This document shows positions 1 through 41,134 of a stretch of DNA of 41,134 nucleotides, in pieces. This DNA comes from Candidatus Methanoflorens crillii. GTDB taxonomy: Archaea > Halobacteriota > Bog-38 > Methanoflorentales > Methanoflorentaceae. The first letter of the stretch is position 1, and the number at the start of each line of letters is the position of its first letter. The position numbers were made by a program, and so were the translations under genes. The stretch spans positions 1,090 through 42,223 of the forward strand of contig PMMR01000055.1 in the NCBI GenBank assembly GCA_003162175.1. The letters run 5' to 3'. The notes below the pieces were generated by a model, which saw only the letters and a program-made list of their open reading frames with translations, was not told where the DNA came from and ran no database searches.

Positions 1-326
1 AAGGTCAGCTGAAGGAATGTTTGCGAAATCCATACCACAAGCAAGGCGACGATGGGGCTAAGCAGGCCAATTATGGCCATCAATCCAACGACAGCAAGCG
101 CTGCAAACGTATATGCCGTCCACATCGTACCAACCGTCTTAGTAAGCCCAACTGCAATCCGCGTGTTGATGCCAGCCGCCTTTTGCTCAGCCTCGTGAAG
201 CAGATTGACATTGCGTGGCTCGTACGGGTGATGTTCGTGTTCAAACAACGCGCTAGTATGGCGATGTGGGTGCGCCGGTGGTACAATCTCTGTTTTGACA
301 GAGTTTGAAGTGGTCTCTCCTTGCAT
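1..326 (-). CDS. Small-family membrane protein, N-terminal part (cut by window edge)
   Basis: The reading frame opens at an ATG (324-326) behind a GGAGG Shine-Dalgarno about 9 bases upstream, and runs 108 codons off the left edge. The first 40 residues are polar and rich in His and Pro. A segment NVNLLHEAEQKAAG follows, then a strongly hydrophobic stretch from about residue 69 to 102 that should form one or two membrane helices, ending at the edge in VVWISQTFLQLT. The layout (HE motif, then two helices) recalls DUF1003-like and low-affinity iron-permease-like proteins, but that is a pattern impression and not an identification. It lies 97 bases upstream of the patatin gene on the same strand, so the two may be co-transcribed. 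Confidence 0.75.
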   Translation of the reverse strand, partial: MQGETTSNSVKTEIVPPAHPHRHTSALFEHEHHPYEPRNVNLLHEAEQKAAGINTRIAVGLTKTVGTMWTAYTFAALAVVGLMAIIGLLSPIVALLVVWISQTFLQLT

Positions 327-423
327 ACTAATTATCCTCCGATTGCTACAATTTGCCTATGTGTTTCTATGTTAGCGCCGCACAGTTTACCACAGCAGCG
401 CCGTATACCGCCGCCGCCGCAGC

Positions 424-1977
424 CTATGGACCGGCTTCATCCGGAATAACTTCTGTGCCCTTTCGCCCGAGGTCGAGCCGGCCCCACGGACTTGGCGGAA
501 GTGGAACGCGCTCGTATTCAGGATCGTGTTCCCATTTAAGCCACACACTTTCGTACTGATCAGGCAGCGAATTCGAGCCGGCAATCTTCAGTCGCTCTCG
601 GACAAAGGGTTTGAGTTCCCTCTTTTGCTGACGAATGGTAAGCAGAATCTCTGTGTCAACCCGCGGGGCTGCTAGCCAATCAGGGACGATGCTCCGCACG
701 TGAAACCGCTGGAATGAAAAAAAGCCTTCTGACGGCGGTTCTTCAGCGTCTGCCCATTGTCTGATAAGCTCGTGCTCGTTTCTCCATATAGTGACGCGTC
801 TGGACGTGATCTCGCCTGTGAGTTGCTTGCATCTGTCACGCCGCTGATCTGGTGCGTCAATTTCGTCAAACGCACACATGTAGCCTTGATCCGCGTTGAT
901 CTTAAGGAGCCCAAAATCAAGCTCGGCCATACCATGAACGGGAACTAAGGGGGCGATAACCGTCAGCGTGGGTCGCACATTGCCTCGGCGCGTGCCTTTC
1001 AGATCGCCTGACGTGATCTCATCAAGCACAATCGCTGCGGAACGGTTCGCGACGTCGATCACGTCAAGACCACCGCCGCTGCTCCAGTCCCGTTCGCTCG
1101 TGCCAAAGTCGTCCGTCCTGATATCGAATAAGCTGCTCGTGCTCCAGTCTTCAGACTGGGAATCGACAATCCCGTCTCTCCCCGTTTGAGTGAGTCTCGG
1201 GAAACAAAGAATCGCATAAATATGGTCCGCACCGCAGTCTATAACCCCTTGAACAGGGACCACCTCTCTGAAGCTGCCATCGACATACCATTCGCCGTCC
1301 ACTTCAACTGGCGGAAACATCACCGGAACTGCTGCTGATGCCAAAGCAGCTTTGATAAGCTTCTCTTTTGATTCGCAGAGAATGTTTACTCGTTTATGCG
1401 TGTTCGGCGTGTCGAGATCCGCGTCGCACGAGCTGTTATAAAAACAGGTTTGTGTTCCCGTGCGAAGGTTCGTCGCGTACAGGCGAAGGGCGATTTTTGA
1501 CGTCAGCGCTGCTCCAACGTCTTGCGCGTCGTCTCGCATCTTTTCTTCAAGCTTCTCTGTCGAGTACAGTGCGCGCGCTTTTCTCACGTCGGCAAACATC
1601 TTCGTGAGGTCCCTCATCCCACTGCATACGATAGCGAGGGCCCCTTCCCGGGACGCGCAAATGAACCGTGCTGCCGCCCCGACCCACGAACCTGCTGCCC
1701 CGTCAACTACGGCGCCAAGAACGGGAGCGATGCTTTCCGACCATTCGTGTTGCGGGATCAGATCGTCACTGAGATTTACGTCCGTCACCCAATATTTTTC
1801 AAGCTTGGCGGCACAACCTTCGCCGGTGGCCACAATCGTCGCGTTGATAGCGCCGATTGAGGTGCCAGAAACGCACGCAATATCTGATAAAATCTCCTTT
1901 TTGTCCAGATATTTGAGCGCCCCGACTTGGAAATCACCGAGCGTTCCACCTCCGCCAAACACGATGCCTATCGGCAT
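424..1977 (-). CDS. Patatin-like phospholipase
   Basis: A 517-residue acyl-ester hydrolase of the patatin family, predicted to act on lipid acyl chains. All core elements are visible: a glycine-rich oxyanion loop GGGGTLG (residues 8-14), the nucleophile elbow GTSIG with Ser40, and the Asp-Gly of the catalytic dyad (Asp233-Gly234 in YVDGS). The fold occupies roughly residues 1-330. The remaining 190 residues are polar and unassigned. No signal peptide is present. The start is fixed by a near-perfect AGGAGGTGA Shine-Dalgarno 4 bases before the ATG. The tail contains LPDQYESVWLKW, which resembles the LPxxVxxVY motif of three decayed frames further right. Substrate unknown; a host- or membrane-directed role cannot be told apart. 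Confidence 0.9.
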   Translation of the reverse strand: MPIGIVFGGGGTLGDFQVGALKYLDKKEILSDIACVSGTSIGAINATIVATGEGCAAKLEKYWVTDVNLSDDLIPQHEWSESIAPVLGAVVDGAAGSWVGAAARFICASREGALAIVCSGMRDLTKMFADVRKARALYSTEKLEEKMRDDAQDVGAALTSKIALRLYATNLRTGTQTCFYNSSCDADLDTPNTHKRVNILCESKEKLIKAALASAAVPVMFPPVEVDGEWYVDGSFREVVPVQGVIDCGADHIYAILCFPRLTQTGRDGIVDSQSEDWSTSSLFDIRTDDFGTSERDWSSGGGLDVIDVANRSAAIVLDEITSGDLKGTRRGNVRPTLTVIAPLVPVHGMAELDFGLLKINADQGYMCAFDEIDAPDQRRDRCKQLTGEITSRRVTIWRNEHELIRQWADAEEPPSEGFFSFQRFHVRSIVPDWLAAPRVDTEILLTIRQQKRELKPFVRERLKIAGSNSLPDQYESVWLKWEHDPEYERVPLPPSPWGRLDLGRKGTEVIPDEAGP

Positions 1978-2395
1978 ACGTTCACCTCCTAATCTACGGT
2001 TTTTGCAACGCGATGGGAGTCCTGCTCTCAGGCGAGTTAAACTCTGAATATGTGTGTGGAAATCAGACCGTATTAACCGGCACCTTTTGCAGCTTCTTGA
2101 ACAGGCCTCGGGATCGTTTAAAGCGTACTGACAGATTGGCGAACATTGCGGTAGGACTCGATTCGCAGCGCGAAATCATGACGCCTTTCTAGGAAAAAAA
2201 GTTGTTGATTGCGAGTGTTTTTAGCTTAAAGGCAATGCGAAGGGCGATGTGCCAAGCCTATAAGCTCTGCAGAGCGGCTAGCTCCTCGAAGCGCAGTAAG
2301 CATACCCGCAAACCTGCCTATCTCTTGTTGGCCTTATGCCGTTGTCTTTTTTTGTCAATTAAAGGCTAATCTGAAGGCTGGCAAGGCTGCGATTG
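1978..2395 (-). other. Gene-poor stretch upstream of the patatin gene
   Basis: No convincing reading frame, tRNA or repeat is visible in this 418-base stretch on either strand. It must hold the promoter of the patatin gene, but I see no clear TATA element at the usual distance. An oligo-T run lies near 2347-2353 (+). Confidence 0.5.
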
Positions 2396-2545
2396 TTACG
2401 ACAGGGCCCAGTCTCTTATATACACTTCATATACATTCTCCGGCAGCCGATGCTTGTAGAATCGCCAATCGACTCCCGAAACGCCGTGAGTGAGTCGGCA
2501 TCTGTATAGATAGAACGTCTTCCCGATAAGCAGTTGCTTTTCAAG
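2396..2545 (-). pseudogene. LPxxVxxVY-motif remnant A
   Basis: A 49-codon open stretch without a start codon, bounded upstream by an in-frame TAG (2546-2548) and ending in TAA (2396-2398). It encodes KHRLPENVYEVYIRDW near its end. The same motif returns in frames at 3045-3128 and 4016-4156 on the same strand, with third-codon-position differences, which suggests descent from a coding sequence. Probably the 3' end of a decayed gene. The parent family is not recognised. Confidence 0.35.
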
Positions 2546-2587
2546 CTAGCATCGGAGCCGCAGAGGATTTCCAGGAAAAGAGATCCT

Positions 2588-2914
2588 TCAGATATCATAA
2601 CCTGTGGCCGAATTGTACTGTTCTCTTATCCTCTTCGCAGTATCGCCGGGCACTCTCTCCTCCAGCAGGTCTAGAAACATCCCGGCAGCCTCTGGGGAGA
2701 TGCACAGCAAGCACTCTGAGCCGTCCAGGATAAGGTCGGCCAGATACTTGAGGTCCTCTGTTGATAGCCTCTTCAGCCGGTCCTGTAAATCCTCATCGTC
2801 GGTTGCAAAATGCATGGAAACCGGTGGCAGGATGGAACGGTAATGGGTGGGCATACTCGCCTCCGGGGCAAGCTTCCTTAAGATCTCGTTATCCTTCTCA
2901 TTGAGCTTTCTCAT
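2588..2914 (-). CDS. Small hypothetical protein
   Basis: A 108-residue soluble acidic protein with no recognised domain. It starts MRKLNEKDNEIL and has a conserved-looking centre ILPPVSMHFATDDEDL followed by two amphipathic helices. I chose the ATG at 2914 because AAGAGG lies 6 bases upstream; the frame can be extended to 3004, but that adds a Cys/Arg-rich segment with no ribosome site. It lies between remnants B and A of the LPxxVxxVY motif, so it could belong to the same accessory gene group. Function unknown. Confidence 0.65.
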   Translation of the reverse strand: MRKLNEKDNEILRKLAPEASMPTHYRSILPPVSMHFATDDEDLQDRLKRLSTEDLKYLADLILDGSECLLCISPEAAGMFLDLLEERVPGDTAKRIREQYNSATGYDI

Positions 2915-3044
2915 GTGCGTCCTCTTGAAAGGGAGTAACCATTCTCGTAGTAATATCTTGCGACACCCCGTGGACAGATCGCAGTGCCTTTGCTGCCCAG
3001 CCAAGATTTCGATGCATAATGAGTGGATGGCGCCTACCTGCGGC

Positions 3045-3128
3045 TTAAGATGTTGCGAACCGCGTATCTCTCCAATACTTCAAATACACATGAAATACGT
3101 ACTCAGGCAGCGGAGACTTCCACTCACC
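3045..3128 (-). pseudogene. LPxxVxxVY-motif remnant B
   Basis: A 27-codon frame between two stops (TAG 3129-3131 upstream, TAA 3045-3047 at the end) that encodes EWKSPLPEYVFHVYLKYW. It matches remnants A and C at Leu-Pro, Val, Val-Tyr and Trp. There is no start codon, so this is read as the decayed end of a gene of the same kind. Confidence 0.35.
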
Positions 3129-3178
3129 CTACGCGCTCACAAAAGCTTTATCACATCTATTTCATCTCTCAATAAATT

Positions 3179-3979
3179 ATGAGCGTTGAGCTCAGTTCAC
3201 TTGAAAAGACGTTGGTAGTCCCGCTGTGGCACAGAGCACAGACAAGCAAAGCACACCCTGAGCTACTGAACGATGTTAAAGCTATTGAGCTCGTCAACCA
3301 TCTTGACTACAATTTTTCAATCTTCGAGCAGCGCTTCACTGTTGAGGATAGCTTCAGGTCTGCGGCACGAGCGCGGCAGTTCGACGACAAGCTTCGAGCG
3401 TACATGAGCACACATCCTGATGCGTCGATAATGAATCTCGGCGCAGGCCTCGATACAGCCTTTTACAGGGTCGATAACGGATCCATTGAATGGTACGACC
3501 TCGATCTCCCGAACGTCATCGCTCTGCGCAAACAATTACTGCCTGAAACCAATCGAGTCAAGTACATCGCCAAGTCGCTGTTTGATATAAGCTGGTGTGC
3601 CGATATGGAGCACACCGATAACGGCATCTTCATAGTAGCAAAGGGTATTTTGTGGTTCTTTGAAGAGGCGGAGATTAAGCGCTTTTTCTCATCACTCGCT
3701 GATGCGCTGCCGGGAGCAGAGCTTATCTGTGAGGCCAGCTCTACGCTTGGCGCGCCGATTGTCAATGACTCATTAAGGTCCGTTGATATGGAGGTAGAAG
3801 TGAAGTGGGAGTTGGGGGACGCACGCGTCATTACCCAATGGGACAGCCGCCTAACGCTCATCGACCAGACTCCGGCCTACTTAATTCCGCGAGATCCAGC
3901 GTGGGGAGAGCAAACCGTGGAAAACATAGATGCGAGCGAGCTGACCAACACTTTATCTATTGTTCATCTGTGCGTGTAA
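3179..3979 (+). CDS. LCM/PPM1-type SAM-dependent methyltransferase
   Basis: A 266-residue class I methyltransferase of the leucine carboxyl methyltransferase-like family, which includes many small-molecule O-methyltransferases (polyketide-type Tcm enzymes). The SAM-binding loop is seen as NLGAGLDT (86-93), followed by the acidic strand end EWYDLDLP (104-111) and the AKGILWFF segment near residue 155, all typical of this family. The ATG at 3179 has no Shine-Dalgarno; an AT-rich CTTTATCA element about 30 bases upstream suggests a near-leaderless transcript. It is flanked on both sides by decayed frames and stands alone. The acceptor substrate cannot be predicted. Confidence 0.85.
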   Translation: MSVELSSLEKTLVVPLWHRAQTSKAHPELLNDVKAIELVNHLDYNFSIFEQRFTVEDSFRSAARARQFDDKLRAYMSTHPDASIMNLGAGLDTAFYRVDNGSIEWYDLDLPNVIALRKQLLPETNRVKYIAKSLFDISWCADMEHTDNGIFIVAKGILWFFEEAEIKRFFSSLADALPGAELICEASSTLGAPIVNDSLRSVDMEVEVKWELGDARVITQWDSRLTLIDQTPAYLIPRDPAWGEQTVENIDASELTNTLSIVHLCV

Positions 3980-4015
3980 TGCCCCCGCGTTTTGCGACAC
4001 TCAACTCGCTGAAGA

Positions 4016-4156
4016 CTAAAAATCATGACAATGTTTGAAACGGCCATCTTTCCAATACCGCATATAAACATCATGCACGTTATCAGGCAGCGCATGCTTG
4101 TAATGCCCCCACTCGCTCGATCTAGAGCCGCTGTCGGAGCCTGTATTAGGCTCTTT
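4016..4156 (-). pseudogene. LPxxVxxVY-motif remnant C
   Basis: A 46-codon frame (TAA just upstream, TAG at 4016-4018) without a start codon. It encodes a Ser/Gly-rich lead, then GHYKHALPDNVHDVYMRYW and a short basic tail. It is the longest and best preserved of the three motif copies. It overlaps the small hairpin at 4137-4158. Confidence 0.35.
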
Positions 4157-4158
4157 TT
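4137..4158 (+). terminator. Hairpin plus T-run downstream of the methyltransferase
   Basis: GAGCCT and AGGCTC form a 6-bp stem around a 5-base loop and are followed directly by TTTT. Oligo-T stretches end transcription in archaea, so this could end the methyltransferase transcript, although it lies about 160 bases past the stop codon. Confidence 0.35.
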
Positions 4159-4405
4159 ATGTGCGTGTCCAATCTGTCCTGTACATCCTTCGAAGTGCTG
4201 AATAAGCGGGTTTGGGGCAAACTCTGCTAAGTCAGATCAGGCTTATTTTCCGAAAACAACCGACGTTATCCGCGCCCTAATCGGTTGTTCCAAGCCTTAA
4301 GGCCGCCAACTCTACAACGTAAACCGTTTGAGCTTCGCAAAGACTCCTCCTTCCCGCCTCTGGAAGGAACGAGCACGGCAACAACAACAATGGTACTCGC
4401 AGGGC

Positions 4406-5037
4406 CTATAACGTTGGGATATGGGGCGTCAGTTCGGCCCAGTCGCTGCCGACGGCCTTTTTAATGAGTTCCTTTGTGCCGGCGAAGGCAGGTGCCGGCA
4501 TCACCATCTGCCAGATACGGGTCATGTTCTCACGATCGTCATGCCCCATCAACGGGAACATCCACGCCACTACTTCCGGAAACCGCTCCTGGGGAACCGT
4601 GCTGGACATGATGCCAACCGCCTTCCCTTGCTCGGGCCAAGGCGACTCGTTCGGTGAAAATCCGGTGGAGGTGGGTATCCTCCTTACCCAGGTGGATATT
4701 GAGATGAAAACGGAACGCAGCGGTGGCCCGGGCTGTTGTTAACGGGTCGCGTGAAGCGTACGTTTTACTCAACTCGTCAAATGCCGAGTCCAAACCACGG
4801 TGGTCTTTCACATAGGCCTCAGCAACCAGCGGCGACATCCTCGAGCACGGGGAAGATAGCTAACTCTTCTCTGTGGGCGAGCCAGACCAATACTTCGTTG
4901 AAGAACCGGAAACGCTCGACGGTGGCGGCAAGACCCTCATCTCCCCGTGCTGCGTCCAACGCTGCGGCATCAATACGCTCCATGTCATGCCCGAACGCAT
5001 TGTGAAGCGCCCGTATCGCATCCACAGGTTCTGCCAC
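4406..5037 (-). pseudogene. Hemerythrin (HHE) domain protein, two frameshifts
   Basis: Three abutting frames join into one hemerythrin-like protein of about 210 residues. Frame 1 starts with GTG at 5037 behind an AGGGGG ribosome site and reads to IFPVLEDV. A +1 shift (or 2-base loss) near 4832 leads to PLVAEAYVKDHRGLD and on to HLGKEDTHLHRIFTERVAL. A second +1 shift (one extra G) near 4635 leads to EQGKAVGIM and the normal end. Candidate metal ligands are visible: His in ALHNAFGHD, HREE, KDHRG and FHLNIHLGKEDTH. Family members bind a di-iron centre and sense or carry O2 or handle iron and NO. There is no other stop within the joined frame, so this is either a recent pseudogene or two sequence errors. 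Confidence 0.8.
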
Positions 5038-5362
5038 GACAATTCCCCCTGTGTTTTAATTATAAAAGATTACCTCTCTGAATGATGCAGATCCTATTCC
5101 CCACACTGAAGAGTGAACGTATAACGCGTTTCGTGTCCATTTGCGCAAGCTTTCCAAGGTAAACGTACGTTCCTTGTTTTCTCTGCCGTCAAAAAGAGTT
5201 TCCGTGATGCCGTCGTATCCGACTAGAACGTCACCTTCACTTTGCAGGCCTGAGTGCGTTTCGTCGTGCGATTCTATGAAACTCTCTTCTTCGTCCGGCA
5301 ATCCGGTTTACTCTCAGAAGTATCTACGTTGAACGCACCAAAACCAACAGCGTGGAAACGGC
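5038..5362. other. Intergenic region between the hemerythrin and ftr genes
   Basis: A 325-base stretch. A TTG-initiated minus-strand frame of 81 codons (5056-5301) exists but has no ribosome site and no recognisable domain, so I do not call it a gene. Nothing else is seen. Confidence 0.4.
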
Positions 5363-6274
5363 TCAGGGAAACAGCTCACGCAGATTGATCTTAAATTCGC
5401 CCAGTTTTCCACCGTAGTTACCCGCGGAAATTCCGACGACACCGTCGATGTCCAAGGTGGCTTCAATTCCTTTCTTCATCGCCTCTCTAACTGTTTCAAG
5501 CGACGTTCCGTTAATCACTATCTCGGGGATATACCGGACGCCCTCTGGAACCTTGTGGATCTCCCTCAATCTGTGTTTAAGCGAAGGACAGAAGGGATCA
5601 TTTGTGGTAGGACCTATCAACGGAAAATGGGTTTCAGGCTTCGAACCTGCAGCGCACACATCGAAAGGCGTCACTACGCCCGTTACGCGGTGAATTGCAT
5701 GCAGGGCATTTTCTCCAGCTTTTCTTAGAGCTTCTTTTGTTGAACACATGATCCAGAAATTCGCACCCATTACGCCATGGGCGTACCCCAAACGCCTTTC
5801 AATGATGAAATCTGGGACCATAAGTGGCACAACAATAACGTTTCTACCAAAGCGTTCTTCCTCCCATTCATGTCCGTCTCCGCAATGCCCAATCCGCTCC
5901 ATCATATCCATTTTACCCTCTGCGTTCCGTAACGCATCGAAGACCGCGGTGAAGGGTTTAACAAGTATGTCTTGGCGAATCCTGTAGGAAAGTTCAGCCT
6001 CAAACTTGTGTAATGAAGCAGTGAAGGCGTTATTCTTGTCTAAACCTGCCCAGAGCTGCAGGACGGCTCCCTCGCGTTTATCTGGAGTCGCATCTTCGTC
6101 AAGCCACTTCTCAACGCCGCCTTCGACTCTACCAATCACAACTGAAGGTGTTGCCGTTGAGTCTTCGGCTGCACCGTGCAAAGTTGCCCTGTCGTCGGCC
6201 GTGATTATCACTCGGCAAAAAATACCTGCAAATGCCTCGGAATACGTGTCGTCAATTTCAGCTTTGGACGCCAT
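5363..6274 (-). CDS. ftr: Formylmethanofuran:tetrahydromethanopterin formyltransferase
   Basis: Transfers the formyl group between methanofuran and tetrahydromethanopterin in the cytosolic C1 pathway, in either direction (methanogenesis or methyl/alkane oxidation). At 303 residues it matches the family length of about 297. Family marks: IDDTYSEAF near the N-terminus, [11 protein letters not shown] near 225, and the C-terminal block [14 protein letters not shown] ending LRELFP. The N-terminal half looks divergent from textbook Ftr, for example a [12 protein letters not shown] stretch around 130-141, which suggests a paralogue. It stands alone, with no fwd, mch or mtd genes nearby, and faces away from a TrmB-type regulator across a 261-base gap. 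The ATG at 6274 has GGGAGG about 13 bases upstream. Function is secure at family level; whether it is the main Ftr is unknown. Confidence 0.88.
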
Positions 6275-6535
6275 AGCTCATCCGAGCCTCCCGACGGATT
6301 CTCCTCTGACCTTCTTACTGAGTTCGTTGCTCTCTTTCACTATTGATCCTCTATTCCTAGCGGCAACTATTTGAACCTTGGGTAACCCTTTGAGGCGCTC
6401 CTTTCTTGCGGCTATTTGACAAGTGGGGAATAGCACGGCATTTTTTGGTTGAAGCGACACACCGAGTTTTACCCCTCTCCTCTTTCTTAAGCCAACCTAT
6501 ACCTGTCATTTAGCGCACATACATTGTGATCAATA

Positions 6536-7294
6536 GTGACCACTGACGGCGAGTTTACCCGCCGTTTAATTGGATTCGGGCTCAGCGAAAAAGAGGCGCA
6601 ACTCTATCTGCACCTGCTCAAGTACGGGCCAAAAACCCCCTCGCTGCTCGCAAAATCGCTACAAACCTATCGCGAAGACGTACATCGCACACTGATGAGC
6701 CTCATCGAGAAGGGTATGGTGCGCCCCTCACTTGACTCCCCCGCCGTCTATGCAGCGATCGACCTCGACACGGCCCTCGGATCCGCACTGCAAAAGCAGC
6801 AGACCGAGCTCCGCGAGATAGAAGCGAAGAAGCGCGAGCTTCAGGAGCTCTCGCAACAACAGCGGTTTCGCCCCTCCGACGAAGTGAGCACGTTCAAGAG
6901 CATCAAGAGCATCAAGGGACTCATCGCTGTCGCTATGCCCCTAATTGACCCCATGCAGGAGGAATGGCGTATCGCCGCCCCTGCATACCTGACTGTTGTC
7001 GCCTCCCTCTTTGGAGTCAATGACGCTGCGTATGAATTTATCAAGCGAGGAGGAAAGGTGCGGGCCATCGTCGACATTTCGTACCAGGTTATTGAGCCCG
7101 TGCGAGAAATGATCGCCATCAGTGAAGAAGTGCCCCACATCGATCAGCAAGGAATCATGTTCGTCGTATTTGAGAGAAGAATCTCCATAAGCGCGATCAA
7201 CGCGGAAGTCAAGCGTATATCTCTCAACGAACCTGTCTCTGGACTTTGGACCGATGATCCTGTGTATGCTCAGTACCTTGCGTCTACGTTTTAG
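6536..7294 (+). CDS. TrmB-family transcriptional regulator
   Basis: A 252-residue DNA-binding regulator. Residues 10-70 form a TrmB-type winged helix (GFGLSEKEAQLYLHLLKYG, then a recognition helix around TYREDVHRTLMSL and the wing VRPSLDSPAVYAAID). A Gln/Glu/Lys-rich coiled coil follows at about 83-112, typical of the dimerising linker. The C-terminal 130 residues would be the effector or dimer domain and lack an obvious sugar-binding pattern. The start is GTG with no ribosome site seen. It is divergent from ftr, and the shared 261-base spacer is the likeliest operator site. Regulation of ftr or C1 metabolism is an inference from position only. Confidence 0.85.
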   Translation: MTTDGEFTRRLIGFGLSEKEAQLYLHLLKYGPKTPSLLAKSLQTYREDVHRTLMSLIEKGMVRPSLDSPAVYAAIDLDTALGSALQKQQTELREIEAKKRELQELSQQQRFRPSDEVSTFKSIKSIKGLIAVAMPLIDPMQEEWRIAAPAYLTVVASLFGVNDAAYEFIKRGGKVRAIVDISYQVIEPVREMIAISEEVPHIDQQGIMFVVFERRISISAINAEVKRISLNEPVSGLWTDDPVYAQYLASTF

Positions 7295-7367
7295 ATGGTG
7301 TGGGGACAGTCGGTTCCTGCAGAGCTGCGCATACAAGAACTACTAGAACGCGGCCCTCCGCAAGCAC

Positions 7368-7435
7368 AAAAAAAGCCGCGGCACGACCGGCGATGACAAT
7401 GTTCTCTGTTGATTACTGTTAAGGGGCTTTTTTTT
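7368..7435 (+). terminator. Oligo-T terminator with inverted repeat
   Basis: AAAAAAAGCC at 7368-7377 is the exact reverse complement of GGCTTTTTTT at 7425-7434, with a 47-base spacer. The T8 run on the + strand is a plausible archaeal terminator for the TrmB-type regulator. Confidence 0.45.
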
Positions 7436-7714
7436 AACGCCTGCGTTAGCAGCGATGCAAGATTTGTCGCCGACTTCTAACCCGGCGTGCCGTCTGGAGC
7501 AATGGCGAAAGGCGCAATTGCTCGCAGTGTAAAGCATGCAAGCCTAGGTTCTAATATCATAGAATCTGCGACGAACGAAATCGTCTGGCTTCTCTCAGCT
7601 GCTGGTTGTCTTCTCTGCGCACTACGGTTTACAAAGAAGTCAAAAATGCCAGCCCCCCCCATTCTTTATAAAAAAGTGAAACGGAGCCCGATTTGGCGTT
7701 TTCACGCAGTCGGG

Positions 7715-7724
7715 TTTAAATATG
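7715..7724 (+). promoter_or_regulatory. TATA-box-like element
   Basis: TTTAAATATG lies about 57 bases before the ATG at 7772 and would start transcription near 7750. It has the shape of an archaeal TATA box and seems to serve the decayed frame downstream. Confidence 0.35.
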
Positions 7725-7771
7725 CCTTTTGGTGAATGCATGACTAGAGTTAACATGGACAAGATCGGAAG

Positions 7772-8240
7772 ATGAGATCGTTTACTGTCGACGAACTCGT
7801 TGCTGCTCTGGGCTGGCCTAAGGAGGTCTAGAGGATCAGTTTCGAACGAGTGCGTGTCGAAGGAATCAGAGTGGAGCGCATAAAGAGGGATAGTCAACAA
7901 ATGCCCTAAACAGACCCCGTTCGGGGTCGTAAATACTACAATGCAAACGAGCGGGGAAAAATGGCCTAGGGATTGACAAAAAAAGGATAGACACACGTCT
8001 AACCGGCCTTTGCATGAAACTGCTGAAGACCTGCGCGGCTTGTTTAATCAGGTTGAGACAGAGGTACAAAACACCGATAGGTCTTAGCTGGAGCTTGAGA
8101 AAAGTTGAGAATCAAACGCGGGCGGTGAGATAGGCCTGCGGGCCATTGAGGTGACGAATCGCAAGCAATTAATAGTTACGCTTGAGAAGCAATTGCGTCA
8201 GTCGAAACGGAGCGAGAATTCGAAGGGCGACAGGCAAGGT
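7772..8240 (+). pseudogene. Decayed coiled-coil/DNA-binding-like ORF
   Basis: Two consecutive frames read like one degraded protein. Frame 1 starts ATG 7772 (MRSFTVDELVAALGWPKEV), is broken by TAG (7829) and TAA (7907), and continues through RGRKYYNANERGKNGLGID to an A7 tract (7978-7984). One extra base there would join it to frame 2, HETAEDLRGLFNQVETEV, which is broken by TAG (8085) and TGA (8106) and ends in the Lys/Glu/Gln-rich TNRKQLIVTLEKQLRQ. The second half has heptad-like spacing, so a coiled coil is likely. No family is recognised. The reading rests on composition and frame continuity, so chance is not excluded. Confidence 0.4.
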
Positions 8241-8250
8241 TGCTTCTGCA

Positions 8251-8406
8251 CTATTGCTTCGATTTGCGGTGCTTGCTGCTATCTTCCGTTCCTGCGTCGC
8301 TTTTGCTTGTTTGGCCTATCCGAAAAACGCGCCAGAGATAGCCCACGATAGCGATGATCACGGCCACTGCGGCAACGGCTAGCGTTACTACGATTCGTTG
8401 TTTCAT
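8251..8406 (-). CDS. 51-residue single-pass membrane protein
   Basis: A short gene. The ATG at 8406 has AAAAGGAAG 6 bases upstream, and the frame ends in TAG at 8251-8253. The product starts MKQR, has a clear hydrophobic helix at residues 5-24, then a YLWRVFR junction and a polar Lys/Ser-rich tail of about 24 residues. Positive charges flank the helix on both sides, so topology is uncertain. It may be the last gene of a unit with the Lrp-domain gene upstream. Function unknown. Confidence 0.55.
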   Translation of the reverse strand: MKQRIVVTLAVAAVAVIIAIVGYLWRVFRIGQTSKSDAGTEDSSKHRKSKQ

Positions 8407-8510
8407 TAGTTCGCTTCCTTTTCTGAACTTTTCTTCGCTGTGCTGGTCGGGTTACTCGACTTCAAAAAGCCACTCAGATACCGCTGCCTTCTGCAGTCAC
8501 GCGGTCTCGC

Positions 8511-8669
8511 TTATTGGCCTTCGGAGGCGTTCTCTCTGGGGGCTCCTCCTCGTCGATTAGTCGCGTCTCGCCACTTTCCAATCCTTTTTCTGAAGCCTCT
8601 AGAAACTGAATACAGCATGTGCACAAGCTTCTCCGAATTTAACATTTGTGCCGCTTGTTCGGCTTGCAC
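8511..8669 (-). CDS. Possible 52-residue basic protein
   Basis: A short GTG-initiated frame between the Lrp-domain gene and the small membrane protein, with the same orientation. It begins MQAEQAAQMLNSEKLVHMLY and turns into a basic Arg/Lys-rich second half. Only a weak ribosome site (AGTGAT) is present. It reads as helical and not random, but no family is known and the start is a guess. Confidence 0.3.
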   Translation of the reverse strand: MQAEQAAQMLNSEKLVHMLYSVSRGFRKRIGKWRDATNRRGGAPRENASEGQ

Positions 8670-8691
8670 TCGATCACTAGACGCTTTCTCG

Positions 8692-8931
8692 TTACGTATC
8701 CGAGAGTTCAGCGCCAACGATGGTGTGGGTGGTAATAACCCCCTCCACATCGCGGATCACGTCTACTGTCTTGCTGAGGAGGGGCAGCCCATCGACTTCG
8801 ATGATCACCAAGAAATCGTACTCTCCGAACACGTGATGCAGTTCCCTGATCCCAGGGATCTCGCCGAATTTGTCAAAAACGCTTCGCTCCTGGCCAGGAA
8901 TGACGTTCACTAGGATGACTCCGACTACCAT
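8692..8931 (-). CDS. Stand-alone Lrp/AsnC ligand-binding (RAM) domain protein
   Basis: A 79-residue protein consisting only of the alpha-beta effector domain of Lrp/AsnC regulators, with no helix-turn-helix. It opens with the strand VVGVILVNVIPGQE, then the helix around VFDKFGEIPGI, the strand EYDFLVIIEVDG, a second helix, and ends GVITTHTIVGAELSD; this is the usual RAM order. Such single-domain proteins form oligomers and may bind amino acids or modulate full-length Lrp partners. The ATG at 8931 is preferred over upstream starts (9066) because GAGGG lies 5 bases before it and a TATA element fits a 9-base leader. Confidence 0.85.
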   Translation of the reverse strand: MVVGVILVNVIPGQERSVFDKFGEIPGIRELHHVFGEYDFLVIIEVDGLPLLSKTVDVIRDVEGVITTHTIVGAELSDT

Positions 8932-8962
8932 AAGTATCCCTCGATCTAAAGAAGGGGCACGA

Positions 8963-8972
8963 GTATTTAGAG
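8963..8972 (-). promoter_or_regulatory. TATA box of the Lrp-domain gene
   Basis: Read on the minus strand the element is CTCTAAATAC. It predicts a start of transcription near 8940 and a short leader carrying the GAGGG ribosome site. Confidence 0.4.
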
Positions 8973-9252
8973 CTAATCGCAAAAAAGGTGGGTTCAGGTC
9001 GATTATTGCGACGGCGGAGTGCGTTGTATCCTCTGACCTCAGAGGAGTTGCGTTTTGACTTGCCATCGGTTCAACTGATAACTTTTTTGCCGTACAGAAT
9101 TCCCTGCGCGCAGGGGACTCGATCGAAAGTAGCCGTGGCGTTTAAAGCAAGTTGCCCGTCACCTCGTTACGCCCAAACGCTCGCGGACTGATATATGCAA
9201 AGCTGACACGCTTTTTGCTGCGTCACCTATGAGTTCGGTCGCTAGTTCATCT

Positions 9253-10203
9253 TCAGGTTAATCGTGACAGATTGTAGATCGTCGCGAGCTTCGGAAGGTC
9301 GTTCACCACATACACAAAAGCCATCCACGCCCACTTGCCCCAGCGGTTGTTCACCGCTTGCGTCACCGCGTTGATTTCCTGTCTGGGGTGTTTCGGCTCG
9401 CGTCCGAGTAATAGCTCACTCATGACGACCACGCTCCACACGTCTAACGGGACGGAGTCCTGACCAATGATTAGGCCGGCCGAGTATGTGCCAATGCCTG
9501 GGATTTCCATCACATTTTTTACAGCCTCTGTCTGGGGCTGGCCGCGTAGCTCTTTTAGAGACATCGGATGTTGAATTAGAAAGTTCGCCGCCTTGACGAG
9601 CCGCTCCGCGCGGTAGCCGAGCTTCGCGTCTCTCCTCAGCTCGATGGGGTCCCGCTTAGCGATATTGGATGGTTTCGGCCACAGAACGACCTCGTGGCCA
9701 TCGAAGGCAATCTTGGTCCCGTATCGCTCGAGCAGTCTTGCCATCATGTCTTGGCTTCGCTTGAGCGGGGCCATCTGGAGGGTTGTAGCAAGAATCACCC
9801 GACCGAACAAGTCATCCAGCCGCCCAACTCGCATGCCGTAAAGGTCTTGCACTGCGATGGACAGCACCTCGTCAGTGCGGGCGAATTCGTAAAAAGCCTC
9901 AAGCTCTTCGTCCTCTCCGAGCCCGAGTTTAATAGCCGTCTGTAGCATGGTTTCTTCATCGTTGGTCAGATGCGACTGAATGTAAACGCTTACGGTCACA
10001 CGTTCGTTAACCGCAGACAGTTTCAATCCGATCGGCTTGCTATTTAGGTAGGTTCCGCTCCACAGCGTACCGTTTTGAAACACTTCTCCCGGCGTTGACC
10101 AATGCCAGCCAGCCGGTTTAGCGACGGTGAGCGAGAGATCAAACGGCTCAGGCATGTCGATTTCAAATCGATCAAACGCGCGATAGTGACGGGGCTTGTT
10201 CAT
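9253..10203 (-). CDS. HhH-GPD DNA glycosylase (AlkA-like)
   Basis: A base-excision repair glycosylase of about 316 residues in the AlkA/OGG superfamily. The helix-hairpin-helix is seen as MEIPGIGTYSAGLII and is followed by the catalytic Asp in SVPLDVWS (Asp268 counted from the upstream start at 10245). There is no Lys in the hairpin at the position used by bifunctional Ogg/Nth enzymes, so a monofunctional alkyl-base glycosylase is more likely. No Fe-S Cys cluster is present. The first 110 residues match the AlkA_N-like beta domain by position only. I prefer the ATG at 10203 (GGAACAGGG upstream) over 10245, which has no ribosome site. Confidence 0.85.
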   Translation of the reverse strand: MNKPRHYRAFDRFEIDMPEPFDLSLTVAKPAGWHWSTPGEVFQNGTLWSGTYLNSKPIGLKLSAVNERVTVSVYIQSHLTNDEETMLQTAIKLGLGEDEELEAFYEFARTDEVLSIAVQDLYGMRVGRLDDLFGRVILATTLQMAPLKRSQDMMARLLERYGTKIAFDGHEVVLWPKPSNIAKRDPIELRRDAKLGYRAERLVKAANFLIQHPMSLKELRGQPQTEAVKNVMEIPGIGTYSAGLIIGQDSVPLDVWSVVVMSELLLGREPKHPRQEINAVTQAVNNRWGKWAWMAFVYVVNDLPKLATIYNLSRLT

Positions 10204-10390
10204 GGTCCCTGTTCCGTATTTTGTTACAAGCCTTCTAATCGGCATTATACGTTGTTATTTTTGCTTTGCTAAACCCCTTACTGGGGGCGTCCAATGTTAG
10301 CGTGCGTTCATCGCGACATGTGGGCACTCAGAAAAAGCTTTGTGAGTTCACAGCAAATGAGTAGCGTACGTCAAAAAAATGTGATACATC

Positions 10391-10540
10391 GTGTCAAAGA
10401 GGCGAAATTCCCTGTCGAATGACCAAGCTTCAGATTCGTTGCTAAGCAGTTTTATCCAGGGACTATACGACTACTTTAATCCGCTCCTTCATGTGATTGA
10501 AGAACTTCAGAGTGACGCAAAGAAGAACCGCAAAAAGTGA
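10391..10540 (+). CDS. Possible 49-residue protein
   Basis: A short GTG-initiated frame, closed upstream by an in-frame TGA and ended by TGA (10538-10540). It has a basic start MSKRRNS, a hydrophobic/aromatic middle LLSSFIQGLYDYFNPLLHVI and a charged Lys-rich end. The amphipathic middle looks selected and not random, but there is no clear ribosome site or promoter and no known family. It converges on the alpha/beta hydrolase, whose stop is 18 bases away. Confidence 0.4.
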   Translation: MSKRRNSLSNDQASDSLLSSFIQGLYDYFNPLLHVIEELQSDAKKNRKK

Positions 10541-10557
10541 GCAGTATGAGCGGAGTT

Positions 10558-11388
10558 TCACGAATAGAACCCATCTTCCGCGCGATCGAGCCATTCGTTG
10601 ACTAAGCAGCTAAACACGGTCTCTTGCTCGACTTCCAGACCGTGTCCGGCCCTATCTAATACCGCAACAGTCCCACGGGAGTAATTAGCAGCGATTTTCA
10701 GCGAGTCACGATACCCCACCGATGCATCTTGGCGGCCCGCAAGAATAAGCGAGGGCTGGTCGAAGGGATGCGGAAGCTGGTCAACATCAAAGGAGAAACT
10801 GTACCCGCCGTTTTCAAATCGCTTGAGAAACGCTCCATTTTTTGCTTTCATCCCTGGAATGATATCTTGCGTAAAGCGGTCCCACCGTTGTTGGTCCTGC
10901 ACTACAAGCACGCGCTCAAACATTTGTTTCTGGTCGTTCGGTGCGATGCTCGCTAAGAACGATTCATCCCTAACGAATACCTGTCGGAGGGGTAGGTCGC
11001 GCAGGTTTCGATCGGCTATGACAACAGGACAGATGAGAAGGACTCCTTTGATGCGTTCGGGTATAGAACGGACTAAGCCGCGCGCCAGATATCCTCCGTA
11101 CGATTCGCCAGCTACCAGGAACTGGTCGCTGGGAATAACGTTTTTACAAAACTCTATGATAACGTCCAGCATCTGATCTGCATCGTTCAACCAGCCGGGG
11201 GCGCGTGTGCGACCCATGCCCGGCAGATCCACGTAGATACGTTTCCATCCTGCGCGATTTGTGAAAATCGGTTCCAAGCAGCCGGTCATCACGTGGTGAT
11301 CGATGCCAAACCCGTGGATCGCGAGCACGGGGTTGCCCTCGCCACACGTCTCGTAATAAATGTGCAGATCGCCCATTTCGTATATCAT
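10558..11388 (-). CDS. Alpha/beta hydrolase
   Basis: A 276-residue serine hydrolase of the alpha/beta fold. The oxyanion HGFG (25-28), nucleophile elbow GESYGG (Ser96), acid Asp221 in AGRQDASVG, and His249 in DRAGHGLE form a complete catalytic set. The lid region (about 125-200) is polar. No signal peptide is present, so it is probably cytosolic. The ATG at 11388 has no strong ribosome site. The substrate is unknown; esterase, peptidase and C-C hydrolase roles are all possible. It is a single gene with non-coding or decayed DNA upstream. Confidence 0.9.
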   Translation of the reverse strand: MIYEMGDLHIYYETCGEGNPVLAIHGFGIDHHVMTGCLEPIFTNRAGWKRIYVDLPGMGRTRAPGWLNDADQMLDVIIEFCKNVIPSDQFLVAGESYGGYLARGLVRSIPERIKGVLLICPVVIADRNLRDLPLRQVFVRDESFLASIAPNDQKQMFERVLVVQDQQRWDRFTQDIIPGMKAKNGAFLKRFENGGYSFSFDVDQLPHPFDQPSLILAGRQDASVGYRDSLKIAANYSRGTVAVLDRAGHGLEVEQETVFSCLVNEWLDRAEDGFYS

Positions 11389-11883
11389 AGATAGTGAAGT
11401 GGGGGGCCCAACGTAAAAAAGATGGTGCCATTTTGTAACAAATTAGTCAGGTTTTTTGGGAAACGTCCAACGTTTAGCGCACCACAGCATCGCGACTAAG
11501 CGCTAGTTGCCAGCTCTTTCGAACAGATGCTCGCCACGCCATTCTGCTAGCCTTTTGCTGCGTGAAGCGGCGCGCCCGCGTCTCAGAAACGTCTGCGGCG
11601 GGGAGAAGCTCCGATGGGTCTCTCTAAATAGGATGAGGAACATACAAATTAGCAGCGAAAACAATAGTCTCCCAGCGTTAGCCTTTAAGCTTGCTGTCTT
11701 GAATTGCCGTTGGGGGCGACGCCGCATGTCTCCAGAATGAGGTAGTCACGCTCTATGAGAGACACGCGGCTTTCCGTGCCTTTTCCCAACTGCTTTTAGC
11801 CAAGAACGAAGTACTATTTTAACTTGTTGGATTGGGAGTAGTAGTTCTACTGCACCTCACTGCCTGCCATGTTTCAAGATGCT
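11389..11883 (-). other. Long stretch without a supported gene
   Basis: About 495 bases. A minus-strand frame (11503-11727) encodes a basic 74-residue peptide with one hydrophobic segment LLFSLLICMFLILF, but its ribosome site is 2 bases from the ATG and the rest looks random, so it is not called. No RNA gene or repeat is seen. Confidence 0.4.
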
Positions 11884-12283
11884 TAGCCAAAATATGCAGC
11901 CAGGTGGTCCTAATACCATTCGACCCACCCAGTTTTGAGATCTTCAAAAAGATCTTCAGGGATATCGGCCTGCTGAAATCTACTCTTGTTTCATGACCTT
12001 GCGCCTGCAGCTCGAACATCACCGTGGAATAATGATCTTAGGGCCAGTCGGCCCCTCACCATTTTTGCACGATTTTTTTGTATGGGATCAGTTCGACGGT
12101 CTTTCCGGAGGCCCAGCCATCGAAGGCACTAAACTCTCCTCTGACTTCCCTATGTTTGACCGCCTGCGAATGCGTAAACTCTGAGTGTTTCTTGGAATCT
12201 ATGCGGGCTTCATAGATGTCGTGAACAGTTGCTTTAAGCGATACCGATCGATGAAGGGTTTTGGTCTTGATTTGCATCACCAT
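11884..12283 (-). pseudogene. SRPBCC/AHSA1-domain protein, degraded
   Basis: The frame starts at ATG 12283 (MVMQIKTKTLHRSVSL) and follows the AHSA1-type SRPBCC pattern: VHDIYEARIDSKKHSEFTHS, then FSAFDGWASGKTVEL and KKIVQKW. It is then broken by TGA, and seven codons later by TAA, resumes as YSTVMFELQAQGHETRVDF, loses one base near 11972, continues in another frame as PEDLFEDLKTGWVEWY, and meets TAG and further stops. The family binds hydrophobic ligands or Hsp90-like partners. Three different nonsense codons plus a frameshift make this a genuine relic and not a sequencing slip. Confidence 0.85.
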
Positions 12284-12474
12284 TTCACAAGGGCATGCTT
12301 ATCTTCTTTGCTCAGCACGCCAAGGTTTCAGTAGGAACCTATTGGCGTGACTCCGGACTTCGTGTTTGGCGTTCAAGACGTGAAATGGTTGCGCGCGGAA
12401 CGCGCCATAAACCAATGCTGTCGCGTAGAGAGCCCCGTTTAGTCTTAGCTGGCGCTTGTCCTCTCTAATGCGCG

Positions 12475-12487
12475 AAGCTATATATGA
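12475..12487 (+). promoter_or_regulatory. TATA box of the TRAM gene
   Basis: AAGCTATATATGA predicts transcription starting near 12508 and a leader of about 22 bases that contains the strong ribosome site. Confidence 0.6.
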
Positions 12488-12530
12488 CATAGGCATACAG
12501 ATACGTGTCAAGCAAAAAGGAGGTGACGGC

Positions 12531-12785
12531 GTGTATAGAGCAAACACAAGAAACAATTTCAGCGGCGGCTACAAGAGCTACGATAGCAAACCAAAGAGCG
12601 CTCCCGTAGATGTTGGAAAGCAATACGACGTGAAAATCGAAGATCTTGCAAAACAGGGCGACGGAATAGCTCGCATTAGCGGTTTCGTGATTTTCGTTCC
12701 ACACACCAAGGTCGGTGACGAAGTTAAGATTGAAATCAAGGCTGTGAAGCGCAACTTCGCTTTTGCTGAAGTAGTCGAAGAGTAA
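12531..12785 (+). CDS. TRAM-domain RNA-binding protein
   Basis: An 84-residue protein made of a disordered, Gly/Asn/Ser-rich N-terminal arm (about 27 residues) and one TRAM domain: [20 protein letters not shown], then [18 protein letters not shown] and a final strand [10 protein letters not shown]. Archaeal free-standing TRAM proteins bind RNA and act as cold-responsive RNA chaperones; that role is taken from studied methanogen homologues. The GTG start is fixed by AAAGGAGGTGAC 5 bases upstream. An upstream ATG (12456) lies before the promoter's predicted start and is rejected. Single gene with its own promoter. Confidence 0.92.
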
Positions 12786-12972
12786 CCAAGCTAGTTTGAG
12801 TTACGGATTGAACTGAATTGATGGATTAACTGCATTATTATTGGAAGTTGCGCTGCGCACCTTGACTAATATGTTGTTCTTCCATCTACCTTTTTGATTA
12901 ACTGGTGCATTTAGAGCACGTTTGTGCCCACTGCGTTGCACGCTTTTTTCTGTGAAGCCATTTTTCTGGCGA

Positions 12973-13779
12973 TCACAAGACAAGATGGGCCCCGCAATTG
13001 CATATTGCGGTTTTGCGGACGGTTCCGAATTCACTGAGCGCATTAGACGGATCTGTACCGTAAACCGCATCCCCGAGCATCGCCATCGAAGCGCACCCGC
13101 CAGTAGCCTCTACGGCCTCGACCGCGTCTCGCGCTTTCTGACTCAGCATTTCAGTGTCGTATGCAAATTGCCGAGACAAGCGCATGAATTCGTCAAATGT
13201 GGGCTTCCGGATGAGCTTCTTGAGCGCGGCCGATCCAAACTTCTCTATTGCAGAGAGCGCGCCTCGATTGGCCAAGATTCCAGGCGTTGAGAGTGGCCCG
13301 AACACAAGATAAGAGATTTCGAGCGGTGGGGTGAGAATTCGATCGATCGAATCTTGTCGCCTAATAACGACGCCTCCAACAGCTTGGGCGATGACGTCGC
13401 CGACTCCGGTCTTGTTCACAATTTCTGCGCGCTGTGCCGTCTCGCAAAGCGCGTTGAAACTGAAATTGAGCTTCCACAGCTGGTTGAGGGAAAGAGCGGT
13501 GCTTAAAGCGCCTGCACCACTCGTGCCGAGGCCGCAACTGATCGGTCCGGCGAGCTCCGTCTTCACGTCGGCTTGCTTTTCAGATAGAGAATCGATTACC
13601 GTCCTTGTGGTAGGTGCGGAAGAAGGCTCTCTGTTGATATACACGCGACCTTCACCTACCACGGCTTCTGTCGTTGCGCCATCGGCGATAACGATGCCGC
13701 ACCCGACTGAAGAGATCCCTGCCCGGTTGGGCTTCAGCGCGAAAAACCCGGTTATGTGAAATGGGCAAAACGCTTTCAT
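12973..13779 (-). CDS. Pantoate kinase (GHMP family)
   Basis: Phosphorylates pantoate to 4-phosphopantoate, the archaeal route to coenzyme A that replaces pantothenate kinase. At 268 residues it has the GHMP phosphate loop GPISCGLGTSGAGA (78-91), an N-terminal ATP/substrate segment, and a GVGDVIAQAVGG stretch typical of archaeal PoK. The start overlaps the end of coaBC by four bases (ATGA), so the two are translationally coupled; this pairing with a later CoA enzyme is what supports the substrate assignment over other GHMP kinases. The gene is the second of the two-gene minus-strand unit. Confidence 0.88.
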   Translation of the reverse strand: MKAFCPFHITGFFALKPNRAGISSVGCGIVIADGATTEAVVGEGRVYINREPSSAPTTRTVIDSLSEKQADVKTELAGPISCGLGTSGAGALSTALSLNQLWKLNFSFNALCETAQRAEIVNKTGVGDVIAQAVGGVVIRRQDSIDRILTPPLEISYLVFGPLSTPGILANRGALSAIEKFGSAALKKLIRKPTFDEFMRLSRQFAYDTEMLSQKARDAVEAVEATGGCASMAMLGDAVYGTDPSNALSEFGTVRKTAICNCGAHLVL

Positions 13780-14936
13780 GTGCCGTTCATTCGACGAACG
13801 ATAGCATCAACAATCTTCTCAGCGAGGAAAGCCTTGCTGCCCTGGTGCCGTTCGACCTGTGAGTTGACGATATATATTTCATTGTCTTCGGTCCCCATGC
13901 CTTGGAACGTTACGTCGTTTGCGACAACTAGATCAACGGGAATGGATCTGGCGCATTCAATAAGAGCGTCCGGGGTCGTGTGTGTTTCCGCTTTGAAACA
14001 AACGATAAAGAGGTTTGGGTACTTCGCTCTGACGATGTCGGTGAGTTTCGGCACATTTTTCAGCGCGAGATGTAGCTCCTGACCCGATTTTATCTTCTCA
14101 CTGTGTGTATCTACCGTATAATCCGAGATGGCCGCCGCGTTGATGAAAATGTCGCACCCTTTCTCGACCTCAAACAGCACCGCTTGAATCATCTCGGCCG
14201 CGCTTTCTACATGCACTTGGTTAACGAGTCGCGCGTCGCCGTTGTGCACGATCGTGACGCTCGCGCCTCTTCTAAAAGCTTCATATGCAAGCTCTCTGCC
14301 TGTCCGTCCGGAGCTCCTTGTAGTAAGAATACGAATGGGATCCAATGATTCTGTGGTCGCTCCGCTAGTTATTACGACTCTCTTTTGCTTGAGCTCACCT
14401 TCCGAAACGAGCTGTTCGACCACGAGCACAATTTCATCGAGTTCAGCAAGCTTTGCTTTGCCTTCTTCCAGGCGCGGCGATACGAGATACACAAAGTCTT
14501 TCAAGCGATCAAGGTTCTCAGTAATGAACGGATGAGAGTACATAGATTCGTGCATTGCCGGCACGATGACTACAGGTTTTCCCGATCCGAGCGCCGTGAC
14601 AGCGCACGTCGTGACGGGGGTGTCGTCGATGCCGTGCGCCACCTTGCCGATTGTGTTTGCCGTGCACGGGGCAATTAGCAGCAAATCTGCCGATCCACCT
14701 TTACCAAGAAATGTGACGTGTTCCACATTTCCGGTAAGTTGCGTGATTACGGGCTTCTGTGTTGCGTATTCCAGAGCGTTCGGATGGATGATCTTACAAG
14801 CCGCGTCTGTCATCACGCAATGTATCGTTGCGCCTTTGCGCTTGAGTTCATGGATCAGCTTGACTGTTTCAACTGCCGCGATGCTGCCAGTAACGCCGAC
14901 GATGATGATCTTGCCTTCCAAACTTCTCATGTGCAT
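13776..14936 (-). CDS. coaBC: Phosphopantothenoylcysteine synthetase/decarboxylase
   Basis: A bifunctional CoA enzyme of 386 residues. The N-terminal flavoprotein half (1-180) decarboxylates phosphopantothenoylcysteine: GVTGSIAAVET binds FMN, NVEHVTF carries the catalytic His, and PAMHESMY is the PAMNxxM-equivalent loop, with His at the usual Asn position. The C-terminal half joins cysteine to phosphopantothenate: ITSGATTESLDPIR is the nucleotide loop and NAAAISDY with EKIKSG the active-site segment. It starts at ATG 14936 (a second ATG is at 14930) with no strong ribosome site. First gene of the unit with pantoate kinase, divergent from argH. Confidence 0.93.
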   Translation of the reverse strand: MHMRSLEGKIIIVGVTGSIAAVETVKLIHELKRKGATIHCVMTDAACKIIHPNALEYATQKPVITQLTGNVEHVTFLGKGGSADLLLIAPCTANTIGKVAHGIDDTPVTTCAVTALGSGKPVVIVPAMHESMYSHPFITENLDRLKDFVYLVSPRLEEGKAKLAELDEIVLVVEQLVSEGELKQKRVVITSGATTESLDPIRILTTRSSGRTGRELAYEAFRRGASVTIVHNGDARLVNQVHVESAAEMIQAVLFEVEKGCDIFINAAAISDYTVDTHSEKIKSGQELHLALKNVPKLTDIVRAKYPNLFIVCFKAETHTTPDALIECARSIPVDLVVANDVTFQGMGTEDNEIYIVNSQVERHQGSKAFLAEKIVDAIVRRMNGT

Positions 14937-15044
14937 TCAACAGTTGCGTTTTAAGCTAGTTTCCTCTCGTTTGACTCATTAAGTTTTGCATCACGACCCA
15001 CCAAAATAGCGATGCACTTATGAGCTCGTGGGCGGTGGCTGTTG

Positions 15045-15060
15045 TGTTCTAGTTAGAACA
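15045..15060. promoter_or_regulatory. 16-base palindrome between coaBC and argH
   Basis: TGTTCTAGTTAGAACA is a perfect inverted repeat (7-bp arms, 2-base centre). It lies almost midway between the two divergent starts (about 110 bases from coaBC, 100 from argH), as expected for a dimeric regulator's operator. The regulator is unknown. Confidence 0.4.
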
Positions 15061-15158
15061 AACGGCAATGATAACATGTTCATTTCGGCTACTCGCACCG
15101 TTGCGCGTCTAATAAGGATCGAGCGAAATAGCTAATACCCGTCGCCTCGTCAGAGGGT

Positions 15159-16622
15159 ATGATGAAGCAAGACATCATACGAAAGGGACGACTAGCGGAG
15201 TTCGATGAGAAGGCGCTGCGGTTCACCTCCTCGATTGCCGCGGATGCGTGGTTCTTTCGCTACGATGTTCTTGTTGATCTCGCCCACGTGGCGATGCTGA
15301 AACGGCAAAGCATCATCGAGCAAACGACGTTCGAAGTGTTGACCAAGGCACTCCTCAAAATTAACGAGGAGGGGTATGTTAAGCTGCCGCGTGACGTTGA
15401 TGACGTTCACGTCGCGATCGAGACTGCCTTAACGGAACGCGCCGGAAGCGCGCACGCAGGGTGGCTCCACGTCGGCAGGTCAAGAAACGATGAGGTCGCA
15501 ACCTGCATCCGCATGGCCTTACGCCATGACTTATTGGTGCTCATGAACGCTGTCCTCGCCTTACAAGATACGCTTCTGGAACTGTCCGCAAGCAACGCCG
15601 CGACCATTATGCCGGGATTCACGCACTTGCAACACGCGCAGCCAACCTCGCTCGGGCATCATCTACTTGCGCACTGTGACGCTTTAGAACGAGACTTGGA
15701 GAGGTTGGCCAACTCGTACGAGCGGACAAACCAATCTCCTTTAGGCGCGGCTGCATTTGCCTCAACAGGGTGGCCGCTTGACCGGGATTTTGTTGCGTCA
15801 GCACTTGGCTTTGATGGTATCGTAGAGAATTCTATGGACGCGGTGAGCACCCGTGATTTCGCGATAGAAGCGCTATCGGCTGCGTCAAATGTGATGATTA
15901 CGCTTAGTCGTTTGGCCGAAGAGCTGATATTATGGAGCACATCTGAGTTTGGTTACGTGGAAATTGACGACGAGTTCGCTTCGACAAGTTCCATCATGCC
16001 GCAAAAGAAAAACCCCGACACGCTCGAGCTGATCAGGGCTAAGACCGGTTCGGTTATTGGAGATTTTACGGCTAGCGTAGTGATTTGTAAGGCGCTGCCG
16101 TTCAGCTACAATCTCGACTTACAGGAGATTACACCGCACTTGCAGCAGGCGATTGCAACGACAATCGATTGTGCTCGCATCGCGAACGCGGTACTACAAA
16201 CCATTTCGATCAACAAGCAACGGCTTGCTGAAATGAGCGCTGTGGGTTTCACCACTGCAACTGAGCTCGCTGACACAATCGCGCGCACCGCACACGTTCC
16301 TTTTCGAACGGCACATACGATTGTCGGAGACCTTGCGCGCGTTGGCGCGTGCGACTTGGGCGCGATCGACAAAGTTGGGTTGCGGCACCTCGGAAAGCAA
16401 CTCTCGCAGCTTGGTTTGACGGCAGAAGATGTCGCAGAAGCTCTTGACGTTAATCGTAACGTTGCAAAGCGGGACATCGCGGGCGGGCCTGCCGCTAGTC
16501 AGCTCAAACGGATGTTGAAAGCGCGACGCAGGCGGCATAAGGTGCGGCAGCAACGCCTCTTGCTGCGACAGACAGCACTGCAGGCGGCGGAGAAAGGCCT
16601 GCTGACGGCGTCCGGAGCTTAA
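15159..16622 (+). CDS. argH: Argininosuccinate lyase
   Basis: Splits argininosuccinate to arginine and fumarate, the last step of arginine synthesis. The 487-residue protein shows the three conserved regions of the fumarase/ASL family: GRSRND (106-111), THLQHAQPTS (155-164) and the signature SSIMPQKKNPD (277-287), which carries the mobile catalytic Ser loop. The C-terminus ends in a basic Arg-rich helix. Two ATGs stand in tandem (15159 and 15162); the GAGG just upstream fits the second slightly better. It is the first gene of a tight run: gatD begins one base after its stop. Confidence 0.94.
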   Translation: MMKQDIIRKGRLAEFDEKALRFTSSIAADAWFFRYDVLVDLAHVAMLKRQSIIEQTTFEVLTKALLKINEEGYVKLPRDVDDVHVAIETALTERAGSAHAGWLHVGRSRNDEVATCIRMALRHDLLVLMNAVLALQDTLLELSASNAATIMPGFTHLQHAQPTSLGHHLLAHCDALERDLERLANSYERTNQSPLGAAAFASTGWPLDRDFVASALGFDGIVENSMDAVSTRDFAIEALSAASNVMITLSRLAEELILWSTSEFGYVEIDDEFASTSSIMPQKKNPDTLELIRAKTGSVIGDFTASVVICKALPFSYNLDLQEITPHLQQAIATTIDCARIANAVLQTISINKQRLAEMSAVGFTTATELADTIARTAHVPFRTAHTIVGDLARVGACDLGAIDKVGLRHLGKQLSQLGLTAEDVAEALDVNRNVAKRDIAGGPAASQLKRMLKARRRRHKVRQQRLLLRQTALQAAEKGLLTASGA

Positions 16623-17888
16623 ATGGGTGATATAGGACACGGTGATCGTGTCAAGGTGGCTAGGGACAAAAAAGAGTTTTTCGGCGTGCTGATGCCGAGC
16701 GTGACTGACTTTGTCGTGCTTAAGCTCGACAGCGGGTATAACGTAGGCTTTGCACCCGAAGGGATAACGATGACGCTCGTCGAAAAGGCAGCGCCGCTCG
16801 CCGAAAAACGATTACCGCGACCTGTGCGACCTGAACTACCCCGACTGAGCATCATTTCCACCGGGGGCACCATTGCTAGTAAAATCGACTACCGAACAGG
16901 TGCGGTGACGAGTCAATTTGACGCAGATGATATTATCGATGCGATTCCGGGCTTAGCCGAAATCGCTAACATTGAAGGCACACTGCTCTACAACATACTG
17001 AGCGAGAATATGCGGCCGGAATCGTGGTCAGAGCTCGCTCAATGCGTCTATAACGAAGTTCGCGCGGGGGCCAATGGGGTACTTGTAACCCACGGAACGG
17101 ACACCCTGGGATACAGCGCTGCTGCCTTGTCATTTATGCTCCAGGTGCCCGTGCCGGTCGTACTCGTCGGTTCGCAAAGATCAGCTGATCGACCGAGCAG
17201 TGACAATGTCGTTAATGCTATTTGTGCCGGAGTGGCAGCTACAAGCGACCTTGCTGGGGTTTTTGTGGTAATGCACGAAGACGCGTCGGATGAAACCTGC
17301 CTCGTCCACCAAGGAACCCGCACCAAAAAAATGCACACATCACGACGCGACGCGTTTCGATCAGTTAACGCCTCGCCGATTGCACGCGTCAGCTATCAGG
17401 AACGGTCGATGCAATTCTTAGGCGATCACACGGGTCGAGGCGGGTGCGAGCTCTCCGTCCGTCCACACATCGAGCCGAGGTGCGCTTTGGTTAAGTTCTT
17501 CCCTGGAGCGAGTCCTGCTATTGTGGACTTCTATGTGACACACGGGTACAAGGGGTTGGTGATTGAAGGAACCGGTCTGGGGCACGTCGCAAGCGACTGG
17601 GTTCCGCACATAAGAAAGGCTGCAGATGTTATGCCGGTCGTGATGACCTCTCAGTGCGTTTACGGGAGGGTGTGCGACAGAGTTTACGATACTGGGCGCG
17701 ATCTGCTGAGCGCAGGCGCAATCGAAGGTGACGACATGCTGAGCGAAACGGCGCTCGTCAAACTGATGTGGGTGCTTGGCCAGACGTCCGATCGTTTTGA
17801 GATTGCTAGGCTTTTTAAAACTGACGTCGCCGGCGAGATACACGCGGATGCGACTAGGACGCGAAGCACGTTCGAGGAGTTGCTGTGA
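16623..17888 (+). CDS. gatD: Glu-tRNA(Gln) amidotransferase subunit D
   Basis: The asparaginase-like subunit that frees ammonia from glutamine or asparagine for the archaeal GatDE complex, which converts Glu-tRNA(Gln) to Gln-tRNA(Gln). At 421 residues it has an N-terminal AnsA-like beta barrel (about 1-70), then the asparaginase I/II motifs STGGTIAS (79-86, catalytic Thr) and VTHGTDTLG (155-163, Thr and Asp of the second site). Its ATG abuts argH's TAA, and its TGA overlaps gatE's GTG by four bases, so subunits D and E are co-translated. Confidence 0.95.
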   Translation: MGDIGHGDRVKVARDKKEFFGVLMPSVTDFVVLKLDSGYNVGFAPEGITMTLVEKAAPLAEKRLPRPVRPELPRLSIISTGGTIASKIDYRTGAVTSQFDADDIIDAIPGLAEIANIEGTLLYNILSENMRPESWSELAQCVYNEVRAGANGVLVTHGTDTLGYSAAALSFMLQVPVPVVLVGSQRSADRPSSDNVVNAICAGVAATSDLAGVFVVMHEDASDETCLVHQGTRTKKMHTSRRDAFRSVNASPIARVSYQERSMQFLGDHTGRGGCELSVRPHIEPRCALVKFFPGASPAIVDFYVTHGYKGLVIEGTGLGHVASDWVPHIRKAADVMPVVMTSQCVYGRVCDRVYDTGRDLLSAGAIEGDDMLSETALVKLMWVLGQTSDRFEIARLFKTDVAGEIHADATRTRSTFEELL

Positions 17889-19783
17889 AAGAGCACGACT
17901 ACAAAAAAGTCGGCCTGAAAGCAGGCTTGGAGATTCATCAACAGCTAAACACTACCTCAAAATTGTTTTGCAGCAGCCCGACTGAATTGCGGGACACAAA
18001 AGATGCATCTTACGAGTTCTATCGTTACCTACGACCTTCAAAGAGCGAGATGGGGGAGATTGACCGCGCTGCTATCGAAGAAGGGATCGGCACCCGGCGA
18101 TTTAAGTACAAGGCGTATGAGAGCACATGCCTTGTAGAAAATGATGATGAACCACCACTGGAAATGAACCTTGAGGCTTTAAAAATTGCCCTTCAAATTG
18201 CCCTCCTACTGCAGATGCAACCTTTCGAGCAAGCCCACACAATGAGGAAACTGGTAATCGATGGGTCAAACACAAGCGGGTTCCAGCGAACGGCACTCCT
18301 CGCAGCAGGCGGATACATATCGCTTAGCAGCGGTTCCGTTCGAATCGACACGCTGTCCATCGAGGAGGAAGCAGCGCAGATAGTCAATAAAGACATTTAC
18401 TCCCTCGACCGGCTCGGCATCCCGCTCGTCGAAATTGGCACAGCCCCAGGCGTGACAACTCCTAAAATGGCACGAGAGCTTGCTCTTGCGCTTGGAACGA
18501 TCTTGCGCGCGTGTAAAGTCAAGCGAGGGATTGGAACGATCAGGCAGGATATCAACATCTCCATCGCGGGCGGTGCACGCGTCGAAATTAAGGGCGTCCA
18601 GGCACTTGACCTCATTGAGAACCTTGTGCGCCTTGAGGTCACGAGGCAGCTCAACCTGCTTAAGATTCGAGACGAGCTACAAGAACGCGGAGCGGGCATA
18701 GGAAAGCCGGTCGAAGTCAGTTCGATATTTGCCCAAACTGCGTCAAACGTGCTTAAGAAAAAACACGTGTGGGGCCTGTTGCTTCATCGCTTTGCCGGTA
18801 TCGTGGGCAAAGAAATCCAGCCCGACCGTCGACTCGGTTCCGAATTCGCGGATCACGCAAAGAAGAGGGGGGTTGCTGGGATCTTTCACACTGATGAGTT
18901 GCCGCGATACGGAATAACGTCTCGCGAAACCGAGGCTCTTTTACGGTTTTTGAAAGCAGAGGAAAGCGATGCGGTTGTTATACTCGCAGACGAGAACGTT
19001 AAGACGTGCGTCGAGGCGATTTATGCCATTATGGACCGCGCCAAAGCAGCCACGGAGGGTGTGCCCGAAGAAACGCGACGCGCGCTGAGCAATGGATGCT
19101 CTGAATATATGCGGCCCCTTCCTGGAGCAGCCCGCATGTACCCGGAGACGGATGTGTCTCCCATCGCGGTCCCGACGGAGCTCATTAATCGCATCAAAGC
19201 GCATTTGCCTGAGAGACTCGATGATCGGATGCGTCGCTATCGGCGTGAGTTTCTCCTGAACGAGGAGTTGGCGAGGCAAATCGCGTGGTCTGAAAACAAT
19301 CAACTTTTTGAGCAAGTTATGCGCCTCTCAGGGGGTCTAAATGGTAGCCACGGTCGAGACGAAGTCAAAGATTCCGCAACGTTTGCAGTACGAACGCTTG
19401 AAGGAACGATCGCAGAGTTGAAAAGGGACAACGTACCTGTCGATCGTCTAACCCATGAAACCACACTTGATGTTTTCAGGCTTGTGAACTCTAAGACTAT
19501 ATCAAAGGAAGGTGTGCCCGAAATCCTCCGTTGCCTCGCCGAATGTCCGACGAAAACGGCAAACGATGCGGCAGCAGAGCTTGGATTTGTCATGTTGAGC
19601 GAACGCGAGCTTCAAGCAATCGTGGACGACGTCGTACAATCGCGACTCGAGTTCGTCAAGGCAAGAGGCGCGGCTGCTGTAGGCCCCCTGATGGGCGTCG
19701 TTATGAAGCAAGTTAGAGGTAAGGCAGACGGAAAACTCGTAAACGAAGTGCTTCGCGTAAAGATTGCGTCCGTTCTGCGGTAG
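17885..19783 (+). CDS. gatE: Glu-tRNA(Gln) amidotransferase subunit E
   Basis: The kinase/transferase subunit of archaeal GatDE; it activates the Glu carboxylate on tRNA(Gln) with ATP and amidates it. The 632-residue protein begins with the GatB/E cradle signature GLKAGLEIHQQLNT (10-23), contains the central VRIDTLSIEEEAAQ region and DINISIAGGARVEIKG, a mid-protein AspRS-like insertion (about 275-400), and a C-terminal helical GatB/YqeY tRNA-binding tail after residue 470. GTG start overlapping the gatD stop. Full length, no defect seen. Confidence 0.95.
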   Translation: MKEHDYKKVGLKAGLEIHQQLNTTSKLFCSSPTELRDTKDASYEFYRYLRPSKSEMGEIDRAAIEEGIGTRRFKYKAYESTCLVENDDEPPLEMNLEALKIALQIALLLQMQPFEQAHTMRKLVIDGSNTSGFQRTALLAAGGYISLSSGSVRIDTLSIEEEAAQIVNKDIYSLDRLGIPLVEIGTAPGVTTPKMARELALALGTILRACKVKRGIGTIRQDINISIAGGARVEIKGVQALDLIENLVRLEVTRQLNLLKIRDELQERGAGIGKPVEVSSIFAQTASNVLKKKHVWGLLLHRFAGIVGKEIQPDRRLGSEFADHAKKRGVAGIFHTDELPRYGITSRETEALLRFLKAEESDAVVILADENVKTCVEAIYAIMDRAKAATEGVPEETRRALSNGCSEYMRPLPGAARMYPETDVSPIAVPTELINRIKAHLPERLDDRMRRYRREFLLNEELARQIAWSENNQLFEQVMRLSGGLNGSHGRDEVKDSATFAVRTLEGTIAELKRDNVPVDRLTHETTLDVFRLVNSKTISKEGVPEILRCLAECPTKTANDAAAELGFVMLSERELQAIVDDVVQSRLEFVKARGAAAVGPLMGVVMKQVRGKADGKLVNEVLRVKIASVLR

Positions 19784-20843
19784 AGGTGATTTCCTGCAGA
19801 GCACGAACCTGCTTTATGACTTGGTGAACATCCCGAGCACGAGCACGCACGAACACGATATCAGTCTTTTTGTCGAAGAAGTGCTGCGTGACCTCGGAAT
19901 GGAAATCATACGCTCTGGCAACAATGTTATCGGAAAGCTGGGTCGCGAGGGGCCTGTGCTCGCACTGTGCGGCCACCTCGATACGGTGCCTCCATTTTTC
20001 CCGCCCAGAATTCAAGGGGGAAAGCTTTACGGGAGGGGCGCAGCCGATGACAAAGGTGGACTGGCCGCTGTTATCAATGCGGTAGCGAACACTGACCAGG
20101 AACGGCTTAAGGGCACGCTGCTTACGGTGTTCGTCGTCGACGAAGAGCTCAGAAGCCGCGGCGCGCAGGAAGTGTTGCCGCAGCTGCGCGCTGACTTTGG
20201 CATCGTCTGTGAGCCGACAGATCTGAAGATTGTAAACGGGCAGAAAGGGCGCTTGACGTTTCGCATTCAATCCGTCGGCAAAAGAGCACATGCGAGTAAG
20301 CCTGAGCTTGGGAAGAATGCCATTGTTGAGATGGCAATGCTTGTGTTGCGGCTCAAAGACCTTTCGCTAGCCCGGCATACCGAGCTTGGCCACGAAACGA
20401 TTTCGGTTAGTACTATCGCTGCTGGAGATGCGGTCAACATCGTTCCCGATCGTTGTTCGATCGACGTTGACTATCGCTACGTGCCTCCCGACGATGCATC
20501 TAGCGTTTTAGCCACACTCAGGGCGAAATTGCCCGAAGCGCGAATAGAATTCGCGGACGACCCCAAAAATTTCACGCGCCCGTTCTACTTACCCGCTCAC
20601 CAGATTATCACTTTGTTGGGCGAATCCATACGCAGGGCCGGCCGTGAGCCGCAGATGGCCACAATGGACGCTGGCACTGATGCTTCTCGCTTCAATGAGG
20701 CGGGAATACCCACAGTTGTCTTCGGGCCGGGAGGCATCGCGCAGGCTCACACATCCGATGAATGGATAGACCTTCACGAAGTGGAGGTGGCAAGCGTCGT
20801 TTTCCAAAAGTTGATCAAAAGAGCATTGATGACACAAAACTGA
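19764..20843 (+). CDS. M20-family deacylase (ArgE/DapE-like)
   Basis: A zinc-dependent amidohydrolase, probably removing an acyl group from an amino acid such as N-acetylornithine; its place after argH favours the arginine pathway. In the 359-residue frame the metal site is complete: CGHLDTVPP (His71, Asp73), YGRGAADDKGG (bridging Asp95 or Asp96), VVDEE (Glu127/128), CEPTD (Glu150) and the late His in IAQAHTSDEW. A dimerisation insert lies at about 165-275. The start is uncertain: TTG 19764 overlaps gatE by 20 bases, whereas the ribosome site AGAGGTGAT (19782-19790) points to a CTG at 19794. LysW-linked and DapE-type substrates are alternatives. Confidence 0.85.
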   Translation: MRPFCGRGDFLQSTNLLYDLVNIPSTSTHEHDISLFVEEVLRDLGMEIIRSGNNVIGKLGREGPVLALCGHLDTVPPFFPPRIQGGKLYGRGAADDKGGLAAVINAVANTDQERLKGTLLTVFVVDEELRSRGAQEVLPQLRADFGIVCEPTDLKIVNGQKGRLTFRIQSVGKRAHASKPELGKNAIVEMAMLVLRLKDLSLARHTELGHETISVSTIAAGDAVNIVPDRCSIDVDYRYVPPDDASSVLATLRAKLPEARIEFADDPKNFTRPFYLPAHQIITLLGESIRRAGREPQMATMDAGTDASRFNEAGIPTVVFGPGGIAQAHTSDEWIDLHEVEVASVVFQKLIKRALMTQN

Positions 20844-20894
20844 ATTGGCTCGGGCATTATCTTTCCTCGTTCTTGCATACTAAGCGAGGGCGGT

Positions 20895-21020
20895 TTGCGC
20901 GGGCATACAAGCGCTCTTATTGCAGAAGTGCATAGAGCTATGCCGGTAGCGGGCACGATGCCACCAGTCGATGACGCGAGAAGTCTCAACATTCCGCTTT
21001 TTAAAACAGATTCTTACTGA
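20895..21020 (+). CDS. Possible 41-residue ORF
   Basis: A TTG-initiated short frame behind GAGG, in the same reading frame as the M20 gene and beginning 51 bases past its stop. It reads MRGHTSALIAEVHRAMPVAG, then a short end IPLFKTDSY. The sequence is protein-like, but I do not recognise it. It may be a remnant of a longer gene or chance. Confidence 0.25.
   Translation: MRGHTSALIAEVHRAMPVAGTMPPVDDARSLNIPLFKTDSY
20999..21007 (+). promoter_or_regulatory. TATA-like element, leaderless promoter
   Basis: TTTTTAAAA is centred about 24 bases before the ATG at 21027, so transcription would begin at or next to the start codon. The gene has no ribosome site, which fits a leaderless mRNA. Confidence 0.45.
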
Positions 21021-21026
21021 ATAACC

Positions 21027-21746
21027 ATGCTTGTCGAATCTATCTTTTTTGTGCTGCTCGCTTTTCTCATACTGCTGCTGCTAGTGGTAGGATTCGAGAC
21101 AGTCGGTTTCAGACTGTCAGAAGCTTTGCTGATCTTTGTGGGATCGACTTTGTTGTTCTTTTCCTTCGATCCCTCGATACTACTGTACGTTGATGGTTCC
21201 TTGGGGATCGGCATTTTCGTACCGCTCTACATAGCGGTATTTCAACCGTTTTTGGTCGTGGGTTCAAGCAACGGGCTTGCTATCGGCGTCGATGTCGCCG
21301 GTTTTCTGATTCCGTTCCTTATTTCGCTAAAGATGATATTCGACCGACGAAGCCCTATCAGAGCAAGTCTCATCGGAATCGCGTGTATTGCCGCCCTTAC
21401 GAACATAACTTCAACGTACGTGCCAGGAGAAGGCGTCCTTATCTGGAATATCTACGTAATCGCAATTGCCGCAAGTGTCATAGGTATAGGGCTTGCAAAG
21501 AGGCAATGGGGAAGCGTAGGCCCTATCGCCTACGTTTCTGGTTCACTCGGCGTGTTGCTTGGTGCCGATCTCGCACGGCTCGGTGACATTCTCAGCTATC
21601 AGCCGAGAGGCTTCGCGTTTGCTTCGGTAGGGGGTGCAGGCGTTTTCGATGCTATCTTCTTAGTCGGAGTTTTGGCGGTGACCATTGATGTGATCTTTGT
21701 GGAAAACGTGCGGTTCATCAATTGGGTCCAGAGACGTTGGGCTTAG
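21027..21746 (+). CDS. DUF1614-like integral membrane protein
   Basis: A 239-residue, very hydrophobic protein with about seven predicted membrane helices (residues 5-25, 30-50, 60-80, 85-105, 115-135, 140-160, 205-225). The stretch LAIGVDVAGFLIPFLISL and the C-terminal block SVGGAGVFDAIFLVGVLAV match the DUF1614 pattern known in archaea; its function has not been worked out. No soluble domain is attached. It sits between the argH-gatDE run and the leuA-type gene, apparently with its own promoter. Confidence 0.8.
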   Translation: MLVESIFFVLLAFLILLLLVVGFETVGFRLSEALLIFVGSTLLFFSFDPSILLYVDGSLGIGIFVPLYIAVFQPFLVVGSSNGLAIGVDVAGFLIPFLISLKMIFDRRSPIRASLIGIACIAALTNITSTYVPGEGVLIWNIYVIAIAASVIGIGLAKRQWGSVGPIAYVSGSLGVLLGADLARLGDILSYQPRGFAFASVGGAGVFDAIFLVGVLAVTIDVIFVENVRFINWVQRRWA

Positions 21747-21836
21747 CTCAGCAACGCTCCTCTGCACGCCCCCCCCCGTATCGACACGCGCGACGTAACG
21801 TGGCGAATTCCCGCACAAACCGGTCCTGAAGAAAGC

Positions 21837-21846
21837 GTTTTATATG
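21837..21846 (+). promoter_or_regulatory. TATA box of the leuA-type gene
   Basis: GTTTTATATG predicts transcription from about 21868 with a leader of roughly 47 bases. A 9-C tract lies about 60 bases further upstream. Confidence 0.5.
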
Positions 21847-21914
21847 TAGCTCTACAATAGTGCCTGTGGGAATACATATGTGCTCGAGGGATCGTCTTCT
21901 TTGTCAATTCTAGA

Positions 21915-23411
21915 ATGAATAGTGAAGTAGTTACTTTTTTTGATACGACGCTCCGAGACGGAGAGCAAACCCCTAACGTTTCGCTCACCGACGAACAGAA
22001 GCTTACCATCGCAAAAGCTCTCGACAAGCTAGGCGTCGACGTGATCGAAGCCGGGTTTCCTATATCCTCGAAGGGAGAATATAACGCGGTAAGAAGCATC
22101 GTAAATGCAGATCTAAGGACCACAATCTGCGGTCTCGCTCGTGTCGTGAAACCAGACATCGATGCGTGTCTAGATGCGGGCGTTGGACTAGTTCATGTTT
22201 TTGCCTCAACGTCAGATGTACAGTTGAAGCATTCAATGAAAAAGACGAGACAGGAAGTGTATGATCTGTCCGTCGACGCAGTCGAATACGTTAAGGAGCA
22301 CGGAACACAATGCCTATTCTCTGCGATGGACGCCACTCGAACGGAACCGGAGTTTCTTTATCGCATTTGTCGCGGCATGGAGTCGGCCGGGGCCGACATC
22401 ATCAACATCCCGGATACTGTGGGCATTATGGCCCCCTCAAAGATGTTTGACTTCATCAAACGCATCAAAGGTGTTGTCAAAGTTCCTATCGACGTGCATT
22501 GCCACAACGACTTTGGTCTCGCGGTTGCCAATAGCCTGTCAGCGATCGAAGCCGGAGCCAACCAGGTACAAGTGACCGTAAATGGGATAGGTGAAAGGGC
22601 TGGGAACGCTGACCTCGCCCAAACGGCGATGGGCTTGTCGAGTATCTTTGGAGCGAAGCTGAATATCAACACTCAATTCCTTCTTGAGACCTCACGGTTA
22701 GTGGAACGATTCACGAAGATCAACATACCCCCTACGATGCCAATTGTCGGCGAAAACGCATTCTCGCACGAATCTGGAATTCATTCTCGCGGAGTGATCG
22801 AACGCGCTGACACGTTTGAGCCAGGGATTATGACGCCCGAAATGGTCGGTCAGCGTCGCCGCCTCGTTGCAGGCAAACATGCTGGCAAGCACGCCGTGCG
22901 CGAGATGCTCAAGGATGCTCTTTTTGACGTCACCGAAGACGAGCTTGTGCGCATACTGGATCGCGTAAAGGAAATAGGCGATCAAGGCCGGCGAGTCACC
23001 GACGTCGACTTATACGCTATAGCTGAAGCGATCACAAATGAGGTGCTGAAGCCGACAATATTGCTTGAGGAGCTGTCTGTGATGACGGGCAATCGCATCA
23101 CTCCAACAGCAACGGTGAAAGCAGTTGTTGAGGGTAAAACGAAAATCGGGGCCCGCATAGGTATTGGTCCAGTCGATGCTGCAATTAATGCCGTACACGA
23201 CATTCTCGGGGGCACCGACGTGCAGCTACGGACGTTCAGAATCGACGCGATCAGCGGGGGAACCGACGCACTTGCTGATGTTGTCATCGGTGTCGAAGAT
23301 TCACGTGGAAACATGGTGACTGCTCGCGCTGCGCGAGGCGATATTGTAATTGCGTCTGTTGAGGCTATGATCAGCGCGATAAATCGCCTTAAGGCTAGAG
23401 ATGGTGCGTAG
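21915..23411 (+). CDS. 2-isopropylmalate/citramalate synthase family enzyme
   Basis: A 498-residue acetyl-CoA-dependent aldol synthase of the LeuA/CimA/homocitrate group. The DRE-TIM barrel opens with FFDTTLRDGEQTPNVSL (8-24), has metal-binding HCHNDFG (195-201) and NGIGERAGNADL, a linker with ENAFSHESGIHSRGV, and a C-terminal LeuA dimer/regulatory domain (about 375-495) that normally binds leucine or isoleucine as feedback inhibitor. One oddity is FSAMDATRTE (135-144), where the family usually has Glu in place of Met137. QTPNV instead of QTPGV is a second deviation. The sequence does not decide between leucine and isoleucine (citramalate) roles. Confidence 0.9.
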   Translation: MNSEVVTFFDTTLRDGEQTPNVSLTDEQKLTIAKALDKLGVDVIEAGFPISSKGEYNAVRSIVNADLRTTICGLARVVKPDIDACLDAGVGLVHVFASTSDVQLKHSMKKTRQEVYDLSVDAVEYVKEHGTQCLFSAMDATRTEPEFLYRICRGMESAGADIINIPDTVGIMAPSKMFDFIKRIKGVVKVPIDVHCHNDFGLAVANSLSAIEAGANQVQVTVNGIGERAGNADLAQTAMGLSSIFGAKLNINTQFLLETSRLVERFTKINIPPTMPIVGENAFSHESGIHSRGVIERADTFEPGIMTPEMVGQRRRLVAGKHAGKHAVREMLKDALFDVTEDELVRILDRVKEIGDQGRRVTDVDLYAIAEAITNEVLKPTILLEELSVMTGNRITPTATVKAVVEGKTKIGARIGIGPVDAAINAVHDILGGTDVQLRTFRIDAISGGTDALADVVIGVEDSRGNMVTARAARGDIVIASVEAMISAINRLKARDGA

Positions 23412-23413
23412 CG

Positions 23414-24154
23414 TTGCGATGGCATCTCGTCGACACGCATTGTCACATCGACACGTCTGCGTTTGACGACGATCGGCAATCAGTAATTGATAGGGCGTTC
23501 GACGCGCGAATAGCGCTCATCAATTCGGGCATTAGCCTCACATCGAATTGGGCGACGAGAGGATTGCTTCAGCACGAGAACGTATATGCGGCTTACGGCC
23601 TAAGTCCGCTCAACGTTGCGGAAAAAGAAAGCGTCGAAGAATTCATTTGGCGAAACGCAGATTCAGCAACGGCAGTTGGCGAAGTTGGGCTGGATTTTTA
23701 CCATGTCAAGTCGGGACATCAACGTGAGCGGCAAGAAAATGCGTTTGAGCAATTCATTCAGCTGAGTCAAGAGCTCGGCTTACCTCTTGTCATTCACAGC
23801 CGCGATGCCGAAGAGCGCGTCTTTGAGCTCGTGCATGGTGTTGACCAGGCAATCTATCACTGCTACGGGGGCAGTGTCGAGTTGCTCGAAAAGATCGTGG
23901 ACTGTGGGCACTATATCTCGATTTCAACCAGAGTATGCCGGTCTGGGCACCACCAGAAGCTCGTTGAGAAGGCCCCTAGAGATATGGTAGTCATCGAGAC
24001 TGATAGCCCTTATCTAGCCGCGCGCAAGGGTAGAAACGAACCGTCGTTTGTAGGAGACGCGATTGTCACCATATCGCAGGTCTGGGACACAGAAATTGAA
24101 GAAGCGGCGTCTATTGTCGCGGAGAACACTTGTAGGGCTTTTAATCTTGGATAA
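23414..24154 (+). CDS. TatD-family metal-dependent hydrolase
   Basis: A 246-residue TIM-barrel nuclease of the TatD family (DNase or RNA 3'-end exonuclease in studied homologues). Metal-site motifs: LVDTHCHID (5-13), GEVGLDFY (near 93-100), VIHSRDAEE (near 126), HCYGG (near 152) and ETDSPYL (near 195). The usual HCFSG motif is changed to HCYGG, as in some archaeal members. It begins with TTG two bases after the leuA-type stop, so the two are probably co-transcribed. Length is normal. Confidence 0.88.
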   Translation: MRWHLVDTHCHIDTSAFDDDRQSVIDRAFDARIALINSGISLTSNWATRGLLQHENVYAAYGLSPLNVAEKESVEEFIWRNADSATAVGEVGLDFYHVKSGHQRERQENAFEQFIQLSQELGLPLVIHSRDAEERVFELVHGVDQAIYHCYGGSVELLEKIVDCGHYISISTRVCRSGHHQKLVEKAPRDMVVIETDSPYLAARKGRNEPSFVGDAIVTISQVWDTEIEEAASIVAENTCRAFNLG

Positions 24155-24184
24155 AGAGGCGTATTTCGGGCGAATAAAAGAAAA

Positions 24185-24194
24185 ACATATATAG
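24185..24194 (+). promoter_or_regulatory. TATA box of the NYN gene
   Basis: ACATATATAG predicts a transcript from about 24216 with a 34-base leader that includes CAGGAG 11 bases before the ATG. Confidence 0.55.
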
Positions 24195-24249
24195 CACGCC
24201 GCCAGTACATTATTTTGCCATTTTTGCAATAGCAGGAGTCTTAGCATTT

Positions 24250-24807
24250 ATGCCTCCCCATATCCCCCACATTAAAGACCGATTCAAGATTAGGACGATA
24301 ATTCGACGGCGCGAAAACGCCCGCAAGGGCATTGGGCTGCTCGTTGATGGGCCTAACATGCTTCGGAAGGAATTTCAGATCGACCTGGAAGAAATACGCA
24401 ATACCCTAAAGGAATTCGGCGACATCAAGGTAGGTAGGGTCTACCTGAACCAGTATGCCTCTGAGAAGCTCGTTGAGGCAATCGAGAACCAAGGATTTGA
24501 GCCGGTGGTCAGCTCGAGTGACGTTGATGTTCGACTCGCAGTTGAAGCTACGGAGCTTATTTTCAATCCTAATATAGATATTATCGCAATAGTGACCCGA
24601 GATGCTGATTTTAAGCCCGTGCTTTCAAAAGCGATGGAGCATGGCAAAGAGACCATCATTTTCGGAGCAGAGCCTGGGTTTTCGACCGCGCTTAAAAATC
24701 TCGCTGACGTTGTTGTAATATTGAGCGAGGGACCAGCTACCAATGTCGCTGCGAGAGAAAAGTTTACCCCTAAAGACGAGGAAGAAGCTTACCCAAAACC
24801 CGCGTAA
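24250..24807 (+). CDS. NYN-domain (LabA/DUF88-like) protein
   Basis: A 185-residue protein with a PIN-like NYN nuclease fold. Acidic residues of the predicted metal site are visible: GLLVDGPNML (30-39), SSDVDVRLAVEA (94-105) and AIVTRDADFKPVL (113-125), followed by IIFGAEPGFSTALKNLAD. It belongs with the archaeal conserved TIGR00288-type group and may process or decay RNA; the activity of these archaeal members is not established. The N-terminal 25 residues and C-terminal 25 are charged extensions. It converges on the prefoldin gene, 32 bases away, without an evident terminator. Confidence 0.88.
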   Translation: MPPHIPHIKDRFKIRTIIRRRENARKGIGLLVDGPNMLRKEFQIDLEEIRNTLKEFGDIKVGRVYLNQYASEKLVEAIENQGFEPVVSSSDVDVRLAVEATELIFNPNIDIIAIVTRDADFKPVLSKAMEHGKETIIFGAEPGFSTALKNLADVVVILSEGPATNVAAREKFTPKDEEEAYPKPA

Positions 24808-24839
24808 CACCTCGAGTCTTGCCAGAGCCAGAAGTTGAG

Positions 24840-25205
24840 CTACGCGCCCTGCGGCGCAGACCCCCCTCCGAGAGCTTTTTGCAGCTGCTGCTGGAGTTGT
24901 TGAAATCGCGTTTGAACACGTTCTTCCTGCCTCTCAAGACTCTTTAAACGTACATCGTTCGTCTCTTTTTTTTCTGTTAGCTCAGCCTTCACCTCGTCTT
25001 TGTTCGAGCGTACGAGGATCGTTCCTACGGTCTTGAAGATAACAGCTTTTTCGTCTAGCTTGTCGAGCTCAACGAGGGTTTGATTAGCTTCGTTCAAGGC
25101 TAGTTCGAGTTGACTTCGCTGAACAGCAAGCGCTTGTGCCTGCTGTTGAAGTTGTTGTAGTTGCGCAACTTGATTTTGAATTTGGGGTGGTAGTTCGGTA
25201 CTCAT
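24840..25205 (-). CDS. pfdB: Prefoldin subunit beta
   Basis: A subunit of the hexameric archaeal prefoldin chaperone, which hands unfolded proteins to the thermosome. The 121-residue protein is two long coiled coils (about 8-48 and 73-113, Gln/Leu/Glu-rich) around the beta hairpin core VIFKTVGTILVRSNKDEV. It ends in a Gly-rich tail. Ribosome site AAGGAG 9 bases before the ATG. It is the last gene of the large minus-strand cluster, its usual place in euryarchaea. Confidence 0.95.
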   Translation of the reverse strand: MSTELPPQIQNQVAQLQQLQQQAQALAVQRSQLELALNEANQTLVELDKLDEKAVIFKTVGTILVRSNKDEVKAELTEKKETNDVRLKSLERQEERVQTRFQQLQQQLQKALGGGSAPQGA

Positions 25206-25251
25206 TCAAGATTCTCCTTGAGGGGTGTTTTCCAAGCGGTAACAGTTTCGC

Positions 25252-25545
25252 TCAATTCTTTAAAATATCTGCGACAAGTTCGTCCACTTCTGTAGCAATC
25301 AGCGCCAATCTCAGCCACGAATTTGTCGCCGACCGGCATGAGGCTACGTCTGAAGCTGTGATGTCGATGATTAGCTTCTCTGCCGTCTCTCGTACAATCA
25401 CAGAAGAGCGTGTCCCGGCGATGGCGATAGTTTCCAATTCAGGAGTGATCGATCGGAACAAATAGTCTACGTTTTGCGTTTCTATGAAGTACATTGAATG
25501 GAGCATTTGCGTATTGTGGTCGCTTAGCGTGAGCGGCTTTGCCAT
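25252..25545 (-). CDS. KEOPS subunit Pcc1-like protein
   Basis: Small dimerising subunit of the KEOPS complex that makes the t6A modification on tRNA. The core fits Pcc1: YLFRSITPELE, then TRSSVIVRETAEKLIIDITA and RSATNSWLRLALIATEV. The start is uncertain: ATG 25545 gives 97 residues, ATG 25506 gives 84, and neither has a ribosome site; the frame is open back to 25656. It lies between rpoP and pfdB, the common place for pcc1 in euryarchaeal exosome clusters, which strengthens a moderate sequence match. Confidence 0.75.
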   Translation of the reverse strand: MAKPLTLSDHNTQMLHSMYFIETQNVDYLFRSITPELETIAIAGTRSSVIVRETAEKLIIDITASDVASCRSATNSWLRLALIATEVDELVADILKN

Positions 25546-25583
25546 TTCTTGCGCAGCAAGAGTAGACTTTGAAGTTGCATTGC

Positions 25584-25742
25584 TTAAAGGACCTTTACTT
25601 TCTTGATGATCGTAGGCCGCTCTTTTATCAATATTCGATGGCCGCAGTAAGGACACCTGATTCCGCCGTACTCGGACTCTACTTCAACCTCGCGCTTGCA
25701 CCGAATGCATTTATAAACCGTGAAATCACCTCGCAGCTTCAA
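25584..25742 (-). CDS. rpoP: DNA-directed RNA polymerase subunit P
   Basis: A 52-residue zinc-ribbon subunit of archaeal RNA polymerase (eukaryotic Rpb12). It shows [18 protein letters not shown], then [15 protein letters not shown] and a basic tail: two Cys-x2-Cys pairs that bind zinc. The start is ambiguous. TTG 25740-25742 overlaps the rpl37ae stop; alternatively the ribosome site GAGGTGAT just inside the frame points to ACG at 25719-25721, close to the YKC where most RpoP proteins begin. It is short enough to be missed by gene finders. Confidence 0.92.
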
Positions 25743-26035
25743 ATCTGCTCTTTTTCCTCATTTGCGCGGCGAATCGAGCGCGCGACGGTTTTGCCGACCG
25801 AGGTCTCCGGGAGGTACGCACCTCCTGCAAACGTTGTTTGGCACTTCGCGCACACCCATATCCCTGTGCCCTTTCGAGAGACCGCCTTTCGCCCACACGC
25901 GGGACATTTGTGCGCCTGGTGCATCGCCTCTTCGACGTCGGCAATTCTCTTGCGGATCTTGCGGCCGTATCTCGGGCCGAACCGGCCTGCGGAACGGGTC
26001 TTTCTTCCCTTCTTGCGCGCGCCTTTCTTAACCAT
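25739..26035 (-). CDS. rpl37ae: Ribosomal protein L37Ae (eL43)
   Basis: Large-subunit ribosomal protein of 98 residues with a C4 zinc finger: HKCPACGRK (Cys44, Cys47) and WVCAKCQ (Cys62, Cys65). Basic N-terminus [18 protein letters not shown] as in the family. ATG 26035 is chosen because GGTGG precedes it and it matches the family start; it overlaps the end of rrp42 by eight bases. A longer frame to 26059 would add an odd hydrophobic lead. Confidence 0.96.
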
Positions 26036-26813
26036 CCGTTGAACCACCAAAAAGATCATCTCTGATCTGCATGGCTTTGCTGCTCGCTAGCTTAACGATA
26101 CGCGCGATCTCCTCCACAGAGAGCGTTCCAGTTCCGCTTTTCTGCATTCCTGCAAGCGCTCCTTGCAAGCCGGAGATGACCGTTAGTTTGGAAGACGCGA
26201 TAGTCTCTTCATCTAGCGAGGGGTCCAGCATGATCTCACCGTCGAGGTCAACCGCGGTCACCGCGATTGGAGATTCCTTGATCGGTAGTGGAGCGTCAGG
26301 CCCGTAGCCATATCGCTCACAGGGTTTCGTTGCGTGCACGAGCGCAGCGAGCGCCCCCAGAGCGGCTGCGTCCATGAGATTTCCATCGTGGTCTAGGACG
26401 TGGACGTCAATGAAAATGATCCACACTTTGCCGTCCGGCAATGTTAGTTCAGATAAGTCAATGGCCCCAGATTCTCGAACGCCGCGATCCACCACGCGTG
26501 CGAGCTCAATCGCGTTCTCATCGGGTGGACCCGGTTCAAAGGACGGAGATGCCAGTGGCACTAGCTCCACGTTGGTTATTATCACACCCGTATCGGGCGA
26601 ATCTGGAAAAGGCTCTCCTGGTTGAACCTTTACACCAACGAGAACCTGTGTGTTGCCTATCTTCACTCTCGCGGAGCCTTCGGCTTTACCTATCAACCCT
26701 ACTTCGACCTGTATCGGCCGATACTCATCGAGGGCCCGCCCATCTGCCCTTTCGCTTCGCTTGGCAAGCTCGTAAATATAATCTCTTTTTATCTCAGCAA
26801 TGACGTCATTCAT
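26028..26813 (-). CDS. rrp42: Exosome subunit Rrp42
   Basis: Catalytically inactive RNase PH-fold partner of Rrp41 in the hexameric ring of the archaeal exosome. The 261-residue protein shows [13 protein letters not shown] (22-34), [26 protein letters not shown] and a C-terminal half with [12 protein letters not shown]. It lacks the phosphate-binding/catalytic pattern of Rrp41, as expected. It overlaps rrp41's 3' end by eight bases and rpl37ae's start by eight. Confidence 0.96.
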
Positions 26814-27516
26814 CTTCTTCCCCTCGATACTTCTGAATCAGGGCTTCTCTTTGCATATCTGCAATGCTGGCACAACCGATCTTACCGAGTTCTAGCGCCT
26901 GTTCAAACTCGTCCAGCGTCAAATGGCCGTCCATCTGGAGCAGCGTAACTTCTCCAGTCCGCACATCCATGGCGATTGGCATGTCTGCTTGCCCATAGTT
27001 GTCTTCCTCTTTCACGAGATCCAAAACCACCGTGTCATCTACCTTGCCGACTGCACACGACGAGATGAGACCGCGCATGGGAACTCCCGCATCGGCCAGT
27101 GCAACAGAAGCCGCATTTATCCCTGCCGATCGAGTGCCGGCATCTGCTTGGAGAATCTCTACGAAGATGTCGATTGTCGACCTGGGATAAAACTCTTTGA
27201 TGATGACGGGATCAATCGCCTCTCTGCTCACCTTTGAGATCTCTATGCTCCTCCGGTCAGGGCCTGGTCGCCGCCGCTCCTCTACCGAAAAAGATGCCAT
27301 ATTGTAGCGGTACCGGATGATCGCACGGTTTGCTTGCTGCAGGTGACGCGGATGTACTGCCCGTGGCCCGTAAACGGCGGCCATGATCTTGTTTCCGCCG
27401 TGCTCGACATAACACGAGCCATCGGCCCGCTGAAGTGCGCCAACCTCAAACTTGATTGGACGTAGCTCTTTCGGGAGCCTATCGTCTATTCTCTTACCGT
27501 TTTTCATGAACTCCAT
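26806..27516 (-). CDS. rrp41: Exosome catalytic subunit Rrp41
   Basis: Phosphorolytic 3'-5' exoribonuclease subunit of the exosome, also able to add tails. In the 236 residues: [16 protein letters not shown] (19-34), [20 protein letters not shown], the phosphate site [10 protein letters not shown] (127-136), and the catalytic acid Asp178 in [10 protein letters not shown]. It overlaps the rrp4 stop by 23 bases, with ATGs at 27516 and 27507; a purine-rich GAGGAAG lies before the first. Confidence 0.96.
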
Positions 27517-28186
27517 GCTTTTCTTCCTCTAACAACTTGGTTATCCTATCTGTGAGTCCCGACGTATGCGCTTCTTGCTCAATTCGTTTGATTATTTTGA
27601 CGGCGAGATCCTCGTCTTCTACTTTCCCGTTGATCCAAATGCGGCCATTTTTCCCGACGAAAATGTTTACGTCGAGTTTACTCTTGAGCAGGCTTATCAT
27701 CGACCCGGCCCGGCCGATAACCCGCGGGACTTTTGTATACGACACCTCAACGACTCTGCCACTTCGCAGCACACGCAGTTGGCCTTCTCGGGGCGCGAGT
27801 TCAATCTTCATGGATGGATCCACGTCTATAACCTTGAATATCGCGAGGTCGCCCACCCCCATAATCTTGGCCATTTCGCTCGATTCGATGCGGCGAGGAT
27901 ATTCTGATATATGCATGAGCGCTTCGTATGGTGAGTTAATGTCGACCTTCCAATTCGAGAAGCTGACGTCTGATACCATTCCGACGACCACATCACCAGT
28001 CGCAGGAAGATATTTTCCCGAAAGCGGTATTACCCGTACTTTTTCCCTTTCGTCAGCAAGCCCGTATATGAGTGAGTAGACTTTCCCGTTTTCAACGTAG
28101 GTTCCTTCTGCAGCTTTAGCTGCGTCTTCAGATAGTAGATCTCCCGGCACGACGATCGTCTTATCGACTTTTTCTTGGTTCTTCAT
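27494..28186 (-). CDS. rrp4: Exosome RNA-binding subunit Rrp4
   Basis: Cap protein that feeds RNA into the exosome ring. The 230-residue layout is N-terminal domain ([10 protein letters not shown] near 12), S1 domain (about 65-135, containing [17 protein letters not shown]) and KH domain (about 148-200, with [19 protein letters not shown] as the GxxG loop region). The C-terminus is a charged helix. Its ATG overlaps the SBDS stop by four bases. Confidence 0.96.
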
Positions 28187-28893
28187 TTTTGCCCTTCCCG
28201 GGTAACGATTCGCGTCTCGGCTTCCCCTCTTGATAGTCGATTTACGAGCTCATAGAAATCATTTTGCAGTCCTGCAGGAAACCGGACCACGCCGATCCAA
28301 GAGCCGTCCTTTTGCCACTCATGTCTCACTATCTTGCCAAAGCGCTGAAGAGGGCCCTGCGATTTTGCGGCGTAATTGGCGGGCACCTTAACGGCGATGT
28401 TGACCTCCTCAAATCTTATGGGTATTAGCGGCCTGATCGCCTTCAAAGCGACGTTCACCTGCTCGTCGACGCTTTTAAGGGGGTCTATGTTCACCTTTGC
28501 CTCTTCAAGTGCTTTTTCTATTCTCTGTGGCGGATGAGGCAGGCCCGTTTGTGGATTTATGGCATTAGTAGCTATGGTTGTGATCACTCGCTTTCGCTTG
28601 TCTTCTTGGATCTTGCGCCTTTGCTGAGCGGTAAGATGTAGCTCACCTTCTGTGATGATCCGTTTTGCTATGGCCGCTGGATCGGTGGTACTAAACGTGT
28701 GCTTGAGGCTCTCGTCCGACGCTTTTTCCCCTTTGGATGCATCCTTGAATATCTCTTCAATCGCAAGAACACCATCCAGATCAATATCCCCGCCTTCTCG
28801 CAATAGTAATGCATTTTCGGGGTCAGCGAGCACTTCAAAGTGTTCCCCCCCTCTCGCAAATCGAGCTACAACTGCGTTATCGAGAGACACCAT
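28183..28893 (-). CDS. Ribosome maturation protein SBDS/SDO1
   Basis: Archaeal SBDS orthologue, which in eukaryotes releases the anti-association factor from the large ribosomal subunit. The 236 residues hold the three usual domains: the N-terminal FYSH domain (to about 95, with LAIEEIFKDASKGEKAS), the helical middle (about 100-165, TAQQRRKIQEDKRKR, TNAINPQTGLPHPPQRIE) and a C-terminal ferredoxin-like domain. Its position between psmA and rrp4 is the classic archaeal order. The gene begins 58 bases after psmA. Confidence 0.95.
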   Translation of the reverse strand: MVSLDNAVVARFARGGEHFEVLADPENALLLREGGDIDLDGVLAIEEIFKDASKGEKASDESLKHTFSTTDPAAIAKRIITEGELHLTAQQRRKIQEDKRKRVITTIATNAINPQTGLPHPPQRIEKALEEAKVNIDPLKSVDEQVNVALKAIRPLIPIRFEEVNIAVKVPANYAAKSQGPLQRFGKIVRHEWQKDGSWIGVVRFPAGLQNDFYELVNRLSRGEAETRIVTREGQK

Positions 28894-28951
28894 CTGAACC
28901 TACTCTTCCGTGCGCTGTTCGTTTATGGGGGTGCAAAAGGCTGCAAAACCA

Positions 28952-29689
28952 TTACTCTTGAGGCTTCGATTCGAGTACACTTTTCACGTGCGCCTCGAGG
29001 TCATCCATGCCTAGCTTCTTAAACCGGTTATCTTCCGCATATATGGCAGCGACTTCGATGGTATCAATTGTAATCTTGCCTTCCGTTGCCTTGTACAGTG
29101 CTTCAAGCCCAAGTTTTATCGCGCTGTCAATGTCGGCGTTTTCGTCATACTTCTCTTCGAGAAACTCCATGACGGCATTTCGCCCTGAACCAATCCCTGT
29201 AGCCTTTACCATCAAAAGGGCGCCGCTCGGATCCGTTTCAAAAAGCCGGGGCCCCGTGTCATCAATCCCGCCGATGAGAAGTGCTGTTCCGTAAGGCCTC
29301 ACCCCTCCGTACTGCGTGAACGTCTGCTTATGGTCGGCGATTTTTTTTGCGAGTGTTTCAACAGCAATAGGTTCGTTATACACGACGCGGTTGATTTGGG
29401 CTTCGACACGGGCACGATCGACTAATGCCCTAGCGTCAGCTACGAGGCCGGAAGTCACAGCGCCTACGTGATCATCCACTTGGAAGATCTTCTCGGTAGA
29501 TTGGGGCTCCAGAAGCCGACTTGAGATACGCTTATCGACGAGCAGCGCTACGCCGTCCTTTGCTTTTATGCCGACCGATGTAGTGCCTCGTTTTACAGCT
29601 TCGCGCGCGTATTCGACTTGAAAGAGTCTACCGTCTGGTGAAAACACGGTGATAGCTCTGTCGTAACCCATTTGTGGTGCCATCTGCAT
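28952..29689 (-). CDS. psmA: Proteasome subunit alpha
   Basis: Forms the outer gate rings of the 20S proteasome. The 245-residue protein begins with the gating signature [22 protein letters not shown] (7-28), followed by [30 protein letters not shown] and [14 protein letters not shown]. No N-terminal propeptide or catalytic Thr, as expected for alpha. Its ATG shares one base with the rnp2 stop (TAATG), so translation is coupled. The beta subunit is not in this window. Confidence 0.97.
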
Positions 29690-30192
29690 TATATTAGCCT
29701 CTCATTGTCATCGATCGTGATGCCGATGAATTGGACGTCAGCACGATCAACAATTTCCCTATCTTCTGGAATTATATCAATTTCCTTGCCACGCATCCTC
29801 ACTGCTTTCCCGGATACGGGCACTGTCACATAAGAAGATATAGTGCGTCGTATTCTCTCGTCAATTTGTAAATACTTTTCTATGGCAGCCTTTATTGTTC
29901 CGGAAGTGCCTAAGACCGTCGCGCGAACCCGATTGTTCTCGATTTTGCCGATGGTTGCTAATGTCGCTTGTACGTCGGGCACGTGTCGGTAGTGACAACG
30001 CACAAGCCCTTTTGTGCCATCAAACATAACGACTTTAGTTCCCGACTTACTCACTCCGACGTCTCCAAACAAGCTTTTCGCAGCCTTGAAGATTTCTGTT
30101 TGTAAATCCCGCGTTCTTACGGGTTCTTCAGAGCTGAGCGTGAACGCGACGTACCGAAAGCTGTCTCGCAAAGTAGGTCTGAGTGGTTTCAT
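29689..30192 (-). CDS. rnp2: RNase P protein component 2 (Pop5)
   Basis: Protein subunit of archaeal RNase P, which matures tRNA 5' ends. The core reads [16 protein letters not shown] (4-19), [16 protein letters not shown] and [16 protein letters not shown], as in Pop5. At 167 residues it is longer than most archaeal Pop5 proteins (about 120-150); the extra 40-50 residues after [11 protein letters not shown] contain [19 protein letters not shown] and have no known role. The ATG at 30192 overlaps rnp3's stop by four bases. A longer upstream frame is the antisense/overlap of rnp3 and is rejected. Confidence 0.92.
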
Positions 30193-30848
30193 ACGCGCGC
30201 CTTTTCTTTTTGGGTACTGCGTTTGATGATATTTTGCGGCGCGCTCGACAAAGCGGCCGTCGCTTCCTTGTCTTCTAGAGGTAAAAGCCGTGCGAGAGCT
30301 TTTAATTGGCGAGGAGCCCGCAGGTCGAAATGTGAATAGGCATCGCTCGTAATAACGAGTGGTACTCCAAACTTCTGGCATAATGCGACGTTTTGATGCT
30401 GGAGCGCGAGTGCCCGAGATCTTTCAATTTCTCTTGTTTTCCAGAAGTAGCCGAAGCTCAAGCCTAGCGCGACGCCGTTTTTCTCGGCGATTTTAGCTGT
30501 CACCTGGTTTAAACCGCCTCGTTTACCTCTGTCCGGGTGCATTAGAAGATCCACGCGGTCGTCGCTGCAAGCAGCCCTGTTGATTTGTTCATCCCCACCG
30601 TGCACACTTATGATGGGGGCTGTGTCGCTGAAGAACGCAATTTTCTTACGCAGATCGCGAACGCTATGCGCGACAATTTCTATTCCTGAAATGGCGCTCG
30701 AATCGGATAACTGAGACCAATAAGGCGAATGCGCTGTTACCCCAATGGCGGCGAAGCCAAGGCTCCGAGCGACGAGGTTGAGCCTTTTCGGCGTGTCCGC
30801 TCCTTCGGGAAACGCGTGAACGCTTATATCCACGTAGTCAGGCGTCAT
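30189..30848 (-). CDS. rnp3: RNase P protein component 3 (Rpp30)
   Basis: TIM-barrel RNase P subunit that pairs with Pop5. The 219-residue product has YVDISVHAFPEGADTPKRL at the start, FAAIGVTAHSPY, ISVHGGDEQINRAAC, VDLLMHPDRGKRGGLNQV and VPLVITSDAYSHFDLRAPRQ near the end, all typical of Rpp30. ATG 30848 is chosen because it overlaps the stop of the upstream gene (ATGACGCCTGA) and matches the family start. Confidence 0.94.
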   Translation of the reverse strand: MTPDYVDISVHAFPEGADTPKRLNLVARSLGFAAIGVTAHSPYWSQLSDSSAISGIEIVAHSVRDLRKKIAFFSDTAPIISVHGGDEQINRAACSDDRVDLLMHPDRGKRGGLNQVTAKIAEKNGVALGLSFGYFWKTREIERSRALALQHQNVALCQKFGVPLVITSDAYSHFDLRAPRQLKALARLLPLEDKEATAALSSAPQNIIKRSTQKEKARV

Positions 30849-31320
30849 CAAAGAGGTCGCGAGTAATCCGCGTTGCGGTCTCAACACGAGCTGGATATGC
30901 CGCTATCTTTGCGCGCAGCACTATTGGGTCTTCTTTCCCTTGTCGGAGGAACCCGCGTGCGGCTGCTTGTTTGTCAAATTTCATAACGAGTGTGACCCGT
31001 TGGCTGAGGTGCTGCGGGATCTCTTCTCGCAGTTCCATTAACTCATCTTTTGGGAGCTTCTTCTTGATCGCGCCAATGATGTGGCGAGTCTCGGATGCTT
31101 TTTCGGTTCGTGCAGTGAGAATGATCATGGGATTTCCAAAGTGTCCCGCAACCGGTAGGCAATCGACGCTGACGTGTTCGGGTACGATTACGCGCAGCGC
31201 TGCGAGAACTTTGCTTTCATTCTCAGTAGCGTGGGCGAAAACACTGACGGAGATGCTGTGAATTGCTTTTTTAGGCTTGCGCGATTTGTCACTGCCATTC
31301 ACGACAAGAAGCAAATTCAA
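30838..31320 (-). CDS. RNA-binding protein, COG1325/PF01877 type
   Basis: A 160-residue protein of the conserved archaeal family predicted to work with the exosome or RNase P. It has HSISVSVFAHATENESKVLAAL near the start, then VAGHFGNPMIILTARTEK, and ends ITRDLFDDA. The start is uncertain: TTG 31320 is the longest, while a second TTG at 31314 and a GTG at 31302 are also in frame and nearer the family start. It lies between rpl15e and rnp3, its usual position. Confidence 0.88.
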   Translation of the reverse strand: MNLLLVVNGSDKSRKPKKAIHSISVSVFAHATENESKVLAALRVIVPEHVSVDCLPVAGHFGNPMIILTARTEKASETRHIIGAIKKKLPKDELMELREEIPQHLSQRVTLVMKFDKQAAARGFLRQGKEDPIVLRAKIAAYPARVETATRITRDLFDDA

Positions 31321-31333
31321 TCCTCAGGAAAGT

Positions 31334-31915
31334 TCACACCCCCCTTCGATCGTAAGCACCACGCGAGGGCATAGTTTTCTCGGCACCTCGCCCTTTGTTC
31401 CTGAAACCGCGACCTTTCTTACCAGCGCTTGTCGTCCCTCGCATGGCACGCCCGCGTGAAGACGCGATCCAGTTGAGATTGCGGTCGCTTAGGATCCTCG
31501 GGTGGCTCGGGTCAACGAGTATTATTTCGTACCACTTCGATTTACCGTCCTGTCCTACCCAGTACGAGTTCAACACCTCTAAGTTGGGAAATCTTCGTGC
31601 CGCTCGTTCTTCTGCAATGCGCTGTGAACTTTTTCGAGCGGTAATTCTGTCAACTCCGAGGTGTTTCGTCCGACGGCCCCCGCGCGGGCGTTGTTTTCTC
31701 CGACCACCGCGCCACGTTCTCACACGAGCTGTGATGATACCTTGTTTGGCCTTATACCCCAAGCTTCTCGCTCTGTCGAGTCGCGTGGGTCTCGCGATGC
31801 GAATGACCGCCGGCTCACGCCGCCACGTTTGTAGGCGCTGCCACGTGAGGCTTTTCACGTAGCTGCTTTTGGGGGTTTTCCAGGCATCCCGTATATATCC
31901 ATACATCGATTTCAT
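31334..31915 (-). CDS. rpl15e: Ribosomal protein L15e
   Basis: Large-subunit ribosomal protein of 193 residues, very basic, with [17 protein letters not shown] at the start, [19 protein letters not shown] in the middle, [18 protein letters not shown] and a C-terminal [20 protein letters not shown]. Complete. The first ATG (31915) has GAGAAGA upstream; a second ATG lies three codons in. It leads the RNA-processing cluster behind its own promoter. Confidence 0.97.
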
Positions 31916-32010
31916 TTTAATCTTCTCTCAAGCGGTTCAGCATTCAAGCTACATTCCTTAGGATGCGCAATTAGCGTTCATTGAGCGCTGCTTACAAAAG
32001 ATAACCATGG

Positions 32011-32022
32011 AACATATATGTT
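32011..32022 (-). promoter_or_regulatory. TATA box of the rpl15e cluster
   Basis: AACATATATGTT is a perfect palindrome just after the ychF-type stop codon. Read on the minus strand it predicts transcription near 31990 and a leader of about 75 bases. It gives the 13-gene cluster its own start, in addition to possible read-through from ileS. Confidence 0.5.
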
Positions 32023-32024
32023 TC

Positions 32025-33206
32025 CTACTTCGCGCGCGAACTCGCGACTATTTTGATTATATCCCCGTTTTGAAGTACGTGGTGCTCACCGAGCCGCTTT
32101 TTCGTGCGCGCGTCGACAGCGTAGATAAACCCACGTCCGATATCAGAATGAACCTTGAAGGCAAGATCCTTGGCATTTTCACCTTCCTTAATCAAAAAGG
32201 CATCGGGCAAGACTCTCCCTTCCTTGTCTGACCATTGGTGCTCGTCTTCTACGGGATATACGACGATGTATCTGAGAACATCGAACACTGCCTTGTTTAG
32301 ACATGTCTGCACTCCCGTACCATCAGCTTCAATGAACTTTTGCAGTCGTTCAAGAGCGTTCCGCTGCTGCTGATTTGACCGCGCTGCTACGACAAAACGC
32401 GTGTTTCCAGGAACATAGTTCACGAGCCCCTTCTGGTGAGCGAGTCGGAGCGCAAGTTCAGCCGCCCCACTCGTGGCCACCACGTCTTGGCAGACATCTT
32501 CGATCCGCTCTAAGTTTTGCGGTGAAGCAACGTCTCTTTTGTTTGTCGCTATGATGATCGGCTTCGCTATCCTCCTCAGTTCCTGTGATAAGTTGACTAT
32601 GTCTTCGCTTTCCCAATTATCCGCCGGTCGCTCGAACAGCTTAAGCTTCAACGCGGCAGTTTTTACTTGGTTCTCGCCTATGTTGAGCCCTGCTAACTGA
32701 GTCGCAATGACGTGCGCCACGTTGCGCTCTAGCTGCGCTTTCTTTGCGAGTCTGTGCCAATTCTTTTCAATGATGCCTGCAATCCACAGAGCGATCTCAC
32801 TTTCAAGTAGGATTACGTCCTCCATCGGGTCGTGCGACGCTGTGCCGAGTACATTGCCCTCTATATCGGTGCCACCAGATGCGTCAATCACGTTTATAAT
32901 CGCTTCTGACTGCCGTAAATTATCTAAAAAAGCGTTGCCGAGCCCTCGTCCCTTGTGAGCCTCGGGAACCAGGCCTGCTACGTCAACCAGCTCAATAGGG
33001 ACAAATCGGATTCCATCAACACAATGACCGCACCGGGCGCTGCGCTGAGCGCAAGGGCACGGAACGCGCACATGCGACACCCCGCGGTTAGCGCTGATAG
33101 TCGTGAACGGGTAATTTGCAATTTCCACATCCACAAGTGTGGCAGCTTTGAAGAAGGTTGACTTGCCCGTATTAGGCTTGCCGGCGAGAGCGATTGATAC
33201 GCTCAT
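32025..33206 (-). CDS. YchF-like TGS-domain GTPase/ATPase
   Basis: A P-loop NTPase of the Obg/YchF class, linked to ribosomes and translation. The 393-residue protein has G1 GKPNTGKST (9-17), G3 LVDVAGLVPEAHKGRGLGN, G4-like NKRDVASPQ and a C-terminal TGS domain (FKVHSDIGRGFIYAV to the end). A cysteine cluster CPCAQRSARCGHC precedes the G3 loop, as in archaeal members. ATG 33206 is chosen because it overlaps the mptE stop by four bases; the 14-codon extension to 33248 lies inside mptE. Confidence 0.93.
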   Translation of the reverse strand: MSVSIALAGKPNTGKSTFFKAATLVDVEIANYPFTTISANRGVSHVRVPCPCAQRSARCGHCVDGIRFVPIELVDVAGLVPEAHKGRGLGNAFLDNLRQSEAIINVIDASGGTDIEGNVLGTASHDPMEDVILLESEIALWIAGIIEKNWHRLAKKAQLERNVAHVIATQLAGLNIGENQVKTAALKLKLFERPADNWESEDIVNLSQELRRIAKPIIIATNKRDVASPQNLERIEDVCQDVVATSGAAELALRLAHQKGLVNYVPGNTRFVVAARSNQQQRNALERLQKFIEADGTGVQTCLNKAVFDVLRYIVVYPVEDEHQWSDKEGRVLPDAFLIKEGENAKDLAFKVHSDIGRGFIYAVDARTKKRLGEHHVLQNGDIIKIVASSRAK

Positions 33207-33850
33207 TTGAAGTTCACTTCCGCCTGTTCGAGTAAGCGCTTGGCCCATTGCAACTTTTGCATCTTTCGCGGCGTAACGCTGATGTCAGAAAAATCAAATC
33301 CAATCGCGCTGATCGTGCGGGCGCCGTACTCTTTCGCCAAGAAGACCGCCCGGTCTCCGTCAGTAAACCCACCTACGTTGAGTAAGAGCGGCTCAGGCTG
33401 TGTTTGGGCTGTACCAAGCACCGCGCTCAGCAACGGTACGTAAGCTTCGATTGCATTCATGTTGTCACCGTGTGCGTGAACGACCATTATGGCGCACATC
33501 GCATTTGCCCGCTTGAGATCACTAATGCTCCCGTCGAGATCAGAAACGACTATGTGGGGGATGACCCCCTGCGACAAGAGCACCGAGGTTGCACCATCGG
33601 CGGCAATGATCGTCTCTTGACCCTCAATTTTGCCGCTTTTAATGTCACGAATCAGTATCGGAGCTTTCCCGCAGACGAGGACGTCACATCCTTTGACGAG
33701 GTGGCTCAATTTTGCCAGGGTTGAGTTGTAGCCTGTTTTTTTAGCCAATAAGTGTGATAGAAGCTGGGCGGAGCGCTCATCTTGGGCGCGGTCAAATCCG
33801 AACTCGCGCACTATTTCCAAGTAGAAAGGCCGCCATTCTTTCAGGTTCAT
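33203..33850 (-). CDS. mptE: 6-hydroxymethyl-7,8-dihydropterin pyrophosphokinase (MptE-like)
   Basis: Activates 6-hydroxymethyl-dihydropterin with ATP for tetrahydromethanopterin synthesis (DUF115/MptE family). The 215-residue protein contains DVLVCGKAP (55-63), AADGATSVLLSQGVIPHIVVSD ending in SDLDGS, HAHGDNMNAIEAYV and LNVGGFTDGDRAVFLA, the metal and nucleotide sites of the family. It starts three bases after the ileS stop and overlaps the YchF gene. The product links the window's Ftr to its cofactor. Confidence 0.92.
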   Translation of the reverse strand: MNLKEWRPFYLEIVREFGFDRAQDERSAQLLSHLLAKKTGYNSTLAKLSHLVKGCDVLVCGKAPILIRDIKSGKIEGQETIIAADGATSVLLSQGVIPHIVVSDLDGSISDLKRANAMCAIMVVHAHGDNMNAIEAYVPLLSAVLGTAQTQPEPLLLNVGGFTDGDRAVFLAKEYGARTISAIGFDFSDISVTPRKMQKLQWAKRLLEQAEVNFK

Positions 33851-33853
33851 GCG

Positions 33854-36800
33854 CTATTCCGCTATTGAGATCACTACTCGACGGCCGTCGATCATCCACT
33901 CTTTCCGTAGTCTCGCGTTTTTAAGATCTCCTTTTACTACAGATTTCGACAGCGTCTCATCTTTGAGATACGCATTAAACGTTCGAATCGCCTGGGAGAC
34001 TTCTGCAGGACCTTGGTACCCCACCCTAATTTGTGCGGCATACGGCAGATCCAGTTCCTTTCGCATCACCTGTATCCTCCTGACGACTTCTCGAGCTAGT
34101 GATTCTTTCCGCAGTTCGGCTGTTATTTCGGTGTCCAAAAAAACGACTAGGCCGCTGTCTTCGCTTTTAATAAAGCCACCCCTTACTTTTTCTGAAACCG
34201 TCAGATCGTCTTTCGATAAGCTAATAGGCGTTTGTCCGATTTCAAATTCGATGCCGTCATTCATTTTCTCGAGCACAGCCTGAGGCGTCAACGTGCTAAG
34301 AACTTGTTTTATTTTAGGGGCTAGATCTTTATATTTCGGTCCGACGCTGGCGAATTTTAAGCCAATTTCGTACTCGATAAACTTGTCGTCGCCTTTTTCA
34401 AAATCAATTGCCTTCACGTTAAGCTCATTTTTGATGATAGTCTGGAGTTCGGTACTCTCGAGTTCTGGTCCTACGCAAATAATTCTCGTGAGCGGTTGGC
34501 GCGTTTTAATGTGTGCTGATGACCGCGCGACTCTTCCCGCTTCAACGATTCGCTTAGCATAATCCATATCGCGTTCAGCCTCGGGAAGTAGACGATCGGG
34601 TCGCAGGGCAGGATACGTTTCGAGGTGAACACTCTCTCTTGCCTCTGGAGCATATCGAGCGAGGGTTTTGTGCATGTACTCAGAAATAAATGGCACGAAC
34701 GGGGCGATCAGTGTACTTAACGTCCATAGAGTCTCAAAAAGAGAGACATAAGCGGATATTTTGTCTAGATCCTTTTCGTTCTTCCAGAAACGTCTCCTAG
34801 ATGTTCTGACAAACCAGTTGCTTAGCTCGCCGATGAATGAGTCGATCGCTAAGGTCGCTAAATAATAGTCGTAACGGTCCAGGTACTCGACCACGTCCGA
34901 CACCAAACCATTTAACCGGGAGAGCAACCACCTGTCGATCACGTTTCTGTGCTCGTCCGCAAGCTGCCACGTGACGTCGTACCGGTCTATCTCAGCATAC
35001 GTCGTGAAAAAGGAGAGTATGTGCCAAAGCGTGGATATCGTCTTACGCTGAGACTCAACGATTGCGTCTTCATAGAACCGTTTAGGGGTTCCCGGATTGC
35101 CAGAGCTGAAAAGGTACCATCGGAGGCTATCAGCCCCTTCGTTGTTCAGGATTTGCCAAGGATCAACCGTATTACCCTTGCTTTTTGACATCTTTCTCCC
35201 CTGTTCGTCCACGATGTGCCCCAGGCTTATGACGGTGCTATACGCATTCGATCCGAACACGGCGCTCGCTATTGCGTGTAGGCTATAAAACCAGCCGCGC
35301 GTCTGATCAACACCTTCGGCTATGAAATCTACCGGCAGCTTGAAGTCGTCACTTCGCTCGAACGGATAGTGCAATGATGCGAATGGGGCGCAGCCCGAAT
35401 CATACCAGCAGTCAATTACGTCGGGAATGCGGTGCATTATCTCAGCGCATTCGTCGCAAGGAAAAACAATGCGATCGATATACGGCTTATGGATGTCGCT
35501 TAGGGTGGCGTCATCACCGATTCGCTGCTTCAGCTCATCGATGCTGCCGATGAACACTACGTGATTGTTGCGGCATTTCCATATAGGCAGTGGAGTACCC
35601 CAGTAGCGTTCCCTACTTAGCGCCCAATCCCGTGCATTTTCAATGAAGTTTCCGAAGCGTCCGTGTTTCACCGTTTTCGGATGCCACTGGACCATCTCAT
35701 TGTTGCGCACGAGTGCCTCGCGCAAAGAGCTCATGCGAATGAACCACGCCCTTCGCGCATAGTACATGAGCGGCGCCTCGCAACGCCAACAGAACGGATA
35801 GCTATGTTCGTACATCTCGCGTTTGTGCAGTAAGCCCCGACTTGCAAGGCTCTTCATTATTACAGCATTCGCATCGGTGAAGAACAATCCACCGACTAAC
35901 GGCAGGTGAGCGTCAAAGCGACCATCGGGTTTGACGAGCTGCACGAGAGGAAGGCCTTCGGCCTTTGCTACGTTAAAATCATCTTCTCCGAACGCTGGAG
36001 CGATATGAACAATACCCGTGCCCTCAGCGGTGCTAACAAACTCAGCGAGCACGACGGTTGGCTGCCTGTCGCCAAATAGAGGCACATATCGTGTGCCATT
36101 GAGCTCATTTCCTTGAAACTCAGCTACGATGGTGAAATGCAACTCATCGCTTAGCACCGTTTGTAGCAACTCTTTTGCGAAAATGAGAAACTGATTTTTC
36201 ACCTTCACCTTAACATACAAAATGTTAGGGTTGACAGCAAGCGCGACGTTTGAGAGTAACGTCCACGGCGTTGTTGTCCAAGCTAAAAAATAGGTTTCGC
36301 GTTGGTCCGACAAAGGAAACTTCACAAAAGCTGCTTCTTCAGTTATGGTTTCGTATCCTTGGGCCACCTCGTGTGTACTAAGTGCAGTACCACAGCGGGG
36401 ACAGTAGGGAACGACATAATGTCCTTCATAGATTAGATCTCGCTCCCAAAGCCGCTTAAGCGACCACCATACTGATTCGATGTAGTGGAGGTCCATAGTC
36501 GTATACGGCTTGGTAAGATCAATGAAAAAGCCTACTCGCTTGGTCACTTCTGCCCACTCATCGATGTGACTAAATACTGAACTTCGACAGATGTTGTTGA
36601 ATCGTTCAATTCCGTACTTTTCGATGCCCGCTTTATCCTCAAATTGAAGTTCTTTTTCCACAGAAATCTCGACTGGGAGTCCGTGACAATCCCATCCGCT
36701 CACTCGGGGGACGTAGTAGCCTTTCATGCTCTTGTAGCGGAGAAACAGATCTTTAATAACACGCGCGTAGACATGGTGAATCCCGGGTGAACCGTTTGCG

Positions 36801-36970
36801 GTCGGCGGCCCTTCGATAAATCGGAACAGCTCCGCTCCTTTGTTTGCGTTTATGCTTTTGCTGATGATGTCGCCGTCATCCCATTCTTTAAGAATGGTTT
36901 TCTCCATCGCAACAAAGTTGAAATCGAGTTGCGAATTTGCCCTTGACGCTTGCCCTTCATTTTCGTTCAC
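33854..36970 (-). CDS. ileS: Isoleucyl-tRNA synthetase
   Basis: Class I synthetase of 1038 residues. The HIGH-type site is PPTANGSPGIHHVYAR (55-70), the editing domain lies at about 190-400 with TTTPWTLLSNVALAVNP, and KMSKSKGN is at 593-600. The anticodon-binding domain (about 650-800) and an archaeal/eukaryal-type C-terminal extension follow. YCPRCGTALS (189-198) and FCWRCE are Cys pairs of zinc-ribbon type. Start GTG 36970, with a weak GAGGT site 11 bases upstream. It heads the minus-strand run ileS-mptE-ychF. Confidence 0.97.
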   Translation of the reverse strand: MNENEGQASRANSQLDFNFVAMEKTILKEWDDGDIISKSINANKGAELFRFIEGPPTANGSPGIHHVYARVIKDLFLRYKSMKGYYVPRVSGWDCHGLPVEISVEKELQFEDKAGIEKYGIERFNNICRSSVFSHIDEWAEVTKRVGFFIDLTKPYTTMDLHYIESVWWSLKRLWERDLIYEGHYVVPYCPRCGTALSTHEVAQGYETITEEAAFVKFPLSDQRETYFLAWTTTPWTLLSNVALAVNPNILYVKVKVKNQFLIFAKELLQTVLSDELHFTIVAEFQGNELNGTRYVPLFGDRQPTVVLAEFVSTAEGTGIVHIAPAFGEDDFNVAKAEGLPLVQLVKPDGRFDAHLPLVGGLFFTDANAVIMKSLASRGLLHKREMYEHSYPFCWRCEAPLMYYARRAWFIRMSSLREALVRNNEMVQWHPKTVKHGRFGNFIENARDWALSRERYWGTPLPIWKCRNNHVVFIGSIDELKQRIGDDATLSDIHKPYIDRIVFPCDECAEIMHRIPDVIDCWYDSGCAPFASLHYPFERSDDFKLPVDFIAEGVDQTRGWFYSLHAIASAVFGSNAYSTVISLGHIVDEQGRKMSKSKGNTVDPWQILNNEGADSLRWYLFSSGNPGTPKRFYEDAIVESQRKTISTLWHILSFFTTYAEIDRYDVTWQLADEHRNVIDRWLLSRLNGLVSDVVEYLDRYDYYLATLAIDSFIGELSNWFVRTSRRRFWKNEKDLDKISAYVSLFETLWTLSTLIAPFVPFISEYMHKTLARYAPEARESVHLETYPALRPDRLLPEAERDMDYAKRIVEAGRVARSSAHIKTRQPLTRIICVGPELESTELQTIIKNELNVKAIDFEKGDDKFIEYEIGLKFASVGPKYKDLAPKIKQVLSTLTPQAVLEKMNDGIEFEIGQTPISLSKDDLTVSEKVRGGFIKSEDSGLVVFLDTEITAELRKESLAREVVRRIQVMRKELDLPYAAQIRVGYQGPAEVSQAIRTFNAYLKDETLSKSVVKGDLKNARLRKEWMIDGRRVVISIAE

Positions 36971-37170
36971 GAATGGTCTTACCTCTGAGTTGGGTGTTCT
37001 GAGTGTTTCTTTTTCACGCTAGGAGACGAACATTGCTAAGATAATGTTCTATCCCGCGCTCGGTAATAAAGATTGTCGAGTCGCTTTCATTTGCTCTTGC
37101 GACCCTAAAGACTGGGCCCTACCGTCGGTTTTTGGCATGTCAGCCGCTCGCGGCCAATGCAGCTCTAAAA

Positions 37171-37180
37171 AAATATAAAT
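37171..37180 (+). promoter_or_regulatory. TATA box of the HTH gene
   Basis: AAATATAAAT sits about 75 bases before the TTG start and predicts a transcript from about 37203, with a leader carrying GGAG 9-10 bases before the start codon. Confidence 0.55.
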
Positions 37181-37249
37181 TCCTCGGTGATCAGTTACTT
37201 ATCTATACCAAAGATTTGAACATCTCCATAGTGAAACGGAGTTTTTAAG

Positions 37250-37987
37250 TTGAGCACCACGTCCAATCCGATGCAAGGTACAGAGTTAATGCAAGCGCGA
37301 AAGACTATCATGCACATCATCAATTCATTGAGCCCGTCAAGCAGGCTGAAAGGTGTCCATATAGATGATATCGTAAGCTACAGCGAATCTCTTGGAATCT
37401 ATCCTGAAAGCGTTATCGGGGTGATTCAGCAATTAGCAAAAGAAGGTCTTGTCGTCGAACCGTCAAAAAACCGTTTTTTGAACCGATTTCCTCCCATCAC
37501 CGTCCCCAAAAGCAACCTACAAGAGGGCCCGCCTAGATCAATAGAGCCAGCAACCGATTCTCGGCGCGACACTCATGATGACCTTGAAAAGAAAGCCTTG
37601 CTTCTTGAGAAGAGTCATATTCTATTGACTCCAAAGCAACTGCTTCAAATTGAACGGGAGTATAAAGATATAATGGCATCGGGCGACCTCGATTTTTTTT
37701 ACGAGGGTTATCCAAGCGACGCTGAAATTGGAAAACGTGTTGGAATAGACAAGAGAAAGATTCAAGGAGCACGCGTCTTGCTGGGCATTTTGACCGAGCG
37801 TGACGTGAAAATCGCCTTCGATCGCGACAAGTTTTTGCAGTGGCTTTCGGCGCCCAAGTCTGCGAGAAAGAGTTCAAAGGATCTTGCCGACGAGCTTGGC
37901 GTAAGCTATTCAACCTTCAAGCGAAAAAGAGCTCTGTGGGTGGCTTATCTATCCAAAAACTCCGTCAGCGATACGTCATTCAAGTAG
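37250..37987 (+). CDS. Helix-turn-helix protein of unknown role
   Basis: A 245-residue protein with two probable DNA-binding ends. Residues 25-75 resemble a winged helix of the MCM C-terminal type (VHIDDIVSYSESLGIYPESV, then IQQLAKEGLVVEPSKNRFL). A charged linker follows. Residues 160-240 hold two further helix-turn-helix-like segments (PSDAEIGKRVGIDKRKIQGA and SSKDLADELGVSYSTFKRKR). The TTG start is supported by GGAG 9-10 bases upstream and a TATA box. It is followed 14 bases later by the Mut7-C gene on the same strand. No family name can be given with confidence. Confidence 0.8.
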   Translation: MSTTSNPMQGTELMQARKTIMHIINSLSPSSRLKGVHIDDIVSYSESLGIYPESVIGVIQQLAKEGLVVEPSKNRFLNRFPPITVPKSNLQEGPPRSIEPATDSRRDTHDDLEKKALLLEKSHILLTPKQLLQIEREYKDIMASGDLDFFYEGYPSDAEIGKRVGIDKRKIQGARVLLGILTERDVKIAFDRDKFLQWLSAPKSARKSSKDLADELGVSYSTFKRKRALWVAYLSKNSVSDTSFK

Positions 37988-38001
37988 TGACGTGGAGGCA
38001 C

Positions 38002-38526
38002 ATGAAGTTCTTAGCTGATCGAATGCTAGGGCGCCTCTCTTCTTGGCTCAGAATTCTGGGTTACGACACTTTAAGCGCGAATTCCTTCGATGGCTTGTCA
38101 AATGCCGAGGAGGACACTTTGATGCTCGAGCTTTCAGGATCCGAGAAGCGGGCGTTGCTTACCAGGGATACACAGCTTCATACCCGCGCAAGGCAAAAGT
38201 GTGGCATCCCGTCACTTCTCGTTCAAGATGGAGACGTGCTTCGCCAATTGAACCAAGTACGAAACCATTATGGCTTGGTCTTCCCCGAAGAACCCGAAAC
38301 TGTTCGATGCAGCGTTTGTAACGGCATGCTTGAACTGGCGTCAAGCGAGGAAATTTCGCATTCTCATGAGATCAATAAGCTGCGCGCGAAGAGCGTCGAT
38401 ATTGAGAAATTCGTTCAGAGGTACGCTCGCTTTTATAAATGTAGCCAATGCAGCAAGATATTCTGGAAGGGGCAACATTGGCGAAACATGGCCTATAAAA
38501 CACGCCTCCTTAGTGGGCAGCACTAA
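38002..38526 (+). CDS. Mut7-C RNase-domain protein
   Basis: A PIN-like predicted RNase of 174 residues (PF01927 type). The catalytic-side acids are in FLADRMLGRLSSWLRILGYD (3-22) and LLTRDTQLHTRA. The C-terminal zinc ribbon has VRCSVCNG and YKCSQCSKIFWKGQHW, the characteristic end. ATG 38002 has GTGGAGG four bases before it; longer frames overlap the HTH gene and are rejected. Co-transcribed with the HTH protein. Confidence 0.92.
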   Translation: MKFLADRMLGRLSSWLRILGYDTLSANSFDGLSNAEEDTLMLELSGSEKRALLTRDTQLHTRARQKCGIPSLLVQDGDVLRQLNQVRNHYGLVFPEEPETVRCSVCNGMLELASSEEISHSHEINKLRAKSVDIEKFVQRYARFYKCSQCSKIFWKGQHWRNMAYKTRLLSGQH

Positions 38527-38573
38527 GTGCATTTTTTAGAAGTTCTTGGCAGCAAAATGCATATGTGCCACTT

Positions 38574-39350
38574 TTATCCCCAGGGCCGTCGTTCGGTGCT
38601 CAAGGTATCTTGAGCCAGAAAGTCACGACTTGCCTTTATAGCTATGTAGTTGTTAACTTCAATTATCGCTTTGTGTATCCCTTTTAACTGAGTCCAGTCG
38701 ATGGTTCCTTCACCGATTGGAAGATGCAGATCACGTTCGCCGTCGTTATCACTCACGTGATAGTAAGCCACGGGAAAACCCGCCTGTAGAAAGTCTGCTA
38801 CAGCGTTGTTCGTGTGTGCGTGTCCGACGTCGATTGTTGCAGACGTGCCGCACGTTTCGATAAAAAGCTTGTGTTGCATAACCTCGGTGCAGAAGTATTT
38901 CGCGTTACGGGGCATATTCTCAATGGCAGGCACTATTCCAACGTCGGCGGCGTAGTTTGCCCACTTTTCAAGGCTATGCAGAGCTAAATCGAGCGATCGC
39001 CTCGTCAGTCTGTCATTTATTCTCTTTACGTAACCTGGGTGGGTCGTGATCGTCGAAACGTTTATAGCTGCAGCAAGATCCACCGTCTCGGTGAGTTGTT
39101 TCGTAGTCTCCTCACGTATTCCGACGTTGACACTGGCGGGATTGAGATCCACAGTAGGCGAATGAATTGTTAGTTCAATATCGTACTGCGACGCAATTTC
39201 AAATTGAGAGACATTTCTTAAGGCGTGTCGCGGCAGGTAGGGCCCCTCGCACAGCACCTCGATCACATCGAACCTGTCTTCAAAGGCTCTTTGCATGATC
39301 CTGTCAAAAGGCACGTCAAATAGAGCAAGCGCCGTGAATCCCACTTTCAT
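38574..39350 (-). CDS. Sugar-phosphate isomerase/epimerase-like TIM-barrel protein
   Basis: A 258-residue protein of the AP-endonuclease-2/xylose-isomerase-like family. Metal-binding positions appear as VIEVLCEGP (28-36), LTIHSPTVDLN, ITTHPGYV, PAIENMP, ATIDVGHAHTNN, YYHVSDNDGERDLHLPIGEG and a late Glu in AIIEVNN. That set is complete, so it should be an active metal enzyme (isomerase, epimerase or endonuclease). A TATA box placed for a leaderless transcript precedes the ATG. The substrate is unknown. Confidence 0.85.
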   Translation of the reverse strand: MKVGFTALALFDVPFDRIMQRAFEDRFDVIEVLCEGPYLPRHALRNVSQFEIASQYDIELTIHSPTVDLNPASVNVGIREETTKQLTETVDLAAAINVSTITTHPGYVKRINDRLTRRSLDLALHSLEKWANYAADVGIVPAIENMPRNAKYFCTEVMQHKLFIETCGTSATIDVGHAHTNNAVADFLQAGFPVAYYHVSDNDGERDLHLPIGEGTIDWTQLKGIHKAIIEVNNYIAIKASRDFLAQDTLSTERRPWG

Positions 39351-39369
39351 AAAAAAATGTGTCGACTAC

Positions 39370-39381
39370 CGAATATAAACG
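39370..39381 (-). promoter_or_regulatory. TATA box, leaderless promoter
   Basis: CGTTTATATTCG, read on the minus strand, is centred 25 bases before the ATG at 39350, so the transcript should begin at the start codon. No ribosome site is present, which agrees. Confidence 0.6.
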
Positions 39382-39508
39382 TGTTAGCTACGGGTAGCAC
39401 GGAGTGCTGGACTCTTATTCCCTGTAGTTCCTGGAAATCCAGAAAGCCTCGAGCAAACAAAGATGCAAGCTGTTAACTTAGCATTAGTGAAAAGTGACGG
39501 CACGTTAA

Positions 39509-40516
39509 TTAGCGGGCAGGATAGTAATCTTCCACTCGCACGATATCGTCGCCAAATGGTGTTGAGACACTGTGCATAAGAGAGTTTTCTGTGGCCACGA
39601 TCTTGTGCAAAGCCCCCCGCGGAATATCCATTGTATCGTTTCTTCCGAAGAACTCCTTTTTGTGCTCAAACTGAACGTAGCAAGAGCCTTCGAGCATGTA
39701 GATTGACTCCTCTTTTTCTTTGTGATAATGATACGAGGTCGTATAGCCTTCTTTTATGTATATCTCTTTTGTGAGGTAATTCTCGGTGCTGATGAGAACC
39801 TTTTCATAACCCCACGGTTTGTCACTTCTGTTTGCGTACTCCTTTTTTATTTCTTCGAGATCCTTGGTCGTATCTATCGACATCCAAAACGTGTTTTCCT
39901 TGTAATATCCAAGTTGATTAGTGTCTGCGAGGACAGGAAAAACAGTCTTTTCTATTTCGCCCTTTTCAAAATTGCTAAATGGAATCTCAGAGTCGAGGAG
40001 ATATATCCCTCCATTTATGTAATACTCGAGGAGTGGCTTCTCCTTAAAAGAGCGGATGTGGTCCTCTCCCAGTTCAACAATGCCATAAGGGCTGCGCATT
40101 TTCGTGACAAACATCATGGCTTTGAAATTGCTGGCGCTGTACTTTTTCATCATCTTCTTCAGATTGATGTCAGAAACTACGTCGCCGTTTCGGATCAACA
40201 CTGTTTCTTTATCTTTCAGCAGCTCAATTCCAAGTTTGATTGCATTGAGGGTGCCTAACGGTTTTTCTTCAACGGAATACTGAATTTCCATGCCACGATA
40301 GCTATTCCCATATCTCTGTTCTATCAGCTCACTCAAGTACCCCGTTAGCAGTATCACGCTCTCAATATCGCTATTGGCCATATCGTAGAGCTGTCGGTCG
40401 AGAATTGTGTAGTCGTCCGTGATGTCTATGAGTGGCTTGGGTATGTCCTCAGTATACGGTTTGAGTCGCTTGCCATACCCCCCGCAGAGGATCATGCCTA
40501 TCATATAGATTTGCAT
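39509..40516 (-). CDS. Sugar nucleotidyltransferase-cupin fusion
   Basis: A 335-residue two-domain protein. Residues 5-235 form a sugar-1-phosphate nucleotidyltransferase with the nucleotide loop MILCGGYGKRLKPYTEDIPKP (8-28) and IRNGDVVSDI (about 109-118). Residues 240-330 are a cupin (KPWGYEKVLIS, YHYHKEKEESIYMLEG, IPRGALHKIVA), with the His-x-His metal site. The order recalls type II mannose-6-phosphate isomerase/guanylyltransferase but is shorter, so a heptose- or mannose-type NTP-transferase is a fair guess. Lys/Glu/Tyr/Ile-rich composition and lower GC than the neighbours suggest transfer. ATG 40516 has CAGGA upstream. Confidence 0.85.
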   Translation of the reverse strand: MQIYMIGMILCGGYGKRLKPYTEDIPKPLIDITDDYTILDRQLYDMANSDIESVILLTGYLSELIEQRYGNSYRGMEIQYSVEEKPLGTLNAIKLGIELLKDKETVLIRNGDVVSDINLKKMMKKYSASNFKAMMFVTKMRSPYGIVELGEDHIRSFKEKPLLEYYINGGIYLLDSEIPFSNFEKGEIEKTVFPVLADTNQLGYYKENTFWMSIDTTKDLEEIKKEYANRSDKPWGYEKVLISTENYLTKEIYIKEGYTTSYHYHKEKEESIYMLEGSCYVQFEHKKEFFGRNDTMDIPRGALHKIVATENSLMHSVSTPFGDDIVRVEDYYPAR

Positions 40517-40641
40517 TAGTCCTGCTGTGACTTTACTTTTTCTGTAGCAAAAACTGAGCTATCGCTCTTGCTGAAGTCTATGGACCTCGGAAAAAACGAG
40601 GGGAGGGGATCAACCGGCCGCTTGCAACGGGCTTCTAAATC

Positions 40642-40650
40642 AAAAAAAAA
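40642..40650 (-). terminator. Oligo-T terminator of the Fe-S gene
   Basis: A T9 run (minus strand) 19 bases past the stop of the IscA/HesB gene. Runs of this kind suffice for termination in archaea. Confidence 0.55.
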
Positions 40651-40668
40651 TTCTGGAGGCTCAATTAA

Positions 40669-40992
40669 TTAGCCGCACCCTCCACCGCACGACCCGCATC
40701 CGGTGAGGCTCGGGTGCTTGATAGTAAATCCTTTCCCGAACATTGGGTCATCGACAAAATCAATCTCCGCACCATCGAGTGCCGTCTCTACGTTCTTTTC
40801 CAAGAACACTTTGACGCCGTTTGATTCTTGCACATCTTCCCCTTTGGTGGGGTTTTCGTCAAGGGACATCGTATACTGCGGGCCGCCGCAGCCCATGCCG
40901 CCGTATGATATCCTCAAACCATATTCGGACTTGCCTTCTTTTACGAGAAGGTCTTTCAACTCTCTTGCTGCTGTTTCAGTAACTTGAATCAT
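40669..40992 (-). CDS. IscA/HesB-type iron-sulfur assembly protein
   Basis: A 107-residue A-type carrier that receives or delivers iron-sulfur clusters. The fold marks are LRISYGGMGCGGPQYTM, with Cys35, and the middle VKVFLEKNVETALDGAEIDFVDD. The C-terminus GCGSCGGGCG has Cys99, Cys102 and Cys106 in place of the usual CxC pair, so cluster ligation may differ. Ribosome site AGGAG is 6 bases before the ATG. Confidence 0.9.
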   Translation of the reverse strand: MIQVTETAARELKDLLVKEGKSEYGLRISYGGMGCGGPQYTMSLDENPTKGEDVQESNGVKVFLEKNVETALDGAEIDFVDDPMFGKGFTIKHPSLTGCGSCGGGCG

Positions 40993-41025
40993 TTCGAACT
41001 CCTATATATTTCTCTCTCGTCGCAC

Positions 41026-41036
41026 CTATTTAAAGC
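41026..41036 (-). promoter_or_regulatory. TATA box of the Fe-S gene
   Basis: GCTTTAAATAG on the minus strand predicts a start near 41005 and a short leader that contains the AGGAG site. Confidence 0.55.
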
Positions 41037-41076
41037 TACGCAACACGCTCAGCGCAGTCAAAATCCGGCCGCGTAC

Positions 41077-41083
41077 AAAAAAA
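41077..41083 (-). terminator. Oligo-T terminator of the thermosome gene
   Basis: A T7 run on the minus strand, 17 bases downstream of the thermosome stop codon. Confidence 0.5.
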
Positions 41084-41099
41084 GGGACGGATGGCCACC

Positions 41100-41134
41100 T
41101 CACATTGGCGGCATGCCACCCATGCCACCCATGC
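41100..41134 (-). CDS. Thermosome subunit, last codons (cut by window edge)
   Basis: The minus strand entering the right edge encodes MGGMGGMPPM and a TGA stop (41100-41102). Gly-Gly-Met repeats ending in MPPM are the hallmark C-terminus of archaeal group II chaperonin subunits, where the flexible tails lie inside the folding chamber. Only about ten residues are visible, so which subunit (alpha or beta) cannot be said. The downstream neighbour on the same strand is the IscA/HesB gene, separated by a terminator and promoter. Confidence 0.85.
   Translation of the reverse strand, partial: MGGMGGMPPM

Follow-up and report, generated by a model that had tools for sequence, protein, structure and literature searches.

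The three minus-strand stretches considered here lie in a window of 41,134 nucleotides, the whole piece of Candidatus Methanoflorens crillii DNA that was analyzed, and we are nearly certain that each is a copy of the final ~20 codons of a DNA-integrase gene, extending from about the codon of the probable catalytic Tyr to the stop codon of a tyrosine recombinase gene. We consider it probable, on balance, that these tails belong to an integron-like cassette system in which cassettes join at the 3′ end of the integrase gene itself, a site used by this enzyme, so that the C-terminus of the enzyme is exchanged. Sequence comparison shows the family, its copy number, the arrays, the recurrence of units with different neighbors, junctions at the tails, and the recurrence of integrase tails and flanks in tail-only copies; what we infer from it is that this enzyme carries out the recombination, that circles form as intermediates, that a re-tailed enzyme works, that the system is active at present, and where exactly the crossover falls.

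The three frames carry the motif LPxxVxxVY...W on the minus strand at 2396–2494, 3045–3137 and 4019–4117, and, stop codons included, they end at 2396, 3045 and 4019 in the peptides ...THGVSGVDWRFYKHRLPENVYEVYIRDWALS, ...GEWKSPLPEYVFHVYLKYWRDTRFATS and ...SEWGHYKHALPDNVHDVYMRYWKDGRFKHCHDF, respectively. The original prediction had named these frames, their peptides and the following Trp, all of which are present; it placed the ends at 2396 and 3045 correctly, whereas the third frame ends at 4019 and not at 4016. Across many copies, codons vary more at the third position than at the other two, as it also stated. We define offset 0 as the first base of the codon right after the Tyr-Lys pair (HYK/HPLPE), which on the minus strand of the window is 4096 in site 3, 3116 in site 2 and 2452 in site 1. 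Site 3 (4019–4117, minus; DNA tail profile E 1.3e-21; integrase HMM positions 274–302) consists of a left half at 4097–4117 (offsets −21 to −1) and the tail codons with their stop at 4096–4019 (HALPDNVHDVYMRYWKDGRFKHCHDF). Site 2 (3045–3137, minus; SPLPEYVFHVYLKYWRDTRFATS) matches the profile at E 1.5e-17 and HMM positions 280–302, and site 1 (2396–2494, minus; E 4.5e-14; HMM 268–296) includes a longer integrase remnant (THGVSGVDWRFYKHRLPENVYEVYIRDW). Against the 41-kb window the profile recovers these three tails with no other match up to E 10; two of them (sites 3 and 2) were used to build the model, and the match at 2407–2475 (site 1) was outside it. The C-terminus of the patatin (near 530–570), which had been put forward as a looser copy, is unmatched by the tail profile, and we dropped it as a fourth member.

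A 78-nt query found three further places in the same genome and matched 7 of the 60 genomes searched, every one from the same genus of peatland archaea, which is Bog-38 in GTDB and is equated with Methanoflorens in a passage of PMC10805028. One new copy, extended upstream, gave a 71-aa query that matched each of the 7 genus genomes 17 to 45 times (E up to 1), and this query led to intact proteins ending in the tail, with open frames of up to 537 aa. The search for further copies and intact relatives that had been proposed at the outset turned up many of the former as well as intact proteins ending in the tail, and the three frames are not isolated. They are indeed multicopy 3′ ends, as suggested, of an integrase and not of an accessory protein. 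All nine intact members examined match a PHROG integrase and two of the nine match Pfam Phage_integrase; a PDB sequence search with the integrase matched no solved structure. In an AF2 model (mean pLDDT 87.5), the best fold matches are tyrosine recombinases, with Z 15.8 to the archaeal Xer 4a8e and Z 13.2 to the SSV1 integrase domain (rmsd 2.7 over 146 residues), and a tyrosine recombinase catalytic-domain fold is predicted. All 19 of 19 members share R155, K187, R247, H270 and Y280 without variation; by position we take them to be the catalytic R, K, R, H and Y, with D245 occupying the position where many relatives carry His. By position, Tyr280 is the probable nucleophile, and in the AF2 model the tail is the helix 285–296 behind it. 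Outside the genus, the integrase has relatives in Methanoculleus sediminis, in Archaeoglobus MAGs and in a Methanomicrobiales MAG, and none was found in the viral contigs, phages and plasmids searched.

The tail profile has 222 matches (E up to 0.1) in 7 of 7 genus genomes (26, 35, 21, 37, 45, 24 and 34), which are drafts, 61–90% complete, the window's own genome being 81% complete. The 34 other genomes of the phylum have 0–2 matches each (10 of 34 have at least one), all weaker than E 0.003 with the exception of one in G036 at 4.2e-9. Methanoculleus, three Archaeoglobi and Methanomicrobiales AS06 each have their own integrase tail and otherwise only four weak matches (E 0.007 or worse), and therefore the arrays look specific to the genus. 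A 70-aa C-terminal profile of the integrase finds 176 matches versus 47 for a 70-aa N-terminal profile, a gap part of which may be accounted for by the better conservation of the C-terminal region (mean column identity 69% vs. 55%). Near-full integrases make up 27 of the 146 integrase-homologous copies, and 15 of the 27 are in one frame; both near-full copies in the host genome of the window are frameshifted. Stops or indels are frequent in the tails, and a frame of 45 nt stays open in 54 of 71 tail-only copies, versus 30 after shuffling.

Adjacent tails within 5 kb lie on the same strand in 53 of 58 cases and on opposite strands in 5, in loci that were taken around tails. Tails enclose 52 units with a median length of 945 bp, about one gene each; 41 of these hold an ORF of 80 aa or more, and the longest ORF runs along the tail direction in 19 and against it in 22. 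Within 3 kb of the 27 near-full integrases there are 12 tails downstream and 0 upstream (P 0.002, allowing for contig room). The 12 belong to 7 of the 27 integrases; the other 20 lack any tail over that distance downstream, and for 4 of these under 1 kb of sequence is available on that side. The cargo is diverse: 52 Pfam families are matched in 60 unit ORFs, and the 25 listed of these include flavodoxin-like, PNPOx, SfLAP, fasciclin, LCM methyltransferase, alpha-acetolactate decarboxylase, glutathione peroxidase and FTR families, while PADLOC assigns 18 defense families to the same 60 ORFs, one ORF apiece. Flavodoxin-like genes were seen in several units (L049, L003), some of them apparently fragmentary. 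FTR, a formyltransferase and core enzyme of methanogenesis, is encoded near tails at window positions 5363–6274 (minus), and 1 of the 60 unit ORFs elsewhere is also FTR. A hemerythrin-like gene at 4406–5037 (minus) seems to be split into several frames; in G006 it is a single 210-aa ORF (L151:450-1082, PF01814).

Two cassette-like units lie between the tails of the window. Unit A (980 bp, 3117–4096) is enclosed by two same-strand tails and carries a plus-strand gene for a leucine carboxyl methyltransferase-like protein of 266 aa (3179–3979; PF04072 LCM, E 9.1e-10). Unit B (664 bp, 2453–3116) carries a minus-strand gene of 108 aa (2588–2914) without a Pfam match, whose ORF is kept in both sister species (G003 and G006). 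Window positions 2442–3114 are 89.2% identical to G003:C24 over 674 columns. The raw match begins at +2 of tail 2 and stops at +10 of tail 1; corrected for tail likeness, the left exchange point is at +29 (range +21 to +36) and not at +2, and the right-hand tail of unit B is not recognizable in G003. Most of unit B is 92% identical to G006:C185, and G006 carries units A and B in the window order, the homology of unit B ending ~110 nt before site 1. Left of unit B, G003:C24 resembles the ~65 nt left of window tail 3, a pattern suggestive of the absence of unit A from the matching junction in G003:C24, and only suggestive because the ~65-nt stretch is also present in L055.

Comparison between genomes indicates that the tails are likely junctions of exchanged units. 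Loci L049 and L067 have about 900 bp in common at 91–92% identity, ending at ...GGAAGCACTAYAARCA, and L063 and L122 share a block of 889 bp at 94% with a raw start at −1. The L050/L127 block ends at −1 and the L062/L123 and L131/L155 blocks at +10, and other blocks start at +7 (L067/L148, L129/L148) or +8 (L050/L061). Block ends fall at −15 to +20 in both partners 16 times, versus a mean of 0.7 and a maximum of 5 for anchors shifted by 150–1500 nt, and in at least one partner 25 times versus 8.2 (maximum 17). With random independent anchors (300 sets) the counts are 16 versus 0.03 for both sides and 26 versus 9.0 (maximum 24) for at least one; these anchors are unfair for pairs because homologous blocks share tails, and the shifted anchors were used instead. 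Among 37 pairs with the same downstream unit, a count that leaves out pairs between the related and unrelated thresholds, the left side is unrelated in 31 (28 between genomes) and related in 6. At random points the left side is unrelated in 182, related in 250 and between in 15, and the comparison of 31/37 with 182/432 gives a Fisher value of 1e-6 for points that are not independent.

L070 and L072 have integrase bodies that are 86.5% alike and differ in tail and flank, and the tail of L072 with the first bases beyond it reappears in the tail-only copy L055 of another genome. The tail and flank of integrase L064 are 87.5% identical over 96 nt to the copy at L049:2936, with only 56% for the upstream part. 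Both patterns would be the expected trace of insertion at the integrase's own 3′ end. The idea of a portable C-terminal tag is borne out to the extent that the C-terminus acts as a movable module; the description of the frames as decayed falls short, since the copies look like borders of exchangeable gene units, more than decay alone.

The position of the exchange can be narrowed to a region. Raw block ends mislead because the tails are alike and shared blocks continue to the tail edge; by anchor shift, they number 16 at 0, 15 at −24 and 23 at +48. We therefore weighed each position, in ungapped comparison, against the usual likeness of two tails. Among 28 pairs, the corrected points lie at −10 to 0 in 4, at +12 to +38 in 7 and at +46 to +66 in 5; the remaining 12 lie at −35 or further left, some by way of indels that an ungapped test cannot handle. 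The points thus place the exchange within the tail and close to it, roughly −10 to +55 nt past Tyr-Lys, and do not narrow it to one spot, and a sharp crossover at −4 to +12, read from the raw ends, was dropped as the corrected points are not confined there. The same offsets remain a speculative candidate core of site 3 (4084–4100, minus), chosen for the best dyad and third-position conservation. The best inverted repeat of the site consensus, found by scanning, is CAAGCA-TCCGC-TGCCTG, centred at +4 with 5 of 6 pairs. Third positions of codons 283–287, relative to 288–296, are more conserved in tail-only than in integrase-attached copies (difference −0.186, CI −0.306 to −0.062, shared ancestry not corrected). 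Conservation in tail-only copies begins abruptly near offset 0, these copies being partly defined by their lack of upstream homology.

Left of site 3 there is a hairpin, GAGCC-TAATACA-GGCTC (4137–4153, minus), with arms as in the anticodon stem of tRNA-Asp. Hairpins like GGAGCC-TAATACA-GGCTC also occur in L055, L061, L124, L125, L130, L138 and L151; 9 of 14 locus matches are centered 37–73 nt left of nine tails, and 13 of 14 are on the strand of the nearest tail. The arms equal the anticodon stem of the tRNA-Asp adjoining integrases L072 and L073, with a different 7-nt loop. The genus has 22 matches to the pattern versus 3 to the reversed pattern, and some copies are without a tail and diverge directly after the hairpin. 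A tRNA is found within ~0.7 kb upstream of integrases L072, L073, L078 and L084, and in Methanoculleus sediminis (L083:9782-11062) a tRNA-Val gene lies within the 5′ end of the integrase ORF, on the opposite strand. A T-loop motif is present upstream of 10 of 18 integrases, several of the others having little upstream sequence. As several integrases adjoin tRNA genes, the enzyme may use, or may once have used, a further site. The likeness of tRNA sequences to the tail core is not above that of shuffled sequences, and a tRNA origin of the core was dropped.

In the cassette system that we favor, the joining site would start roughly 21 nt before the codons of Tyr280, the probable catalytic residue, and Lys281 and end 45–60 nt beyond them, and a cassette would have the form [integrase tail]-gene-[left half-site]. 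The integrase would insert the cassette at a tail site and leave one tail per joint, which would lengthen the array on the downstream side of the integrase. When the cassette enters the integrase's own site, the last ~20 residues of the protein would be exchanged, in part or entirely, for those of the cassette, and such re-tailing would keep start-less tails in coding condition. A further possibility, which we raise tentatively, is an independent archaeal counterpart of the integron in which each cassette has a spare C-terminus and the first in the array completes the integrase, which would let the array tune or switch its own recombinase.

Accretion of integrative elements is expected to leave repeats of the target gene's 3′ end, and the arrays could have arisen if elements with their own integrase inserted repeatedly at the 3′ end of a resident integrase and then eroded, the short units being leftovers and not cassettes; the site itself would still be genuine. 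The ssrA islands of Dehalococcoides, as described in parts of PMC3146451, are an example of many islands at one gene, and longer integrase bodies are kept in some of our copies. We nevertheless regard this account as unlikely given that near-full-length genes make up only 27 of the 146 integrase-homologous copies, that an ORF of at least 80 aa is present in 41 of 52 units (median 945 bp), and that small units recur across several species.

Neighbors could also have been shuffled without any site-specific event, if similar integrase 3′ ends recombined homologously or underwent gene conversion. This would fit tails that are alike and repeated, as well as corrected exchange points spread over the tail, and module swapping by homologous recombination is known for archaeal mobile elements (in a section of PMC8371274). 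The tails have ~66 nt in common at a mean column identity of 60%, which is little substrate, and such shuffling leaves the origin of sharp-edged tail-only copies and one-sided arrays unexplained; we judge it improbable. It is also quite improbable, in our estimation, that the tails are plain integrase pseudogenes of which the 3′ end is the last recognizable part. Stops, frameshifts and varied 5′ truncation are common, and the better conserved C-terminal region (69% vs. 55%) is as such decay predicts; the C- versus N-terminal counts (176 vs. 47) point the other way, shared blocks end at tails in different species, and unit neighbors change at tails, so that the recurring units largely disfavor it.

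Integrons are the best known cassette-shuffling platform. Like integrons (IntI, attI and attC), including the archaeal ones covered in portions of PMC9668308, the system proposed here combines a tyrosine recombinase with an array downstream of it; its sites point the same way, its units hold about one gene each, and its cargo is common to several species. The array of small gene units downstream of the integrase is present, but only at 7 of 27 near-full integrases. None of 19 members matches any NCBIfam model at E 0.01, a library that includes an IntI model, and 6 sites folded as DNA have no unusual single-strand folding of the attC type (z −1.41 to 1.22). Integron cassette genes generally run in one direction, whereas here 19 run along and 22 against the tail, and here the site is inside the integrase coding sequence. 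Thus, we do not file the system as an integron, which it resembles in how it would work while falling short on tested integron features. In the “suicidal” archaeal integrases (SSV1, pTN3, pT26-2), the attachment site is inside the integrase gene, which on integration is broken into int(N) and int(C) and so loses its function, as part of PMC8371274 describes. Their site is in the 5′ part of the gene and overlaps a tRNA. Both they and this family are archaeal tyrosine recombinases with the site in the integrase gene, and several here adjoin or cross tRNA genes; here, however, the proposed site is at the extreme 3′ end and the gene retains an equivalent tail. The Dehalococcoides ssrA islands, in those parts of PMC3146451, share repeated site-specific insertion at one gene and diverse cargo, whereas they target a host RNA gene and here the target is the recombinase gene and the units are about 1 kb. 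We found no comparable system in the open-licence PMC literature.

If the proposal is true, a second and unrelated site design would mean that cassette platforms arose more than once, and the family would comprise a recombinase whose own substrate exchanges its C-terminus. The genus includes a dominant methanogen of thawing peat, and the tails would help archaeal genomics to trace genes that are exchanged horizontally.
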